A stretch of 64,000 nucleotides of DNA, from positions 1,474,662 to 1,538,661 of the forward strand of contig NC_000961.1 in NCBI RefSeq assembly GCF_000011105.1, in the 5' to 3' direction. Of this stretch, positions 1-64,000 are shown piece by piece. The position numbers were made by a program, and so were the translations under genes. The notes beneath the pieces were generated by a model. The model did no database searches. It was not told where the DNA came from and saw nothing but the letters and a program-made list of their open reading frames with translations. Numbering within the stretch: the first letter of the stretch is position 1; each line of letters opens with the position of its first letter. This DNA is from Pyrococcus horikoshii OT3 (GTDB taxonomy: Archaea; Methanobacteriota_B; Thermococci; Thermococcales; Thermococcaceae).

Positions 1-303
1 GTCCTTCAGAGCTTCTTCATATATAGGTGGCACTGCTATTGGGCCTCCTATTATAATTACTAAATCTGGAGTAAGGTTTACTATCTCATCAAGCACTGTT
101 TCATTGTACACACCCCATGGGGTTGTAACTAGAGTTGCATTTAGAATCTCTGCTATCTTTTGGGCTAGGGTCATGTCAGCTTCATTGTCACTACTTAGTA
201 TCACTATGGTACTTGTTCCCTGATCCTGAGCACTTACTGCAGGGATAGCGGCTATGCTAAATGCCACAACTAATGCCACAAATATACCAAGTAGCCTCCT
301 CAT
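1..303 (-). CDS. Secreted surface protein, N-terminal part (cut by window edge)
   Basis: The reverse strand opens with an ATG at 303 and stays open to the window edge (101 codons visible). It starts with a clear signal peptide: two arginines, a hydrophobic core and an AVSA-type cleavage site at about residue 25. The mature part alternates strands and helices and holds IIIGGP at residues 83-88, resembling the cell-wall-binding repeat 2 family of surface proteins. NAT and NET are possible N-glycosylation sites. Export and cell-surface location are inferred. The rest of the protein lies outside, so its full domain content is unknown. Confidence 0.7.
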   Translation of the reverse strand, partial: MRRLLGIFVALVVAFSIAAIPAVSAQDQGTSTIVILSSDNEADMTLAQKIAEILNATLVTTPWGVYNETVLDEIVNLTPDLVIIIGGPIAVPPIYEEALKD

Positions 304-418
304 TCTACGTCACCAATTATAACAAAACCTCAGGATCTATAAGAGGAATTTCACGTTCCTATATCGTCCCTGAATGTTTCAAATCCTCCCATTTGGATAA
401 AAAGTATTCCAAAGCACT

Positions 419-1552
419 TTAAATGACTTTAACTAACTTTTCCATCCAGGGAGAAACCCTAACTCTAATGTATCCCTTGAATTTTTCATCGACATCTTCA
501 TCTCCCGTGTACACTCTAACGAAGCCATCTTTGACCTTTGAAGGTGTTGCAACGACAATAACTCCTTCCTTTCCAACCTTTTTAAGGACTTCAGGAGAGA
601 ACTGCTGATTGCCCCTTCCGAATAGGAAGTTAAGTCCGCCTATTATCGTGACTACTATCTTAGGTTTCTTATCAAGAAACTTTAAGAGATCCTTTTCGCT
701 GGCATCTTTAACTAGAAGCTTAGCTTTCCCATTTTCAACTCTGACTACATCCACGCCGAGCAGAGTTCCCTCAATTCCGATCTTATCCTTTATCCTTTTT
801 ATCGTGGATCCTGCACCGAGAAAGTATATCCCATCGCTACTAAGAATTTCCTCGGCAACAGCGTCAGCAAGTGCCTCTAATTCAGCACTTTCATCAATAG
901 TTGTGGCTTCTTTACTACCTTGGACAAGCATTTCAACAATTGGGGTTATGGCTTCAGAAAATTTCTTTGCCTTAACCCTATCTCTCCTGTAAGCATTTTC
1001 GTCTAAATCCATGACAGGCCTCTCCTCAAGCTTAGCGTTTCCTTTCAAAAACTCAACGAGAATTCTAGCGGCATCTTCCGGAGATGTTGCAAAGACGCCT
1101 GAAAACATCTTAACACCAGTAGGAATACCAAGAATTGGAATATCTTTGTCAACAGCCTCGGTAACATCCCTTGCGGTTCCATCGCCACCAGCGAATAATA
1201 ATAGCTCAGCCCCGTTCTTTACAATTTCTTTAGCAAGCACTTTGGTATCTTCAGCTGAAGTGTCCGGGATTTTAACGCCCATAATATCTCTGTATCCAAT
1301 CTCCCTATGCTTAATAACTTCGTAGGGAAATTCAAACTTCTTGAGGGCATCTTCACCAAGAGGTCCCGGTCCCGTAAGGAATTCAACGGCAACGTTGTAA
1401 CTTTCTAGTTCCTTTAGGAATAATTCAACTAATTTCTGACTAATAGGACGAGCCCCTCTTTTCACTGCTTCTTCAACTACGCCATCCGTACCTTTTAAAG
1501 CAACCCTACCTCCCATTCCAGCAATCGGATTAATTATCAATCCAACTTTCAT
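419..1552 (-). CDS. ATP-NAD kinase-like / AcoX-type protein
   Basis: A 377-residue protein with the diacylglycerol/NAD-kinase fold signature: an N-terminal strand ending in NPIAGMGG (residues 8-15), then AGGDGTARD at about 121-129, the nucleotide-binding and catalytic motif of the NAD kinase superfamily, followed by GIPTGVKMFS. It fits the archaeal COG3199 group (predicted polyphosphate/ATP-dependent NAD kinases, often annotated AcoX-like). The substrate cannot be read from sequence, and a lipid or other nucleotide kinase remains possible. The gene ends the run of reverse-strand genes that begins at 3776 and lies 6 bases after the channel gene, so it is probably co-transcribed with it. Confidence 0.8.
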   Translation of the reverse strand: MKVGLIINPIAGMGGRVALKGTDGVVEEAVKRGARPISQKLVELFLKELESYNVAVEFLTGPGPLGEDALKKFEFPYEVIKHREIGYRDIMGVKIPDTSAEDTKVLAKEIVKNGAELLLFAGGDGTARDVTEAVDKDIPILGIPTGVKMFSGVFATSPEDAARILVEFLKGNAKLEERPVMDLDENAYRRDRVKAKKFSEAITPIVEMLVQGSKEATTIDESAELEALADAVAEEILSSDGIYFLGAGSTIKRIKDKIGIEGTLLGVDVVRVENGKAKLLVKDASEKDLLKFLDKKPKIVVTIIGGLNFLFGRGNQQFSPEVLKKVGKEGVIVVATPSKVKDGFVRVYTGDEDVDEKFKGYIRVRVSPWMEKLVKVI

Positions 1553-1558
1553 AATTAA

Positions 1559-3004
1559 TCACCTCATATATTTCCTCGCAAACACTGTTAAGAAGACCGC
1601 CCACATGAACATTCCAAAGATTGCTTCTATTGAGGCTATGACCTTTCCCACACCTATTGGATGCAAGTCCCCATATCCAAGGGTCGTTGCTGTAACGATG
1701 CTAAAGTACACGTAATCAAAGAGAGAACTAGTCGGAACGACACTTTTAGTAAGTGCATAGAATACTGGGAAGACAAAGATTACAAGCCCCATCCATAGAA
1801 AAACGGGTCTTTTCCAATCTGTACCATACTTACAAGTTAAATCCGCAAACAAAAACTCAAACAACACTTCTAACAATTTAACCATCTTCTTTAACGTCCT
1901 GGGACCTTTTCTATAATGCTGTATAACTTTTTTCCTCCTAGCTAACATTTCAAGATAGTAATACTCGTCAGCATTCTCCTTATCCCCACTCCCCTCCCAT
2001 GTCGTTCTCGCTATCCTATAGAATACTTCAGCTAAGTAAGGATTATTGAACTGACAATTATCTATGACGATAAAGCCATAAACATTGAGTTCTGCAAGGA
2101 GATTAGGAAGATACGCCAAGTTCCAATTTTCATCACTATATAGCCTCGTATTTCTGAGAACCAGGTTATTGTGAATTATTACATGAACAAATTCAGGATA
2201 GCGAACTCTACTATTCACAATCTCAACGTGTCCTGGAACTGAGAGATTCTCAAATATCAGTTGACCCGAGAACCTATTGATGAATATTCGAACCTGTTTC
2301 CTAAATCTAGGACTCTCATCAAACTCCACTCCAGTAATAGTTAGAGTATGAACCCTTACAGGCTTCTTTCTATCTAAGGAAAGTTTTATTCCAAATTCCT
2401 CCATAATTTTTGCCATCAATGGATACTTAGAGTTCAAAGCTATCCTCCTAACGTCTTTAAGATTTGCAAGTTCTATCCTACCTGCGATTCTAACTTTTTC
2501 CCCAAATTCCTCTTCTGTAGTGACTTCTTTTGGGGAGAATTCAGTGGAGTTTATCATAACATATCTTATGCTTGAATCCCTAAATAGAATCGAAGAGCTA
2601 AATTTGACCGAACATATGCTAACTCCATAAATACTTCCCCCATTTACATAGAAAAAATCAACTTCTGAATTAACTATTACGAGTGTATCAATTGTCGTAT
2701 CTATCAAGCTTAAACTTTTAATCTTGGAGGTTACTATGACTAGCCTCTTTATTATTGAGTTCCTAAAAATCAATGCCTCATTGATCTCCTTTCCTACAAT
2801 TATGACATCATAAAGTTTAACCCCTTCGAAATTCCTAATCCCCCTTTCCAATGCCCTCTCAAAAGCCCTCTTTTTTATGTACTTTATCCTATCCCCATAC
2901 AGAAGCTCTCCTTCCTCGAATGGGATATGAAGAGAGCAGTACTTGGAACCTTTCAAGGGCTTCCTTCGACACTTCTTTCCATTAGAGTAGGTATATTCAC
3001 ACAC
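1559..3004 (-). CDS. Two-TM potassium channel with zinc knuckle and strand-rich N-terminal region
   Basis: A 481-residue protein of three parts. Residues 1-27 hold C2, C12, C23 and H26, a likely zinc knuckle. Residues 60-330 are a strand-rich region with regularly spaced I/V-N-S units, resembling pentapeptide or right-handed beta-helix repeats. The C-terminus (about 405-480) is a two-helix pore module with the K+ selectivity filter TTLGYGD at 440-446 (Ion_trans_2 family). Its start overlaps the TrkA-C membrane protein by 8 bases, so the two are probably translated together and may form one regulated K+ conductance. The channel call is secure from the filter. The gating role of the N-terminal region is inference. 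Confidence 0.8.
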   Translation of the reverse strand: MCEYTYSNGKKCRRKPLKGSKYCSLHIPFEEGELLYGDRIKYIKKRAFERALERGIRNFEGVKLYDVIIVGKEINEALIFRNSIIKRLVIVTSKIKSLSLIDTTIDTLVIVNSEVDFFYVNGGSIYGVSICSVKFSSSILFRDSSIRYVMINSTEFSPKEVTTEEEFGEKVRIAGRIELANLKDVRRIALNSKYPLMAKIMEEFGIKLSLDRKKPVRVHTLTITGVEFDESPRFRKQVRIFINRFSGQLIFENLSVPGHVEIVNSRVRYPEFVHVIIHNNLVLRNTRLYSDENWNLAYLPNLLAELNVYGFIVIDNCQFNNPYLAEVFYRIARTTWEGSGDKENADEYYYLEMLARRKKVIQHYRKGPRTLKKMVKLLEVLFEFLFADLTCKYGTDWKRPVFLWMGLVIFVFPVFYALTKSVVPTSSLFDYVYFSIVTATTLGYGDLHPIGVGKVIASIEAIFGMFMWAVFLTVFARKYMR

Positions 3005-3776
3005 TTATTCCAGCCTCCCTTTCTTCCTGGACTCTTCTAGCCTTGGCCATTTCCATAGCTTCTACATGCTCCTTCTCACCCTTAGCTCCCTTTAACCTTT
3101 TAGAGAGGGACATTAGAACATCTTCAGGACCATAAAGTATAAGTTCATCCCCAGGAAGTACCTTCGTACTTCCATGAGGAGCACCAAGGTAAACCCTTCT
3201 TCCGTTAACTTTCCTATATATTCCAAGTACTAAAACTCCTTCCTTATCAAGCTGAAGATCTCTTAGAGTCTTATCTGCAAGCCAGCTCCTCCTCTTAACT
3301 TTTATTTGAACTATTGAGTAACCTCTAGTTATCCCTAAAAGCTGAGAATAATCTATAACCCTAAGTGAAGGGGCCAACCTTGAAAGACCTTTCTTTATGG
3401 CCTTTCTCATCACCCTCTCAATGAATTTCGACCTAAAGAACAAATAAAGGGCCAATAGCCCAATGAGTAGGACAACCATCCTATACCCTGCTTCCTCCTT
3501 AGTTGTACCAACGAAGCTTAAAACGAGAGTTGCTATTGCAGAGGTTACACCCGCGCTACCTAGCAGCATTAGTATCCTTATTATCCTCCTTCTAACGGGA
3601 TGGGAAACCACGTATTCACTCTCACTAGTCGTGAAGCCAACACCAGAGAATGCTGACTGGGCTTGAAAAGCAGCAACATCCCTAGAGAGCCCAGTCATTT
3701 CAAGTGCTACAGCCCCTATCCTAACTATTATAGCAGATATTAGGACAACCAGGAGCAACGTTATTATCGTGATCAC
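2997..3776 (-). CDS. Membrane protein with TrkA-C regulatory domain
   Basis: A 259-residue protein. Residues 2-27, about 66-87 and 97-115 are membrane helices, and between them lies AQSAFSGVGFTTSESE, reminiscent of pore loops in Trk/Ktr transporters. Residues about 140-225 form a TrkA-C (RCK-C) domain, a cytoplasmic ligand-binding module that regulates K+ transport. The TrkA-N/NAD domain is absent. It is the first gene of a reverse-strand unit with the K+ channel (8-base overlap) and the NAD-kinase-like gene, which points to monovalent cation homeostasis. The domain is clear. Whether this protein conducts ions itself or regulates the downstream channel is not decided by sequence. Confidence 0.7.
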   Translation of the reverse strand: MITIITLLLVVLISAIIVRIGAVALEMTGLSRDVAAFQAQSAFSGVGFTTSESEYVVSHPVRRRIIRILMLLGSAGVTSAIATLVLSFVGTTKEEAGYRMVVLLIGLLALYLFFRSKFIERVMRKAIKKGLSRLAPSLRVIDYSQLLGITRGYSIVQIKVKRRSWLADKTLRDLQLDKEGVLVLGIYRKVNGRRVYLGAPHGSTKVLPGDELILYGPEDVLMSLSKRLKGAKGEKEHVEAMEMAKARRVQEEREAGISV

Positions 3777-3777
3777 A

Positions 3778-3818
3778 TTTTGGTATGTTAGAGTCCGAAC
3801 TTATAAGTTTGACCAAAA
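3778..3818. promoter_or_regulatory. Promoter region with inverted repeats upstream of the TrkA-C gene
   Basis: The 12-base perfect palindrome AACTTATAAGTT (3798-3809) holds the likely TATA box for the reverse-strand gene at 3776. It is flanked by TTTTGGT (3778-3784) and ACCAAAA (3812-3818) in inverted orientation. The outer arms are not centred on the inner palindrome. A repressor site is plausible but unproven. Confidence 0.35.
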
Positions 3819-3850
3819 CATTTTTATCATAATTAAGCTTCCCCGAGTTG

Positions 3851-3903
3851 GGATGATGAGGGAGATTTCGGCCGAGTGGTGAGGAGACTCGCATGGGCTG
3901 ACC
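3851..3903 (+). ncRNA. C/D box guide sRNA candidate
   Basis: All four boxes of an archaeal C/D sRNA are present with good spacing: C ATGATGA (3853-3859), D' CCGA (3872-3875), C' GTGGTGA (3876-3882) and D CTGA (3898-3901). The guide before D' is 12 nt (3860-3871, gggagatttcgg) and the one before D is 15 nt (3883-3897). Such RNAs bind L7Ae, Nop5 and fibrillarin and direct 2'-O-methylation of the nucleotide paired to the fifth base upstream of D or D'. It lies just upstream of the TtuA-like tRNA thiolase gene (start 3926). The CCGA D' box is non-canonical. The target was not determined. Confidence 0.75.
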
Positions 3904-3925
3904 TTTCTAAGGGGCGGAGATAGAG

Positions 3926-4888
3926 ATGAAATGCTCCAAATGTGGAAGGGAAGCGGTATACTTTGCTAAATATGAGGGAAAATACTACTGCCACAAGCAC
4001 TTCAATGAAATGGTCGAGTCAAAGGTAAAGAGGACTATAAGGAAGTATAGGATGATAAAGAAGGGCGAAAGAATTGGAGTCGCCGTGAGTGGTGGCAAAG
4101 ATAGCGTCGTACTTTTACACCTTCTAGCAAAGCTAAGGAAGAAGTTCCCCTTCGAAATAGTCGCCATAACGATTGATGAAGGTATAAAAGGATATAGAGA
4201 CAAGAGCATTAAAGTTGCAAAGAAGAATGCCGAGCTTTTAGGGGTGGAGCATCACATCTATAGATTCAAGGATTACATAGGGTTCACCCTTGATGAGACC
4301 GTTGAAATCATGGGTGCAAGAGGAGAGAGGTTAGGAGCTTGCTCATACTGCGGAGTATGGAGAAGATGGCTACTAAATAAAGCAGCAGAAGAACTTAAAG
4401 TGGATAAGTTAGCCTTAGGGTTAAACCTAGATGACGAGGTTCAAATGTTCCTAATGAATCTTATGAGGGGGGACGTTGCGAGACTTGGAAGAACTGGACC
4501 TTACTATGAGGTAATTCATGAAGGATTAGTTCCAAGGATAAAACCTCTAAGGGAAGTTCCTGAAAAGGAAATAGTCCTATACGCAGTTCTGAATAACATA
4601 GAGGTTGATTTAAGCGAATGTCCTTATGCGGTTGAAGCTTTCAGGGCAGAAATAAGGGATTGGTTGAATGAAATGGAGGAAAAGCATCCTGGAACTAAGT
4701 ACCAGCTTTTAAGGAGCTACGATAAGATATTCCCACTCCTAGCTAAAACCTATGCCAAAAAAGTAAAACTCAACCGTTGCAAAATATGCGGTCAACCAAC
4801 AAGTGGAGAAATATGTAAGGCTTGTCAATTCAGGCTACAAGTCAAGGAAAGAGCAGAGAAGCTTAAGTTTAGTCTTTCCCAAAGGTGA
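3926..4888 (+). CDS. tRNA 2-thiolation protein, TtuA/NcsA family
   Basis: A 320-residue PP-loop enzyme. C3, C6, C22 and H25 form an N-terminal zinc finger. SGGKDS (55-60) is the ATP pyrophosphatase loop. C139, C142 (CSYC) and C232 (ECPYA) are placed like the three cysteines that hold the 4Fe-4S cluster in TtuA, and C285, C288, C297 and C300 form a C-terminal zinc finger. Members adenylate and thiolate a tRNA uridine (U54 to m5s2U in thermophiles, or wobble U34) with a ubiquitin-like sulfur carrier. Pyrococcus has more than one paralogue, so the position modified is uncertain. It is convergent with the membrane protein gene at 4920. Confidence 0.9.
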   Translation: MKCSKCGREAVYFAKYEGKYYCHKHFNEMVESKVKRTIRKYRMIKKGERIGVAVSGGKDSVVLLHLLAKLRKKFPFEIVAITIDEGIKGYRDKSIKVAKKNAELLGVEHHIYRFKDYIGFTLDETVEIMGARGERLGACSYCGVWRRWLLNKAAEELKVDKLALGLNLDDEVQMFLMNLMRGDVARLGRTGPYYEVIHEGLVPRIKPLREVPEKEIVLYAVLNNIEVDLSECPYAVEAFRAEIRDWLNEMEEKHPGTKYQLLRSYDKIFPLLAKTYAKKVKLNRCKICGQPTSGEICKACQFRLQVKERAEKLKFSLSQR

Positions 4889-4919
4889 GCCTTGTTAAGA
4901 AATTTCCTCATCCTAAGCT

Positions 4920-5561
4920 CTACCATTTAGGCCCCTCCTCTTTCTCAACTCTAATCCTTGGTAAAGATATTAACAGCAGAAAGAGAGCAAAGACTCCAAA
5001 TACGGCTTCTATTAGAAACACCTTAGGAGTATTTAAAACTCTCGAAAGCTGAGAATACGAAGCTAAAGTATCGACCAAGCCATGAACAGTAAAAACTCCA
5101 AGGAAAATTCTTAAATTAGAACTAGCCAAGAGTGACGTACTAGCGACATGAAATACCACAGCAAAGAATCTTTCAGTGGCCGAAGCCACTAATAAATACA
5201 GGGGAACATTTGATGATCCAGCTAAAGTTGCAACCACCGCAAGAAGTATAACCTCAGCAATCCCAAAACCAAGCCCTACCATTGCTCCCTTGTAAGGTGT
5301 CATACCCTTGACGAAGATGTACTTAATCCCTTCCTGAATAAAGCCGGCCAAAAATCCTAACCATAGGCTGATTAACAACTTAGCATGAACGTTAAACCAA
5401 ACCAGGGAAGCTTTCTGAATGATGCTTTGGATCGTAATGGCGATCCCAAATATAAATAACCCAAGGAGAAACTCCCCAGCATAAAATCTCCTTAACCTTA
5501 AAAAATATACAAAGAGCCAAGCTAAGATGCCACCAAAAATAAGAAAAGGTGCAGAGTTCAT
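4920..5561 (-). CDS. YhfC-like membrane protein, possible intramembrane metalloprotease
   Basis: A 213-residue integral membrane protein of about seven helices. Polar residues sit in helices as in the YhfC/CPBP/PrsW group of putative intramembrane metalloproteases: E77 (QEGIK), E103 (GIAEV), H138 (VFHVAS) and H160 (VHGLVD). In that superfamily such Glu/His residues bind zinc. The stop of the YbjQ gene overlaps the start by 4 bases (ATGA), so the two are translationally coupled. Proteolytic activity is an inference from family resemblance. A structural or transport role cannot be excluded. Confidence 0.6.
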   Translation of the reverse strand: MNSAPFLIFGGILAWLFVYFLRLRRFYAGEFLLGLFIFGIAITIQSIIQKASLVWFNVHAKLLISLWLGFLAGFIQEGIKYIFVKGMTPYKGAMVGLGFGIAEVILLAVVATLAGSSNVPLYLLVASATERFFAVVFHVASTSLLASSNLRIFLGVFTVHGLVDTLASYSQLSRVLNTPKVFLIEAVFGVFALFLLLISLPRIRVEKEEGPKW

Positions 5562-5902
5562 TTTTCAACCCTCTCAACGACGACTGCAGTTCCATATGCA
5601 TATATCTCGGCCATGCTTCCACCGAGATTCGAAGTAGCAAATCTAAAGTTTACCACAGCATTAGCTCCAAGCTCTTTAGCGTGAAGGGCCATTCTCCTTA
5701 AGGCTTCCTCCCTCGCCTCGGCCATCATCTCAGTATACTCCTTCACTTCTCCACCCTTTAGATTTCTCAGTAAAGCCATTATATCCCTACCTATATGAGT
5801 AGCCCTAACAGTACCACCCCTAGCAACGCCTTTGACTTCCACAACTTTATATCCTGGAATCTCTGGAGTTGTTACTACTATAATTCCCTCTATAGTCTTC
5901 AT
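5558..5902 (-). CDS. YbjQ / UPF0145 family protein
   Basis: A 114-residue protein of the YbjQ (DUF74) family, which forms pentameric rings; its biochemical role is unknown. Family features visible are the start near VTTPEIPGYKV, the RATHIGRD segment, the long helix with AREEALRRM and the closing GANAVVNFRF...AYGTAVVV. I start at the ATG at 5902 because GGTG lies 6 bases before it. The GTG at 5911 is part of that ribosome binding site. It overlaps the YhfC-like gene by 4 bases. Confidence 0.85.
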   Translation of the reverse strand: MKTIEGIIVVTTPEIPGYKVVEVKGVARGGTVRATHIGRDIMALLRNLKGGEVKEYTEMMAEAREEALRRMALHAKELGANAVVNFRFATSNLGGSMAEIYAYGTAVVVERVEK

Positions 5903-5969
5903 ATCTTTCACCTAAATTCATTTTTGATCTACAAAGGTTTTAATAAGTTATCGAACCTTATGCAAATCC

Positions 5970-6164
5970 ATGAGAGCCATTATTAAGACTTCTATCTCTC
6001 CTCAAGAAATTAAAGACATTGCAAAGGGATTAAACCTCAGTATCAAAATCCTAGGAAAGGAAGAGATAAGGATAATCACGTTGTGGAAGATCGAAATTGA
6101 GGGTGAAGAAAGGAAAATAAAAGCTTTTATGAAAAAGTTAAGAATGGCAAGAGCGGGAGGTTGA
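5970..6164 (+). CDS. Small conserved-looking protein, NIL/ferredoxin-fold-like
   Basis: A 64-residue basic protein with a strand-helix-strand-strand-helix pattern (RAIIKTSIS, PQEIKDIAKGLN, LSIKILGKE, IITLWKIEIEG, RKIKAFMKKLRMA) that resembles half of a ferredoxin-like or NIL fold. I do not recognise a specific family. It lies 50 bases upstream of the fumarase operon on the same strand, and a TATA-like stretch precedes it near 5938-5946. Codon use looks like the neighbours. No catalytic residues stand out, and a small ligand-binding or RNA-binding role is possible. Confidence 0.6.
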   Translation: MRAIIKTSISPQEIKDIAKGLNLSIKILGKEEIRIITLWKIEIEGEERKIKAFMKKLRMARAGG

Positions 6165-6214
6165 CTAAGTTAATTTAACAAGAGCTTTTAAGTGCAAAGT
6201 ATCAACGAGGAACT

Positions 6215-7033
6215 ATGAGGGAGTACATAAAAGAGGGAATTAAGCTGGCCGTAACGAATATACCAGAAGATGTCGTATCAGCAATAAGAGAGGCACTAGA
6301 GAGAGAAGAAAGTAAGATAGCTAAATACAATTTAGAAATGATCCTAAAAGCCATAGATATAAGTAGAAAGGAAGGAATTCCAGTATGCCAGGATACAGGA
6401 ACCCCAATATTCTTCGTCAGGACTAATGGCCCAATAAATAAAATATATGATGAAATAGTCAAGGGTGTCGAGATTGCAACAAGAGAAGTCCCATTGAGGC
6501 CCAATGCCCTTCACGTTCTTGATGGAAAAGTCATTGGAAATGTTCCAGAAGTTCATTTTGAACCGGGAAAGGAAACTTTAATCTCAATACTTATGAAAGG
6601 CGGAGGAAGTGAGAATTGCACGGCCCTCTTTCCCCTAACCCCAGCGGAAGGACTTGAGGGTGTTAAAAATAAGGTAATAGAACATGTTCAAAGCTGTGGA
6701 GGAAAGCCATGCCCACCAATAATAGTGGGGATAGGAATAGCGAGTCCAGCCGAGAAGGCAATTATCCTAGCAAAGAAAGCGCTACTTAGAAGAATCAGCG
6801 AGAGACATCCAAATGAAAAGCTTGCAAAATTTGAGAGGGAACTTTTGGAGGAAATAAATTCCTTGGGAATAGGCCCCATGGGGCTCGGAGGAAGGACAAC
6901 TGCTTTAGACGTAAAGGTGGAAGTCGAAACTAGGCACCCTGCAAGTTATATAGTTGGGGTTGTAATTCAATGTTGGGCCCATAGGAGAGCTTTCATCAAA
7001 GTAAGTGAGGGAGGAGTTAAAATATGGCAGTAA
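6215..7033 (+). CDS. Fumarate hydratase class I, alpha subunit
   Basis: A 272-residue subunit corresponding to the N-terminal half of class I fumarases and tartrate dehydratases. CQDTGTP near residue 60, SENCTALF and the CGGKPCPP segment supply the cysteines for the labile 4Fe-4S cluster that binds fumarate or malate. The TTALDVKVE...TRHPASYIVGV end is typical of the family. It overlaps the beta subunit gene by 10 bases, giving a two-gene operon. It interconverts fumarate and L-malate in the partial citric acid cycle of Pyrococcus. Confidence 0.93.
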   Translation: MREYIKEGIKLAVTNIPEDVVSAIREALEREESKIAKYNLEMILKAIDISRKEGIPVCQDTGTPIFFVRTNGPINKIYDEIVKGVEIATREVPLRPNALHVLDGKVIGNVPEVHFEPGKETLISILMKGGGSENCTALFPLTPAEGLEGVKNKVIEHVQSCGGKPCPPIIVGIGIASPAEKAIILAKKALLRRISERHPNEKLAKFERELLEEINSLGIGPMGLGGRTTALDVKVEVETRHPASYIVGVVIQCWAHRRAFIKVSEGGVKIWQ

Positions 7034-7524
7034 TAAAACTTAAAACCCCACTTTCACTTGAGGAAATCCTCAAGCTTAACGTCGGTGACTTAGTTTATCT
7101 CTCAGGTGTAATATACACGGCAAGGGATCTAGCTCACAAGAGATTTCTCTCCCAGGGATTTCCCTTTAATCCAGAAGGGGCCGTGATTTACCACTCTGGT
7201 CCCCTCGTGAAAGATAAAAGGATAGTCTCAGCTGGACCAACGACGAGCACAAGAATGAACCCCTACTTAGACTTTCTATTCTCTAAGGGAATTCGAGGGA
7301 TAATAGGAAAAGGAGGCATGAATCCAGAACCTTTTAAGGGGAAAGCTGTATACTTCGCATTTCCTGGGGGAGCTGGTAGCTTAGCAGCGAAGCATCTTAC
7401 AATAAAAAACGTTTACTGGGAGGAATTAGGAATGACAGATGCCGTTTGGGAGCTCGAAGCTAAAGAGTTACCTCTCCTAGTGGCGATAGATGCTAAGGGG
7501 AGAAGCCTTTATGATAGACATTAG
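7024..7524 (+). CDS. Fumarate hydratase class I, beta subunit
   Basis: A 166-residue partner of the alpha subunit, corresponding to the C-terminal swivel domain of class I fumarases. SAGPTTSTRMNPY holds the substrate-carboxylate and catalytic loop, and GIIGKGGM follows as in other beta subunits. It overlaps the upstream alpha gene by 10 bases and the downstream membrane-anchored gene by 14. The split into two chains is normal for archaea. Confidence 0.93.
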   Translation: MAVIKLKTPLSLEEILKLNVGDLVYLSGVIYTARDLAHKRFLSQGFPFNPEGAVIYHSGPLVKDKRIVSAGPTTSTRMNPYLDFLFSKGIRGIIGKGGMNPEPFKGKAVYFAFPGGAGSLAAKHLTIKNVYWEELGMTDAVWELEAKELPLLVAIDAKGRSLYDRH

Positions 7525-8335
7525 AGATGTCATTGGTACCATAATAATCTTGGGAATCATGATTTGGATAGTAATGGCAGTTATAGCTGAGAGAAGAGGG
7601 AGAGAGAAGGCAAAAAAGCTCTTCAATTTAATAAGGGTTGAAGATGATAAAATAGTACTTCCCAGGAAAATGAGAATTAAAAAGGGAAGAATAAAGCTTC
7701 AAGGAGAATGGAAACGCACAAGTAGGGGAGGACGCTACTACCACATCTCTAAGGAATTTAAAGAAAAAGACGAATTTGAAGGAGAGTTTATTGAGCTAAG
7801 ACCAACGAGGTTTAAGCTAATAATGTCAAAAGATGAGAAAACCCTTCTGGAGGGGGAAGCATACCTCCTGGAAGATGAGAATGTTATAATTCCCATAATT
7901 CCATCGTATGAGTTCTCTCTTGAGAGGAGTAACTTAGAAGTATCCTGGGAAAGCGACTTTGTAAGTGCAGTTCTTAGAGTTAACGGTAACATTTCAGGAA
8001 TCGTAGGGGGAAATATAAACAAGGCAAGGCAAGCTAGGGTTGAGATTAGAACAGAGAACCCAAAGGTAAGTGTTCAGCTATTTAAGGGGAAGGAAGGAGA
8101 ATTTAAATACGAGCCCCTAAAGAATAAGCTAATCCTAATAACGAACATGAAGGCCATTGATCTTAAAAAGCTCAGAAAACTGGAAAAGCCGTTCATATAT
8201 GGACATGGAGAATTCTACATTATCCTAATCCTCGACATTCCTTTCAAAAAGGATGTAATAGATTCAATGAAGATTAAGGTTACAACAGGGGATTATATGC
8301 CAGAAGGGGAAATTAGAAAGATATTGTTGTCATAA
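7511..8335 (+). CDS. Membrane-anchored protein with arrestin/Spo0M-like beta-rich domain
   Basis: A 274-residue protein. I use the ATG at 7511, preceded by AAGGGGAG, rather than an earlier in-frame codon inside the fumarase gene. Residues 5-22 form one transmembrane helix followed by a basic RRGREKAKK stretch, so the remaining 245 residues should lie in the cytoplasm. That region is almost all beta strands and ends with ILDIPFKKDV..SMKIKVTTGDYMP, reminiscent of arrestin-like sporulation-control proteins. I cannot assign a function. Its overlap with fumB implies co-transcription rather than a shared pathway. Confidence 0.7.
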   Translation: MIDIRDVIGTIIILGIMIWIVMAVIAERRGREKAKKLFNLIRVEDDKIVLPRKMRIKKGRIKLQGEWKRTSRGGRYYHISKEFKEKDEFEGEFIELRPTRFKLIMSKDEKTLLEGEAYLLEDENVIIPIIPSYEFSLERSNLEVSWESDFVSAVLRVNGNISGIVGGNINKARQARVEIRTENPKVSVQLFKGKEGEFKYEPLKNKLILITNMKAIDLKKLRKLEKPFIYGHGEFYIILILDIPFKKDVIDSMKIKVTTGDYMPEGEIRKILLS

Positions 8336-8364
8336 TACAAAAGAAAAAGGATTAAAAAGAAGGC

Positions 8365-10077
8365 TTACTTGTGAGCATATATTGCGATAACTTTATCCCC
8401 CTCAATTCTGTCTATCCTTACAAAACCGAAACGTTCAAACTGGACTATTTCGTTAACTTGAACTTTGGCATCCTTCTCGAGCAATCCCTTCCTCACTACA
8501 AGCTCGTCTCCTTCAGGAATTATAACCTCACAGGGTCTACCTTCGGTAACCCAGTGAACCATCTTCCACCTGTTCTTCTTTGCAATTTCATATTCAAAGC
8601 TGTAGAACCTAGCTCTTATTTTGTCTCCAACTTCAAGTATTTCAACATTGAAGAGATCCTTTAACCTCACAAAATTGCCTGGTTTTAAGAGATTCAAATC
8701 GTCTTTCGAAACGTAAACAGGTCTTTCTGGAGTGAACTTAAGCCTTCTAACGCCCCTTTCAGGATGGTCAGGATGAAGCGGTATCTCTGCTATAAATTCA
8801 GGAGCCCCTTCGACTTCCATCGGAATTGGATCTGCAACAAAGAAATATCTATTGGCAATTGGATCAACAAGTTTTCTGTTTATCGCTGCCAGATTCTCCC
8901 AACTGATCGTCGCGTCACTTTTCTTCAATCCAACTTCTATGATCAATTCTTTTATGGCTTCAGGAAGAATTCCCCTCCTCCTCAAAGCTCTTATCGTTCC
9001 AAGCCTAGGATCATCCCAACCGAGATACTTACCTTCTTCTATTCCTTTCCTTGTCTTGGATTTGCTTAAAACAACTCCCTCTATGCTAAGCCTCCCGTGA
9101 TGGATCGTGACGGGATACTCCCAACCAAAGTACTCGTAGATATACCTCTGTCTAGTCTCGTTCTCGGCGTGCTCCTGTCCACGGAAGATATGGGTAACTC
9201 CAAGCTCGTGATCATCAATCGCTGAGGCAAAATTGTAGAGAGGCCATACCCTGTACTTATTTCCGGTTCTCGGATGGTTTGGGTTATCAATTATTCTAAG
9301 TGCGGGCCAATCCCTAACCGCAGGATTTGGGTGATTTAAGTCAGTCTTTATCCTTACAACAGCTTCTCCTTCTTTATATTCGCCGTTTAACATCTTCTTC
9401 CAGCGCTCGAGCTGAACTTCCACAGGCTCATCTCTATGCGGACATGGAATTCCCTTATCTCTAAGCTCTCTGAACTTCTCTGGAGGACAAGTGCAGACAT
9501 ATGCTTTACCCATTTTTATTAGTTCCTCAGCGTACTTGTAGTAAATTTCGAGTCTATCACTAGCGTACACTATTTCATCTGGCTTTATTCCAAGCCACTC
9601 TAGATCTTCAATTATCATCTTGTAGAATATGGGTTCAGGCCTCTTGACTTTTGGATCGGTATCATCAAAGCGGAGTATAAACTTCCCACCGTACATCTTG
9701 GCGTATTCATAACTAAGTATTGCGGCCCTTGCATTACCCAGGTGAAAAGCACCATCTGGATTTGGAGCAAAGCGAGTAACGACCTTGCCTTTCTCTGCTT
9801 TAGGAAGAAGAGGTAGTCCCTTCTTTTCCTTCTTCTCTTCCTTCTTTTCAAAGTACTCTGGATATATATCCTTAAGCTTTTCCAGCTGCTCATCCCTTGC
9901 TAGTGAGTTGACCTCTTCCACTACCTTATTAATTATGGGAATTATCTCCTTGGCCCTGGGCCTAAGCTCAGGGTTCTCGCCGAGCACTTTACCGATGACG
10001 GCCTTAAGATTAGCCTTACCTCCATGCTCAATTGCATTAATAAGGGCATGTTTGAGAGCTATCTTTTCCACATCCAT
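8365..10077 (-). CDS. gltX: Glutamyl-tRNA synthetase (archaeal, GlnRS-like)
   Basis: A 570-residue class I aminoacyl-tRNA synthetase. After an archaeal N-terminal extension of about 100 residues comes FAPNPDGAFHLGNARAA with the HLGN form of the HIGH motif, then LSKSKT, the KMSKS equivalent, and a C-terminal beta-barrel anticodon domain ending near IDRIEGDKVIAIYAHK. It charges tRNA-Glu and, as in other archaea, would also mischarge tRNA-Gln for the GatDE amidotransferase. A C/D sRNA on the same strand ends about 55 bases upstream, so the two could share a transcript. Confidence 0.97.
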   Translation of the reverse strand: MDVEKIALKHALINAIEHGGKANLKAVIGKVLGENPELRPRAKEIIPIINKVVEEVNSLARDEQLEKLKDIYPEYFEKKEEKKEKKGLPLLPKAEKGKVVTRFAPNPDGAFHLGNARAAILSYEYAKMYGGKFILRFDDTDPKVKRPEPIFYKMIIEDLEWLGIKPDEIVYASDRLEIYYKYAEELIKMGKAYVCTCPPEKFRELRDKGIPCPHRDEPVEVQLERWKKMLNGEYKEGEAVVRIKTDLNHPNPAVRDWPALRIIDNPNHPRTGNKYRVWPLYNFASAIDDHELGVTHIFRGQEHAENETRQRYIYEYFGWEYPVTIHHGRLSIEGVVLSKSKTRKGIEEGKYLGWDDPRLGTIRALRRRGILPEAIKELIIEVGLKKSDATISWENLAAINRKLVDPIANRYFFVADPIPMEVEGAPEFIAEIPLHPDHPERGVRRLKFTPERPVYVSKDDLNLLKPGNFVRLKDLFNVEILEVGDKIRARFYSFEYEIAKKNRWKMVHWVTEGRPCEVIIPEGDELVVRKGLLEKDAKVQVNEIVQFERFGFVRIDRIEGDKVIAIYAHK

Positions 10078-10129
10078 ACCTCCCTCACCACTCCTTGCAG
10101 GTGTTAAGGATTGATAAAGATTTAGACAA

Positions 10130-10182
10130 GGTCAGCGATAGCTGGTGTCATCATCGTTCAGTCCCGAAACCGGTCATCATTC
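10130..10182 (-). ncRNA. C/D box guide sRNA, all boxes canonical
   Basis: Read on the reverse strand: C ATGATGA (10180-10174), a 12-nt guide ccggtttcggga (10173-10162), D' CTGA (10161-10158), a 3-nt gap, C' ATGATGA (10154-10148), a 12-nt guide caccagctatcg (10147-10136) and D CTGA (10135-10132). Box sequences and the 12-3-12 spacing match the symmetrical Pyrococcus C/D sRNA consensus. It should direct two 2'-O-methylations in rRNA or tRNA. It lies about 55 bases before gltX on the same strand. Targets were not searched. Confidence 0.9.
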
Positions 10183-10227
10183 CTAAGTATTTTTGACTCT
10201 CCTTTATTAAATCCTTTAGGTGATTAC

Positions 10228-10505
10228 ATGGAGAATGGTTCAATCCTTCACTCTTACTTCCTTAGGTCTCTCCCATTCCTGATCTCAGCCCTCATCGTTA
10301 ATTCATTGTAAAATGAAAAGAGGGGAAGAAGTTTATAGTTACTGGGTTTCTCATTAGTTTTATCGGCTATATAGGAGTTGGGCTTATCTTCGCCTACATT
10401 ATCCAGCTTCCCTCCTTCCAATCGAACTACACACGGAAGGTGCTCCTCCAGAGAACATATCTTATAGCCAAGCTTAGCCGTAACATTTGCTTCTCTCCTA
10501 ATTAG
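10228..10505 (+). pseudogene. Possible decayed small membrane protein gene
   Basis: A forward ATG at 10228 has GGTG 5 bases upstream and reads 27 codons (start MENGSILHSYF, hydrophobic LPFLISALIV) to TAA at 10309. In another frame a second hydrophobic stretch follows (FIVTGFLISFIGYIGVGL...AYII) and runs without a stop to TAG at 10503-10505. The two hydrophobic pieces and the good ribosome site suggest one two-helix membrane protein broken by a frameshift and stops. The antisense frame here (89 codons, TTG start, no binding site) looks worse. This fills most of the gap between the sRNA and the gene at 10534. Low certainty. Confidence 0.3.
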
Positions 10506-10533
10506 TAGTTTGGGGAATTTCAAAGTTAATCGA

Positions 10534-11583
10534 TTAAGTTCCTTCTATAGATATTCCCCTCTCTTTTAATTCATCAATTATCCTCCTAAACGTATCCTCC
10601 CTCATTCCCAAGATTTCTGGGGGGATTACTCCAAAGGTGCAGGTATTTTCAGCGACTATCCTAGAGATTATCGCTGCAGTGAATCCCGTAACCCTCGACA
10701 TTGAGGAAAACATGCTATCTTCCTCATCGTACAGGAAAAACTCCATTTCACCTTCTTCTCCTTTCCCTACCACTTTCATAATTGAAAAGTCCTTGGTCTC
10801 ATATCTCATGAGGGGTTCAATAACCCTGAGCGTGAAGTCCAAGTTCTCAGGCTTAAAGAAGCCAAGCTCCCTTAGAACCTTAATCTTCTCTAGATGTCCA
10901 GGCCAACGTAGCGTCCATTCCTCTAGTCTCTCAGAATTTATAGTTTCTAACATGCTCCTCAATCCATCGCTAATAAACGCTTCAAACTCGAACTTCCCGA
11001 TCTTAACTTTCTTAACTTCAGAGAGTGGATCAACCTTCGAGACCTTTCCATTCCTGATAACTCTAGCAGGCCTTGTGTACTCCTCTATTAGATCCCTGGG
11101 GGACCATGTTATCTTATAATAAAGGGGTGGTTTTGGATCCTTGGGTAGCCCACCTACGTATATGTATCCTTCCTTTAGATCCAATTCCTGAAAGATTCTA
11201 CCCATTAGAATGTTGCTAAGACCAGGAGCAAAGCCAGCATCGAATACTATAGTAACCTGGGCCTTTTCAGCTTCATCCCTTAGTTCCAATGGGTTTTCAG
11301 GCATAAAAGAGACATCGACCATGTCAACCTTAGATTTTATCGCAGCTTTAATGCTTTTAAATCCCAGGAACCCTGGTAAAGCTCCTATAACTAACTCAAA
11401 TTCTTTCATAACCTCAACGAGCTTATCAAAATTGCTTGCATCGACTTTTAAAGGTGTTGCAAATTCCTTTACTTTCTCAAGATTCTCGTTATTTACATCT
11501 CCAATGTACACGTCGAATTCATCCTTAAGATCCCATGCTATAGCCCTTCCAATATTCCCAGCCCCTAAAATAAGGACTTTCAT
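10534..11583 (-). CDS. Saccharopine dehydrogenase-family NAD(P) oxidoreductase
   Basis: A 349-residue protein whose N-terminus, MKVLILGAGNIGRAIA, is a Rossmann dinucleotide-binding motif. The segments DAGFAPGLSNILMGRI and VGGLP(K)DPKPPLYYK are typical of saccharopine reductase/dehydrogenase-like proteins. I start at the ATG at 11583 because GGTG lies 6 bases before it. This organism makes lysine by the LysW route encoded at 32.8-41.4 kb, so true saccharopine metabolism is not implied and the substrate is unknown. It follows tRNA-Val on the same strand. Confidence 0.85.
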   Translation of the reverse strand: MKVLILGAGNIGRAIAWDLKDEFDVYIGDVNNENLEKVKEFATPLKVDASNFDKLVEVMKEFELVIGALPGFLGFKSIKAAIKSKVDMVDVSFMPENPLELRDEAEKAQVTIVFDAGFAPGLSNILMGRIFQELDLKEGYIYVGGLPKDPKPPLYYKITWSPRDLIEEYTRPARVIRNGKVSKVDPLSEVKKVKIGKFEFEAFISDGLRSMLETINSERLEEWTLRWPGHLEKIKVLRELGFFKPENLDFTLRVIEPLMRYETKDFSIMKVVGKGEEGEMEFFLYDEEDSMFSSMSRVTGFTAAIISRIVAENTCTFGVIPPEILGMREDTFRRIIDELKERGISIEGT

Positions 11584-11635
11584 AGGATTCACCCAGATTT
11601 ATTTCTCTTACGCCTGTTATAATTTTTATTAGAAA

Positions 11636-11713
11636 TGGTGGGCCCGCGGGGATTCGAACCCCGGACCTCCGCCTTGTGAGGGCGGCGTCATAACCAGTCT
11701 AGACCACGGGCCC
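11636..11713 (-). tRNA. tRNA-Val (CAC)
   Basis: The cloverleaf is read on the reverse strand. Acceptor GGGCCCG (from 11713) pairs with CGGGCCC (ending 11640), with discriminator A at 11639 and an encoded CCA at 11638-11636. The anticodon stem CCGCC/GGCGG encloses the loop CTCACAA with anticodon CAC (11678-11676), and the T arm contains GGTTCGAATCC. No intron is seen. Confidence 0.97.
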
Positions 11714-11741
11714 CTTTCCACTAAACTCCGCTTACATAGAA

Positions 11742-11754
11742 TATTTAAAAATTT
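11742..11754 (-). promoter_or_regulatory. TATA/BRE promoter of tRNA-Val
   Basis: On the reverse strand CCGAAATTTTTAAATA forms a BRE plus TATA box, with the TATA core at 11749-11742. It lies about 30 bases upstream of the mature 5' end at 11713, the usual archaeal distance for a start at a few bases before the tRNA. Confidence 0.7.
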
Positions 11755-11799
11755 CGGAGAAAGCTAATATATATAGATCCAGAATTATCCCTGACTAAT

Positions 11800-11844
11800 G
11801 ACATGACAAGCCGAAAGTCATTTATACATATTCTTGTCAATGTC
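11800..11844 (+). promoter_or_regulatory. Long inverted repeat in the gfcR leader, candidate operator
   Basis: GACATGACAAG (11800-11810) and CTTGTCAATGTC (11833-11844) form an inverted repeat with a single inserted base. The arm centres are about 33 bp apart, three helical turns. A TATA box (TATATATAG, about 11768-11776) would place transcription start near 11796-11800, so the first arm covers the start site. The second arm ends 15 bases before the ATG. The position fits autorepression by GfcR or another dimeric regulator. Confidence 0.5.
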
Positions 11845-11859
11845 CATTGGGGAAAGGGA

Positions 11860-12573
11860 ATGAATCAATACGAAGCCATTAAAGAGAAAATCAAAGTAAT
11901 CAGAATGCTGAGGATATTGAAGAAAACGTACACATATGAGGATCTATCAAAAATCACAGGACTTCCAATAACAGTACTAAACCGATATGTTAGGGGAAAG
12001 GTTTTACCGAGCATTGAAAGGGCTAAAGAGCTAGAAGAAAAACTTAAGCCATACTTAAACCTAGAGGAAGAAGTGAAGAGGAGACTTAAATTTGATTCAT
12101 TCGGCTTTTTTGATACGATGAGTGTCCTTAGTGATACTAACTTATTAGCCTTGATAGCGGAAGAGGTTGCATTAAAATACCTAAGAACTGGGGTCAGTAA
12201 AGTTTTAACGGCCGCTACCGACGGGATACCATTAGCAGTTCAGATAGCAAATGAACTTGGCATAGACGTTGTCTACGCCAAGAAGAAGAAGGAGGTTGGA
12301 ATCGAAAAATTCTATGAGGTAAATTATGTCCCTAGCGCCTCTGGGAGTATAACGACACTTTACCTACCCATGTGGGCTATCAAAAGAGGAGAAAGAGTGC
12401 TCATTGTAGATGACGTCGTGAGAAGCGGTGAAACTCAGAGGGCATTGGTGGAGCTCTGCCATCAAGCAGATGCTACTCTAGTGGGAATGTTCTTCCTAAT
12501 AAGCGTTGGTGATGTAATAGATAAACTCCAGGAAGAGTACAACATACCTGTTGATGCTCTTGTAAAGCTTTAG
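11860..12573 (+). CDS. gfcR: GfcR-type transcriptional regulator (HTH plus PRTase fold)
   Basis: A 237-residue protein. Residues about 1-65 are a helix-turn-helix domain (YEDLSKITGLPITVLNRYVRGK), and residues about 85-237 a type I phosphoribosyltransferase domain with the PRPP loop VLIVDDVVRSGETQRA. This orotate-phosphoribosyltransferase-like regulator family includes haloarchaeal GfcR, which controls glycolytic and purine-related genes. I start at the ATG at 11860, preceded by GGGGAAAGG, because an upstream in-frame ATG at 11803 would place coding sequence over the inverted repeat and almost on the transcription start. It converges with the Lrp gene, overlapping 4 bases. What the Pyrococcus protein senses is not known from the sequence. 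Confidence 0.85.
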   Translation: MNQYEAIKEKIKVIRMLRILKKTYTYEDLSKITGLPITVLNRYVRGKVLPSIERAKELEEKLKPYLNLEEEVKRRLKFDSFGFFDTMSVLSDTNLLALIAEEVALKYLRTGVSKVLTAATDGIPLAVQIANELGIDVVYAKKKKEVGIEKFYEVNYVPSASGSITTLYLPMWAIKRGERVLIVDDVVRSGETQRALVELCHQADATLVGMFFLISVGDVIDKLQEEYNIPVDALVKL

Positions 12574-13016
12574 GGCTCCAGCCGAAAATCTTCCTTTACT
12601 ATTTCTAACACTACATGAGTGTTCGTCTTTTCAACACCATCTATACTTAAGACTCCCTTTACAAACCTATTCATATCCTCCCTGTTCCTGAACTTTGCAA
12701 TTACTATTATGTCATATTCTCCCGTTACATCATAAACACACGTTACTCTTTTATCCTTAGCTATTATCCTCTCAATTTCCCTTATCTTCTTTCCCTGTGC
12801 TTTTATCCCTATTATTGCCGTCAAATCATATCCTATGCTTTCATAGTTTAGCTTAACCGTAAAAGCCTGAATTACGCCAGAGTCCTCAAGCTTCTTAATC
12901 CTATTGTAGATTGTTCCAACCGCAACGTTTAAGTCCTTGGCTATTTCTCTATAAGATGTTCTTGAGTCTTTCAAGAGAATCTCCAATATCTTTCTATCTA
13001 ATGCGTCTAACTCCAT
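12570..13016 (-). CDS. Lrp/AsnC-family feast-famine regulator
   Basis: A 148-residue regulator. Residues 1-60 carry the AsnC helix-turn-helix (LDALDRKILEILLKDSR, REIAKDLNVAVGTIYNRIKKL), and residues about 65-140 the RAM ligand-binding domain. Such proteins form dimers to octamers that bind amino acids and control transport and amino-acid metabolism. I start at the ATG at 13016, with GGTG 7 bases upstream; the GTG at 13025 lies in that ribosome site. It is one candidate to act on the phased boxes before the lysine operon, but the sequence does not show this. Confidence 0.92.
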   Translation of the reverse strand: MELDALDRKILEILLKDSRTSYREIAKDLNVAVGTIYNRIKKLEDSGVIQAFTVKLNYESIGYDLTAIIGIKAQGKKIREIERIIAKDKRVTCVYDVTGEYDIIVIAKFRNREDMNRFVKGVLSIDGVEKTNTHVVLEIVKEDFRLEP

Positions 13017-13068
13017 TTTTAACACCTAACTCCTTGAGTACTTCACCGAAGTAAGATTCAATTATTTC

Positions 13069-13494
13069 CTATATAGTAACACCTTCCGGATGATTTATTC
13101 CTGGACAGTCAACATTTCTAACGTAAATCTCAAGCTCGTCCCCATGTCTAACTAAGGCAAAGGGATAAAGTCTGCACGCTAATGGCCTATGCTCATATAT
13201 TCTACATTTTTTGGTCTCAGGATCAAGGAATACACATGCATTGTCAAACGGCCTCTTCTTTAATGTGTAGCCTAAGAATTTAGGCCCCCTATAAACCATC
13301 TTCGTAAAGTCGACGAAGTAATCCTCATCGTAACCTAACTTCTTTATCCTTTCAATGTCTTCCTCTCTAAGGGGAATATCGTTTTCAATACAGCACTTTC
13401 CACAGTTATCTAAACATTTAAACCTAAAATCTTCCTTAATAACCTCCAATTCCCCCGTTTTTAAATTAATCTTGGCTATTAACTCTCCTTCCAT
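13069..13494 (-). CDS. YkgJ-family cysteine-cluster protein
   Basis: A 141-residue protein with the YkgJ/UPF0153 cysteine cluster: CLDNCGKCC near residues 28-36 and, after a gap, CVFLDPETKKCRIYEHRPLACRLYPF near 87-112. These cysteines are thought to bind zinc or an iron-sulfur cluster, and the family function is unknown. It lies 12 bases downstream of the free-standing effector-domain gene and is probably the last gene of that reverse-strand run. Confidence 0.85.
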   Translation of the reverse strand: MEGELIAKINLKTGELEVIKEDFRFKCLDNCGKCCIENDIPLREEDIERIKKLGYDEDYFVDFTKMVYRGPKFLGYTLKKRPFDNACVFLDPETKKCRIYEHRPLACRLYPFALVRHGDELEIYVRNVDCPGINHPEGVTI

Positions 13495-13506
13495 CCCTTA
13501 CACCCT

Positions 13507-13737
13507 TCAATAGGAACTTGCTATTAAGGTTTCACTAATCTCTATTCCTCGAAGTTTTCTTAGAACCTTATCGTGAAACTCGTCTAAAGCCTTTATTCCC
13601 TCAACGGAAAGTCTAATAATTATATCATAGTCCCCATACAATCTATAGATTTCCTTGACCTCTGGCCTATCCTTCAATTTTTCATAAACCTCGTTTTCTA
13701 GTCCTGGCCTTACTACAAGTAATATGAACACCTCCAT
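13507..13737 (-). CDS. Stand-alone RAM (Lrp-type effector-binding) domain protein
   Basis: A 76-residue protein that is only the Lrp/AsnC ligand-binding (RAM) domain ([35 protein letters not shown]), with no DNA-binding domain. Free RAM-domain proteins bind amino acids and can form hetero-oligomers with full Lrp proteins. The ATG at 13737 overlaps the SRP54 stop codon (TGATG), so translation is coupled. A full Lrp gene lies about 500 bases further on, which makes an interaction plausible but unproven. Confidence 0.85.
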   Translation of the reverse strand: MEVFILLVVRPGLENEVYEKLKDRPEVKEIYRLYGDYDIIIRLSVEGIKALDEFHDKVLRKLRGIEISETLIASSY

Positions 13738-15068
13738 CACATCCCAAACCTCCTTGCCAGTCTTGACAATTGTCTCTTATTCATACTCTTAAAGAACTTC
13801 TTCATCTGATTATATTGAGTTAGCAATTCTTTAACATCCTTTATCGATGTCCCAGATCCTCTAGCGATTCTCTTTATCCTGGAGTAATTTATTATTTCAG
13901 GGTTCATAAGCTCTTCCTCTGTCATTGAGTCCATTATTACCTTGAACTTTCTAAGTCTTTCCTCACCGACGGATATGAGCTCATCTGGAAGGGAGTATCC
14001 CAAACCAGGGATCATTCTAAGTATCTGCTTAAGGGGGCCCATCTTTCTCATCGCTTCAAGCTGAGCATACATATCCTTCAGGGTAAACTTACCCCTCAGG
14101 AACCTGTCTATATCTTCCTCGGTGAATTCAACCTCTTTTTCAAGTTCTTTAAACTTTTCAAGTAACCCTTGAATATCTCCAAGGCCAAGCAATCTAGAGA
14201 CAAACCTAGCTGGATCAAAGGGCTCCAAGTCATCTATCTTTTCTCCAACTCCTATGAACTTTATTGGGGCCCCAGTAGCAGCTACAGCGGATAATGCCCC
14301 TCCACCTTTTGCTGAACTGTCAAGCTTTGTCACAATAATTGACCCTATTGGCGTCGCCTCCTTAAAGGCCAGGGCCTGATTGTATGCTTGTTGCCCTATG
14401 GTTCCATCTATGACGAGGATTACTTCATGAGGTCTAATCTCTTCACTTATCATCCTCATTTCCTCGATAAGATCTTTCTCTTCCTTATGCCTCCCCGCCG
14501 TATCCACTATTATTAAATCAACATCTCTTGTCTTAAAGTATTCAACGCCCTCTTTGGCCAATTTTACGGCATCTTTCTCGTTGGGGTCGCCGAAGACTTC
14601 AATGTGATACGGATCTAAGAGCTGTTTCAATTGGTGATAGGCCCCGGGCCTCCAGGTATCTGAGCACACCACTCCGACTTTATATCCCCTTTTCTGGAAG
14701 TACCTCGCTAGCTTAGCAACGGTTGTTGTCTTACCACTTCCCTGAACGCCAACCGTAAGAAGTACAGTCGGCTTCTCCTTAATCTCTATCGGCTTAGCTT
14801 CAGTCCCTAGAAACTTTGTAAGTTCCTCATAAACTATCTTTATTATATGCTCCTTCTTTGATATTCCCGCAGGAGGTTTTTCCTCCAGGGCCCTCCTCTG
14901 AATCTCCTTAGTCAACTTGAGAACTAATCTAACGTTGACGTCAGCTTGAAGCAGGGCCCTCTGAATATCCCTAACAACCTCTTTAACTAGAGCTTCATCA
15001 ACACTACCAGCTCTTGCTATCTTTTTTAGTGCATTACTGAGGGCCCTACCTAGTGAATCTAGAACCAT
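13737..15068 (-). CDS. srp54: Signal recognition particle GTPase SRP54
   Basis: A 443-residue protein with the three SRP54 parts. The N domain is an alpha bundle (residues 1-85), the G domain has [24 protein letters not shown] and [11 protein letters not shown], and the C-terminal M domain is methionine-rich (ends [19 protein letters not shown]) and binds signal sequences and 7S RNA. It targets nascent membrane and secreted proteins to the SecYEG translocon; secY is at 62121. I use the ATG at 15068 with GGTGAG just upstream. The GTG two codons earlier overlaps that site. The 7S RNA gene is not in this window. Confidence 0.97.
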
Positions 15069-15105
15069 TACCACTCACCTTCAAGTTAATCTTACTTTAA
15101 GACCC

Positions 15106-15723
15106 TTATAAACCCAGGAGCTCATGCTTAACCAGGGCAACTATATCCGAGTGAATATCCTCAATGCTTGATAGGGCATTAACTATCCTCATTTCAGGGA
15201 ACATTTCAGCGAGTTTTAAATAGTTATGTCTAACCTTCCTTTGAAGTTCGACTATTTTATCGAACTCTGTTAGGGTTCCCCTAAGTTTAATCCTTCTTAA
15301 ACTCTCCTTTACAGGTAAATCCAAGAGGATAGCTAGATCAGGTCTTGGTGCAAAAGAATTTACTTGAATTAGCCAGTTTAGATCGAGCCCCCTAGCCCAT
15401 TGATATGCGAGGGAAGAATAAAAATACCGATCACAAATTACAACCTTACCCTCGCTTAAGGCTGGTAGAATTATTTTCTTTACGTGTTCAGCTCGATCGG
15501 CTGCAAATAGTAAAGCCTCTGCTTCATAACTTATTTTAGAACCATCTATAACGCTTTCTTCAAGAATAATCCTTCTTATAAGTTTTCCGAGTTCGCTATC
15601 GGTTGGTTCCTTAGTTAGCAAAACTTCATATCCTTTGTCCTCGAACCATTCAGCAAGTAGCTTAGCTTGGGTAGTTTTTCCTGATCCATCAATACCTTCA
15701 AGTACTATGAAATACCCCCTCAT
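15106..15723 (-). CDS. tmk: Thymidylate kinase
   Basis: A 205-residue dTMP kinase. The P-loop is [12 protein letters not shown] (8-19), the DRY motif lies in [14 protein letters not shown] and the LID region in [13 protein letters not shown]. It phosphorylates dTMP to dTDP for DNA synthesis. It lies 4 bases downstream of the mutase-like gene and 37 bases upstream of srp54, all on the reverse strand, forming a long unit of housekeeping genes. Confidence 0.95.
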
Positions 15724-15727
15724 ACGA

Positions 15728-16450
15728 TCACCAAGTTATTAGGGAGCTTAGATAATCCATCAGAGACCACAGGCTGTCAAATTTTTTTACATCTCCATCT
15801 TTATAAAACTCAATGATTCCATCCGGCCTGAACCTCAAGCCAAAATCATAACTTCCCTTTGCAAGTTTCTGAAGGAATACTTCTTTGGGCTTTGGTGGTA
15901 GATAGCTTGTCATCATGTCATTTATTAAGTCGACATTTATACTAAACTTCTCACTTATCCTGGGGAATAATAGAACAGCAGGAGTATTCATGCAATCTAC
16001 AAGGGCCTTCATATCTAACTTAAAATTATAGTGCTTTATAACATCGTGAAGGATATCCTCAAGGGCATTCGGATAATAAACAGTCGCTCCAATATCGCTG
16101 GGTGCGGCCTCAACAAACGTTCTCTTCTCGAGGATAGTTTCAACTTCTTCAGCATCTATTCCACTAATCTCAACTTTTACTCCACCATGATAATAAACAT
16201 AAACGAATGGATAATCCTTTTTCTTGCCAAAATCCTTTAATGCTACCAATGGAATTAACCTCACATCCATTATGGTCGAGCCCGTGCTCACGATTCCTAC
16301 CGCTAGAGCTCTCTTACCATATCGCGAAATCGCCCTTCCATCCCTACCAATAACTATCGTTCCCTGGGATACTGTCCCTATCGCTCTACCAAGTAATGCA
16401 AGTTCCTCAGGATTAAATTTCTCTGAGCTATACAATTCCATCCAATACAC
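15728..16450 (-). CDS. Phosphomannomutase-like pseudoenzyme
   Basis: A 240-residue protein that aligns in outline to the alpha-D-phosphohexomutase fold but is about half the usual 450 residues. [20 protein letters not shown] (33-52) matches the start of domain I. The catalytic phosphoserine loop (TASHNP in active enzymes) is replaced by [10 protein letters not shown] (residues 85-94), and the Mg-binding DGDGDR loop is replaced by [11 protein letters not shown] (202-212). It should therefore be inactive as a mutase. It follows the sugar nucleotidyltransferase gene by 3 bases, matching the fused nucleotidyltransferase-mutase proteins of some bacteria, and is probably a structural or regulatory partner. 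Confidence 0.7.
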
Positions 16451-16453
16451 CCC

Positions 16454-17539
16454 CTAATCTGGAAGCACGATACTCTCTCTTCCAACCTTTGAGTCAGTCC
16501 AAATCTTAACGTTTGCCCCAATCTTACTGTATTCTTCTATTACGGAATTATCCCCTATAACACTTCCGGGTTCAATGACGGCCCCTCTTCCTATATACAC
16601 ATTTTCCCCTATTATAGCTTCCCTTATCTCAACTTCATCCTCAATCGTGACGTTTGAAAATATAACTGATCTCTCTATCTTAACATCTCTTCCAACTTTA
16701 ACATTATTCCCCAAGACTGCAAAGCCAACTATCTTGGGATTCCTAATCAAGCATTTGCTCCCTGTAAACAGGCTACCACCTCTCTCAATATTTCCCTTAT
16801 CCCTTCCCACATTAATCTGAGGTAACCTAAGTTTACCCAGGAAAACATCTTCCGTTGCCTGAAGATACGTTGAAGGTCTACCAACGTCATTCCAGTACTC
16901 ATCAAAAGGAAATCCATATATTGGAATCCCTTCCTCTAGCATCTTGGGAAAGAGGTCTAGCGAGAAATCAAAAGCTTTACCTCTAGGAATTAAGTCCAAG
17001 ATCTCAGGCTCAAAGATGTAAATCCCCGCATTTACTAAGTTACTTGGCGCTTCCTCTCTTTTTGGCTTCTCCTTAAAGTATAGAATTCTATTTTCATTAT
17101 CGAGAACCGCAACTCCATAGGGTGTTGGATCTTCAACTTTAGTCAAGGCCATTGTTGCTATTCCACCCTTTTCTCTGTGAAATCTTATAAATGAGTCAAA
17201 GCTAAGGTTCGTAAGTACATCGCTAGAGGCTACAATGAATGTGTCGTCTATAAATTTCTCGGCCTTCTTTAGTGCGCCAGCAGTACCAAGCTTTATATTC
17301 TCACCATTGGAATACTTAATCTCAACTCCAAATTTATCTCCCCTTCCAAAGTATTCAATTATCTTCTCCTTTAGATATCCAACGAGAACTATTATTTCCT
17401 CAACTCCTATCCCAATAAGGTTCATCAACATATATTCCATTAGAGGCTTATTAAAAAAGGGAATCATTGGCTTTGGCCTATACACCGTTAGAGGTAACAA
17501 TCTTGTTCCCTTTCCACCTGCCAATAATACCGCTTGCAT
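16454..17539 (-). CDS. Sugar-1-phosphate nucleotidyltransferase with left-handed beta-helix
   Basis: A 361-residue protein. Residues 1-230 are a Rossmann-like nucleotidyltransferase domain with LLAGGKGTRLLPLT and KPMIPFFNKPLMEY, DVLTN and EYWNDVGRP. Residues about 255-361 are hexapeptide repeats (IGENVYIGRGAVIEPGSVIG) forming a left-handed beta-helix. It should make GDP-mannose or UDP/dTDP-glucose from a sugar-1-phosphate for glycan or compatible-solute synthesis; the exact base and sugar are not readable here. It heads the reverse-strand run with the mutase-like gene (3-base gap), tmk and srp54. Confidence 0.88.
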   Translation of the reverse strand: MQAVLLAGGKGTRLLPLTVYRPKPMIPFFNKPLMEYMLMNLIGIGVEEIIVLVGYLKEKIIEYFGRGDKFGVEIKYSNGENIKLGTAGALKKAEKFIDDTFIVASSDVLTNLSFDSFIRFHREKGGIATMALTKVEDPTPYGVAVLDNENRILYFKEKPKREEAPSNLVNAGIYIFEPEILDLIPRGKAFDFSLDLFPKMLEEGIPIYGFPFDEYWNDVGRPSTYLQATEDVFLGKLRLPQINVGRDKGNIERGGSLFTGSKCLIRNPKIVGFAVLGNNVKVGRDVKIERSVIFSNVTIEDEVEIREAIIGENVYIGRGAVIEPGSVIGDNSVIEEYSKIGANVKIWTDSKVGRESIVLPD

Positions 17540-17598
17540 AGTAACTCCCAGAGTTTTTATTACCTTTATAAGATATTAAATTTTTGTAAAAAGGAAAA

Positions 17599-18945
17599 CT
17601 AGTCGGCAAACGTTATAACCTTAAGCGTTATTGGCCTTCTAACAACGTTAGCCTTTTTGGCGCCTATAAGGTATCTAACCCCCTTCTCGCTTACCACGTC
17701 AATTAACCTTTGAGTTATTATACCATTAAATACTATCGCGTACACACCATCATTTTCCTCAATTGCGTTTAATAAGTCTCTGGTGTGAACTTCGGCAATT
17801 ATATTTTTGTTCTCATCTAACAGCAATGCAACAGGATCCGGACTATTCTTTACCCTCTCAACGAATTCCTCAAATCCTTTATAATCCTGCTTTATCACAG
17901 GTAGTGGCTTGACTATCTTTTCATTAACCTTAACTTGTTGCTTTGGCTGTGTTTCTGCTTTTTCTTGTGGTTCTTCCTTTACTTTCCCTTCTCTCTCTCG
18001 TACTATCTCATAGAAGCTCTTGCCCTTATTAAAGAGCTCATTATAGACCTCTTCTGCTGGAACCTTACTTCTCAACGCCTTGATTATTTCCTTCTTTGTA
18101 AGTTCCTCTACCTCCTTACCTTCCGGGGCCCTTGCCACGTAATCTATATCAGCAACTTGAAGTAACTCCTTCAATATAAGTTCTCCACCCCTGTCGCCAT
18201 CCGTAAAGGCCGTAACTATTCTCTCCTTGCTTAACTTTATTATCGTCTCGGGAATAGATGTTCCTTCAACTGCTATCGCATTTTTAATTCCGTGCCTCAA
18301 TAAGTTTAGAACATCGGCCCTTCCTTCAACAACTATTATTGAATCGGAGAAGGGTACATGTGGTCCTGCTGGTAGCTTCTCTGGACCATATTCTATTAGT
18401 TCCATTTCTCTAACGGCTTTTCTAACTTCTTCAACAAGTTCCTGGGTTTCCGGTATTTCTTCCTCGATTAGTGTTTCAAGGATCTCCTTTGCTCTCTCTA
18501 TTATGTACTTCCTCTTACTAGCCCTCACATCTTCTATCTTTACAACCCTTATCTTGGCTTCACATGGTCCTACCCTATCGATGGTTTCCAAAGCTGCAGC
18601 TATTATTGCAGTTTCAACTCTGTCCAAGCTTGAAGGGACTAAAATTGTCCCATAACTCTTCCCAGCCTTAGTGTGAACTTCAACTTTTATTCTCCCAATT
18701 CTTCCAGTCTTTTGAAGTTCTCTCAAGTCCAAATCATCCCCAAGCAAGCCCTCAGTTTGACCGAAAATAGCACCAACAACATCAGGCCTCTCAACAACAC
18801 CATTTGCTTCGAATTCAGCATGAATTATGTACTTTGTTGTTCCAAAGTCATCCTTACCTGCCATAACATCACCCTCTTTTATTTTTTCAAATCTTTTCTT
18901 TTCTGAAATAAGCTGACGAATTATTGCCTTCTCCCTTTTCATCAA
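17599..18945 (-). CDS. dnaG: DnaG-type primase / exosome subunit (Toprim)
   Basis: A 448-residue archaeal DnaG. FGTTKYIIHAEFEANG begins the conserved N-terminal region, VEGRADVLNLLRHG and TDGDRGGE are the Toprim metal-binding motifs (roughly residues 205-285), and a charged linker precedes a C-terminal domain. In archaea this protein is mainly a poly(A)-binding subunit of the RNA exosome. The zinc finger and helicase-binding domain of bacterial DnaG are missing. It overlaps the Toprim gene upstream by 4 bases. A second possible start, the ATG at 18864, has GGTG 5 bases upstream and would remove 27 residues. Confidence 0.93.
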   Translation of the reverse strand: MMKREKAIIRQLISEKKRFEKIKEGDVMAGKDDFGTTKYIIHAEFEANGVVERPDVVGAIFGQTEGLLGDDLDLRELQKTGRIGRIKVEVHTKAGKSYGTILVPSSLDRVETAIIAAALETIDRVGPCEAKIRVVKIEDVRASKRKYIIERAKEILETLIEEEIPETQELVEEVRKAVREMELIEYGPEKLPAGPHVPFSDSIIVVEGRADVLNLLRHGIKNAIAVEGTSIPETIIKLSKERIVTAFTDGDRGGELILKELLQVADIDYVARAPEGKEVEELTKKEIIKALRSKVPAEEVYNELFNKGKSFYEIVREREGKVKEEPQEKAETQPKQQVKVNEKIVKPLPVIKQDYKGFEEFVERVKNSPDPVALLLDENKNIIAEVHTRDLLNAIEENDGVYAIVFNGIITQRLIDVVSEKGVRYLIGAKKANVVRRPITLKVITFAD

Positions 18946-19340
18946 ATTCCCTCCTCTGGGGGCCAGAAACGGAGACTAACCCTAAGATATAGACTATAAA
19001 GATCCTCTATTCCTTTAATATCCTTTTTTGCTATCATTTTTAGCTCCCTTCTTGTCTCTGTATCTACCTTGCATCCATACCCTTCCAGATACCAAGCCAG
19101 CTTCCTTGCAAGCTCTTCCCCTTTCCTGTCCAGATCTGTAAGGATCATTACCTCATCATATTCTGATGCAATTAAAGCGACTTCAGGTAGAGGTAAACGG
19201 GAAAGCTTTATTATCTCCGCTCTGACCCCCAATTTTCTTAAGGAAGCTTCATCTCGCGCTCCTTCTACGATGATAGCACCTTCAAACTCTCGTAATTTAT
19301 CTATGATAGCTTCAAATCTCTTATAGTTTTCGAGGTACAT
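18942..19340 (-). CDS. Small Toprim-domain protein (UPF0292)
   Basis: A 132-residue protein that is essentially one Toprim domain: IIVEGARDEASLRKLG gives the catalytic glutamate and MILTDLDRKGEELARKL the DxD pair. Toprim domains cut or join nucleic acids or act as primases. This UPF0292 group is uncharacterised. I choose the ATG at 19340 because a TATA box (reverse-strand TTTATAA at 19373-19367) places transcription start at about 19345, ruling out the TTG at 19409. The transcript would be nearly leaderless. The stop overlaps dnaG, suggesting a joint role in RNA or DNA processing. Confidence 0.85.
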   Translation of the reverse strand: MYLENYKRFEAIIDKLREFEGAIIVEGARDEASLRKLGVRAEIIKLSRLPLPEVALIASEYDEVMILTDLDRKGEELARKLAWYLEGYGCKVDTETRRELKMIAKKDIKGIEDLYSLYLRVSLRFWPPEEGI

Positions 19341-19410
19341 TTTGACGTGGAGTTGATAGTTCCAGGAATTATAAATCTTTTGCGGAGAAATAGCTTGAAG
19401 AAATTTCAAC

Positions 19411-20682
19411 CTAACACAACATTTTCACCTTACCATGGTAACTCATAGGCTCCTCATAGAATTCTTCCATAAGTTTCTGCAGTCTTCTTGAGATATTAAT
19501 TTGCACTCCCCATGATCCCTCTATCTTTCCTTCGGCCGCCATTCTTCCTAAGAATTTTTTCATTTCATTGCTTAGGGGAGAAGGCTTACATCTCGCCCAG
19601 GGCGTGCCAGGAAGGGGCATAAAGTAATGGGCCCTAACCTTTCCCCCCTTCCTCATTATCCATTTCATTAGCTCAATACTCTTCTTCTGGCTCTCAGGAG
19701 ATTCATTTGGTAATCCAACAATGAAATCTACCACAGGCTCAAGTCCATACTCTAAGGATAGCTCAACGGCATTAATCACATGTTCAACTTTATGGAGCCT
19801 ATGCATGGCTTTAAGCATGGCATTATCTCCACTTTGAGCACCTATTGCTATTCTCTTAGTGTCGGTATACTTAACTAGTAACTCGAGCGTCTCCCTGGTA
19901 ACAAAATCTGGTCTAACCTCACTGGGGAAAGTCCCATAAAATAATCTTCTCCCCTCTTTTCGCAGTGGCTGAAGAGCTCTTAAAAGAGCTTCAACTTTCT
20001 CTACTTTCAATATTCCCCCAGGACTACCGTATGCAAAGGCATTTGGGGTTATATAACGCATATCCTTCATTCTACGGGAATACTTAACTATCTGATCTAT
20101 AGGCCTATGCCTCATTCTAAATCCCTTTGCATATGGAGTCTGACAGTAATAGCAACCGAAGGGACACCCCCTGCTAATTTCCATCGGAGATATTAGCTTC
20201 AATCCCTCTGGATAGGGAGGAAATTTCCAGAAATCTTCCACTTTTGCAAACCCAGTAAAGAAGAACCTCTCTCCCAGGTAAAAAGCAAGTCCTTTAATAT
20301 CCGTTAACTCTTTCGTTATCTTATAATTCGATTTCTTTAATGAGGTTAGTAACCTGTACAATGTTTCTTCTCCCTCTCCAATAACGGCTATATCAAAACC
20401 AAGAACGTTTAACGTATGCTTAGGCATCGCTATTGCATGATAACCGCCAGCGACTAAGATAGGATTTATCTTTTCTTTTAGAATCTCAACCTCCTTTTTA
20501 ACTTCATCGACCTCCTGGGAATAAAAGGAGTACAAAACAACTTTTGGCTTAGCCTTAACTATTTCATTCAAATCCTTTGTGACTAAAATATTAGATAAGT
20601 CATACCCCTGACTTTCTAATGCAGCTAATAAGTGGACGAATGCATTATGATTCCTCCTTGTAAGCCTAACAGCAACTTCCAT
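19411..20682 (-). CDS. B12-binding radical SAM protein (MJ_1487-like)
   Basis: A 423-residue protein. The N-terminal third resembles a B12-binding domain (VAVRLTRRNHNAF, ILVAGGYHAIA, DIAVIGEGEETLYRL). Then CPFGCYYCQ gives the CxxxCxxC 4Fe-4S motif of radical SAM enzymes, with the barrel and a C-terminal segment after it. The pattern fits the MJ_1487 family (TIGR04013), whose reaction is unknown; methyl transfer is a guess from the architecture. The TATA-like TTTTTAAG near 20709-20716 would start transcription near 20686, so I use the ATG at 20682 rather than the one at 20697. Confidence 0.85.
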   Translation of the reverse strand: MEVAVRLTRRNHNAFVHLLAALESQGYDLSNILVTKDLNEIVKAKPKVVLYSFYSQEVDEVKKEVEILKEKINPILVAGGYHAIAMPKHTLNVLGFDIAVIGEGEETLYRLLTSLKKSNYKITKELTDIKGLAFYLGERFFFTGFAKVEDFWKFPPYPEGLKLISPMEISRGCPFGCYYCQTPYAKGFRMRHRPIDQIVKYSRRMKDMRYITPNAFAYGSPGGILKVEKVEALLRALQPLRKEGRRLFYGTFPSEVRPDFVTRETLELLVKYTDTKRIAIGAQSGDNAMLKAMHRLHKVEHVINAVELSLEYGLEPVVDFIVGLPNESPESQKKSIELMKWIMRKGGKVRAHYFMPLPGTPWARCKPSPLSNEMKKFLGRMAAEGKIEGSWGVQINISRRLQKLMEEFYEEPMSYHGKVKMLC

Positions 20683-20737
20683 CGAAGAATAGCTCATGGA
20701 AATCTACTTAAAAATAATACTAAAAAAGAAAGAAACA

Positions 20738-20941
20738 TCAGCTCCTAATTGCAAGCTTAATATCCTCAACTTTAACGGTCTTTCTTCCGGCGTGCTTTGC
20801 AAGATCAACGGCCTTCCTTGCAATCTCGAGAGCCTTCTCCTCAAGGTGCTCTGCGAGTAACTTTGCAGCCTTCTCGCTAACTCTCTGAGCACCTGCCTTC
20901 CTTATAAGCCTGTCAACTGGTGCAATTGGTAACTCAGCCAT
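20738..20941 (-). CDS. Archaeal histone
   Basis: A 67-residue histone-fold protein: [19 protein letters not shown], a long central helix, then [18 protein letters not shown] with the conserved RKTVK loop. It wraps DNA as homo- or heteromultimers. The ATG at 20941 is preceded by GGAGGTG; the GTG at 20950 overlaps that site. A strong promoter lies upstream. Pyrococcus has two close histone genes, and the other is not in this window. Confidence 0.97.
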
Positions 20942-20989
20942 TACCAACACCTCCTATCAGTCTTTTCATTTCAAAATGGGCGGAAAAAC

Positions 20990-21004
20990 TATATAAATTT
21001 TTCG
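20990..21004 (-). promoter_or_regulatory. Strong BRE/TATA promoter of the histone gene
   Basis: On the reverse strand CGAAAAA (BRE) is followed by TTTATATA (20997-20990). Transcription would start near 20967, leaving a 25-base leader with GGAGGTG before the ATG at 20941. The remaining gap to 21174 (about 170 bases) is AT-rich, and I see no gene or RNA in it. Confidence 0.7.
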
Positions 21005-21174
21005 GATTTCTCATGCCTGCATAGAGATTATGGCCAAATAAGGATTCAATGAATTATAAATAATTGGAGTATTTGAGCATGTTCTTTATTGTAAAGGTTC
21101 ATAAGCATCCATTTAACCAGTAAAGATGCTATCCAGGTAAGAAGAGAAATGGAAGAATTTGCCAATTTATGGTC

Positions 21175-22086
21175 TTATTTTTTAGTTAACTTTTTCCCTC
21201 TTAAGCTATATCCTTCAAGAAGCAATAACGATAGGGAAACTGCCAATATATCAGCTATACTACCAGGGTTCCTAAGATCGCCTCGTTCGTGCATAAATGC
21301 ATAAAACTCGTCTAAACTAGCTTCTCCATTTAAAACTTCCCTCGCTTTTTCCCTAACAAGTTCGGCCTCATATAAACCAGCTTTTCTTTCTATAAGGGTA
21401 TCTCTATATTTAGCAAGCATCCATAAGAATGTTATAATCACTCCCTCTTCCAAGGAGTACTCAGTTAAGTTCTTTTTAAGAATTCTAAACGCTTCATAAA
21501 CTTTTGAGTATCCATTAATCCACTCGCAGAATATTAGCTCCCTTTCACAACTTATTTCAGCCAGTTTTGCCAAGTTAATATTATCCCTGACAAGTTCCTT
21601 AAACGAAGAGTCATCATAAACGTCGTATTTAACCCCCCTCTTCACACCTTTAGGGTTGGCTATTCTTATTGCCTTGTACAATTCTACAGAGTCTAAAGGA
21701 GTTGACTTTGAAATTAATTCATTTCCCCTTTTTCCACATCTTTTAACTTCATATCCCTCACCAAGAGCAACTAAAAGGGGTATGCTCAGAACTATTATAC
21801 CAAAGTTTGGATTTGAATCTTGATGCTTCTTTGCCCAAAAAACGGAATCTCTAATTAGCTTTCCAAGCCCAACATCCCCCTCTATAATCTTACCTTCCTT
21901 TAAGAGAATACCTCTCTCAACGGCCTTTAAGTAGGGAAATATTAGGGAGGTATTTGCAAATAGGAAATGGTAAATGGTTAAGTCCTCAAAATCCCTAATC
22001 CTTGATACGTTTCCAGGTTTTGGAACGGTGACCTCTATTAAAGGACCTAATATAAACGCCTGCACTATTTCTTCCTTCCTAATCAT
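21175..22086 (-). CDS. CitG/MdcB-like triphosphoribosyl-dephospho-CoA synthase family protein
   Basis: A 303-residue helical protein with the family motif EVTVPKPGNVSR near residues 17-28, the HQDSNPNFG segment, and GDLRNPGSIADILAVSLSL near the C-terminus. Bacterial CitG and MdcB make the prosthetic-group precursor of citrate or malonate lyase from ATP and dephospho-CoA. Pyrococcus has no such lyases in this window, so the archaeal branch probably acts on another nucleotide substrate. It overlaps the 3' end of the upstream membrane protein gene by 8 bases. Confidence 0.8.
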   Translation of the reverse strand: MIRKEEIVQAFILGPLIEVTVPKPGNVSRIRDFEDLTIYHFLFANTSLIFPYLKAVERGILLKEGKIIEGDVGLGKLIRDSVFWAKKHQDSNPNFGIIVLSIPLLVALGEGYEVKRCGKRGNELISKSTPLDSVELYKAIRIANPKGVKRGVKYDVYDDSSFKELVRDNINLAKLAEISCERELIFCEWINGYSKVYEAFRILKKNLTEYSLEEGVIITFLWMLAKYRDTLIERKAGLYEAELVREKAREVLNGEASLDEFYAFMHERGDLRNPGSIADILAVSLSLLLLEGYSLRGKKLTKK

Positions 22087-22777
22087 TAACTACTTCCACC
22101 CTCCCAATAACATCTGAAATCTTTATATCAATTTTCTTCTCACCCTTTGCCTTGTTCCTAACTTTTCCAAGGACTTCATCGATCTCCAAATTAACACCAT
22201 AGCCACTAGGCACGATAACTTTTAGCTCTCCCAGAATGTCCCCAACTTCAACCCTCCCTACAACTTTGATGATAACTTTTCCCATTATGTCATCGCTTTC
22301 AAAGATCTCAACAGGAGAATAAGTTTCAACTTCTCCCAGGATATCTTCAGTCTTTAGAATTTTCAATGGAGTCCTAATTTCTATCTTTCCAAGAACGTCT
22401 CCTAACTCTAATTCACTCAGATTACCCCTTATTATTATTTCTCCATTCCTGTACTTACTGCACTCTTTGCATAATATTATCACTTTGTCTCCCTTTTGAG
22501 AGACGTTGATCGGAAGATTACTATAGATAGCTACTGGAGAAGAATTTCCTCCCTCTACTACTAACCTCCCATAGATCCTTGCTATCTTGACAATGCTTGC
22601 ATTGTATGTTCCTATTTCCCTAACCTCCCCGGCCTCAATCAACGAGCTTTCACAGTGACAATTACATAGATGGTGAAAACTAAGGAATCCAAGGCCTAAT
22701 AATGTTAAGCCTACTAATCCAACTATAAATAGGACAAGTAGGAAGAGAGCAAAACCTAATAATCCTCCTTTCCTCAT
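22079..22777 (-). CDS. Membrane-anchored beta-repeat protein (DUF4097-like)
   Basis: A 232-residue protein with one hydrophobic helix (residues 6-30: GFALFLLVLFIVGLVGLTLL) followed by CNCHCE and an extracellular beta-rich region built of about five repeats of a G(D)VLGK/EIE type unit (LGDVLGKIEI, TEDILGEVE, SDDIMGKVI, VGDILGELKV, IDEVLGKVR). The repeats suggest a beta-helix of the putative-adhesin DUF4097 type. I use the ATG at 22777, with GGTG 6 bases upstream. It is coupled to the CitG-like gene. Function unknown. Confidence 0.75.
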   Translation of the reverse strand: MRKGGLLGFALFLLVLFIVGLVGLTLLGLGFLSFHHLCNCHCESSLIEAGEVREIGTYNASIVKIARIYGRLVVEGGNSSPVAIYSNLPINVSQKGDKVIILCKECSKYRNGEIIIRGNLSELELGDVLGKIEIRTPLKILKTEDILGEVETYSPVEIFESDDIMGKVIIKVVGRVEVGDILGELKVIVPSGYGVNLEIDEVLGKVRNKAKGEKKIDIKISDVIGRVEVVND

Positions 22778-22828
22778 TACTAACACCAGTAATAGTAGAA
22801 ATCAAAATAATATAAAGTTTTTGATAAA

Positions 22829-23329
22829 TCATTTAAGTAACTTTACAAATTCCCTCATCCAGGCATAAAGATCAGCTGGAACCCTGGAGCTAACCCAGTT
22901 CCCATCAACAACTACCTCTGCATCAACCCATTCAACCCCTGCATTTATCATGTCATCCTTAATCCCAGGATAGCTTGTTCCCTTTCTACCCCTTAGAACT
23001 CCAGCAGAAATCAAGATTTGAGGACCATGGCATATGCTAGCAACGGGCTTTCCTTCACTGAACATCTTTCTGGCTATGCTCACAGCTTTCTCATTTAATC
23101 TTACCCTTTCCGGTGCCCTTCCTCCTGGAAGGACTAATGCATCAAACTCCTCGGGATTAACTTTATCGAAAGTCAAGTCAACCTTAACTGAATATCCATG
23201 TTTCCCTGTAATTGTTCCCCTTTCAAAGCTTGCTATGTAAACTTCATGTCCCTCTTCTTTAAGCCTATGGTAAGGGTAAATTAGTTCCACATCCTCAAAC
23301 TCGTTCGCTGTTAAGAATAGTACCTTCAC
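22829..23329 (-). CDS. pfpI: Intracellular protease PfpI (DJ-1 superfamily)
   Basis: A 166-residue DJ-1/PfpI protein with nucleophile C100 in SICHGPQ, H101 beside it and the VLPGGRAPE loop (67-75). PfpI assembles as a hexamer with a Cys-His-Glu triad at the subunit interface; glyoxalase/deglycase activity is also reported for the family. The sequence is, from memory, that of P. horikoshii PH1704 or very close to it. It stands alone with its own promoter on the reverse strand. Confidence 0.96.
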   Translation of the reverse strand: MKVLFLTANEFEDVELIYPYHRLKEEGHEVYIASFERGTITGKHGYSVKVDLTFDKVNPEEFDALVLPGGRAPERVRLNEKAVSIARKMFSEGKPVASICHGPQILISAGVLRGRKGTSYPGIKDDMINAGVEWVDAEVVVDGNWVSSRVPADLYAWMREFVKLLK

Positions 23330-23433
23330 CGTGCATCACCAAAAGGTTATTACATAATTTTCTTTAAAGGGTTTTGATGTAAGTAATAAGGTTTTAATCT
23401 CCATGATTAAACAACATTCTTGTAGAACCCAAC

Positions 23434-23640
23434 AGGAGGTGTAAAATTAATTTCTTAGCTGAAGAAATATATGCTCAAAATTCCATACTCATTTTTGAAA
23501 TTTGAGGAATGGGAGAAGATTGTTTGGAATCATTAAACATGGGGATAAAGTTCAACGAAATTTGTAACAACTTAAATGAGAAACCAAAAACAGAACTTAA
23601 AAAGGCTTATTAAATTATGAGAAGAGGCAATTGACAGAAT
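23434..23640 (+). pseudogene. Possible remnant of a small gene between pfpI and taw1
   Basis: AGGAGGTG (23434-23441), the best ribosome site nearby, is followed not by a start but by ATT (23446). From there one frame reads 19 codons with a plausible protein texture (NFLAEEIYAQNSILIF) to TGA at 23503, then 34 more from an ATG at 23509 to TAA at 23611. Helix-like peptides in other frames follow. This could be a gene whose start mutated and which picked up stops. The whole 23330-23796 gap (467 bases) holds no intact gene, and the in-frame extension from a TTG at 23641 into taw1 is not convincing. Confidence 0.25.
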
Positions 23641-23796
23641 TTGCCAAAAAGCTGGATTTTAACAAATTGTGAGGATTATAGAACTCCAGAAAAATTCTTA
23701 AATGCTTTAAGAGGCGAGTTCTCAAATTTTTCTTCATCAAATAACTTTTTAAAATCTTTTAAGCAATTCACGTTAGGCGAGCCGAAAGTAGGGGTG

Positions 23797-24822
23797 ATGG
23801 AGATGATAACTATAAAGCCTGGTAAGATTACGGTTCAAGCTAATCCAAACATGCCAAAAGAAGTTGCTGAACTCTTCAGAAAACAGCATTATGAAATAGT
23901 CGGAAGGCATAGTGGAGTTAAGCTATGTCACTGGCTAAAGAAGAGCCTAACCGAAGGGAGGTTCTGCTACAAGCAGAAATTCTATGGGATACACTCCCAC
24001 AGATGCTTACAAATGACCCCTGTTCTTGCATGGTGCACTCACAACTGTATATTCTGCTGGAGACCTATGGAGAACTTCCTAGGAACGGAGCTTCCACAGC
24101 CATGGGATGACCCAGCGTTCATAGTTGAGGAGAGCATAAAGGCCCAGAGGAAACTCCTAATAGGATACAAGGGAAATCCAAAGGTTGACAAGAAGAAGTT
24201 TGAAGAGGCCTGGAATCCAACCCACGCGGCGATAAGCCTCTCGGGGGAACCAATGCTTTATCCCTACATGGGAGATCTCGTAGAGGAATTCCATAAGAGA
24301 GGATTTACAACCTTTATAGTCACAAATGGAACAATCCCCGAAAGATTGGAGGAGATGATAAAGGAGGACAAGTTACCAACTCAGCTTTATGTTTCGATAA
24401 CTGCTCCAGATATAGAGACGTACAACTCAGTTAATATTCCCATGATACCGGATGGGTGGGAGAGAATACTGAGATTCCTGGAACTTATGAGGGATTTACC
24501 CACAAGAACGGTGGTAAGGCTAACCCTCGTCAAGGGGGAAAATATGCACAGTCCAGAGAAATATGCAAAATTAATACTCAAGGCAAGACCAATGTTCGTT
24601 GAGGCTAAGGCTTACATGTTCGTTGGATACTCTAGGAACAGGCTTACAATAAACAATATGCCAAGTCATCAAGATATAAGGGAGTTCGCTGAAGCATTGG
24701 TTAAGCATCTCCCAGGTTACCACATAGAAGATGAATATGAGCCCAGCAGGGTAGTACTCATCATGAGGGATGATGTAGATCCCCAGGGGACGGGAGTTGA
24801 GGGAAGATTTATAAAGCATTGA
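23797..24822 (+). CDS. taw1: S-adenosylmethionine-dependent tRNA 4-demethylwyosine synthase
   Basis: A 341-residue radical SAM enzyme with the CTHNCIFC (CxxxCxxC) motif for the SAM-bound cluster and additional upstream cysteines (CHWLKKS, CYKQKF, CLQMTP) for the second 4Fe-4S cluster. It condenses pyruvate carbons with m1G37 of tRNA-Phe to make the tricyclic wyosine base. The real start is the ATG at 23797 in GTGATGGAGATG, as the family begins with [14 protein letters not shown]. The longer in-frame extension from 23641 is not family-like. Confidence 0.93.
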
Positions 24823-24898
24823 CCTCCTTTTCTTCCCTTCAATTTACAATAAACTCTTTAAACTACGGATCAACAAACACTTCTGGAGGCGAGGAGGT

Positions 24899-26134
24899 AT
24901 GGGAGAGAGGAGAAAAACAAGGCAAGCTGAGGTAAATATTGGAATGGTTGGTCACGTTGACCACGGTAAAACAACACTAACTAAGGCCTTAACAGGCGTT
25001 TGGACAGATACCCATAGTGAAGAGCTGAGGAGAGGAATTACGATAAAGATAGGATTTGCAGATGCAGAGATAAGAAGGTGTCCGAATTGTGGGAGGTACT
25101 CTACCTCCCCAGTTTGTCCATACTGCGGGCATGAAACAGAATTTGTAAGGAGGGTTTCCTTCATAGATGCTCCTGGGCATGAAGCTTTGATGACGACGAT
25201 GCTTGCAGGAGCATCACTCATGGATGGAGCTATTTTAGTTATCGCAGCAAATGAACCCTGTCCAAGGCCCCAGACTAGGGAGCATTTAATGGCACTTCAA
25301 ATAATTGGGCAAAAGAACATAATAATAGCCCAAAACAAAATAGAGCTTGTCGATAAGGAGAAAGCCCTTGAAAATTATAGGCAAATAAAAGAGTTTATAA
25401 AGGGAACTGTAGCTGAGAATGCACCCATAATTCCAATTTCAGCCCTGCACGGGGCCAACATAGACGTTCTAGTCAAAGCCATTGAGGATTTTATTCCGAC
25501 GCCGAAGAGGGATCCTAATAAGCCACCAAAAATGCTAGTTTTGAGGAGTTTTGATGTAAACAAACCAGGAACTCCCCCAGAAAAGCTTGTAGGTGGCGTT
25601 TTAGGAGGTTCCATAGTTCAGGGAAAGTTAAAGGTCGGGGATGAGATAGAGATTAGACCAGGAATTCCATATGAGGAACATGGAAGGATAAGGTACGAAC
25701 CAATAACAACTGAAATAGTTTCCCTACAGGCTGGAGGACAGTTCGTAGAAGAAGCATATCCAGGAGGACTTGTTGGAGTTGGAACAAAGCTAGATCCGTA
25801 TTTAACTAAGGGCGATCTCATGGCAGGAAACGTCGTGGGTAAGCCTGGAAAATTACCACCAGTTTGGGATAGCCTAAGATTAGAGGTACACCTACTTGAG
25901 AGAGTCGTCGGGACCGAGCAGGAACTTAGAGTTGAACCCATAAAAAGGAAAGAGGTACTCCTGCTGAACGTCGGAACCGCTAGAACCATGGGACTAGTTA
26001 CAAACCTAGGGAAAGATGAAATTGAGGTTAAGCTTCAGATTCCCGTATGTGCAGAACCTGGAGACAGGGTAGCAATAAGTAGACAGATAGGATCAAGGTG
26101 GAGATTGATAGGTTATGGTATTATCAAGGAGTAA
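24899..26134 (+). CDS. eif2g: Translation initiation factor aIF2 gamma subunit
   Basis: A 411-residue GTPase. [10 protein letters not shown] is the P-loop (about 18-27), [16 protein letters not shown] the zinc knuckle, DAPGHE the switch II region and NKIELVDKE the NKxE-type specificity motif, followed by two beta-barrel domains. With alpha and beta subunits it brings Met-tRNAi to the small ribosomal subunit. GAGGCGAGGAGGT lies immediately before the ATG. It is transcribed in the same direction as taw1, 76 bases downstream. Confidence 0.97.
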
Positions 26135-26248
26135 CTATGATCTCTCCCTCCTTTCCTTTGGAATATATGAAGAATTTTAAATTGGCAAGCTTTATATACA
26201 ATAACGGCCAACCTTTCTTTTATTGTGGAGAACGTGGAGGAAATTAGA

Positions 26249-27328
26249 ATGAAAAAATTCCTTGCATTTACGATGGCTCTCCTTCTCTTAGGAGTTGCCA
26301 TTGTAGGATGTATCGGAGGAGAAAGCCCAACATCCTCTAAGAATTCTCCGACAACTACACAAACCCCCTTAGAGACGCAAACTCAAGAGCAAACATCCCC
26401 CACAGAAACTGCAACGGAAACTCCAGCCCCAACTTCTCCAGAAACTCAAACCTCTATTGAAGAGGCTTATTGGAAACCCTGGGAGTACAGCACAGTAAGG
26501 AAGAATGGAGCAGAGTACAAGATAATAGGGTACAGACTCAGCTATAAAGTAAGACCTTCATCGGATTCTGAGACTTACGAATATACGATAGAAAAGAATG
26601 TGAAAAGAACTAAGATTCAAGTATTTGGGATAGGACTAAGCGGAGAAAAAGTAGATTTAGGGAAGAAAAACGTCTATGAATACGAGACTACAGTTACTCC
26701 CATTAATTCAGTTAACATGGAGGATAAGTTAATATTTAGGTTCTGGTTGACAAATGAATCCCAAGATATGTTCATCTACCCCTGGGATATTGGATGGTCA
26801 GGAATTTTCTCTCCAATGGGTGGAGAGGAAAGGTTCGTTGGAGTTGAATTTGAGTACAGGGGTAAGAAATTTACAGTAATCAACCCAACTCCATATAAAA
26901 AAGGATTATTTCCATACATTAACGGGAATAGCGAATGGATGAAAGAGTTAAACGATGACTTGAATAACCTTTACATGGGCTGGGCCGCCATGGTTAACTT
27001 AGCTTTATGGAGTGCATGGAGTGATAAAAACGTTCTAGTGCCCCAACAGGGAACATGGAGCGACGGTACACACAGCTGGGAATGGGAAACTAGACCAGAT
27101 GGAGAGATTACCTTTTCGGGAGTGACATTCAGAGTTATAAACGCTGAATGGAAGTATTCTGGAGAACCAGAGGGTATAAAGCTCAGTGGAAACGGGAAAT
27201 TTGCACCTGAAATATTTATTCCCCTAAGCGTTGAAGGGTGGTTTTCGTCTAAGGATCCAAAAACTGGAGAGAACATCGAGATATATGGAGCTTATGAACT
27301 TCAAGATATAAAACTAGAGGAAATTTGA
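26249..27328 (+). CDS. Secreted lipoprotein of unknown function
   Basis: A 359-residue protein starting at the ATG at 26249 (GGAGG 9 bases upstream; the earlier GTG-type start has no site). It has a signal peptide ending in a lipobox (AIVGC), then a Thr/Pro/Gln/Glu-rich linker of about 45 residues, then a beta-rich domain with many aromatic residues (WDIGWSG, TWSDGTHSWEWE). Such linkers tether Thermococcales lipoproteins to the membrane and are likely O-glycosylated. A TATA box (TTTATATA, 26191-26198) precedes it. I recognise no family for the folded part. Confidence 0.8.
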   Translation: MKKFLAFTMALLLLGVAIVGCIGGESPTSSKNSPTTTQTPLETQTQEQTSPTETATETPAPTSPETQTSIEEAYWKPWEYSTVRKNGAEYKIIGYRLSYKVRPSSDSETYEYTIEKNVKRTKIQVFGIGLSGEKVDLGKKNVYEYETTVTPINSVNMEDKLIFRFWLTNESQDMFIYPWDIGWSGIFSPMGGEERFVGVEFEYRGKKFTVINPTPYKKGLFPYINGNSEWMKELNDDLNNLYMGWAAMVNLALWSAWSDKNVLVPQQGTWSDGTHSWEWETRPDGEITFSGVTFRVINAEWKYSGEPEGIKLSGNGKFAPEIFIPLSVEGWFSSKDPKTGENIEIYGAYELQDIKLEEI

Positions 27329-27374
27329 GAACATTTTTATTTTTCGCTTTTATTTTAACTTTTAGGGAATTAAA

Positions 27375-27791
27375 ATGAGGAAAGTTTGGCTTGTAATACC
27401 AGACACAAACTTCCTGTTCATTCCCGGACAGTTCGGCGTTGACATAATATCTGAACTATCCAGGATACTTGATGTTAAGTACCAAATAGCAATCCCTAAC
27501 GTGGTAATTGATGAGATAAATACAATAATAAGAGAAGGAAAGGTAAAGGGAAGGGACTTATTGGCAGCAAGGATAGCATTGAAGATAGCGGAGAGATTTC
27601 CAAAGATTTACATAGGAGAATTCTTGTCAAAGTCTACGGATGAGCTTCTCTATGAATATGCAATAACACATGATAACGTGATAATATGTACTAATGATAG
27701 AACGCTAAGGAAAAGGCTCAGAGAAGCTGGAGTCCCTGTTATATTCCTTAGGCAAAAAAAGAAACTTGAAATCGAAGGAATGCTAGATTGA
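27375..27791 (+). CDS. Fcf1/Utp24-like PIN-domain ribonuclease (UPF0129)
   Basis: A 138-residue PIN domain with the acidic residues expected in the active site: DTNFLF (D10), the VIDEINTI glutamate, and ICTNDRTLRKRL near the end. The compact form without a toxin-antitoxin partner and the position next to the aIF2-gamma gene fit the archaeal COG1412 group, related to the eukaryotic rRNA-processing nuclease Fcf1. Its RNA substrate is not known. It is convergent with the BMP transporter operon, one base apart. Confidence 0.8.
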   Translation: MRKVWLVIPDTNFLFIPGQFGVDIISELSRILDVKYQIAIPNVVIDEINTIIREGKVKGRDLLAARIALKIAERFPKIYIGEFLSKSTDELLYEYAITHDNVIICTNDRTLRKRLREAGVPVIFLRQKKKLEIEGMLD

Positions 27792-27792
27792 A

Positions 27793-28701
27793 CTATTCCT
27801 TTATATAAGGTTTTCCAAGTGCCCTTGGCATTCTAACTTTCTTCATGATTAAGGCAACAATAATTAATGTTGCCAAATATGGAATCGTTCTAAATAGGTT
27901 TGATTCCGCAGTAATAACCCTTCCACTCATCTGCTGTATCTTTATTGGCAAATATATCGCTAATGCATCAAAGAAACCAAATATAAAACCGCCGATTATG
28001 GCCATTAACGGATTCCAGTTACTAAAAGCAACGTTTGCCAGAGCTATAAATCCCCTTCCGGCTGATATAAACTTAGTAAACTGACCTATCCATCCAACTA
28101 CCAAGTAAGCTCCTCCAAGTCCCGTTAATGAAGCACCAAGTACGGTAGCGTAAAACCTCACCCTATAAACGTTAACTCCCATAGCTTCAGCGGCCCTGGG
28201 ATCCTCCCCACAGGCCCTAAGCTTTAATCCACTAGGGGTTCTCTCGAGCCACCACCATACGACAATACCTATTATTATCGCAATTGGGGTTAGAGGAGAG
28301 ACGAAAAAGGATCCCTTACCGATCATTGGTATCTTATCAACGGAGGGTGAAGAACCGTGACTATGCCAGATGCTAACTAAGGAGAGTATGCTTATTCCAT
28401 ATGCTAGGGAATTAAAGCCGACTCCTGCTATTATCTGATCTCCCTTTAAGTAGACGCTTATAATTCCATGTAGCACTCCTGAAAGGGCCCCAACGAGCAA
28501 TCCAATAATCAGTCCAAGGTATGGATTTCCCGTGTGAAACGTTACAACTGTTGAGGTAAATGCTGACAAAATGAATATTCCCTCAAGTCCTATGTTCACT
28601 ACGCCAGATTTCTCCGTTATTATCTCACCAACAGCAGCAAGTGTCAAGGGAACCATTGAAACTAGCGTGTTGGAAAGTATATTTAAGAGGTCTGCTATCA
28701 T
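27793..28701 (-). CDS. ABC nucleoside importer, second permease
   Basis: A 302-residue polytopic permease with eight or more helices; the N-terminal VGEIITEKSGVVNIGLEGIF stretch is typical of the YufQ/RnsD side of the BMP-type nucleoside ABC transporter family. It overlaps the first permease gene by 4 bases and is the last gene of the reverse-strand operon from 32463. Together with the other permease it forms the membrane channel driven by the ATPase at 29704. Confidence 0.9.
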   Translation of the reverse strand: MIADLLNILSNTLVSMVPLTLAAVGEIITEKSGVVNIGLEGIFILSAFTSTVVTFHTGNPYLGLIIGLLVGALSGVLHGIISVYLKGDQIIAGVGFNSLAYGISILSLVSIWHSHGSSPSVDKIPMIGKGSFFVSPLTPIAIIIGIVVWWWLERTPSGLKLRACGEDPRAAEAMGVNVYRVRFYATVLGASLTGLGGAYLVVGWIGQFTKFISAGRGFIALANVAFSNWNPLMAIIGGFIFGFFDALAIYLPIKIQQMSGRVITAESNLFRTIPYLATLIIVALIMKKVRMPRALGKPYIKE

Positions 28702-29711
28702 TTCCTTCCCTCCGTGAACTTCTTAATGAGCATTTTATACGCATAAGGAATAGCCAGGGCTAGCACTATAACTCCTATCAGCGTATCGGCCAGCTCAGGT
28801 GGAGCTCTCGTTTTAAGTTCAACCCACTGACCCCCAATTAATAAACCCGACAAGAATATAGAAGAAAATATAATCCCGATAGGATTGTTTCTTCCTAGTA
28901 ATCCTATTCCAATCCCCGTAAATCCCAGGCCATATATCGCAGTCAAAGTGTCGTCAATACTATAGGTTATACCCAGGATTAAAAGTACTCCTCCCAAGCC
29001 AGCAGCAACGCCGCCAAGGAACATGGAGATGACGATGGCCTTAGAAGGATCAAAACCTGCATATTTAGCTGAAGCGGGCGATAGTCCGGAAACTCTAAGC
29101 TTATACCCAACATCGGTGAAGTATAATAGGTAATAATAGAATATCGCAAAGAGAACCGCAAGTAGGAATATTAAACTTACCCCACCAATGCTTCCAATTC
29201 TAGCCTCAGGAGGAACGGGTATTGATTCATGGGAGACCTCAGGATTGTAAAACTTTGCCGCTATCAGGTAGGCGATTAAGTAATAAAAGATCCAGTTCAC
29301 CATGATTGCAGTTATCACTTCGTTTATTCCCCTATAAACTCTAAGGGCCCCAACAAATAATCCCAGTAAACCTCCACTTAAAGCTCCAACGATGAGGGCT
29401 AGTATTGAGTTTCCAGTATAATAAGCCGTCAATAGGCCGAGGAAAGCCCCAATGTAAAGCTGGCTTTCTCCCCCTATGTTGAACACTCCCGCTATTGCCG
29501 GAATTGAAAATGCTAATCCAGTCATAATTAGGGGAGTGCTCTTATTTAGGAGGTAATTTAGATTGCTATACCCATACTTGAACAATATATAGTATACCTC
29601 TCCTGGGTGATAGCCCAGGATAAGCAAAGCTACAGCTCCAACCGTAAACGCCATGAAAACTGAGAGAAGGACTTCTGTGACTTTTGATATCTTCTCCTCC
29701 CCTTTAAGCAT
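28698..29711 (-). CDS. ABC nucleoside importer, first permease
   Basis: A 337-residue polytopic permease of the BMP-type nucleoside importer family (YufP/RnsC-like). Signature features are the ten-helix pattern, AIAGVFNIGGESQLYIGAFLG near residue 75, and GINEVITAIMVNWIFYYL. It pairs with the smaller permease (4-base overlap) and is itself coupled to the ATPase gene by an 8-base overlap. Confidence 0.9.
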   Translation of the reverse strand: MLKGEEKISKVTEVLLSVFMAFTVGAVALLILGYHPGEVYYILFKYGYSNLNYLLNKSTPLIMTGLAFSIPAIAGVFNIGGESQLYIGAFLGLLTAYYTGNSILALIVGALSGGLLGLFVGALRVYRGINEVITAIMVNWIFYYLIAYLIAAKFYNPEVSHESIPVPPEARIGSIGGVSLIFLLAVLFAIFYYYLLYFTDVGYKLRVSGLSPASAKYAGFDPSKAIVISMFLGGVAAGLGGVLLILGITYSIDDTLTAIYGLGFTGIGIGLLGRNNPIGIIFSSIFLSGLLIGGQWVELKTRAPPELADTLIGVIVLALAIPYAYKMLIKKFTEGRK

Positions 29712-31200
29712 TTACACCACCCATTAAAAGCCCTAGCTTTTCCAAGGTAAACTCCTCAACTTTCCCAATGGCCATTATCTTACCTTCATACATCACGGCT
29801 ATCCTATCGCTCAGCTGGAGTATTTCATCAAGATCAGTGGATATCAAGAGTATTCCCTTCCCCTGATCCCTAAGGCTCACTAAAGTTTTTCTTATAAACT
29901 CCGTCGCTCCAATATCAAGCCCTTGGGTAGGTTCAGACACTATAACAACTTTAGGTTCTCTAATGATCTCTCTACCTACCATAACCTTCTGCTGATTTCC
30001 TCCACTAAGATGCTTTATGGGAGTTGAGAGGGAAGAGACCAAAACGTCAAACCTCTCAACTATTTCCTTTCCAATTTTATTTGCTTTTTCCCAGGAAATC
30101 CTTCTTCCACGCATGACACTTGGAAGGTTCGTAAGTATAACATTCTCAACGACGCTCATATCTAAAACAAGGCCTACCTTTCTGGAATCAGGAACGTAAG
30201 CTAATCCCGCCTTATATCTTTTATCCGCCGATAATTCAGTAACATCTCGACCCAAGAGTTCTATCCTACCTTTCTCAATCCTTCTAATCCCGGCCAATGC
30301 TTCAGCTAGTTCCTTCTGACCATTCCCTTGGACTCCAGCTATTCCAAGTATTTCTCCTTCTTTAAGCTCAAAAGATACACCTTTAACGGCATCTAAACCC
30401 CTATCATCTTTAACCCAGAGATCTTCAACCCTAAGAACGGTATTTCCAGGCGATGCCGGACTTTTCTTTATCTCCATAACGATTTCCCTTTGAACCATCA
30501 TCTTAGCAAGATCCCTTTCGGAAACTTCCTTAGTTTTTGCAACTCCAACGACCTCTCCCCTTCTTAGGACGGTTACCCTATCGGTAATTTCCTTAACCTC
30601 CTTAAGCTTATGGGTGATAAATATCACAGTTATTCCGTTTTCTTTGAGCTTTCTAAGCGTTTTAAAGAGCTCTTCAACTTCCAAAGGAGTTAATACAGAG
30701 GTAGGCTCATCCAAAATTAAGATCTTTGCGTTTGCCATTAGGGCCTTTATTATCTCAACCCTCTGTTGAATACCAATGGGAAGATCCTCCACAACGTCAT
30801 CTAAAGGGACTGAGAAACCTATATCCTTCATTTTTTCTTTGGCCAGCTTTCTAACTTCATTGATCGTTATATTTGGATTTATGGTAAGCATAGAAAGGTA
30901 TAAATTCTCTAAGACTGTAAACGTGGGGATTAGCGTGAAGTGCTGATAAACCATTGCTATTCCCTTCCTTATTGCATCCCAAGGTCCGTTAAATTCTACT
31001 TTATCCCCAAAAACCTTTACTTCTCCCTTTGTAGGTTTTATTTCCCCATAAAGGATCCTCATTAATGTTGACTTTCCGGCCCCATTTTCTCCTAGCAAAC
31101 CATGAATTTCGCCCTCTTCAACAGTAAAGTCCACTCCCTTCAGTGCTACTACTCCATCAGGATAAACCTTGTATATTCTCCTCATTTCAACGGCCAACAT
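29704..31200 (-). CDS. ABC nucleoside importer, twin-cassette ATPase
   Basis: A 498-residue protein with two ABC cassettes in one chain. The first has LLGENGAGKST and the degenerate signature LPIGIQQRVEI with ILDEPTSVL. The second has a shortened P-loop region (GVQGNGQKE) and LSGGNQQKVMVGREI with VSEPTQGLD. This arrangement, as in RbsA and YufO/RnsB, is characteristic of sugar and nucleoside importers. It energises the two permeases encoded downstream and receives substrate from the BMP lipoprotein encoded upstream. Confidence 0.94.
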   Translation of the reverse strand: MLAVEMRRIYKVYPDGVVALKGVDFTVEEGEIHGLLGENGAGKSTLMRILYGEIKPTKGEVKVFGDKVEFNGPWDAIRKGIAMVYQHFTLIPTFTVLENLYLSMLTINPNITINEVRKLAKEKMKDIGFSVPLDDVVEDLPIGIQQRVEIIKALMANAKILILDEPTSVLTPLEVEELFKTLRKLKENGITVIFITHKLKEVKEITDRVTVLRRGEVVGVAKTKEVSERDLAKMMVQREIVMEIKKSPASPGNTVLRVEDLWVKDDRGLDAVKGVSFELKEGEILGIAGVQGNGQKELAEALAGIRRIEKGRIELLGRDVTELSADKRYKAGLAYVPDSRKVGLVLDMSVVENVILTNLPSVMRGRRISWEKANKIGKEIVERFDVLVSSLSTPIKHLSGGNQQKVMVGREIIREPKVVIVSEPTQGLDIGATEFIRKTLVSLRDQGKGILLISTDLDEILQLSDRIAVMYEGKIMAIGKVEEFTLEKLGLLMGGVNA

Positions 31201-31245
31201 TTAAAACACACCTTAAAGGTAGAAAAGGAAAAAGGAATAAAAACT

Positions 31246-32463
31246 TCACTCTACGGATCCCTTCTTAAGGGCTGCATTTAAGTTTCCTTTTTCAAGCTCA
31301 TTAATTATTTGTTCATATTCATCATGGGATTTGGGCGTTTTGAAGACTATCTCTCCATTCTTTATCTTCTCTGCTAACTCGTTGACTATTTCCCAAACGT
31401 ATGGTTTTATGTACTTCTCCCTTTGCTGCTTTACTATCTCAACAACCTCATCAGGTGTCATGTCCTTAAGCTTACCAGCCTCCTTTGCAAACTCAGCAAA
31501 CTGCTTCACACCATCCAGATCCCAGTACCCTACTCCATTCTCTTTAAGACCCAGGGTTATTATTCCTCCCTTCCAAGTTCCATCCACCACCATCTTTATC
31601 GCATCATATACAGCTACATCAACCCTCTTTGCACCGCTTATTGGTATGTACTTGGGAGCATACCACTCCTGACTGGCATCTTGACCCATAGCAAGGGCTT
31701 TTCCTCTTCCCTGTTCATTCCAATCCTTCACGGCATCAAACATTCCAACGTGAGTCAAACCCGCCAAGCCATAAAGAACCTTGGCCCCCTGCTGAAGGAG
31801 TTGCATCGCCGTATTATACCCAACCTGAGTATCTCCGAAAGTTCCTGTATATTGCCATAGAAGCTTTACATGTTTCCCTGTTTTCTTTTCAAAGTACTTA
31901 GCCCCAAAGAGGTAACCAATGTGGAACTTCCAGAGAGGAGGTATATCCATTCCAGCGACAGCACCTATAGTATCACCACCAAGCTCGTAAGCCATTCCTG
32001 AAGCTATAACTCCCATTAGGGCTGCGACTTCCTGTTCTCTAAATAAGATATCAACTTCATTAGGCCTAACTTTTCCAGTCGTTGAATCTATTAATGCGAA
32101 CTTTTGATCTGGATACTTATCGGCAACCTCGTTAAGGGGAGTAGTCCAAAGGAAACCTACTAAAACCAGAAGGTCATACTCCTTGCTTTTCGCTAACTGC
32201 TCAAGCAAAGGAACCATGTCTTCCTTTGACTTTGGCGTCATGTACTCTATTTTGACTCCCAACTCTTTTTTAGCCCTCTCTGCACCAAGATATGCCATAT
32301 CGTTAAAGCTTAGATCTCCTCTTCCACCAACGTCAAATAGAATTGCAACCTTGATGCTCTTTCCCTGGGTCTGTGTCTGAGTCTGCGTTCCTCCCCCTAT
32401 GCAACCTGCAACTAAGGATGCTAACACTAATCCAATTATTGAAAGTGCAAGCTTAGCCTTCAT
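31246..32463 (-). CDS. BMP-family substrate-binding lipoprotein
   Basis: A 405-residue lipoprotein: signal peptide with lipobox VAGC at about residues 18-21, a short TQ-repeat linker, then a basic-membrane-protein (PnrA-like) binding domain with VAILFDVGGRGDLSFNDMA. Family members bind purine nucleosides. It is the first gene of the importer operon, 45 bases upstream of the ATPase, with a TTTTTAAAT promoter just before it. Nucleoside specificity is by family, not shown here. Confidence 0.93.
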   Translation of the reverse strand: MKAKLALSIIGLVLASLVAGCIGGGTQTQTQTQGKSIKVAILFDVGGRGDLSFNDMAYLGAERAKKELGVKIEYMTPKSKEDMVPLLEQLAKSKEYDLLVLVGFLWTTPLNEVADKYPDQKFALIDSTTGKVRPNEVDILFREQEVAALMGVIASGMAYELGGDTIGAVAGMDIPPLWKFHIGYLFGAKYFEKKTGKHVKLLWQYTGTFGDTQVGYNTAMQLLQQGAKVLYGLAGLTHVGMFDAVKDWNEQGRGKALAMGQDASQEWYAPKYIPISGAKRVDVAVYDAIKMVVDGTWKGGIITLGLKENGVGYWDLDGVKQFAEFAKEAGKLKDMTPDEVVEIVKQQREKYIKPYVWEIVNELAEKIKNGEIVFKTPKSHDEYEQIINELEKGNLNAALKKGSVE

Positions 32464-32514
32464 TAGTATCCACCTAATTTAAAAAGAATCGTGGGATATT
32501 TAACGATTACCTCC

Positions 32515-32802
32515 TCAAATTTCATCCCCCTCCAGGAGCATGAGAATGACCTTTCCCTCTTCAGTTAACTTTACAGGCTTTGGCCTATCTCTGGTACCAT
32601 AATCTATGAGTCCTAACTCTTTAAGTATTCTAGCGTTGAGTTTTAGTGTTGAAATCGGTTTGCTTGTCCTCCTACTGAGATCCTCAAGAAAAACGTTTAA
32701 AGATCTGTAATTTCCGTTTATATTCCTCAATATAAGTCTTTGATTCTCGTTAAGTGCCCTAAAAAGAAGTTTCTTGAGAACCTTTAAGGAAGGTACTTCC
32801 AT
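32515..32802 (-). CDS. Small winged-helix regulator at the end of the lysine operon
   Basis: A 95-residue winged-helix protein: helices with NENQRLILRNINGNYRSLNVF and LSRRTSKPISTLKLNARILKELGLI (recognition helix), then a wing YGTRDRPKPVKLTEEG. It begins 14 bases after the lysK stop, so it is probably the eleventh gene of the lysine transcript. It could regulate that operon or the BMP importer operon on the other side. I do not recognise a named orthologue. Confidence 0.75.
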   Translation of the reverse strand: MEVPSLKVLKKLLFRALNENQRLILRNINGNYRSLNVFLEDLSRRTSKPISTLKLNARILKELGLIDYGTRDRPKPVKLTEEGKVILMLLEGDEI

Positions 32803-32816
32803 TGGCAGGACATCAC

Positions 32817-33794
32817 CTATCCCCCCTTAAGTTTCCTCAGAACAGCTTTAAGAATCTCTATACTTTTAAGATATTCCCTCAAGTTTATCCTTTCATAAGG
32901 TGTGTGATCAAGTTTAGAGTCGCCTGGCCCATAAGCCACAGCATCTACACCAAATTTCGGGCCAAGAATATTCGTATCGGCAGTGCCGCTCTTCTTTTTT
33001 AGTTTGGGCTTTAATCCGGCCTCTCTTATGCTTTTAACAAAGGCCCTAACTAATGGAGACCTCCTATCTACTTCATAGGCAGGAACGAAGTCTATAATAT
33101 CCCATTCAAGAGGTGGAACGTAGCCTGGTGGCGTCCTCAAATTTATTATCATCTCTCCATAAAACTCGAATTCCCTGTCATAAGCTAGGAACCTAACTAT
33201 TCTACCGTTGAGGCCATTAAAACCATCACTAAAATCTTTTGATATCTCAAGCCACTTCTCAATTAGCCTTTCAGCTGCCCCTACTCCAAGGCTACTGTGA
33301 ACTTTTTCAACCCTTTCAACGAATCTAACGGTGAGGCTTCCTTTGTAGCCTATTGTTACGCCATTCGTTCCACTAGGCTCTCCCACAATTATGTAATCAG
33401 GCCTTGGAATTTTTAAATTCCTCGCCCCCTTTGAAAATCCTTCTTCATCGACAAGACCTGCAAATATTACGTTCGCATTTCCTTCAATCGTTGAAAAGAA
33501 TAAAGTCGCTAAAGGTCCCTTAGCATCAACACTTCCCCTCCCCCATAGTACTTCCCCTTCGATTCTTACCGGTATATATCCTGGAACCGTATCTATATGG
33601 CCAGCTAAAAGTACAAGAGGTCCTTCTCCACTCTTTCTTGCTATCACATTACCGACATTATCGACGTATGCTTCAATTCCATATTCTTCAAATTTTTCCT
33701 TAATGAACTTTGCCGCTTCTTCTTCACGTCCAGTTGGACTATATATTTCAACGAGCTCCTTTAGAAACTTAATTTTCTCCTCCTCTGAGATCAT
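32817..33794 (-). CDS. lysK: LysW-lysine (and LysW-ornithine) carboxypeptidase
   Basis: A 325-residue M20-family zinc peptidase. [11 protein letters not shown] holds the first metal ligand and aspartate, [11 protein letters not shown] the bridging aspartate, and LVDEEGF the catalytic glutamate pair. It releases lysine from the C-terminal glutamate of LysW, the last step of the pathway. It overlaps lysJ by 26 bases. In Thermococcus the orthologous set also makes ornithine, so dual use is likely. Confidence 0.92.
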
Positions 33795-34878
33795 TTATCA
33801 CACCCTCTATTGCCAATTTTACATCTTGCATCGTCTCTTTTGAAATTATTAAAGGTGGAAGAAGTCTCATAACTCTTTGTCCAGCAGTATGAACTAAATA
33901 CCCTCTATTTTGGAGCTCTTCAACGTATTTTCCTATGGTGGTTTTAAACACAATACCTATCATAAGGCCTTTTCCTCTCGTTGTAACTACTTCATCAGCA
34001 TCAATTTGAATGAACTTGTTCTTTGCCTTCTCTATTAGTCTTTCCTTTCTAAGGATCCTAAGTGTTATAGCAACGGCCTTACAAGCTAGAGGATTTCCTC
34101 CAAATGTAGATCCATGCTTTCCTCTTTCAACGTCGAAGTTAGTCAGCGTTAAGCCTACCGGAATTCCATTTCCTATTCCTTTTCCCATAGTCACTATGTC
34201 AGGCTCGATTTTATAGTGTTCTACTGCTAAAAACTTTCCAGTTCTTAAACCCGTCTGAACTTCATCAACTATCAGCAATGCACCGACATCCTCAGTTAAG
34301 TCCCTAAGTGCTTTCATGAATTCCTTTTTTGCCGGTATAACTCCACTTTCTCCCTGGATTGGCTCAACAATAACTGCAGCAGTCTCCTTAGATATTGCTT
34401 CCTTTGCTGCTTCAACGTCGTTAAAGGGAATATGCTTGAATCCAGGAACCAAAGGCTCAAAATCTTTTTTATACTTTGGTTTCCAGGTTGCACTTAAAGC
34501 TCCCATGGTTCTTCCATGAAAGGCATTTACCATTGCTATTATTTCTTTCCTACCTGTATAGAGTCTCGCAAACTTCAGTGCAGCTTCAACAGCTTCGGTG
34601 CCAGAATTCCCCATGTAGAGGTATTCGAAGTTTACAAACTTTGAGAGTTCTTCAAGCATTTCTTCCTTCTCTTCGTGATTAAACATTGGACCTGCAATGA
34701 CGAGCTTGTTCAACTGCTCCCTAATTCCTTCTACCCACTCAGGATGATTATGTCCAAGTATTGCGACTCCTATTCCAGCAATAAGATCGACGTACCTTCG
34801 CCCCTGATCATCCCATACGTATATCCCTTCTCCCTTTATGATCTTAAGTCTCTTCCTATAGAGGCTCATCTCCCTCAA
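33769..34878 (-). CDS. lysJ: LysW-aminoadipate semialdehyde / LysW-glutamate semialdehyde aminotransferase
   Basis: A 369-residue class III PLP aminotransferase of the ArgD type. [25 protein letters not shown] and [12 protein letters not shown] (with the PLP-binding lysine) are clear. It transfers an amino group from glutamate to the LysW-bound semialdehyde. Overlaps of 4 bases with lysZ and 26 with lysK show co-translation within the operon. Confidence 0.92.
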
Positions 34879-35609
34879 GATATCACCGTCCTTCCATTTA
34901 ATCCCTCTATGATCACTCTTTCAACCCCACTTTCAATCGCTTTTTTTGCCATGAGCAATTTTTTCCTCATTCCACCACTTGAATAGGGGAAATACTCTTC
35001 TATTCTATTCCTGGGAATCTTATCAATTACTTCACCATTAATCAAAAATGCGGTATCAGAGAGAAAGTATAGCTCTCTACTTTTGAGTGCTAACGCAACG
35101 TGATAAGCTACCTTATCTCCATCAACATTAAGAGGAACGTTTTCAACTGGATCGTACGCTATTGGAGCTATTACAGGAACTCCCACCTTCATATAGTTCC
35201 TTATCATCTCGACGTTAACCTCCTTTATTATCCCCGAGTAATCATCCCTTATCGCCATGATCTTTCCATTTATCACTGCCTTAATGAGCTTCTTTCTTCT
35301 TCCAATTATAACTTCCTTGACCCCGCTAACTCCTATCGCTTCTATACCCTGCCTTCGCAGGAAGGAGACAAGCTCTCTGTTTGCCTTCATAACTGCAGCT
35401 ATATAAACGTCTAAAACTTTCCTAGTTGTTCTTCTAAATGTTACACCAGAGGGACTCGTTAGCTTTTCCACATTTAATCCAAGCTTTTTTGCAAGTTCAT
35501 CCACATATCTAGAACCACCGTGAACAACGACAGCATCTCTGAATATTTCAGGTTTAAACACTTTTTCAAGGTTCTCCAAAACTGAACCTCCGACTTTAAT
35601 AACTCTCAT
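34875..35609 (-). CDS. lysZ: LysW-aminoadipate / LysW-glutamate kinase
   Basis: A 244-residue amino-acid kinase of the ArgB type: [11 protein letters not shown] at the start, [11 protein letters not shown] for the phosphate-binding loop, and [14 protein letters not shown] near the ATP site. It phosphorylates the side-chain carboxylate of the LysW-attached aminoadipate. I use the ATG at 35609 with GGTG 7 bases upstream rather than the GTG at 35624. Its stop overlaps the lysJ start. Confidence 0.92.
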
Positions 35610-35620
35610 GGAAACCCACC

Positions 35621-36613
35621 TCACACCGGATAAAGGGGATAATATCCAAGGCCAAGGGTTTCATCAAGGCCAAACATTATGTTCATATTCTGAACCGCCT
35701 GACCTGCACCACCCTTTATCAAGTTATCAAGTGCTGAGAACACTATCACCCTGGAATTCTCCTCATCATAAGCCAATCCAAGATCAACGAAATTACTCCC
35801 CAAAACGTATTTTGGATCTGGATATCTCTGAAGGCCACCTTTGTCCACTACAAGCCTTATAAAAGGTTCATCCTTGTAAATTAGCATTCTCTTTAGAAGA
35901 TCCTTTTCGTTTCCCTCAAACGTAAAGTATATAGTGGCGAGAAGCCCTCTCACAATGTCTACAGAATGAACCGTAAACATTGCCCTAACTCCAGTTTCCT
36001 GTAAAACTTCGGCCTCATGTCTATGATGATAAGGTTTATAGACCCTTACAACGTTGCTCCTCTCAGGATGTATGCTTGGTAAGTTCTCTCTCCTTCCTCC
36101 AGCAGAAGAGCTAACCTTTAAATCAACTAATACTTCTTTTGTCAGGTCTTTGAACGGATAAAGGGCTAGGATTACCGCAGTTGCATTGCACCCAGGATTG
36201 GCAACGAGTTCGGCCTTCTTTATTTCCTTCCTGTGGATTTCAGGAAGACCATAGACAAAATCTTCTATGAGTTCCGGTCTTTCATGCTTTCCATAGTACT
36301 TCTCGTATAGCTCCTTTCTAACCCTGAAATCTGCACTCAAATCAATTATCTTTGCACTTCCCAGGAACTCGTTAATGAGTTTCATTGAAACCCCATGAGG
36401 AACGGCGAGAAATATCACATCAGCATCAAAATTATAGTCTGAGGTAAATCTAAGGTTAAGACCTCTCAGGTTCGGATGAACTTTATGAACTTTCTTTCCA
36501 GCATATTCTCTAGATGTTACAGCCACAATTTCAACTTCAGGATGCATGGCAAGTAACCTTATCAGCTCACCTCCAATGTATCCACTTCCTCCAACAATAG
36601 CTACCTTAATCAT
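35621..36613 (-). CDS. lysY: LysW-aminoadipate phosphate / LysW-glutamate phosphate reductase
   Basis: A 330-residue ArgC-like NADPH-dependent reductase. The N-terminal VAIVGGSGYIGGELIRLL is the dinucleotide fold, and VANPGCNATAV carries the catalytic cysteine that forms the thioester with the acyl phosphate. The product is the LysW-bound semialdehyde used by LysJ. It overlaps lysX by 4 bases and runs up to lysZ. Confidence 0.93.
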   Translation of the reverse strand: MIKVAIVGGSGYIGGELIRLLAMHPEVEIVAVTSREYAGKKVHKVHPNLRGLNLRFTSDYNFDADVIFLAVPHGVSMKLINEFLGSAKIIDLSADFRVRKELYEKYYGKHERPELIEDFVYGLPEIHRKEIKKAELVANPGCNATAVILALYPFKDLTKEVLVDLKVSSSAGGRRENLPSIHPERSNVVRVYKPYHHRHEAEVLQETGVRAMFTVHSVDIVRGLLATIYFTFEGNEKDLLKRMLIYKDEPFIRLVVDKGGLQRYPDPKYVLGSNFVDLGLAYDEENSRVIVFSALDNLIKGGAGQAVQNMNIMFGLDETLGLGYYPLYPV

Positions 36614-37431
36614 CTTTTTGCCACCTCTACCGCATATTCAACAAGCTTTTCAGCTATATTAACTCCAGTAACCCTCGTCGCATTCTTGAACTCCATGTTA
36701 GGATTCACTTCATTTACTAGAAGACCATTTGGCGATTCAAATATGTCAATTGCAAGTGCTCCATCTCCAAAGGCTTCCCATGCTTTAATCGATATCTCCT
36801 CTACTTCGCTATTGTCACATGGTTCCGCCCTTCCTCCTCTAGCTGTATTGGTTATCCAGTGATCTGAGTAACGATAAATTGCCGTAATGAATTCTCCCCC
36901 TATTACGTAGCTCCTTATATCCCTTCCGGGCTTCTGAATGAATTCCTGAAAATAGTGGATATTATACAGGGGATTTTTCATCCACTTTTTGTGCTCTAGT
37001 AGTCCTTCCAAAGAGTCCTTGTCATTTATCTTAGCAAGTAACCTCCCCCAACTTCCGAAGACAGGCTTTGACACTATTGGATACCCTAATTCCTCAGCAA
37101 TTTTCTTAGCCGAATTTTCGGAAAAGCTCACCCCCCACCTAGGAACTGGAACTTTCTTTGAGAGCTTTAGCGTCGAAAATACTTTATCTCCAGCTTCTAA
37201 CATTATGGAAAAAGGATTAACAGTTGGAACTCCATGTTCTTCAAATAGTTTAGCAAGGTAAAGGGCCTTAAAGTAGCTGACATTTCTTATTATGACAACG
37301 TCAAGGTCATACTTATAAGGAAATCTCACATTATCCTCATGCAACATCACAGTTTCGCCAAATCTCTCCGCATTCTCCCTAATCATTAGTTCTTCTTTTC
37401 TGAGTATTGTGTATGTTATTCCTATCTTCAT
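36610..37431 (-). CDS. lysX: LysW-aminoadipate (and glutamate) ligase
   Basis: A 273-residue ATP-grasp ligase of the RimK/LysX type. PIVSKPVFGSWGRLLAK is the ATP-grasp lysine loop, ITNTARGGRAEP the loop typical of LysX/ArgX, and NEVNPNMEFKN the metal-binding end. It joins alpha-aminoadipate through its amino group to the C-terminal glutamate of LysW, protecting the amine. In Thermococcus kodakarensis LysX also takes glutamate, feeding ornithine synthesis. It follows lysW by 34 bases. Confidence 0.93.
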   Translation of the reverse strand: MKIGITYTILRKEELMIRENAERFGETVMLHEDNVRFPYKYDLDVVIIRNVSYFKALYLAKLFEEHGVPTVNPFSIMLEAGDKVFSTLKLSKKVPVPRWGVSFSENSAKKIAEELGYPIVSKPVFGSWGRLLAKINDKDSLEGLLEHKKWMKNPLYNIHYFQEFIQKPGRDIRSYVIGGEFITAIYRYSDHWITNTARGGRAEPCDNSEVEEISIKAWEAFGDGALAIDIFESPNGLLVNEVNPNMEFKNATRVTGVNIAEKLVEYAVEVAKR

Positions 37432-37465
37432 TCACCTCCCTCCAAAAATTAAAAATTAAAAAGGG

Positions 37466-37630
37466 CTACTCCCCCCAATCCTCCTCGACCTCTGGAACCT
37501 CCTCCAACACCAATGGGTTTAGACTAACCACTTCAAGCTCAGCTCCACATACAGGACACTCAACGATCTGGTGTAGCTCAACGTTCTCAAGCTCTATCTC
37601 AGCTCCACATACAGGACACTCCGCTTTCAT
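37466..37630 (-). CDS. lysW: Amino-group carrier protein LysW
   Basis: A 54-residue acidic protein: start [14 protein letters not shown], zinc ligands C5, C8, C25 and C28 in two identical CPVCGAE segments, and the invariant EDWGE tail whose last glutamate carries aminoadipate through each following step. The globular acidic surface docks LysX, LysZ, LysY, LysJ and LysK. The gene lies between homoisocitrate dehydrogenase (16 bases) and lysX. The two CPVCGAE units are encoded by identical stretches, suggesting internal duplication. Confidence 0.96.
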
Positions 37631-37646
37631 CTCTATCCCCCCGTAA

Positions 37647-38684
37647 TTAACTTATCTCGAGCAGTATCCTCCCAAGTCTAACTTCATCCCTCCAAACCTC
37701 ATCTATTTCGTACTCATCCAAGCGATATATCTCCGAGATTATCCCATTAGTAACCTCCAGAGTTGTTGCTCTCCCCTCCATATCCGGTGTTAGGTTTCCT
37801 CTCCTCACATACCTCCCAACAGCTTTCCAGATGATAGAACCATCTAAACCAAGGTAATCCAGCATCATTGCAGCACTCAGTATTGCCCCTATTGGATTTG
37901 CTATTCCCTTGCCAGCTATATCCGGAGCAGAGCCATGTATTGGCTCAAACAATGCTATATCCTCCCCATAGTTTCCGCTGGGAACGATCCCGATGCTACC
38001 AGCATGTATCGTTGCCAGATCTGAAAGGATGTCACCAAACATATTTTCAGAAAGGATTATTCCCAAGTTCCAAGGGTCTTTCACTAACTTTATTGTAAAA
38101 GAGTCAACTATTTCTTCTCTAACTTTAACATCTTCCTTCCTAGCAATGTCTAGGACAATTTTTCTGAAGAATCTATCACTCTCAAGTATGTTTGCCTTAT
38201 GAACAAAGGTTAAGAAGGTGCTCCTATCTTTTGCAAGTTTTACTGCAAATTTAGCTATCCTCTCCGCACCTTTCCTTGTTATTATCCTAAAGTCAACTAC
38301 CTTGTTACTATCGTATGCTCCTTCTCCACTGTATAGCCCTTCACTATTTTCTCTAACTATAATTATCTCTTTTCTCAACTTAAAGTTTGGAATTATCCTT
38401 AGATTTGCGTACAAGTCAAGTTCCTTCCTCAACGTTATAATTAAGCTCTTATATCTAGGAACATCAAAGGGTGTCGTCGTTGCTCCAAATAATATAGCAT
38501 CCATCTTCCTAATTTCCTCGAGATCCTCCTCCCTGATTGGCACCCCATATTTTTTAAAAACACTTAAACCCCCTTCGAATTCATAAAATTTAATTTTATC
38601 TGTCACAGATTTTACCACCCGAATAGCAGCATCTATTACCTCTGGTCCTATCCCATCTCCTTTTATAACCGCTACCTTATACAA
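37647..38684 (-). CDS. Homoisocitrate dehydrogenase
   Basis: A 345-residue beta-decarboxylating dehydrogenase. [14 protein letters not shown] opens the fold, [11 protein letters not shown] and the Asp loops ([13 protein letters not shown]) form the metal and substrate site, and [18 protein letters not shown] is the conserved cofactor loop. In this operon it oxidises homoisocitrate to 2-oxoadipate; relatives in Pyrococcus may also accept isocitrate or isopropylmalate. It overlaps lysU by 13 bases. Confidence 0.93.
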
Positions 38685-39163
38685 AGGTCTCCCCTCCTTC
38701 GGATGTATTCAAGTATTCCACCTTCCCTAACTATTTCAAGTAGAAAATCTTCTAATGGCTCGAACATTAGAATCTCATCTCCTTTCCTAACCTCTCCCGT
38801 TTCCCAGTTTACAGTGACTAAGTCACCATCCTTAAGCCCTTCAGTTTTACCGAGTAAGAGGGGTATGCCTATGTTTATCGCATTTCTATAAAATATCCTA
38901 CCAAAAGACTCAGCTATGACCCCAGCTATGCCTAAGGCCTTCAAGGCCAGGGCCGCTGACTCTCTCGAGGAGCCAATGCCAAAGTTTTTACCAGCAACTA
39001 CGACGTCTCCAGGTCTAACATTCCTCGCGAAGTCTGGTCTTACCTCTATAAAAGCTATCTTCGCAAGTTCCTTTGGATCTTTCGTTAAGTTATATCTCCC
39101 AGGTGTTATCTCATCTGTTGATATGTCATCTCCGAATTTCCAAACCTTTCCTGTCGTTATCAT
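38672..39163 (-). CDS. lysU: Homoaconitase small subunit
   Basis: A 163-residue swivel-domain subunit of the aconitase family: [14 protein letters not shown] at the start and [20 protein letters not shown], the small-subunit signature. With LysT it isomerises homocitrate to homoisocitrate through homoaconitate. It overlaps lysT by 4 bases and the dehydrogenase by 13. Confidence 0.93.
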
Positions 39164-40302
39164 ACTTCTCCCCCCGGACTCGTTATCTCACCATAAAGGG
39201 CACTTACAGCGGCCGTTAAGGGACTCGCCAAGTAAATTTCAGCAGTTGGAGAACCCATTCTACCTCTAAAATTCCTATTTGTCGTACTCAAAACTACTTC
39301 TTTATCTCCCAAGACTCCCATATGCCTCCCAAGACATGGACCACAACCTGGGGGTAGTATTGTTGCACCGGCATCCAGGAGAATATCAACTATCCCCTCC
39401 CTTACCATCCTCTTGTACACATTAACCGATGCTGGTCCAATAATTGTTCTAACGGCAACTTCTTCTCCCTTAAGAATCTCAGCAGCCCTCTTTATATGCT
39501 CAAACCTCCCATTAGTGCAAGAGCCAATGAAAACCTGGTCGATCTTTGTTCCTTCAACTTTTTCAACCTCAACACCATTGGCGGGACTGAATGGCTTTGC
39601 AACCATTGGCCCTAAAGAGGATAACTCAAAAGAAATTTCTTTGATGTAGTTTCTTCCATCGTATTCTTCTCCAATAAGGGCAGTCTTTGCATTAGCCTCA
39701 ACGCTGAAATTTGTAAGAGTCAACCTTTCATCCGCAGTAAAGGGAACATTGAAAAATTCAAGTGCCTTATAGTTCATATCGTAATTCCTAAGGGAAGTTA
39801 TAAGTCGTATCATAACATCCGCAGCCATTGTCGTTCTTGAAGGTTTTCCCTCAAAGATCACAGCGACACTCTCTGGAACTCTAAGCCATGTCTTTCCAAG
39901 ACCTAGAACAACTGCAACATCAGTTGCCCCCATTCCTACAGCAAATACGCCCAAAGCTCCCAAAGTTGGAGTGTGTGAATCCCCTCCAACAACTATTCTT
40001 GATTTCTCTGCTAAACCCATTTCAACTACGAGCTGATGACTTATTCCCTTTCCCTCAACAACAGGAATCCCATGTCTTCTGGCAAATTCTCTAATCTCCT
40101 TCTGTAGATTGGCTACTTTTACCGTTGGAGCTGGATATACATGATCAAAGAATACATAAGCTCTTGCCTTAACTGAGTTGAATACCTTATTAAATGCCTC
40201 TATTATTAAGGGCATCGTGCCATCATGGGCATACACTAAATCCACATTCCTTATTACGACTTCACCAGCCTTTGCATCCAGTATCTCTTCTACTAGAGTC
40301 AT
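39160..40302 (-). CDS. lysT: Homoaconitase large subunit
   Basis: A 380-residue aconitase-family large subunit, shorter than bacterial LeuC as is usual in archaea. [31 protein letters not shown] and [14 protein letters not shown] provide the active site and the three cysteines for the 4Fe-4S cluster. It pairs with LysU. Overlaps of 4 bases with both neighbouring genes show tight coupling. Confidence 0.94.
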
Positions 40303-41384
40303 GTTTTGAGCCTCCTAACTTCTTCAATAAACTTATCCCAGGTAAACGGCTCTCTAGAGCTTTTAACTCTCTTTAAAAGAACCTTAACAAACTCCTCATC
40401 ATTTATCCCAAGCTTCTGCAAATAGTACCTGATCGTGTCCTTTCCCGCAAATCTATCCACGTAAATCGTTCTCTCCCTTCCAAATACCTCTGCAGGCAGG
40501 AACTCGTAAAATCTTGGATCTTTTAGAACGGCCGAAACGTGAAGACCAGCCTTGTGTGTGAAGGCATTTTCGCCCACTATTGGATAGTTTGGTTGAAGAG
40601 CTATTCCCGTAATTTCACTTACCATTCTGCTTATCTCATAGAGCTTATCAAGCCTGTACTTTTTGACCCCATAGTGATAGTAAAGAACCGTTACTATCTG
40701 AGCTAAGTCAACTATTCCAGCTCTCTCTCCAAGTCCGTTGACTGTCGCATCAACGACAGTTGCTCCTCCCTCAATTCCCATTATAGCATTTGCAAGTGCA
40801 AGTCCTAAGTCATTGTGACAATGTACGTTTACAGGGATCCCAAAGTTCACAACCTTCTTAACCAAAGTATAGAACCTAAGTGGATGGGTACCTCCTGTAG
40901 TGTCTGCGACGCTTATCCTATCTACCTTAAGCTCCTTTGCAAGCTCTATTGCCCTCCTCAAGTTCTCCCATTCTGTTCTAGTTGTATCCTCCGGAGTAAA
41001 TCGGACTTTTAGTCCGTGATCTTTTGCGTATTCTATAGCTTTACTTATCCTCTCGAGGGCCTGAGAGAGTGACATCCTAAACCTCTTTCTTAAGCAGGCA
41101 TTAGATAGACAGAAGAATATTCCCACCCACTCAACATCTGCCTGAATAACGTAATCAATATCCTCTAGTAAGGCCCTAGAGTGGGCTAGTAAATTTGCAT
41201 TAAGGTCTTGACTTGCTATGAGCTTTATACCTATAAATACGTCCTTGCTTACTGCTGGATGCCCCACTTCAATGAAATCTACCCCAATTTCATCCAACGC
41301 TAAAGCTATTCTTAACCTCTGTTCTGGTGAGTAGTTAACCCCTGGAGTTTGTTCTCCTTCTCTTAATGTTGAGTCTAATATCAT
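40299..41384 (-). CDS. hcs: Homocitrate synthase
   Basis: A 361-residue enzyme of the HMG-CoA-lyase-like family: [16 protein letters not shown] near the N-terminus with the metal-binding aspartate and arginine, [30 protein letters not shown] with the metal-binding histidines, and [11 protein letters not shown]. It condenses 2-oxoglutarate with acetyl-CoA, committing carbon to lysine. It is the first gene of the operon, with AAGGAAGG before the ATG and the phased boxes upstream. Some Thermococcales homologues also do isopropylmalate or citramalate-type chemistry. Confidence 0.92.
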
Positions 41385-41442
41385 TATTTCCTTCCTTAAT
41401 ATTCATCACCCACACCTCCATCTTGAACCTAGGTATATAAAA

Positions 41443-41530
41443 TTTTCGAGAAATATCTTGGATTATCGAATAAAATTTTAAGATCTTAAAAATTTTAGAA
41501 AATTTTTCTATATAATACTAAGATTTTCGA
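41443..41530. promoter_or_regulatory. Helically phased TTTTCGA-like boxes before the lysine operon
   Basis: Four related heptamers sit on one face of the helix: TTTTCGA (41443), TTATCGA (41463), TTTTAGA (41493) and TTTTCGA (41524), with spacings of 20, 30 and 31 bases. Several extend to TTTTCGARAAA. They lie 59-146 bases before the hcs ATG, in an otherwise featureless AT-rich gap. The pattern fits an Lrp-family protein wrapping DNA, although no binding site for this organism's regulators can be confirmed here. Confidence 0.45.
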
Positions 41531-41599
41531 AAAAAATTGTGAACATTATAAAATAGGAGTACAATAGAGCAAGAGATTTATGGACAAAAGTAAAGTGTA

Positions 41600-42463
41600 T
41601 CATCCCAAAACTCCTATTATCAAAATGCCAATAAAGGATAGCATCATTGAAGCAACTAATTTGGAAGTTATTTTCTCCCTAAGGAAAACAACCGCTAGGA
41701 GGGAAGCCATTATAGGAGTGGATTCCGTTACAGGGGTTGCCACAGTGGAACTTACTAAACTTATTGACTTTATGAAGAGGTATTGCCCAACTATTGTCCC
41801 TAATAGAGAAATCACAAACACAAGGCCCATATCCCCAAGTCTTAACTTCCTTATCTCTCTCCACATTTTGGGTAAAAACGGTAAACCTCCAAGGATTCCT
41901 GAGCTTATTCTTAAAGCAGCTATCAAAACTGGGGGTTCATTGCTAACGAGCCAATCAGTTATCAATATGGCAATTGTCCACAAGAGTTCCGCCACGACAA
42001 CTAGTAGAACCCCCCTGGCATTAATTCCCCCAGACTCACTCTTCTCACTTAAGAGAAGGAGAACCGCAAGTATTATCAAACCAGCACCAAGAAATAGGTA
42101 AGCATTTAAAGGTCTCCCAAGAAGGTAGTGAGCTAAGACCATGGTTATTATTGGATGTAAAGTCGTAAGCATGTTTGCACGAGAAACACCTAAAAGCTTC
42201 ATACCTTCTAGGAATAGCCAGTCACCTATCATGAAGCCTATGATCCCAGAAAACACAACTATTACCCACCACATTATCCCTTTACTTGGAATTAAGTTGA
42301 GGTAAATAATAAGGGGTAAGTAAAAACCAGAGGCAATTACCAATCTAAGAAAGTTCAACGTCAATGGACTTACCCTTCTCATTGATACCTTGGATAACAC
42401 CGAAGTTAGGGCCCATGTGAAAGCCGCACTGAAGGCTAAGATCACTCCTAGAGCAAAGTTCAT
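41600..42463 (-). CDS. EamA-family (drug/metabolite) transporter
   Basis: A 287-residue membrane protein of ten predicted helices arranged as two five-helix EamA repeats (ALGVILAFSAAFTWALTSVLSK and GVLLVVVAELLWTIAILITDW open the halves). Such proteins export amino acids or other small metabolites. A single TATA-like box at 42485-42493 would start this transcript near 42463, so I use the ATG there, giving a leaderless message; the ATG at 42478 is possible. The neighbouring lysine operon makes an amino-acid role attractive but unproven. Confidence 0.85.
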   Translation of the reverse strand: MNFALGVILAFSAAFTWALTSVLSKVSMRRVSPLTLNFLRLVIASGFYLPLIIYLNLIPSKGIMWWVIVVFSGIIGFMIGDWLFLEGMKLLGVSRANMLTTLHPIITMVLAHYLLGRPLNAYLFLGAGLIILAVLLLLSEKSESGGINARGVLLVVVAELLWTIAILITDWLVSNEPPVLIAALRISSGILGGLPFLPKMWREIRKLRLGDMGLVFVISLLGTIVGQYLFIKSISLVSSTVATPVTESTPIMASLLAVVFLREKITSKLVASMMLSFIGILIIGVLG

Positions 42464-42512
42464 GCTATATACTTCCATAGCAGATTTAAAAAACTAAATC
42501 AAACTTTCAATC

Positions 42513-43172
42513 ATGGGTAAGCTCAAGGAAGCATACTTCGACTTGAAGTTCCTTCTCAATAGGGGGTATAGGAAAAAACTAGCTCTAGAATTTGTATGCA
42601 ATCACTACATGCTTCCCCTTCAATATAGACATTTCCTCGCGAGATGTGTATTCTCAGATTATTGGATAAATGAGGTTAGAGAAAAGATTTCCAGCTGTGA
42701 AGAAAAAATACTGGGAATAGATGGGTTTAATATTTTAATAACAGTAGAATCCCTAATGGAAGGAACGGCCATAAGATGCGAAGATGGAATAGTAAGGGAT
42801 CTTAAATACCAGGGAAAATATAAAATCAATGAAAAAACTGAGAAAGCAATAGAAGTTATGCTACTTGCAATAAAGGAGTTAAATCCAAGAAAAACGATAA
42901 TACTTTATGGACGTTCGAACCCAAAGAGCGCTGAAATTAAGATTGCTACCCAGAAAAAGCTTAAAGAGATCAAAATCAAAGGAAAGGTTAGACTGGTGAA
43001 AAGCCCTGATTTTGAGCTCAAAAAATTTGAGTACGTCTCAACAGGTGACGTTGGAATTATAAGGAGTGTACCATATTTGGTTAATATATTCTCCCATATC
43101 TCAAGGATACTCAATAAAAATCCAATAGACTTCAAAGAGATGTTAGACATTCTCGACGAAAGACTTAAATAG
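42513..43172 (+). CDS. DUF434 family protein
   Basis: A 219-residue protein with the archaeal DUF434/DUF5616 layout: a basic helical N-terminus (YFDLKFLLNRGYRKKLALEFVCNHY) and a C-terminal alpha/beta domain with GIDGFNILITVES and TIILYGRSNPKS, likely a nucleotide-related PIN/Toprim-like fold. The biochemical role is unknown. It diverges from the EamA gene; the shared TATA box at about 42489 puts its transcript start almost at the ATG. Confidence 0.8.
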   Translation: MGKLKEAYFDLKFLLNRGYRKKLALEFVCNHYMLPLQYRHFLARCVFSDYWINEVREKISSCEEKILGIDGFNILITVESLMEGTAIRCEDGIVRDLKYQGKYKINEKTEKAIEVMLLAIKELNPRKTIILYGRSNPKSAEIKIATQKKLKEIKIKGKVRLVKSPDFELKKFEYVSTGDVGIIRSVPYLVNIFSHISRILNKNPIDFKEMLDILDERLK

Positions 43173-43192
43173 ATAAGTGAATAGTCGAAGAT

Positions 43193-43330
43193 ATGCTCAA
43201 GCTAAAGCCCGAGCCCATGATAGTAAAGTTTAGGAAAGTTGAAGTAAAGATTGAAAGCCAGGAGGAAAACAAGAAAGAGCTAGTAAATGTGAAGCTTATT
43301 ACAAACGTGAAGAGAGTTCAGCTTTCATGA
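43193..43330 (+). CDS. Small basic protein of 45 residues
   Basis: An ATG at 43193, 20 bases after the DUF434 stop, opens a 45-codon frame: MLKLKPEPMIVKFRKVEVK, then a charged IESQEENKKELVNVK segment and KLITNVKRVQLS. The charge pattern and strand-like alternation look like a real archaeal protein, perhaps translated with the gene upstream. It overlaps the 3' end of the convergent methyltransferase gene by 32 bases. No family is recognised; conservation in other Thermococcales would settle it. Confidence 0.45.
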   Translation: MLKLKPEPMIVKFRKVEVKIESQEENKKELVNVKLITNVKRVQLS

Positions 43331-43895
43331 CATAAAGTTCTTCGAAGAAGAATCTCCTTCTCTTAACTATACTAGTTGAGAATCCCCTTTCTTTAAAGGC
43401 TTTTTCAACATCTAAACCTGTTAATGAGCTATAAATGAGGAGTATCCTACCTCTCGATGATAGATAATCTTTAACACTTCCCAGGAACCTTGATATAACT
43501 TCCCCACCAGTCTTTCCTCCAATTAAGGCTAAGTCCACCTTATCTTTTATTTCTTCCCCAGGTAAGTAGGGTGGATTAAAGACTATCAAGTCAAAAGTTC
43601 CCCTTATATTTTCAAAGAGGTCACTAAGAATGAAAACAACGTTTTTAATACCATTGATCTTTGCATTTTTCCATGCTAAGTTAATGGCCTTTTCATTGAT
43701 ATCCAAGCCAACAACAAATCTAGCCCTCCTAGCAGCTAGTAGTGCCAATATTCCGGTACCAGTACCAACATCCAAGACTATATCATCGCTTTTTACCTCA
43801 TCTAAGAGGGACTCAGCAAGCAAAAAGGTGTCCTCAGCAGGCTCATAAACTTCTTCATTACTCTCAATTTTAAGCCCATTATAATAAATTGCCAT
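43299..43895 (-). CDS. HemK/PrmC-like SAM-dependent methyltransferase
   Basis: A 198-residue methyltransferase: VLDVGTGTGILALLAARR is the SAM-binding motif I and IVFNPPYLPGE the NPPY catalytic motif of enzymes that methylate amide or amino nitrogen. Without the N-terminal helical domain of bacterial PrmC, it fits the archaeal/eukaryotic Mtq2 group, which methylates the GGQ glutamine of release factor aRF1. The release-factor substrate is inferred from the family. Confidence 0.88.
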   Translation of the reverse strand: MAIYYNGLKIESNEEVYEPAEDTFLLAESLLDEVKSDDIVLDVGTGTGILALLAARRARFVVGLDINEKAINLAWKNAKINGIKNVVFILSDLFENIRGTFDLIVFNPPYLPGEEIKDKVDLALIGGKTGGEVISRFLGSVKDYLSSRGRILLIYSSLTGLDVEKAFKERGFSTSIVKRRRFFFEELYVMKAELSSRL

Positions 43896-43922
43896 TAAAA
43901 TTCCCCTCAGAATTTAATATTA

Positions 43923-44000
43923 TGGCGCCCGGGCCGGGATTTGAACCCGGGTCGCGGGAGTGACAGTCCCGCATGATAGGCCGGGCTACACCACCCGGGC
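43923..44000 (-). tRNA. tRNA-Asp (GTC)
   Basis: Reverse strand. Acceptor GCCCGGG (from 44000) pairs with CCCGGGC, followed by discriminator G (43926) and encoded CCA (43925-43923). The anticodon stem CGGGA/TCCCG encloses CTGTCAC with anticodon GTC, and the T arm is CCGGGTTCAAATCCCGG. It lies 12 bases downstream of 5S rRNA, so both come from one transcript. Confidence 0.97.
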
Positions 44001-44012
44001 GCAAATATTAAT

Positions 44013-44136
44013 GGCCGGCGGCGTCCCCGGCTTCCCGCCCCCTCTCGGAGGGCAGTACAACCGGGATCGCTGGGGGGCTTAACTTCCGGGTTCGAAATGA
44101 GACCGGGTGTAACCCCCCCGCTATGGCCGCCGTGCC
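44013..44136 (-). rRNA. 5S ribosomal RNA
   Basis: The reverse strand from 44136 reads GGCACGGCGGCCATAGCG and continues with the universal CGAACCCGGAAGTTAAG-type core, ending near CGCCGCCGGCC at 44013. The terminal helix CGGCGGC/GCCGCCG closes the molecule of about 124 nt. Its promoter is at 44160-44166. The 16S and 23S genes are elsewhere, as usual in Thermococcales. Confidence 0.96.
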
Positions 44137-44159
44137 GATAAACCCTCCAAACCCCAACC

Positions 44160-44166
44160 TTATAAA
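44160..44166 (-). promoter_or_regulatory. TATA box of the 5S rRNA-tRNA-Asp unit
   Basis: TTTATAA on the reverse strand (44166-44160) is centred 27 bases from the 5S 5' end at 44136, exactly the archaeal TATA-to-start distance. Confidence 0.75.
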
Positions 44167-44203
44167 CCTTACGGTCAATTTACTATGAAGAAACTCACCT
44201 AGT

Positions 44204-44644
44204 TCACCGAGTATCCAGGAACCTCTCAAACTCTCTGAGAACCTCTAGCTGATCCTCCGTCTCTACAGCACTTGGTTTAAGGAGTCTTACCCTCCTGAGG
44301 CCTTCTCTAAGAGAGAGGCCCTGAGAATACATAAGCCATGCAACTGCTACAGTCCCACTCCTCCCACTACCACCATAGCAGTGGATGTAGACCTTTTTCC
44401 CTTCCTTCACCTTTTCCTCTATCCATTTAACTATCTTATATAATTGACTAAGAGAAGGGGCCGTAAAATCCGGAATCGGAGAATGCAAGACATCAACTTT
44501 CTTTTTAAGTTCCTCAATATCATACACCAGCTCGAAGTCTTCCACTAAAACTACAAAAGCGTCAAATTTCTCAACAAGCTCATCTATTTCATCCTCATAG
44601 GGCATCCTACCAAATGCAACGTTTTCATCAATAAACTTCTCCAT
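44204..44644 (-). CDS. Dual-specificity / tyrosine protein phosphatase
   Basis: A 146-residue cysteine phosphatase with the signature loop HCYGGSGRSGT (C89 nucleophile, R95 phosphate-binding) and a likely general acid D59 in PIPDF. Pyrococcales and Thermococcales have one such small phosphatase, reported to act on phosphotyrosine and phosphoserine in proteins. It ends just upstream of the 5S promoter and is read from a start beside the divergent racemase gene. Confidence 0.93.
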   Translation of the reverse strand: MEKFIDENVAFGRMPYEDEIDELVEKFDAFVVLVEDFELVYDIEELKKKVDVLHSPIPDFTAPSLSQLYKIVKWIEEKVKEGKKVYIHCYGGSGRSGTVAVAWLMYSQGLSLREGLRRVRLLKPSAVETEDQLEVLREFERFLDTR

Positions 44645-44715
44645 ATCATCACCAAAATTTCTTTCATAAAAATCCTCTTAAGAATTGATCTTAACGCTTT
44701 ACTGGTGATAGCAAC

Positions 44716-45396
44716 ATGAAGAAGATCGGAATTATCGGAGGGACAACTCCAGAATCTACCCTGTATTATTATAAAAAGTACATTGAGATAAGCAGAGAAA
44801 AATTTGAAAAGTACTTTTACCCAGAGCTTATAATTTACTCAATAAACTTTAAGGAGTTCTTCCAGAACCCCGAAGGCTGGGAAGGACGAAAGAAAATACT
44901 TATTAATGCAGCTAAAGCCCTGGAAAGGGCAGGAGCAGAATTAATAGCCTTTGCCGCTAATACTCCGCATTTGGTTTTTGACGACGTTCAAAGAGAAGTT
45001 AACGTTCCAATGGTAAGCATAATAGATGCAGTCGCTGAGGAGATCCTTAAAAGAGGAGTCAGAAAAGTCCTCCTTCTAGGGACAAAAACGACTATGACCG
45101 CTGACTTTTATATTAAAACATTAGAGGAGAAAGGCTTAGAAGTCGTTGTACCAAATGACGAAGAAAAGGAAGAGCTCAATAGGATAATATTTGAGGAACT
45201 GGCCTTTGGAAACCTAAAGAATAAAGAGTGGATAGTGAGACTTATAGAAAAGTACAGAGAGAGTGAGGGAATCGAAGGAGTTATTCTAGGATGTACCGAG
45301 CTACCACTTGCAATAAAGCAGGGGGATGTAAGCGTTGAAGTATTTGACTCGGCCGAAATCCATATGAGGAAGCTAATAGAGTTAGCTTCAGAGTGA
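44716..45396 (+). CDS. Aspartate/glutamate racemase homologue lacking one catalytic cysteine
   Basis: A 226-residue Asp/Glu racemase-fold protein. MKKIGIIGGTTPEST opens the first half-domain, and GCTELPLA (C193) carries the second catalytic cysteine. At the first site, where active racemases have CNT, this protein has AANTPH (A81). Without that base the usual two-cysteine racemisation is unlikely. It may have one-way activity, a different substrate or no activity. The stop codon overlaps box C of a C/D sRNA. Confidence 0.88.
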   Translation: MKKIGIIGGTTPESTLYYYKKYIEISREKFEKYFYPELIIYSINFKEFFQNPEGWEGRKKILINAAKALERAGAELIAFAANTPHLVFDDVQREVNVPMVSIIDAVAEEILKRGVRKVLLLGTKTTMTADFYIKTLEEKGLEVVVPNDEEKEELNRIIFEELAFGNLKNKEWIVRLIEKYRESEGIEGVILGCTELPLAIKQGDVSVEVFDSAEIHMRKLIELASE

Positions 45397-45443
45397 TGAG
45401 CCCGCGCAGCGCTGATAGATGATGAAGATTTTAAGTGCTGACT
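45391..45443 (+). ncRNA. C/D box guide sRNA overlapping the racemase stop codon
   Basis: C GTGATGA (45393-45399), 12-nt guide gcccgcgcagcg (45400-45411), D' CTGA (45412-45415), 3-nt gap, C' ATGATGA (45419-45425), 12-nt guide agattttaagtg (45426-45437), D CTGA (45438-45441). This is a fully canonical 12-3-12 archaeal C/D sRNA. The racemase stop codon TGA (45394-45396) lies inside box C, so the RNA is probably processed from the mRNA. Its AT-rich second guide contains TTTTAAG, the likely TATA box for the ferritin-like gene at 45469. Confidence 0.9.
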
Positions 45444-45468
45444 TCTAACCTCATATGGGGTAATATCT

Positions 45469-45774
45469 ATGCTCGCCGAAAAGCCCTACCTGGTTGAAAG
45501 AGAGAAACCACTCTCAAAGAAAGAGATCGCCCAAGCGCTAAGGTGGGCCATAGAAGCTGAGCTGGATGCTATAAACTTTTACGAGCAATTAGCAGAACTA
45601 ATAGAGGATGAAAAAATAAGGCATGTATTCTATGATGTTGCCAATGAAGAGAAAGAGCACGTTGGAGAATTTCTAGCTGTTCTGCTTGAAGTAGATGAGG
45701 AACTTGCAGAATTCATAAGGAAAGGCTTTAAGGAAGTTGAAGAGGAAACAGGAATCAAGGCTAAGCTACAGTGA
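45469..45774 (+). CDS. Free-standing encapsulated-ferritin-like protein
   Basis: A 101-residue ferritin-like helical protein. E31 (AELDAINFYE), E61 and H64 (ANEEKEHVGE) correspond in spacing to the E32/E62/H65 ferroxidase residues of encapsulated ferritins (EncFtn). Its sequence also lines up along its whole length, from memory, with the N-terminal ferritin-like part of the P. furiosus encapsulin capsid fusion, ending (TGIKAKLQ) where the capsid part would begin. No capsid gene follows; a convergent ABC exporter does. It should oxidise and help store iron, either free or delivered to an encapsulin encoded elsewhere. Confidence 0.85.
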   Translation: MLAEKPYLVEREKPLSKKEIAQALRWAIEAELDAINFYEQLAELIEDEKIRHVFYDVANEEKEHVGEFLAVLLEVDEELAEFIRKGFKEVEEETGIKAKLQ

Positions 45775-45788
45775 CTTCCTTTTTCTTT

Positions 45789-47528
45789 TTAAACTTCCTG
45801 AACTTGAGAGGTATAAAGCCTGTAGAAGTAGCCCTTCTTTTCTAAGAGAAGCTTTGGAGGACCCTCCTCAATTATTCTTCCATCCTTAACAACGATTACC
45901 TTATCAGCAAACCTCGTTATTGACAATCTATGAGCGATAATTATACTAGTTCTCCCCTCCATTAACTTTAGCATTGCATTCTGTACAAGTTGCTCGGTCT
46001 TAGGATCGACGCTTGAAAGCGCTTCATCCAAAATGACTATGTCAGGATCCTTTAACAAAGCCCTCGCCAAAGATATTAATTGTCTCTCCCCTAGGGATAA
46101 TAACTTCCCCGCTTCACCTGCACTAGTCTTATATCCATTTGGTAACTTCATTATGAACTCGTGAATTCCCAGCTCCTTGCAAACCCTTATCACATCTTCT
46201 TCTCTAGCTTCTGGGTTTGCCATGAGGATGTTTTCCATTATGGTTCCTGGAAATAGGTATGTTTCCTGGGGAACATAACCTATTCTCCTTCTAAGGCTTT
46301 TCCTACTTATCTTTCTCCCCTCTATTCCATCGTAGAAAATATCCCCTTTAGTTGGATCATAGAAGCGCATAATCAGATTAGCCAAAGTTGTCTTTCCAGC
46401 TCCTGTCTTTCCTACTATTGCTACTTTAGATCCCGAAGGTATTAATAAGTTAATATCCTTAAGAACAGGTCTCCCCCTTTCATATTCAAACCATACATTT
46501 CTAAATTCTATTTCACCATTAAGCCTCTCAACGTTTATTCCGTTGTAATCTTCAACGTTTTCATCGTCCAAGATTTCATATATCCTTTCAAGAGCAGCTA
46601 AAGCTGATTGCAAACTATCATACATACTTACAACATTATTTATGGGGCCTCTAAACCTTTGAGCGTACTGAATGAACGCGACCACAACACCAATGCTCAC
46701 AGCTCCTTTATAAGCCAGGTAACCTCCGTATGCTATAACGGCTATAACGGAAAGTAAGCTCGTAATATTCATAAGTGGCCAGAAAACTCCCATGTAAACT
46801 GCAACCCTTAGATATGCTTTTATTGTCTCTAAGGAAACTTTTGAAAATTCTCTTTCCACGTCCCTTTCTTTTCCAAATGCCCTAATTGTCTCTATTCCGG
46901 CCACACTCTCTTCAACAACGCTCGATATCTTTGCTATTTTCTGCCTAGTTTCACGATATGCCCTCCTCATTTTACCTCCAAAGTAATAGGCCACGAGCAC
47001 CATTAAAGGAACGCTAGCTAGAGTTACTAGCGTTAGTTTAACGTCTAGGAGAAACATTGCGATAATAATTCCCGCTAAGCTCAACAAACTTCCTAATCCC
47101 CCGAGGAGTCCTGAAACTAGAACATCATTGACTATGTTTGTATCGTTAATTATCCTCGAAACTAGATCCCCTGTTGATTTCTCTTTAAAGAAATCTAGGT
47201 TTGAAATTAATATCTTCTCATGAAGCTTGCTTCTCAACCTCTTAAGAACCCCTTGGCCAAAAACTTCAGTATAATAAGTCTGAAGAGTCATGAAGAACCA
47301 TTGGCCAATGAGGGATAGGAGATATAAAAGTGTCACAAACCATAACTCTCCATACTTCCCTGGAACTATATAGTTATCTATAGCAATATGAAGGACGTAG
47401 GGCGATGCCAAGTTGGCAATGGCAGATCCTACTATACTAATTATAACTACTACTAGAGTCTTCTTTTCGGAGAGTGCTTCCCTAATGAACCTAATAAGAA
47501 GTGAAAATGATGATTCGTTATTTCTCAT
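45789..47528 (-). CDS. ABC exporter subunit with consensus ATP site
   Basis: A 579-residue half-transporter: six membrane helices (residues about 20-310) then an ATPase domain with IVGKTGAGKTT, the signature LLSLGERQLISLARALL, and VILDEALSSVD with the catalytic glutamate intact. It pairs with the gene upstream (overlap of 11 bases) to form a heterodimeric multidrug/lipid exporter of the TM287/288 or BmrCD kind. I use the ATG at 47528 with GGTG 6 bases upstream. It is the catalytically complete half. Confidence 0.93.
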   Translation of the reverse strand: MRNNESSFSLLIRFIREALSEKKTLVVVIISIVGSAIANLASPYVLHIAIDNYIVPGKYGELWFVTLLYLLSLIGQWFFMTLQTYYTEVFGQGVLKRLRSKLHEKILISNLDFFKEKSTGDLVSRIINDTNIVNDVLVSGLLGGLGSLLSLAGIIIAMFLLDVKLTLVTLASVPLMVLVAYYFGGKMRRAYRETRQKIAKISSVVEESVAGIETIRAFGKERDVEREFSKVSLETIKAYLRVAVYMGVFWPLMNITSLLSVIAVIAYGGYLAYKGAVSIGVVVAFIQYAQRFRGPINNVVSMYDSLQSALAALERIYEILDDENVEDYNGINVERLNGEIEFRNVWFEYERGRPVLKDINLLIPSGSKVAIVGKTGAGKTTLANLIMRFYDPTKGDIFYDGIEGRKISRKSLRRRIGYVPQETYLFPGTIMENILMANPEAREEDVIRVCKELGIHEFIMKLPNGYKTSAGEAGKLLSLGERQLISLARALLKDPDIVILDEALSSVDPKTEQLVQNAMLKLMEGRTSIIIAHRLSITRFADKVIVVKDGRIIEEGPPKLLLEKKGYFYRLYTSQVQEV

Positions 47529-49260
47529 ATTCCTCACCTATAGCTCTAATCATTTCGCTAAATGCTCCACCCTTCTTGACGAGCTCGCTAGGTTTTCCTT
47601 CCTCAATTATCCTTCCATCTTTTATTACAATCACCCTATCCGTCAGTTTAACTAAGGAAAGTCTCTGAGATACTATTAGAGCAGTTCTACCCTTTAGTAT
47701 CTCTTTTAGGTCTTCAACCAATCTTTTCTCCGTTTCAGCATCTAGATTAGAGACGGGATCATCAAGGAGGATAATTTTGGGATCTAAAAGGAGAGCTCTT
47801 GCAAGGGCTATTCTCTGTCTTTGTCCCCCGGATAGCGTTACACCTTTTTCACCAACTATAGTGTCATACCCGTTGGGAAGGGAGGATATAAAGTCATGTA
47901 TCTTTGCTATTTTTGCAGCCCTTATTATTTCATCCATTTTAGCATCAGGCTTTGCGAGTGCGATGTTTTCCCTTATGCTCCTGTTAAAAATGAAAGGTTC
48001 CTGAGGAACATAGGCCACTATTCTCCTTAGGCTTTCTGTCTTTATCTTCTTCACATTAACTCCATCTATTAACACTTCCCCCTTATCAGGCACATAAAAC
48101 CTTGCAATAAGCTTTAGAATACTACTCTTCCCGGATCCAGGAGGACCTACTATGAGAACCTTCTCTCCAGGAGATACTTTGAGATTTACACCCCTAAGCA
48201 CAGTTCTTCCAGTATGATAAGTAAGCCAAACATCCCTAAATTCTACCTCCCCCTTTGGATCATTAATCTCTACAGCGTCGGGTGCGTCAATTGCTTTGGG
48301 GGCCGAATCAATAACCTCAAACAATCTTGCCGCCGCAGCTAAACTTCTCTGTATATCACCAATAGTGAATCCCAAAGCACGAAGGGGCCACATCATTGTA
48401 AGCATGTAAGTTAAAAATGCAACGAGTTCACCAACAGTTAAGGTTTTGGCAATTATAGCTTTCCCCCCATAGTAGAGCATTGCACTCATCGCTAATCCCA
48501 AAATCAAAAATGGAGCATTCCCATAAAGAGCAGTTATTTTAATGGCATCAATATTTAGGGAATAAAGGTTCTCATTTTCTTTAGAGAATTTTTCCTGGAT
48601 ATTTTCTTCAACCGAAAGTGATTTAATAGTCTTTATTCCAGCTATTGTTCCAGTGGCTATTGAGGCTATCACCCCAGTTTGGTGTCTTATTTTATCATAT
48701 ATCGGCCTAACTTTAGTTGCATAAGTTGTATTTAAAAGAACCACAACAGCTATAGTCCCTAAAGCAACTAAGCTAAGGAAGACGTTCATTCTAATCATAT
48801 AATACAAGGATACAGCTATTAGGAATATTGAATAAACGAACATTCTTATTCGAAAAGAAAGGAACCTCGTTATCCTCTCTGTGTCATTCGTTATTCTGCT
48901 TATTAGCTGACCAGAAAAAGTCTTATCAAAAAATTCCATTCTATGCCTCTGTATAGCCTTAAAGGCATCCATTCTAATGTAATATACTGCATGCTGAGCG
49001 GATTTTACAAGTAAATATCTCCCCGTGAAACTAAATATTCCGTTAAATACTGCAACAAGCAAAATCAAAAGGCCATAATTGAAGGCAACTGAATACTTTT
49101 TGGTGACGATCCCTTTATCTATAGCATTCCTAATTAACACGGGGATTACCCCGTTAGTGTACGACATCAAGAGAACTAACCCTATTCCACCAATAAAATG
49201 CCATCTATACTCTCTTAAATAGCTTAACAGTCTTTCCAGTTGCCTTAGCGAACCATCCAT
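47518..49260 (-). CDS. ABC exporter subunit with degenerate ATP site
   Basis: A 580-residue half-transporter with six membrane helices and an ATPase domain: VGPPGSGKSS, LSGGQRQRIALARALL, then IILLDDPVSNLDAET, where aspartate replaces the catalytic glutamate after Walker B. In asymmetric heterodimeric exporters one subunit shows exactly this change, leaving one ATP site slow. It is the first gene of the two-gene reverse-strand unit. Confidence 0.93.
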   Translation of the reverse strand: MDGSLRQLERLLSYLREYRWHFIGGIGLVLLMSYTNGVIPVLIRNAIDKGIVTKKYSVAFNYGLLILLVAVFNGIFSFTGRYLLVKSAQHAVYYIRMDAFKAIQRHRMEFFDKTFSGQLISRITNDTERITRFLSFRIRMFVYSIFLIAVSLYYMIRMNVFLSLVALGTIAVVVLLNTTYATKVRPIYDKIRHQTGVIASIATGTIAGIKTIKSLSVEENIQEKFSKENENLYSLNIDAIKITALYGNAPFLILGLAMSAMLYYGGKAIIAKTLTVGELVAFLTYMLTMMWPLRALGFTIGDIQRSLAAAARLFEVIDSAPKAIDAPDAVEINDPKGEVEFRDVWLTYHTGRTVLRGVNLKVSPGEKVLIVGPPGSGKSSILKLIARFYVPDKGEVLIDGVNVKKIKTESLRRIVAYVPQEPFIFNRSIRENIALAKPDAKMDEIIRAAKIAKIHDFISSLPNGYDTIVGEKGVTLSGGQRQRIALARALLLDPKIILLDDPVSNLDAETEKRLVEDLKEILKGRTALIVSQRLSLVKLTDRVIVIKDGRIIEEGKPSELVKKGGAFSEMIRAIGEEYEK

Positions 49261-49330
49261 ACTAAAGGGATTAAACTTTTAGTTACTATAAATATTTGTC
49301 GGTTAAGATAATAATCTAAAAGGAGAGAAA

Positions 49331-50089
49331 TTAAAGAGGCTCAAACTCATTAAGCAATAAGGTGTAATATTTCTCGTCAAGAGCCTTTTCGTCAACGGCC
49401 AGGACTAATGCTGAGTTCATCATTATAAGGTAATCTTTGAGACTAGCGAGAAATTTAAATACGCTCGCAAATTCATTGTAAAGCAGGAGATACTCCACAC
49501 AATCTATAATTACAACGGCGTACTTATTTTCCTTTGCGAACTTTATTGCATAATCTTGAATGACATGAAGCTTTGTAGGTGGAATTCCATCTTCAGAAGC
49601 CTGTGTTATCCAAATTACCTTAATATTCTCTCCTAAGTCTTGATAGAACGTAGGATATCTAGTAAACACGAGAATTGGAGCATTAAGCTCCCTAATCATG
49701 TTAATTAAATCTACGATCCTAGACCTTGAGCCAGATACTAAGTAAGCTCCAACGAGCTTTGGCTCACTTCCTCCATTTTTTGGCAATTTCGTCGAGTGGT
49801 GAACCGTTAAGGAGGGTGGTGTTTCAAGAAACTTTATGTAGAAGCTCAAAGCAACAAAAGCACCAAATACTGTTAAGGAATATACTAGCTGTATGATATA
49901 ATCCATTTTGACCGAGGGATCAGCAATCTCCAAAATTTTGAGTATAGCACCAAGAGATAAAAACAGAAGGACAAGTATTGCACTTTTTTTAGCCTTATCC
50001 GAATACTTGTTAATCCTAATAAGTATGAAAGTAAGTAGATACACCAAGGAGATTAAAATAACTGCAGAATAAATAATATAGAGATCCAA
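49331..50089 (-). CDS. Membrane protein with DUF835 domain
   Basis: A 252-residue protein: three or four N-terminal membrane helices (residues 4-95), then a cytoplasmic DUF835 domain (about 110-250) with GAYLVSGSRSRIVDLI, PILVFTR and VVIIDCVEYLLLYNEF, resembling a degenerate ATPase fold. DUF835 proteins are abundant in Thermococcales and have been linked to sensory or motility roles; the function is unproven. An unusual tandem repeat lies just upstream of its promoter. Confidence 0.8.
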   Translation of the reverse strand: MDLYIIYSAVILISLVYLLTFILIRINKYSDKAKKSAILVLLFLSLGAILKILEIADPSVKMDYIIQLVYSLTVFGAFVALSFYIKFLETPPSLTVHHSTKLPKNGGSEPKLVGAYLVSGSRSRIVDLINMIRELNAPILVFTRYPTFYQDLGENIKVIWITQASEDGIPPTKLHVIQDYAIKFAKENKYAVVIIDCVEYLLLYNEFASVFKFLASLKDYLIMMNSALVLAVDEKALDEKYYTLLLNEFEPL

Positions 50090-50138
50090 CTAAGTACACC
50101 TCCCATATACTTTGCCTCTTCACATAACATTCAGATAT

Positions 50139-50174
50139 ATTTTTTAAATATTTTGTTTGAAAAAGTTTGAAAAA
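50139..50174 (-). promoter_or_regulatory. TATA region and 10-bp tandem repeat before the DUF835 gene
   Basis: GTTTGAAAAA occurs twice in immediate tandem (50155-50164 and 50165-50174), one helical turn apart. On the reverse strand this lies directly upstream of the likely BRE/TATA (AAAATATTTAAAAAAT, 50154-50139) of the DUF835 gene. The position suits an activator site. Confidence 0.4.
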
Positions 50175-50181
50175 AGGCAAA

Positions 50182-50517
50182 TTATGAAGCTCTTTCCCTC
50201 TCTTTTCTTATAGAGTACGTCAAACCATATGCCGGCCATAAACCTGGAGGCTGAGAGTAGTAATGCAAATTTCTCAGCACTTTTTCAGCATCTTTCCTGG
50301 TAGGGGCTCTAATGACTAATTTCCTAGGCTTAAGTACAATGTCTGCCTTTGGTAAATGGACAATTATATTTTCTCCTTTTATTTCAGGCTTCGCCCTCAT
50401 TAAAAGCCTTTTTAATTCCTCATATGCATCATCGGTTACTTCCTGTTCAAGAACTTCCTCCTCATTTTTCCTTCTAAACAATTTCGACCAAAAACTATTC
50501 GAATCCTCATCCTCCAT
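50182..50517 (-). CDS. Conserved-looking protein of unknown function
   Basis: A 111-residue protein: an acidic, low-complexity N-terminal third (NSFWSKLFRRKNEEEVLEQE), then an alpha/beta segment with two predicted strands (NIIVHLPKADIVLKP, KLVIRAPTRKDAEKVL) and a C-terminal LWPAYGLTYSIRKERERAS. I recognise no family. It lies between the DUF835 gene and acdB on the same strand, with a TTTAAAG-type promoter region upstream. Confidence 0.65.
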   Translation of the reverse strand: MEDEDSNSFWSKLFRRKNEEEVLEQEVTDDAYEELKRLLMRAKPEIKGENIIVHLPKADIVLKPRKLVIRAPTRKDAEKVLRNLHYYSQPPGLWPAYGLTYSIRKERERAS

Positions 50518-50601
50518 CGGCGTTCATAACCTCCTTAAACTTTTTCTTCCAAGTTACAATATAGGGGTATAACTTTTAAAGTTTTTCCAAAAAATTGAGA
50601 A

Positions 50602-51299
50602 TCAGAGAAGCATTCTCGCATCAACGGCCACGGCATCGTTCTCATATGCAAATATTGGGTTTATATCGAGTTCTCTAATTTCAGGAACTCAAGGGCCAAT
50701 TCTCCAACCTTAACGATTATATCTGCCAATGCCTCAATATTCACAGGCTTTTCTCCTCTAGCTCCAGCTAAAATTGGATAGGCTTTAATCTCCTTGATCA
50801 TTTCTAGAGCATCGTCCTTAGATATAGGAGCGACTCTAAAGCTAACATCCTTTAATATTTCAACGAATATTCCACCTAATCCAAACATTACCGCGGGTCC
50901 AAACTGTGGATCCCTTATCATTCCCACTATGACCTCTCTACCTAGGGGTAGCATCTTATAAATTATAACACCCCAAAGATCGGCATCTGGCTTGTACCTC
51001 CTTGCATTTTCCATTATTGTTCTGAAGGCTTCCCTGGCTTCTTCATCGTTCTTTATGTTTATCTTAACGCCACCAGCATCGCTCTTATGAATTATTTGAG
51101 GTGAAACTATCTTCATAACTACCGGATATCCAATCTCCCTAGAGAATTTTACGGCCTCTTCCTCGTTCCTTGCAACCTTAAATTCTGGAATTGGAATTCC
51201 ATAAAGCTTGAGAATCTCCTTGGCCTCAGGTTCAACTAGTGATCTATTCTCAGCCTTTGCTTTTTCAATAATTTCCCTAGCTCTTGCTATTCTATCCAT
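50602..51299 (-). pseudogene. acdB: ADP-forming acyl-CoA synthetase beta subunit with a one-base frameshift
   Basis: From the ATG at 51299 (GGGGGGAG upstream) the frame follows the ATP-grasp beta subunit of ADP-forming acetyl-CoA synthetase: ARAREIIEKAKAENRSL, KIVSPQIIHKSDAGGV, GMIRDPQFGPAVMFGLGG. After VGELALEF the expected PEIRELDINPIFAYEN is found only in the +1 frame, running to TGA at 50602-50604. One C/G is missing from a run near 50684-50685, so the main frame ends early as KLENSI at 50661. Either a sequencing error or a real truncation. The enzyme makes ATP from acyl-CoA. Confidence 0.85.
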
Positions 51300-51412
51300 T
51301 TCACTCCCCCCAATTAGCTTGACATTTACCAAATATTTTTAACTAGTTAAAAGGATTTCCATCCACCCGGAACCTTTATGAAGGATAGGGTAGAAAAGGA
51401 CTAGGGAAGAAA

Positions 51413-52660
51413 ATGAAGAAAGCAGGCATATTACTTATCGCAGCTATTCTCATTGTTAGTTTTGCGGTCGTACATTACCCTCTTGGTCAAGCAGATATCG
51501 AAAACAATATCATTTTATTTTATGAGCCATTTGCTGTCATAGAAGAGAACGTTACTCTCGAACTTAAAGCTGGATACAATGAAATACCGATTAACTGTAA
51601 TCTAGGAACACCACTAGTACTCTCTAAGGAAGTGGATTTTATTGGCCTTAAGGATGTATACTCGCAGGATATCTTTGGAGTTCCCTTAGGGAGCGAGGTA
51701 AATATAGCACTCCAAAACAAGTTACAAATCTCCGGAGTACTGAAAGGATATAAAGAGGGTTTTTTACTCGTACAAAGGGGAAATTCATTAGTTCTCGTAA
51801 ACCCAAATGAGATAGCATATATCTCGGTATCTCGCATTCCGGAGAGCCCCAGGAAGATCATACTTTACACAGAAAAATCGGGGGAACATAACTTAACATT
51901 AATATGTAGAGTGAATGGAATAAAGTGGGATGTTAACTACTATCTAATTCTAAAAGAGAACAAAGCCAAAGTTCAGGGATTTGCCACAATAGAGAATCCC
52001 CTTCAGCTTGAATTCAGAGGTAAAGGATACCTCGTAACCGGAGATATAGGAGAATATGAAGGGTCGAAAGTAACTATAAAGCCCGAAGTTGCAGAACCTT
52101 CCAGTTATATAAAACAGGAGCATATAACGTTATTCCCTCTTGGGAGCATTGAAATAGAGAAGGAATCTAAGACAACGATAAAAATAGTAGAAGAAAACGT
52201 GAAGTGGGAAAGAGGTTATTTGTATGAAAGTTGGCCCTATAGGGAAGAAGGTCCCGTATATGAGTTTATTAGATTTAAAACCGAAATGCCCTTACCCCCA
52301 GGAAATGTAAAGATATTTAGGGAGCATAACGGGAGCCTAGTCCTAATATCTCAAAATAGAATAGAACAAAAAGCAGCTGGAGACTTCGTTGAGATAAAAC
52401 TTGGTAGGGAGTATGAACTCAAAGGGAAAACTAGGGTGCTTCAAGTTCTCAAATCTAACGGAAAGACGAGATATAAGGTGGAGATATCCCTAGAAAACTT
52501 AGGTGATAAGCCAAGAGAAGTACTAATTAAGCATTACAAAGCAGGCGTTATTTTGTATTCAACGATAAAGCCAATTGAAGAGACAGCTAACTATGTTCTT
52601 ATGAAGGTTAAAGTGGAACCTAAAAGTGAAAAGAAAATAATCATTGAGTACGAGATGTAA
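51413..52660 (+). CDS. Signal-anchored DUF4139-like beta-rich protein
   Basis: A 415-residue protein: an N-terminal hydrophobic helix (residues 4-25), then a long beta-rich extracellular region with an internal KKIILYTEKSGEHNLTLICRV strand pair and a C-terminal VKVEPKSEKKIIIEYEM, the usual end of DUF4139-type proteins. Function unknown; likely anchored outside the cell. Its last 20 bases overlap the convergent epimerase gene. Confidence 0.75.
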   Translation: MKKAGILLIAAILIVSFAVVHYPLGQADIENNIILFYEPFAVIEENVTLELKAGYNEIPINCNLGTPLVLSKEVDFIGLKDVYSQDIFGVPLGSEVNIALQNKLQISGVLKGYKEGFLLVQRGNSLVLVNPNEIAYISVSRIPESPRKIILYTEKSGEHNLTLICRVNGIKWDVNYYLILKENKAKVQGFATIENPLQLEFRGKGYLVTGDIGEYEGSKVTIKPEVAEPSSYIKQEHITLFPLGSIEIEKESKTTIKIVEENVKWERGYLYESWPYREEGPVYEFIRFKTEMPLPPGNVKIFREHNGSLVLISQNRIEQKAAGDFVEIKLGREYELKGKTRVLQVLKSNGKTRYKVEISLENLGDKPREVLIKHYKAGVILYSTIKPIEETANYVLMKVKVEPKSEKKIIIEYEM

Positions 52661-53561
52661 ACCATTTAAAAGTCTCCTTGAGACCCTCCTCAAGGGAATA
52701 CCTAGGCTTAAAGCCAAGTTTCTTTATTCTTTCTATTTTGGCAACACTTCTCCTGATATCACCAGGTCTCGGTGGATAAAATAAAATTGAAGACGAAGAG
52801 GAAGTCATATCTATTATTTTCATTGCAAGCTCGAGGATTGTTGTCTCCTTTCCAGTCGCGACATTAAAAATCCTTCCATTAGCACTCCTTTTCTTAGCAA
52901 CAAGGATATTGGCCTCAACAACATCCTTAACGTAGATGAAATCTCTTGTCTGTTTCCCATCTCCAAAAATTATCAAAGGTTCCCCTTTTATTGCCCTTTC
53001 TAAGAAGATACTTATCACTCCAGCATAAGCAGAACTTTGCCTAGGGCCGTAGACGTTAAAATACCTTAGGATGACTACTGGAATTCCATATAAGCTTTGA
53101 TATACTCTGCAGTAATGTTCCGCAGCCAGCTTTGTAATTCCATAAGGAGAAATAGGATTAGTTAACGTATCTTCAGTAATTGGTAGTTCCTTGGGTTCAC
53201 CATAAACGGCCGCAGAAGATGCAAATATTAATTTCCCATCTCCCTGGGATAAAGCCCTTAAAACATTTATAGTTCCTATAACATTTACCTCCTCCGTAAA
53301 TACGGGGTCTTCGATACTTTCTTTGACACTAATTTGAGCGGCCTCATGAAAGACATAATCGGCTTCACTTATAACTTCAGCTATGCTTTCATAATCCCTG
53401 ACATCAGCCCTTATGAACTTGACACCTTCTGGAATGTTCTCGATTCTACCGGAATATAGATTGTCTATTATAATCACGTCATTTTCATCTTTTAATGCTT
53501 CAGCCAAATGAGAACCTATAAATCCAGCCCCTCCAGTAATTACTATGAGCTTGTTTTTCAT
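52641..53561 (-). CDS. NAD-dependent sugar epimerase (GalE-like)
   Basis: A 306-residue extended short-chain dehydrogenase: TGGAGFIGSHLAEAL binds NAD, SSAAVYGEP and SPYGITKLAAEHY give the serine and Tyr-xxx-Lys catalytic residues, and RYFNVYGPRQ with GDGKQTRDFIYVKDVV is typical of UDP-sugar 4-epimerases. The substrate is probably UDP-glucose/galactose or a related sugar for glycans. It converges with the DUF4139-like gene. Confidence 0.92.
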   Translation of the reverse strand: MKNKLIVITGGAGFIGSHLAEALKDENDVIIIDNLYSGRIENIPEGVKFIRADVRDYESIAEVISEADYVFHEAAQISVKESIEDPVFTEEVNVIGTINVLRALSQGDGKLIFASSAAVYGEPKELPITEDTLTNPISPYGITKLAAEHYCRVYQSLYGIPVVILRYFNVYGPRQSSAYAGVISIFLERAIKGEPLIIFGDGKQTRDFIYVKDVVEANILVAKKRSANGRIFNVATGKETTILELAMKIIDMTSSSSSILFYPPRPGDIRRSVAKIERIKKLGFKPRYSLEEGLKETFKWFTSRTQ

Positions 53562-53616
53562 ATGGGGCCCCTAATTATTAAAAATTTGAGGCATTTAAAC
53601 GATTTCGGGGAGGGTA

Positions 53617-54273
53617 ATGATTAAGGCAATAATCTTCGATGTAGATGAAACCTTAGTATACTATGAGGGATACTCACTAAGGGAGTGGTATGAAAAGGTT
53701 GGGTTACCCGCTATGAAGGAACTTGGGGTTATAGTTGATTGGGAAATCTTTCGAAAGATGGCAAGGGGAGAACTACCAAGAAGTTACGTCGAAAAATTCC
53801 AGATAAATCACGTTAAATTTTGGAAAGCATTAGATGAGGCTAATAGGAAGTATAGAGAGGAATTGCTCAAAGAAGGAAAAGTTCATACTTTTAAAGACGT
53901 AGAAGCCCTTAAAGAAATAAAGAACCTTGGAATAAAACTAGCAGCAGTAAGCAATGCATCCCAAGATAACACAGAACTCGTATTGAGAGCATTTGACTTG
54001 TTAAAATATTTCGATGTTGTTTACGGGAAAGATTATACATATTTAGATGGGGTAAAACCGAATCCCTACCTAATTAATAAGGCCCTAAAAGCGCTTAATG
54101 TCGAACCTAAAGAGGCCATACTCGTAGGGGATAGTGAACTTGATATAATAGCCGGGAAAAGAGCAAAATTAAGGGTTGTTCAAATAGTAAGAGAAAAAAG
54201 AGTTGAAGGAGCAGATGTTTATATAAATTCCCTGTGGGAACTTGTTGATAAGCTCAAAACAGGTGAGCTTTAA
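53617..54273 (+). CDS. HAD-superfamily hydrolase
   Basis: A 218-residue HAD phosphatase: IIFDVDETLVYYEG (nucleophile D8, general acid D10), AAVSNASQDN for motif II, the lysine of DGVKPNPY, and VGDSELDIIAGKRA for motif IV. The cap is a helical C1 type (residues 18-100). A small-molecule phosphatase, for example of glycerol phosphate or phosphoglycolate, is likely; the substrate is unknown. GGGGAGGG lies just before the ATG. Confidence 0.9.
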   Translation: MIKAIIFDVDETLVYYEGYSLREWYEKVGLPAMKELGVIVDWEIFRKMARGELPRSYVEKFQINHVKFWKALDEANRKYREELLKEGKVHTFKDVEALKEIKNLGIKLAAVSNASQDNTELVLRAFDLLKYFDVVYGKDYTYLDGVKPNPYLINKALKALNVEPKEAILVGDSELDIIAGKRAKLRVVQIVREKRVEGADVYINSLWELVDKLKTGEL

Positions 54274-54523
54274 AGTTTATTAGTTCCTTCAACCACTTTA
54301 TTAAATTCTCAGAGACTTCAATATCCGCTTCAGGATCCATCCCTTTAAGTTCAGCCTTAATCTTAGTGAGATCATTCAACACATCTTGAAGCTTAAGACT
54401 CTCCTGAATAAATTCAAACGATGTATATGGACTTTCATTAGCCCTCATAGAAAACGTGACTATGGCTATTCTAACATTTACTTCTGCTTCATTAATTAGC
54501 TTCAGGAGCTCCTTAACTTTCAT
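54254..54523 (-). CDS. Small helical protein divergent from phr
   Basis: An 89-residue helical protein from the ATG at 54523 (MKVKELLKLINEAEVNVRIAI) to LKELINFKAHLF. A longer frame from 54631 would run through the phr promoter and start, so it is rejected. The last 20 bases overlap the convergent HAD gene. The transcript would start near 54526 from the same AT-rich box used by phr, so Phr may regulate it too. No family recognised. Confidence 0.55.
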   Translation of the reverse strand: MKVKELLKLINEAEVNVRIAIVTFSMRANESPYTSFEFIQESLKLQDVLNDLTKIKAELKGMDPEADIEVSENLIKWLKELINFKAHLF

Positions 54524-54558
54524 TATCCTCAAATTCACAGAAAATGTTTTTAAGTCTT

Positions 54559-54581
54559 TTTCTAACTCAATGTTAGAAAAT
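54559..54581 (+). promoter_or_regulatory. Palindromic operator at the phr start site
   Basis: TTTTCTAAC (54559-54567) and GTTAGAAAA (54573-54581) form a perfect 9-base palindrome with spacer TCAAT. The TATA-like TTTTTAAG (54548-54555) places transcription start near 54577, inside the right arm. Phr is known to bind its own promoter downstream of TATA and block RNA polymerase recruitment, so this is the likely autoregulatory site. Confidence 0.65.
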
Positions 54582-54611
54582 GCTGAAATAATTAAAGGAG
54601 GTGAGCGAGAG

Positions 54612-55217
54612 ATGGGCGAGGAACTAAGCAAACTCCTTGATGTCCTGGGAAACGAAACTCGGAGGAGGATTTTATTTTTACTAACTAAAAGACCATACTT
54701 TGTGAGTGAGTTGAGTCAAGAGCTTGGAGTTGGTCAGAAAGCCGTTTTAGAGCATTTAAGGATCTTAGAGGAGGCCGGATTAATAGAGAGTAGAATTGAG
54801 AAGATACCAAGGGGAAGGCCAAGGAAATATTATATGATTAAAAGGGGATTAAGGTTAGAGATACTTCTGACACCTACCCTCTTTGGTTCCGAGATGTATG
54901 AACCTAGGGAAATTAGAAAAAGCCCAGAATATGAACAGGCCAGGGAACTGATAAAGTCCGTAGAACCGATAGATATCAAAATGAAAGAGCTTGCAGAGTT
55001 TTTACATGAACTTGATGATAGGATAAAAGAGTTAATAGAGGAGAAGAGGGAGTTGGAGGAGGTTAAGATATTAGTCGAGACATATATAGAGAACGTTATG
55101 AGGAGGATATCTGAAGAAAACAAGGAGATAGTTAAGAAGGTTTTTAAAGATATAGAGGAGATACTACCACCGGAATATGCAAAGAGGATTAAAGAAAAGT
55201 TCATAGAGAATATTTAA
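54612..55217 (+). CDS. phr: Heat-shock regulator Phr
   Basis: A 201-residue winged-helix regulator starting at the ATG at 54612 with GGAGGTGA upstream (a longer frame runs through the promoter). NETRRRILFLL, SELSQELGVGQKAVLEHL and RILEEAGLI form the DNA-binding domain; a long helical C-terminal region makes the dimer. The sequence closely follows P. furiosus Phr (PF1790) from memory. Phr represses its own gene and heat-shock genes such as hsp20 and an AAA+ ATPase. Gar1 is encoded 20 bases after its stop. Confidence 0.93.
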   Translation: MGEELSKLLDVLGNETRRRILFLLTKRPYFVSELSQELGVGQKAVLEHLRILEEAGLIESRIEKIPRGRPRKYYMIKRGLRLEILLTPTLFGSEMYEPREIRKSPEYEQARELIKSVEPIDIKMKELAEFLHELDDRIKELIEEKRELEEVKILVETYIENVMRRISEENKEIVKKVFKDIEEILPPEYAKRIKEKFIENI

Positions 55218-55237
55218 ACCCAATGGATGGTGTGAAA

Positions 55238-55516
55238 ATGAAAAGGCTTGGAAAAGTTTTACACTATGCAAAGCAAGGATTGCTAATAGTACGATCAACT
55301 TGGATTCCATCGTTGAATGATCCAGTGATTGATAAAGATTTAAAGTTAGTAGGAATAGTTAAAGATGTGTTCGGGCCCGTCAAGATGCCTTACGTTGCTA
55401 TAAAGCCGAAGGTGGAAAATCCCGAGAAATATGTGGGTCAGGTCTTATATATAGATGAAAAAAGAAAAAAGAGGAAAAAAGAAAAGAAGAAGATGAGGAA
55501 AAGGCATAGAAGCTGA
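55238..55516 (+). CDS. gar1: H/ACA RNP protein Gar1
   Basis: A 92-residue protein: a small beta-barrel (KRLGKVLHYAKQGLLIVRS, VGIVKDVFGPVKMPYVAIKP) and a Lys/Arg-rich tail. Gar1 binds Cbf5 in the H/ACA ribonucleoprotein that makes pseudouridines guided by RNAs such as the one at 56751. The ATG at 55238 has GGTG about 5 bases upstream; the one at 55223 is less likely. The tail overlaps a possible C/D sRNA. Confidence 0.9.
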   Translation: MKRLGKVLHYAKQGLLIVRSTWIPSLNDPVIDKDLKLVGIVKDVFGPVKMPYVAIKPKVENPEKYVGQVLYIDEKRKKRKKEKKKMRKRHRS

Positions 55517-55542
55517 AAGATGATGAAAGGGGACCTCACCGA
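55493..55542 (+). ncRNA. Weaker C/D box sRNA candidate over the gar1 stop
   Basis: C ATGAGGA (55493-55499), 13-nt spacer, D' CTGA (55513-55516), 3-nt gap, C' ATGATGA (55520-55526), 12-nt spacer aaggggacctca, D CCGA (55539-55542). Spacing is right and the D'/C' core is perfect, but box C and D deviate and lie over the gar1 tail and the next ATG. Less certain than the others. Confidence 0.4.
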
Positions 55543-56033
55543 TGCTAGTTGGGGTATTAAGTGATACACATTTTCCAAAGGCTTATTTTCCAGAGAAGAT
55601 TCTAGAATTTTTTAGGGAGAAAAATGTGGCATATATAATTCATGCTGGTGACATTACTGAGAGAAGCCTACTTGATATGTTAGAAAATGTTGCCCCCGTG
55701 ATAGCGGTTAAAGGTAATGCAGATATCTTAAAACTACCCGAAGAAGAGATCCTCAACATTCGAGATAAGAGAGTTTTAGTAATTCATGGACACAATTTCC
55801 TAACCCTTGACACCCAAAACCTGCTTTATAAGGGATTAGAGGAAGAGGCCGATATAGTTATCTTTGGTCACACTCACAGACCTTATTATGCCAAACTTAA
55901 ATATATGGGAAAGGAGATCACGTTATTAAACCCCGGATCTCCAACATTACCTAGAATGAGTGAGCCAACATTTGCAATTCTTAACATTGGGGAAAGCGTT
56001 GAGGTAAAATTTTACAACGTATGGATGCTCTAA
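55542..56033 (+). CDS. Metallophosphoesterase (MJ0936/YfcE family)
   Basis: A 163-residue calcineurin-like phosphodiesterase: SDTHFP, HAGDIT, VKGNAD, VIHGHN and FGHTHRP supply the five metal-binding blocks of the YfcE/MJ0936 group. It hydrolyses phosphodiesters with Mn or Ni; the physiological substrate is unknown. The ATG lies 25 bases after gar1, within the possible sRNA. It converges with the Cas4-like gene (4-base overlap). Confidence 0.9.
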   Translation: MLVGVLSDTHFPKAYFPEKILEFFREKNVAYIIHAGDITERSLLDMLENVAPVIAVKGNADILKLPEEEILNIRDKRVLVIHGHNFLTLDTQNLLYKGLEEEADIVIFGHTHRPYYAKLKYMGKEITLLNPGSPTLPRMSEPTFAILNIGESVEVKFYNVWML

Positions 56034-56638
56034 AATTCTTCCCCTGATAAACAAATGTAATTATAGGGACAGAACTTACAATGGGGGCCTTTCCAAGCTG
56101 GAGGGAGCTCATCATTTTCTAAATAGAGCTTTATTTCGTAAAAATACTTAACGGTCTCTTTGAATAAAACTTCATCGTAGGGAACTTCGAATATTTTAAG
56201 ACCATTTCCCTTTATTAGAGGGAAGCTATCAAATACAATGTCACTTATCGCTCTCCATGGATCATCAGTTAGCTTTACATAGTATAAGTATCCATACTCA
56301 GCATTTACTCCCCTTAAATATAGATTAAGCTGAGCTAGGTGATAATCAATCGGAGAACTAGGAATATAGGACTTTCCCTTAATTTCTATTGGGAATTCTT
56401 TGTACACATCTATCTTCCCATGTATCTCCATTCCAAGCTTAGGAAACCTTATAATAACACTTTTCTCAAGTTCGACATCGAATCTATCCTTCAATACTTT
56501 CCCCAGGACTTCGTGAATTTTCATTCCCTTCTCCAATCTTGGCTTAGCAACTTCTGGCCATTTCTCTGGAATTCCTTTAAGCCTAAACCATACCCTTCTA
56601 GGGCATATTAAGGCTTCACTAGCATAAAATTCTATCAT
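56030..56638 (-). CDS. Cas4-like RecB-family exonuclease (outside a CRISPR locus)
   Basis: A 202-residue PD-(D/E)XK nuclease from the ATG at 56638 (GGGGGTG upstream). One cysteine near the N-terminus (LICPRRVWF) and three near the C-terminus (CKFCPYNYIC) form the Fe-S cluster of Cas4/Dna2 proteins; MEIHGKIDVY and FPIEIKGKSY give the catalytic D and ExK. No cas genes or repeats are in this window, so it is probably a stand-alone Cas4-like protein for DNA repair or recombination. Confidence 0.85.
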   Translation of the reverse strand: MIEFYASEALICPRRVWFRLKGIPEKWPEVAKPRLEKGMKIHEVLGKVLKDRFDVELEKSVIIRFPKLGMEIHGKIDVYKEFPIEIKGKSYIPSSPIDYHLAQLNLYLRGVNAEYGYLYYVKLTDDPWRAISDIVFDSFPLIKGNGLKIFEVPYDEVLFKETVKYFYEIKLYLENDELPPAWKGPHCKFCPYNYICLSGEEF

Positions 56639-56750
56639 TAATGCACCCCCAAACACAGCGTCAGCTAATACCGACTTCATCACTCCTCAGGCTGGGCAAG
56701 GATCATCATCCGCCCACAAGAATTTTAAGCTATAATTTATTAATTTTAAT

Positions 56751-56908
56751 CGCCGACAGCGAGGGTACAATACCCTCGCAAGGGCTCGGTCAACCCGCCC
56801 CCGCAAGGTTTCGGGGTCGATGAGCGGGGTGTGCTCACGCCGAGCCTACAGGGCCGGTGCATCCGCCCGCGGGATTAATGACCGCTGGGTCTCTGTTGCC
56901 GGCCCACA
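56751..56908 (+). ncRNA. Multi-hairpin H/ACA guide RNA
   Basis: The only GC-rich stretch between 56.0 and 57.5 kb, with three stem-loops. The first (56759-56779) is a plain 9-bp hairpin. The second closes with GGCTCGG/CCGAGCC (56783-56789, 56840-56846), followed by T and ACA (56848-56850). The third closes with GGGCCGG/CCGGCCC (56851-56857, 56899-56905) directly before ACA (56906-56908). It has an open pocket (tgcatccg and tctctgttg), an upper stem and the kink loop GATTAATGA (56873-56881) for L7Ae. The third unit is a canonical archaeal pseudouridylation guide. TTTTAAG at 56723 fits a start near 56751. Confidence 0.8.
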
Positions 56909-56954
56909 ATAAAGTTTAATATCCCCTTCTTAATTAATAGATGGAGGCTAATCT

Positions 56955-57533
56955 ATGGTAATAATACCAAAGCCTGTTGATCCCAGGGACATTAAGAAAA
57001 TAAGGAAAGCCTTAGGGATAACCCAAGAGGAGTTAGCTAGAAAAGCAGGGGTTACTCAGGCGTATATTGCAAAGTTGGAAGCTGGAAAAGTTGATCCAAG
57101 GCTTTCAACCTTCAACAGAATTCTTAGAGCTCTTCTTGAGTGCCAAAAAACAAGAATAACTGCAAAAAATATAATGTCATCCCCAATAATCTCGGTAAGC
57201 TCCGAAGATAAGATAGAAAAGGTTGTAAGACTTATGGAGAAGTATAACATCTCCCAAGTGCCCGTTATGGAAAAGGATAAAATAGTCGGGGCAATCACGG
57301 AGAGACTTCTTGTAAGAAAAAGCTTGGAGGATGAGGATATTTATTCAAAGAAGGCTAAGGATATAATGGAAGAGCCCTTTCCATTGGTTTCAGAGGATGA
57401 AGATCTTGAAGTTATAAAATACCTCTTAGAGGATCACCAAGCGGTAATAGTTCAGGGGAGAAATGGAAAACCAATAGGGATAATAACTAGATTCGATATA
57501 TTCAAACTTAGCAGGGAAACCAAAGGTGAATAA
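56955..57533 (+). CDS. HTH (XRE) plus CBS-pair regulator
   Basis: A 192-residue protein: an XRE-type helix-turn-helix (residues 10-60: RDIKKIRKALGITQEELARKAGVTQ) followed by two CBS motifs (about 70-185: SSPIISVSSEDKIEKVVRLM, PFPLVSEDEDLEVIKYLL). CBS pairs bind adenine nucleotides, so this is a nucleotide-sensing regulator. Its targets are unknown; it lies between the H/ACA RNA and the proline dehydrogenase operon. Confidence 0.9.
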   Translation: MVIIPKPVDPRDIKKIRKALGITQEELARKAGVTQAYIAKLEAGKVDPRLSTFNRILRALLECQKTRITAKNIMSSPIISVSSEDKIEKVVRLMEKYNISQVPVMEKDKIVGAITERLLVRKSLEDEDIYSKKAKDIMEEPFPLVSEDEDLEVIKYLLEDHQAVIVQGRNGKPIGIITRFDIFKLSRETKGE

Positions 57534-57592
57534 CCTTTTTATTAAAAAATTTTCAAATTTCATTTTCCCTAACCTATATTTAGGTGGAAATT

Positions 57593-59032
57593 GTGAGAAT
57601 CAATGAGCATCCTATTTTAGATTTTGAGAAAAAGAGGAAAAGAAAGGTCACCATTTACTATAAAGGACAACCAATAGAAGCGTACGAGGGGGAAACAATA
57701 GCCGCGGCCCTTCACGCTGCTGGAATTAGGGTCCTAAATTACTCGAGGGTTAGAAAGAGGCCAAGAGGACTATTCTGCGCTATCGGGAAGTGCTCCTCAT
57801 GCTTAATGACAGTTAATGGCATTCCAAATGTAAGGACATGCATAACTTTGGTCGAAGATGGGATGAAGATAGAGGAAAATAAACCCATTCTTCCCGCTAA
57901 TATAAATAAAAAAGACAAGAAGAAAAGGGCAAAAATTGTCAAGGGAGATATAATAGTAGTGGGAGGTGGCCCTGCTGGGATGATGGCAGCAATAAGCGCC
58001 AGTGATACCGGAGCAAAGGTTATTCTCATTGATGAAAGCCCAATGCTCGGGGGTCAACTAGTAAAGCAAACTCACAAATTTTTCGGGAAGAGAGATCAAT
58101 TTGCAGGCATAAGGGGAATTAAAATAGCAGAAATCCTAAGACGAGAAATAGAGAAAAGGGAAAATATAAAGGCATACTTGCGGACTTCGGCCGTTGGAAT
58201 ATTCCAAGATGGAGAGGAAAAGCTTGTAATTGGAGTTAGAAAAGAAAATGAATTAATAGAATTTAAGGGAAAGGCCGTTATTGTCGCAACTGGGGCAATG
58301 GAGAAAACAATACCATTTGAAAATAATGATTTACCCGGAATCTACGGAGCTGGGGCCATTCAAACGCTTATGAACACTTATGGAATTAAGCCTGGAGAAA
58401 AAGCACTCATTGTTGGGGCCGGAAACGTCGGATTAATTTTAGCATATCAACTCCTTCAGGCGAACGTTCAAGTACAAGCTATAGTTGAAGCTATGCCTAA
58501 AATTGGTGGATACTTCGTTCACGCAGCAAAAGTTAGAAGATTAGGTGTTCCAATTCTAACAAGGCATACCATTCTAAAAGCTGAGGGAGAAGAGAAAGTT
58601 GAAAGAGCCATTGTTGCCGAGATAGATGAGAACTGGAACCCTATCCCAGGAACTGAGAAAATTTTTGATGTTGATTTAATAGCCATAGCCGTAGGTCTTA
58701 GACCGAGCATAGAGTTACTTCAGCAAGCTGGCTGTCAAATAAAGTACGTAAGAGAACTTGGAGGTCACGTACCAGTTAGAGACAGATGGATGGAAACAAC
58801 TGTCAAAGGAATTTTCGTTGCTGGAGATACGGCAGGAATTGAGGAAGCAACAACTGCAATGCTCGAAGGGAAAATAGCAGGATTAGCCGCAGCATTAAGA
58901 CTCGGAATAGCCGGGGAGGAGTGGGTAAAGGAAATAGAAAAAACCGAAAAAGAGTTGGAGGAATTCCGTTCCGGACCTTTTGGGAGGCGTGTTATTGAAG
59001 GTATAAAAAAGCTCCTGGAGGGTTCTAAATGA
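57593..59032 (+). CDS. pdhA: Dye-linked L-proline dehydrogenase alpha subunit (NADH-oxidising flavoprotein)
   Basis: A 479-residue flavoprotein. C62, C67, C70 and C83 form a plant-type 2Fe-2S site, VVGGGPAGMMAAISASD (about 122-138) binds FAD, and ALIVGAGNVGLI the second nucleotide. The gene order alpha-gamma-delta-beta with ferredoxin and BFD-like subunits is that of PdhAFXB of Thermococcus profundus and the second complex of P. horikoshii. I choose GTG 57593, with GGTG 6 bases upstream; GTG 57584 is part of that site. It passes electrons from the beta subunit. Confidence 0.87.
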   Translation: MRINEHPILDFEKKRKRKVTIYYKGQPIEAYEGETIAAALHAAGIRVLNYSRVRKRPRGLFCAIGKCSSCLMTVNGIPNVRTCITLVEDGMKIEENKPILPANINKKDKKKRAKIVKGDIIVVGGGPAGMMAAISASDTGAKVILIDESPMLGGQLVKQTHKFFGKRDQFAGIRGIKIAEILRREIEKRENIKAYLRTSAVGIFQDGEEKLVIGVRKENELIEFKGKAVIVATGAMEKTIPFENNDLPGIYGAGAIQTLMNTYGIKPGEKALIVGAGNVGLILAYQLLQANVQVQAIVEAMPKIGGYFVHAAKVRRLGVPILTRHTILKAEGEEKVERAIVAEIDENWNPIPGTEKIFDVDLIAIAVGLRPSIELLQQAGCQIKYVRELGGHVPVRDRWMETTVKGIFVAGDTAGIEEATTAMLEGKIAGLAAALRLGIAGEEWVKEIEKTEKELEEFRSGPFGRRVIEGIKKLLEGSK

Positions 59033-59535
59033 GTGAGATACCCAATTACTTGAAGTATGGATACATAACTCCCGAAGAGCTATTTTCAATAATTCCAAAA
59101 CCAAGTGAAAAGAGACTAAGAGAAAGGCCTGTTGCAGTCCCTGAATGTCCTCAAAGGATTCCCTGCACTCCCTGTAAAGAGGTCTGCCCAACGAATGCCA
59201 TAAAGATGGATAACCCGAATGATATTCCTATAGTTGATTACGAAAAGTGCATTGGCTGTTCTCTCTGTGTCCAAGTATGCCCCGGACTAGCGTTCTTCAT
59301 GATTCATTACGTAGGGGATAAAGCCAGAATAACCTTACCCCATGAGTTGCTCCCCCTACCAGAAAGAGGAGAAGAAGTTATTCTCCTCAACAGGAAAGGA
59401 GAGGAGGTTGGAAGGGGGAGAGTCATCACGGTCGTTCCCAGGGAAAAGACAAAGGGAGACACCCCGATAGTTACCGTAGAGGTACCACTTGAACTTGCAT
59501 GGGATGTTAGAGCTATTAAGGTCGTGAGAGAATGA
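59029..59535 (+). CDS. pdhF: L-proline dehydrogenase ferredoxin-type subunit
   Basis: A 168-residue iron-sulfur protein. CPQRIPCTPCKEVCP and CIGCSLCVQVCP provide two 4Fe-4S clusters, followed by a beta-rich C-terminal part (ELLPLPERGEEVILLNRKG). It carries electrons between the flavin subunits. It overlaps pdhA and pdhX by 4 bases each. Confidence 0.88.
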   Translation: MSEIPNYLKYGYITPEELFSIIPKPSEKRLRERPVAVPECPQRIPCTPCKEVCPTNAIKMDNPNDIPIVDYEKCIGCSLCVQVCPGLAFFMIHYVGDKARITLPHELLPLPERGEEVILLNRKGEEVGRGRVITVVPREKTKGDTPIVTVEVPLELAWDVRAIKVVRE

Positions 59536-59798
59536 AGATAGTTTGTAGATGTAACGATGTAACCCTAGAGGAAATTGAAAAGCTCATAGATGAAGGAGTC
59601 ACTGATCTAGAGGAATTGAGAAGACTCCTCAGGATTGGAATGGGCCCTTGTCAAGGTAGAACTTGCATACCTATAGTAATTTCAATCTTAGCCAGAAAGA
59701 CCGGAAAGAAGCCGGAAGAAATTAGTTTGCCAAATGCTAGATTTCCGATCAGGCCTGTTAGGATTGAAGCTTTCATTGAGGAGGAAGATGAAAAATGA
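59532..59798 (+). CDS. pdhX: L-proline dehydrogenase BFD-like 2Fe-2S subunit
   Basis: An 88-residue BFD-like protein: C5, C7 (CRCNDVT) and C40, C45 (GPCQGRTC) hold a 2Fe-2S cluster. It is the small subunit in PdhAFXB complexes. It overlaps both neighbours by 4 bases. Confidence 0.88.
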   Translation: MKIVCRCNDVTLEEIEKLIDEGVTDLEELRRLLRIGMGPCQGRTCIPIVISILARKTGKKPEEISLPNARFPIRPVRIEAFIEEEDEK

Positions 59799-60928
59799 TA
59801 GGTATAATTGGAGGAGGAATCATTGGAATTGCAACGGCTTATGAGCTTGCAAAGCTTGGAGAAGAAGTAATAGTCTTTGAAAAGAGATATTTCGGCTCAG
59901 GTTCCACATTCAGATGTGCGAGCGGAATAAGAGCCCAGTTCACGGATGAAGCAAACATAAGACTCATGAAGTACTCTATAGATAAATGGAAAAAATTAAG
60001 TGAGGAGCTAGAATATGAAGTAATGTTCCAACAAACGGGTTATCTGTTTTTAGCAACTAGCGAGGAGGAAGTTAAAGCGTTTAAGAGGAATATAAAGCTT
60101 CAAAATAAATTCGGTGTTCCAACAAAGCTAATAACTCCAGAGGAAGCCAAGGAAATAGTTCCTCCATTAAATGCAGACGCATTCTTAGCGGGAGCTTGGA
60201 ACCCAGAAGATGGAAAGGCCAGCCCATTTCATACTCTCTATGGGTATAAGAGGGCTGGAGAAAAGCTAGGGGTTAGGTTTTATCCGTATACGGAAGTTAT
60301 TGGAATCAAGAAAAATGACAAATGGATCATAAAAACGACGAGAGGAGAGTTCAGGGTAGATGTAATTGTTAATGCAACTAATGCCTGGGGAAGAAGGATA
60401 AACTCAATGATAGGCAAGGATATAGTTCCGATAAAACCATTCAAGCACCAGCTTGTCAAAACAGAACCAATAGAAAGAGGACAAATAGAACCCCTTGTCT
60501 GCCCTCCAGCTTGGAGTGACAGTTATGTGATCCAAGATGGAGAAGATGGGGGAGTGATATGCGGAACTGCATTGGAATACAAAGGTAATCCAGACGATGT
60601 AACTCCAACTTACGACTTCGTTAAGGAAGCGCTGAAGTGGGCCGTGAAGATAGTGCCAGCCTTAAAGCATGTTCACATCATAAGACAGTGGGCCGGATAC
60701 TATGCAAAAACTCCAGATAACAATCCAGCGATAGGAGAACTTGAAGAGGACTTCTACGTGGCGATAGGCTTCTCAGGTCATGGCTTTATGATGGCCCCAG
60801 CAGTTTCACAAGCGCTCGCCGAGAAGATAGTAAAGGGGAAAACAAAGGTTCCTCTTGACTGGGAGTGGTTCGATCCGTATAGATTTGAAAGAGGGGAACT
60901 CAGATCCTCGGCTTTCCAGATTGGATGA
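59795..60928 (+). CDS. pdhB: L-proline dehydrogenase beta subunit (FAD, catalytic)
   Basis: A 377-residue DAO-family flavoprotein: MIGIIGGGIIGIATAYELA binds FAD, the FRCASGIRAQF region and GFSGHGFMMAPAVSQALAE close the active site. It oxidises L-proline to pyrroline-5-carboxylate and passes electrons to the other subunits. It converges with the DUF106 gene 4 bases away. Confidence 0.9.
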   Translation: MIGIIGGGIIGIATAYELAKLGEEVIVFEKRYFGSGSTFRCASGIRAQFTDEANIRLMKYSIDKWKKLSEELEYEVMFQQTGYLFLATSEEEVKAFKRNIKLQNKFGVPTKLITPEEAKEIVPPLNADAFLAGAWNPEDGKASPFHTLYGYKRAGEKLGVRFYPYTEVIGIKKNDKWIIKTTRGEFRVDVIVNATNAWGRRINSMIGKDIVPIKPFKHQLVKTEPIERGQIEPLVCPPAWSDSYVIQDGEDGGVICGTALEYKGNPDDVTPTYDFVKEALKWAVKIVPALKHVHIIRQWAGYYAKTPDNNPAIGELEEDFYVAIGFSGHGFMMAPAVSQALAEKIVKGKTKVPLDWEWFDPYRFERGELRSSAFQIG

Positions 60929-60932
60929 TCAG

Positions 60933-61460
60933 TCATGCCATGTCTAAGACTTTCCTTAATATGGTACCTACAACGTAACTAGTTAGGAAGTACCAGCCAA
61001 AGTATCCCAGTTCATCCGGCTTTAGCGCTGAGTGATACATCTTGTGAAATATATCGAACAGGAAGAAGTTGAATGGATACTTTACTATGGCTGTTTCAAA
61101 ATACCATCTCTTCAGCCAACCCCAAAATATTATTATTATCGGCCAGGTTATTAGCATAGGCTTGAGGAATGCATCCTTCATTAATTCATTTTGAAGTCTT
61201 AGCAACTCAAGTTGCTTCTGTTGCAACTTTCTCAACTTCTTCTCATCACCACTCTCCCTAGCCTTTTTAAACTCCTCCTGGAGCTCTTTCGCCATCTTTT
61301 GAAGTCTCTTCATCTTTTCCTGGTCAACCAAGAAGTAATTAAGCAAAACGAAGAAAGCTCCTAAAATCACCCCAGATACCGTGACTACCCACATGGGATG
61401 AGTGTTCCTGAGCATTGGTCCAAACATCTTATCGAGTGCAAGGTATATACCTTCAAGCAT
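60933..61460 (-). CDS. DUF106 / EMC3-TMCO1-type membrane protein (YidC-like)
   Basis: A 175-residue protein: a membrane helix (about 23-45), a long charged coiled coil (residues 48-93: [19 protein letters not shown]...), then two C-terminal helices. Archaeal DUF106 proteins are the YidC/Oxa1/EMC3 relatives that insert membrane proteins at the ribosome, which fits their place next to adk and secY. It overlaps adk by 8 bases. Confidence 0.9.
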
Positions 61461-62043
61461 ATTCCTTCACCGCCAAATCTAGTATTTTCACGAGTTCGTT
61501 AACAGCCTCCTCTAAACCTTTATCCTCATGGTTCTCTATTATCTTAATTAGTGCATTTGAATGCATTGCATAAGTTATCGCAGCGGCCCTATTTAAATCT
61601 TGATGCCTTTGAATTTGCTCTTCTGTTTCAACATCTCTATCCCTCTTAAGATCTCTAAGTCGCCTTCCAAGGATCTCGGAAGGAGTAGCTTCGATTATAA
61701 CGATGAAATTTGGATTTAAAATCTTTATAACCTCATACGGAAGTCCCAATAAATAACCGTGAGGGGTCTTTATCGTTGCATGCGTATCAAGGAGAATCGG
61801 ATAATTTTTAGCCATTTCAGCTATTTTTTTGGCAGCATTCATCTGAAGCTCCCTTTGAACCTCTAATGGTAATTTTCTCATCTCATCCCTATGCTTAACT
61901 AATTTTAATTTTAAAGCCTCCTCGAACATGAGATCACCAAAATTTATGAGTTTAAATTTTGCCCTAGTCCTCTGTAATGCTAATTTAGTGATAGTGCTTT
62001 TCCCGACTCCTGGAATGCCCGTAATAATGACTACAAAGGGCAT
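61453..62043 (-). CDS. adkA: Archaeal adenylate kinase
   Basis: A 196-residue archaeal-type adenylate kinase: [12 protein letters not shown] (residues 7-18) is the P-loop; [24 protein letters not shown] is the core with the LID. It converts AMP plus ATP to two ADP. It sits between secY and the DUF106 gene in the classic ribosomal-protein operon end. Confidence 0.95.
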
Positions 62044-62120
62044 TCTTCACCCCTAATCTTACAACCCTGAAAGTGTTTAAAATTATTATCCTTCAGAATT
62101 TTAATAAAAAGGAAGAAAAT

Positions 62121-63527
62121 TCATCCTTTGAATAGCCTCCGCAAGGCTGGGAACATTTCCGTTATCTGTTCTCTTGCAATTTCTTCATAGAACCTGTAGA
62201 GGATACCTACCGTCAGTAAGATTCCTGTTCCAGTTCCCAAAGCTCCCAGGAAATCAGCCAAGACTGATATCAGGGCAACTGTTAGAGATCCCCAAAACGT
62301 TACATAAGGAATGTATTTTTGCAACACCCTCTCCAAAGTTCTTGGATCCCTCCTGAATCCTGGGATTTGCAAACCTGCTCTCTGCAACTGCCTTGCTATC
62401 GTTCTTGCATCAAGACCCGTTAATTCTACCCACAGAAATCCAAAGAGCAGGCTGAATATTATAGTTAGTATCAGGTAAATTATTGCCCTTACTGGATTAT
62501 CTATAACCGTGAATATGTTCCTCGGTGGAATTACATACAGCACGAATCCTCCTATAGGATTACCCGTTACTGGATCGAATCTACCTAACCAGGGATGTCC
62601 AAATCTATCTAACACCCTAGCCCAAAGCTGTATATTTGCATACAAAGCGAAAGTTAATATTATCGGAATGTTACTAACATAGAGGAATTTAATTGGATAT
62701 CTGCCCCTTATGGTGACCCCTCTATATCCAAGAGGTATTTCAACACGCATGCTCTCAAAGTACACTACCACGAGGAACACGATTATGGTTGCCGTGACAG
62801 CTATCATGTCTGGAGCAGAACCACCTCTGTAAAGTGCTCCCTTGAGATCGCCATCCAAAATGTGCTGGATGAAGTATGGGATAGCTCCAACTATTGCCGG
62901 CTTACCTGTTAGAGGATCTATTATATTAGGATCTGTCAGGGGGTTTAAACTTCTTGTCAATATTCTCTGAGAAACTCCAGCGGCTATAAATAAACTTATT
63001 CCACTACCTATTCCCCATTTACTTACGAGCTCATCTAACACTATAAGTATTATACCACCAAGAGCTAATTGTATTATCATCAATGTAGCAATCGTATAGG
63101 TTACATCGACACCTACCCTACCAAATGCTCCACCTAACACCCAGATAGCGGCCTCGAAGAAACACATGAACACAGAAAATACCCTTTGCAACGCTTGATA
63201 AAATCTTCTATCTTCAGGATTCGCCAGATCAAGCCTTATTAACTCAGAACCGACTAAAAGCTGAAGGATTATACCCGCGGTAACTATTGGACCTATTCCC
63301 AGGGTCAAAATTGATCCATTCCTACCTGCAAGAACTACTCTTAAAAATTGGAAGTAATCTTGGATCTTTTTAGGGATGCCATAAACTGGAATTTCGGCGA
63401 GTACATAGTATAACACAAGGGCAAGTCCAGTCCAAACAAACTTCTCCTTTAGGGGAACATGCTTTTTTGGTCTTTCGACTTCTGGAAACCATTTTTCCAT
63501 CGCGTAAATTACATCCCTTGCTCCCAT
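62121..63527 (-). CDS. secY: Preprotein translocase SecY (Sec61 alpha)
   Basis: A 468-residue ten-helix channel protein. The plug and lateral-gate helices are recognisable ([42 protein letters not shown], and the C-terminal [20 protein letters not shown] end). It forms the translocon through which SRP-targeted proteins pass. It follows the L15 gene on the same strand by 33 bases, part of the spectinomycin-like operon. Confidence 0.97.
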
Positions 63528-63560
63528 GACTCAACACCCTAAAAAATAAATTTTAGGAGG

Positions 63561-64000
63561 TTAAGCTAGTATTACTTCCCCTCCAGCTGCTTTAATTTTT
63601 TCTTCTGCTTTAGCCGAGAAAGCCTTAGCCTTAATGGTTAGAGGTCTCGTAAGCCTTCCAGTCCCCAGGACCTTGTCTGCAAATTGCGTTGTATCAACGA
63701 CTATTTTACCTTCCTCCTCGTATGCAATTCCCATCTGCAACAGATCCTCCAAATGCTCATCGATGAACTTCAGGGTAACGATCCTCACATCTCTCTGAAC
63801 TTCTGGAGGTCTTGAAAACCCTCTCTTCCCCAGATGGTCAGGAGCATACTTTATTGTCCACGTCCATTTACTTTTGTTTCTCTTCCCCGTTCCTGCCATC
63901 CCTCTGCCGCCTTTACTACCTCCTCCTCTGTGTTTCTTCTTACATCCCCATCCATGAGTGTGACTTCCACGAAGCTTTCTAACTTTCTTTCTCCTCCTTA
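63561..64000 (-). CDS. rpl15: Ribosomal protein uL15 (5' end at window edge)
   Basis: A frame open from the window edge to the stop at 63561 (146 codons). Its N-terminal part contains [18 protein letters not shown] and a glycine-rich GGGSKGGRG stretch, both typical of uL15, and it ends with [12 protein letters not shown]. The window cuts only the first one or two codons; the partial codon at the edge fits an isoleucine after the initiator. It is the upstream neighbour of secY. Confidence 0.96.

Follow-up and report, generated by a model that had tools for sequence, protein, structure and literature searches.

A free-standing EncFtn protein in Pyrococcus horikoshii as a probable shell-independent ferroxidase

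Pyrococcus horikoshii OT3 encodes an encapsulated-ferritin (EncFtn) protein that is not joined to an encapsulin shell. Proteins of this type oxidise iron and usually act within a virus-like shell made of protein. The gene occupies positions 45469-45774 (+) of the window, the whole stretch of 64,000 nucleotides that was analysed; it has an ATG start, encodes a complete protein of 101 amino acids (aa) and carries neither a capsid domain nor a targeting peptide. By sequence comparison and structure prediction the product is an intact EncFtn domain, a half-ferritin with a predicted two-helix hairpin. We consider it probable (roughly 0.6) that the protein is a full member of the EncFtn family which operates without a shell, as a soluble decameric ferroxidase. 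Its homology, predicted fold, di-iron ligands and gene integrity are established, as are the absence of a Family 1 capsid and the order-wide occurrence of the free form.

The genome is a single contig of 1,738,505 bp (1.74 Mb). Upstream of the gene lies an Asp/Glu racemase gene (44716-45396, +), which is foreign to the usual EncFtn neighbourhood, and downstream a convergent ABC transporter gene (45789-47537, -). The 72-bp gap 3' of the racemase gene contains a putative TATA-like box, ATTTTAAGT (45428-45436, +), identical in genome G004, and a putative Shine-Dalgarno-like GGGGT (45457-45461, +) 7 nt 5' of the EncFtn ATG. The ABC transporter gene ends 14 bp past the EncFtn stop codon, so there is no space for a capsid remnant. 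A small dual-specificity protein phosphatase gene (44204-44644, -) adjoins the racemase gene; among its Pfam matches are several DSP-PTPase families that were defined recently.

The best PDB match of the protein in phmmer searches was the EncFtn of P. furiosus (5N5E, E 3.4e-27 over 5N5E residues 4-98), followed by the P. furiosus fusion protein (2E0Z, residues 1-100, E 7e-27) and then M. xanthus EncC, a ranking that was unchanged with a profile built from 41 relatives. The initial annotation had recognised a free-standing EncFtn homologous to the fused P. furiosus domain, matching the fusion up to the start of the capsid part and then stopping. These matches, together with the fold and ligands described below, confirm the homology, and the gene ends where the alignment to residues 1-100 of 2E0Z does. 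The protein passes the Pfam EncFtn-like model (30.7 bits; cut-off 27) and is also above the cut-off of the broad Pfam Rubrerythrin model (31.1 bits). The top-ranked NCBIfam models are EncB_fam and ferrit_encaps, at scores under their curated cut-offs (70.6 against 90 and 55.7 against 125 bits, respectively); EncB_fam is matched by all 41 aligned family members, which is well beyond what chance would give. The protein scores far under the cut-off of the NCBIfam rubrerythrin model and reaches 16.8 bits against the ferritin/Dps model PF00210, whose gathering score is 24.5. With one EXXH motif rather than two, a length of 101 aa and no rubredoxin domain, it does not have the makeup of a rubrerythrin. 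The AlphaFold2 model (pLDDT 92, pTM 0.80) packs two long helices and a short one at the C-terminus into about 100 aa: helix 1 is predicted at residues 17-44 (45517-45600, +; pLDDT 98-99 over most of its length), helix 2 at residues 48-75 (45610-45693, +) and the C-terminal helix at residues 77-94 (45697-45750, +), seven residues before the end of the protein. Foldseek placed 5N5E first (E 3.8e-8, TM 0.86), then EncC and Rru EncFtn. Neither of the assignments that had been set against an EncFtn identity was seen: Pfam EncFtn-like is over its cut-off alongside the broad Rubrerythrin model, no clean assignment to a distinct rubrerythrin or DUF family emerged, and the prediction is an EncFtn hairpin rather than a monomeric four-helix ferritin. 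The protein also fits the definition of the s-FLPs, short EncFtn proteins without a targeting peptide (PMC11202242).

The ligands E31, E61 and H64, noted at the outset for their EncFtn-like spacing, are present at these positions and are invariant in 85 of 85 Thermococcales sequences and in 41 of 41 sequences that include other orders. E31 (45559-45561, +), a predicted ferroxidase-centre ligand, opens the single E-x6-Y motif (E31...Y38), and E61-K-E-H64 (45649-45660, +) forms the EXXH ferroxidase motif described in PMC11202242. Also invariant across the 41 sequences are L24, R25, A30, L32, D33, A34, Y38, D56, A58, E60, K62, G66, E67 and F68. Free-clade sequences carry E63, L79, Y/F82 and E93 against A63, Q79, E82 and L/M93 in the fused form; at residue 63, glutamate is typical of the free clade and alanine occurs in every fused sequence. 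These substitutions could reflect altered assembly or chemistry. The gene is under purifying selection, with dN of 0.05-0.11 against dS of 0.74-0.99 between P. horikoshii and other Pyrococcus species, a dN/dS of about 0.1 (YN00 figures only, the NG86 dS being saturated). The suggestion that the gene is a remnant of a fused encapsulin gene, either a fragment or a pseudogene in decay, can accordingly be rejected and is given almost no credence. Later capsid losses prove that such truncated genes arise, but this one has its own start and stop, a conserved length, wholly invariant ligands and a low dN/dS, and it is intact in dozens of species.

No capsid gene had been noticed near the P. horikoshii gene, and this was confirmed for the whole genome, which has no match to Linocin_M18 (PF04454) or Phage_capsid (PF05065), control genomes being positive. 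The sole match in a six-frame search of the genome with the full fused protein was the EncFtn domain at 45469-45774, and the hallmark of a Family 1 cargo system, a PF04454 encapsulin fused or adjacent, is absent from the genome. The one qualification is that the genome encodes two Family 4 A-domain or 'mini-encapsulin' proteins (PF08967, HK97 A-domain, about 100 aa), at genome positions 1163267-1163542 and 1592509-1592742, far outside the window; such proteins are reported in all Pyrococcus and Thermococcus genomes (PMC8346489). In the wider set, the capsids of ten fused genes were compared by tblastn (E<1) with the surroundings of 85 loci, up to 18 kb each, and matched only the ten fused genes, and a permissive capsid search of up to 1.2 kb 3' of fourteen free genes gave chance-level matches only. 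A read-through capsid match with two stops at G090 was not upheld in the permissive search, and a capsid remnant behind the P. horikoshii gene was likewise discarded, there being no capsid similarity downstream. A C-terminal encapsulation peptide, which the initial annotation had proposed looking for, did not turn up: the motif [LF]x[VI]xx[LI] occurs in the last 16 residues of no free sequence. With no Family 1 shell and no such motif, delivery of the protein in trans is disfavoured. The PF08967 proteins could provide a shell that had been missed, Family 4 proteins having been proposed to complex with enzymes of their own operons (PMC8346489), but neither PF08967 gene is near the EncFtn gene, and we regard this arrangement as highly improbable.

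The fused form, described as the common archaeal one (PMC11202242) and initially taken to characterise the Thermococcales, proved not to be the rule in this order. An EncFtn match is present in 87 of 94 Thermococcales genomes and in all 74 of good quality, and the PF04454 capsid in 10 of the 94 (9 of the 74), always fused to EncFtn in a frame of 346-378 aa. The 85 genes extracted comprise 10 fused and 75 free ones. Since almost all relatives lack a shell, the shell-fused version is the exception in Thermococcales. The free genes are nearly all 99-114 aa long, with a common end point and no targeting peptide; G062, from a draft genome, is truncated or frameshifted. Twelve genomes from other families of the class also encode free EncFtn proteins of about 95 aa (46-48% identity to the P. 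horikoshii protein in those aligned), and none of them matched the capsid portion of the fused protein used as query. We found no paper on free thermococcal EncFtn proteins within an incomplete coverage of the literature.

The tree of the Thermococcales sequences gathers every fused one into a single group of 15 (support 100/99) that includes four free genes: G079 and G084, which lie beside the fused G075, and G002 and G093. Forcing the 11 fused rows into a single clade was rejected (AU p 0.0003), and the capsid was therefore probably lost about three times within the fused group (G079/G084, G002 and G093). One case can be followed in the DNA. The flanks of G075 and G079 are 90-92% identical on both sides, and homology runs through codon 101, after which G075 has 787 bp with the capsid part (304-1090) and G079 has 170 bp without detectable similarity. 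This pair of loci (L046 and L103) is a recent, mapped loss of the encapsulin shell. The upstream Fur and Dps-like genes of the G075 locus are also missing from the G079 locus.

Whether the P. horikoshii gene itself descends from a fused one bears on its origin. In the outgroup-rooted maximum likelihood (ML) tree, the main free clade (100/99), which includes the P. horikoshii gene, lies within the fused grade as sister to the fused G007/G046 (81/82), and the ML tree implies one further capsid loss for this clade. A narrow-pattern capsid-alignment contig search gave only three Thermococcales MAGs and none of the crenarchaeal fused domains, which would be the best outgroup; a comparison of capsid and EncFtn trees among the fused genes had too few resolved forks to be informative. 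The alternative is that the ancestral Thermococcales EncFtn was free, that a single lineage later acquired the capsid by fusion and that the P. horikoshii gene lost nothing. The unfused ancestor raised in the initial annotation thus keeps part of its ground: the rooted tree speaks against it, and capsid loss clearly occurs, but a tree that unites the 15 fused-type rows in one clade survives the AU test (p=0.188, and p=0.22 with a wider set) and all 12 class-level relatives used outside Thermococcales are free. We rate a primitive free form as somewhat short of even odds; it is compatible with a soluble ferroxidase.

Free genes usually have the same locus as fused ones, made up of GNAT, rubrerythrin/archaeoferritin-like, Fur-type, Dps-like, EncFtn and further rubrerythrin-like genes, to which a peroxiredoxin or flavodiiron protein gene is added in some cases. 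At least one redox or iron gene lies within 3 kb of 69/75 free and 10/10 fused genes. The P. horikoshii gene is one of six exceptions, standing outside a redox cluster between the racemase and ABC transporter genes, and the argument from context therefore rests on its relatives. PF00210 ferritin/Dps proteins are present in 66 of the 74 good Thermococcales genomes; none is found in P. horikoshii or in the Pyrococcus genomes G005, G006, G008 and G010. Their absence has been reported for P. horikoshii and P. abyssi, with archaeoferritin proposed as the store (PMC3401498).

With neither ferritin nor Dps encoded in the P. horikoshii genome, the most fitting reading of the protein is a soluble ferroxidase, decameric and with no iron store of its own. 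It would form a ring-shaped decamer like the excised P. furiosus domain, which is a D5 decamer (PMC8346489), and at its subunit interfaces E31, E61 and H64 would make up di-iron ferroxidase centres. In the cytosol, O2 or H2O2 would oxidise Fe(II), and the Fe(III) would then be released or handed on. The role may be to quench Fenton chemistry within the oxidative-stress set of an anaerobe (rubrerythrin, Fur-type regulator, Dps-like protein, peroxiredoxin and flavodiiron protein) rather than to fill a dedicated cage. Archaeoferritin or rubrerythrin-like proteins are the likely iron sink in P. horikoshii; alternatively, plain consumption of O2/H2O2 and Fe(II) may need no separate sink. A soluble ferroxidase is the simplest mechanism because R. 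rubrum EncFtn without its shell oxidises iron and does not mineralise it (PMC5012862).

The di-iron site could instead act as in rubrerythrin, reducing H2O2 with rubredoxin electrons, with iron oxidation incidental. The score above the Pfam Rubrerythrin cut-off and the frequent rubrerythrin-family neighbours in relatives agree with such a peroxidase, but the protein is half the length, has one E-x6-Y/EXXH pair against two and no rubredoxin domain, and is ranked as EncFtn first by EncB_fam and the fold search, with NCBIfam rubrerythrin far behind; we think this unlikely. If iron induced the protein to assemble, as archaeoferritin of P. furiosus is reported to do, it might store iron on its own. 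Such storage would suit a genome without ferritin and Dps (our search; PMC3401498) and the metal-dependent assembly of EncFtn (PMC5012862). An open ring, however, has no closed cavity, and the failure of shell-less Rru EncFtn to mineralise iron (PMC5012862) also counts against storage, which seems very unlikely.

The closest known system is the Flp/EncFtn-fusion encapsulin PF1192 of P. furiosus (2E0Z; excised domain 5N5E). It is homologous to the P. horikoshii protein over all 101 aa (about 53% identity) and has the same ligands and predicted fold, whereas the P. horikoshii protein lacks the capsid domain and linker; fused relatives usually have the same gene neighbourhood as free genes. The s-FLPs, such as Nitrosomonas europaea NE0167 (3K6C; PMC11202242), are also free proteins of about 95-100 aa with the EncFtn fold and no targeting peptide, although 3K6C is only 19% identical to the P. 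horikoshii protein. That class is described as mainly bacterial and possibly encapsulated (PMC11202242), whereas the P. horikoshii protein is archaeal and its genome has no Family 1 shell. Bacterial EncFtn cargo (Rru_A0973, M. xanthus EncB and EncC) has the half-ferritin fold and E/E/H di-iron site in common with it but, unlike it, carries C-terminal targeting peptides and is loaded into encapsulin. Archaeoferritin (AFR, PF1196), which has orthologues in P. horikoshii (PMC3401498), and the rubrerythrins share the E-x6-Y and EXXH di-iron motifs, but they are four-helix proteins in which the motif pair occurs twice, against once in the P. horikoshii protein; their genes neighbour EncFtn in many relatives' loci.

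IMG/VR contigs also carry genes for EncFtn-like proteins, roughly 100 aa long and sharing the E/E/H ligands in those aligned; 13 such loci were identified at first and then 29. A search of 50,697 phage records yielded none, and records of plasmids and cultured phages likewise gave no match. At about 10 of the 29 viral loci, near-duplicates included, the gene lies among T4-type neck or head-completion genes (neighbour types gp4, gp2, gp13, gp14 and gp15-like). A gp4-type head closure gene and an end-protector-like gene stand beside it in L192/L193, and Hc2 and a gp15-type tail sheath stabiliser in L204/L205; L206, L209 and L211-L213 have homologues of these neck-module neighbours. The EncFtn-like domain lies within longer viral ORFs in L181, L184/L201, L198 and L190, that of L184 being 925 aa with a NUDIX domain. 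In an EncFtn tree that also includes viral and bacterial cargo rows, most of the viral sequences cluster with the free archaeal sequences from the class level (98/99); the branches are long and no root can be taken from them. The protein of T4-type phages could be a virion-associated half-ferritin. A broader conjecture, which we hold to be quite unlikely, is that EncFtn is fundamentally a ferroxidase lineage that needs no shell and is shared by archaea and T4-type phages. Its partnership with encapsulin would be secondary and repeatedly abandoned, and may have been put together from an EncFtn carried by a phage and a capsid of phage origin.

For the Thermococcales, these findings describe an order in which every good genome has kept EncFtn while the shell is absent from about seven in eight, and in which some members, P. 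horikoshii included, lack ferritin or Dps as well. EncFtn alone is a ferroxidase unable to mineralise iron (PMC5012862), and this combination of a universal EncFtn, a mostly absent shell and, in some genomes, no ferritin or Dps makes the role of a cage-less EncFtn directly testable; the order includes a genetically tractable member in which to ask what EncFtn does without a cage. The matching loci of fused and free genes, together with the roughly three probable capsid losses within the fused group, provide a natural experiment on the uptake and loss of a virus-derived organelle.
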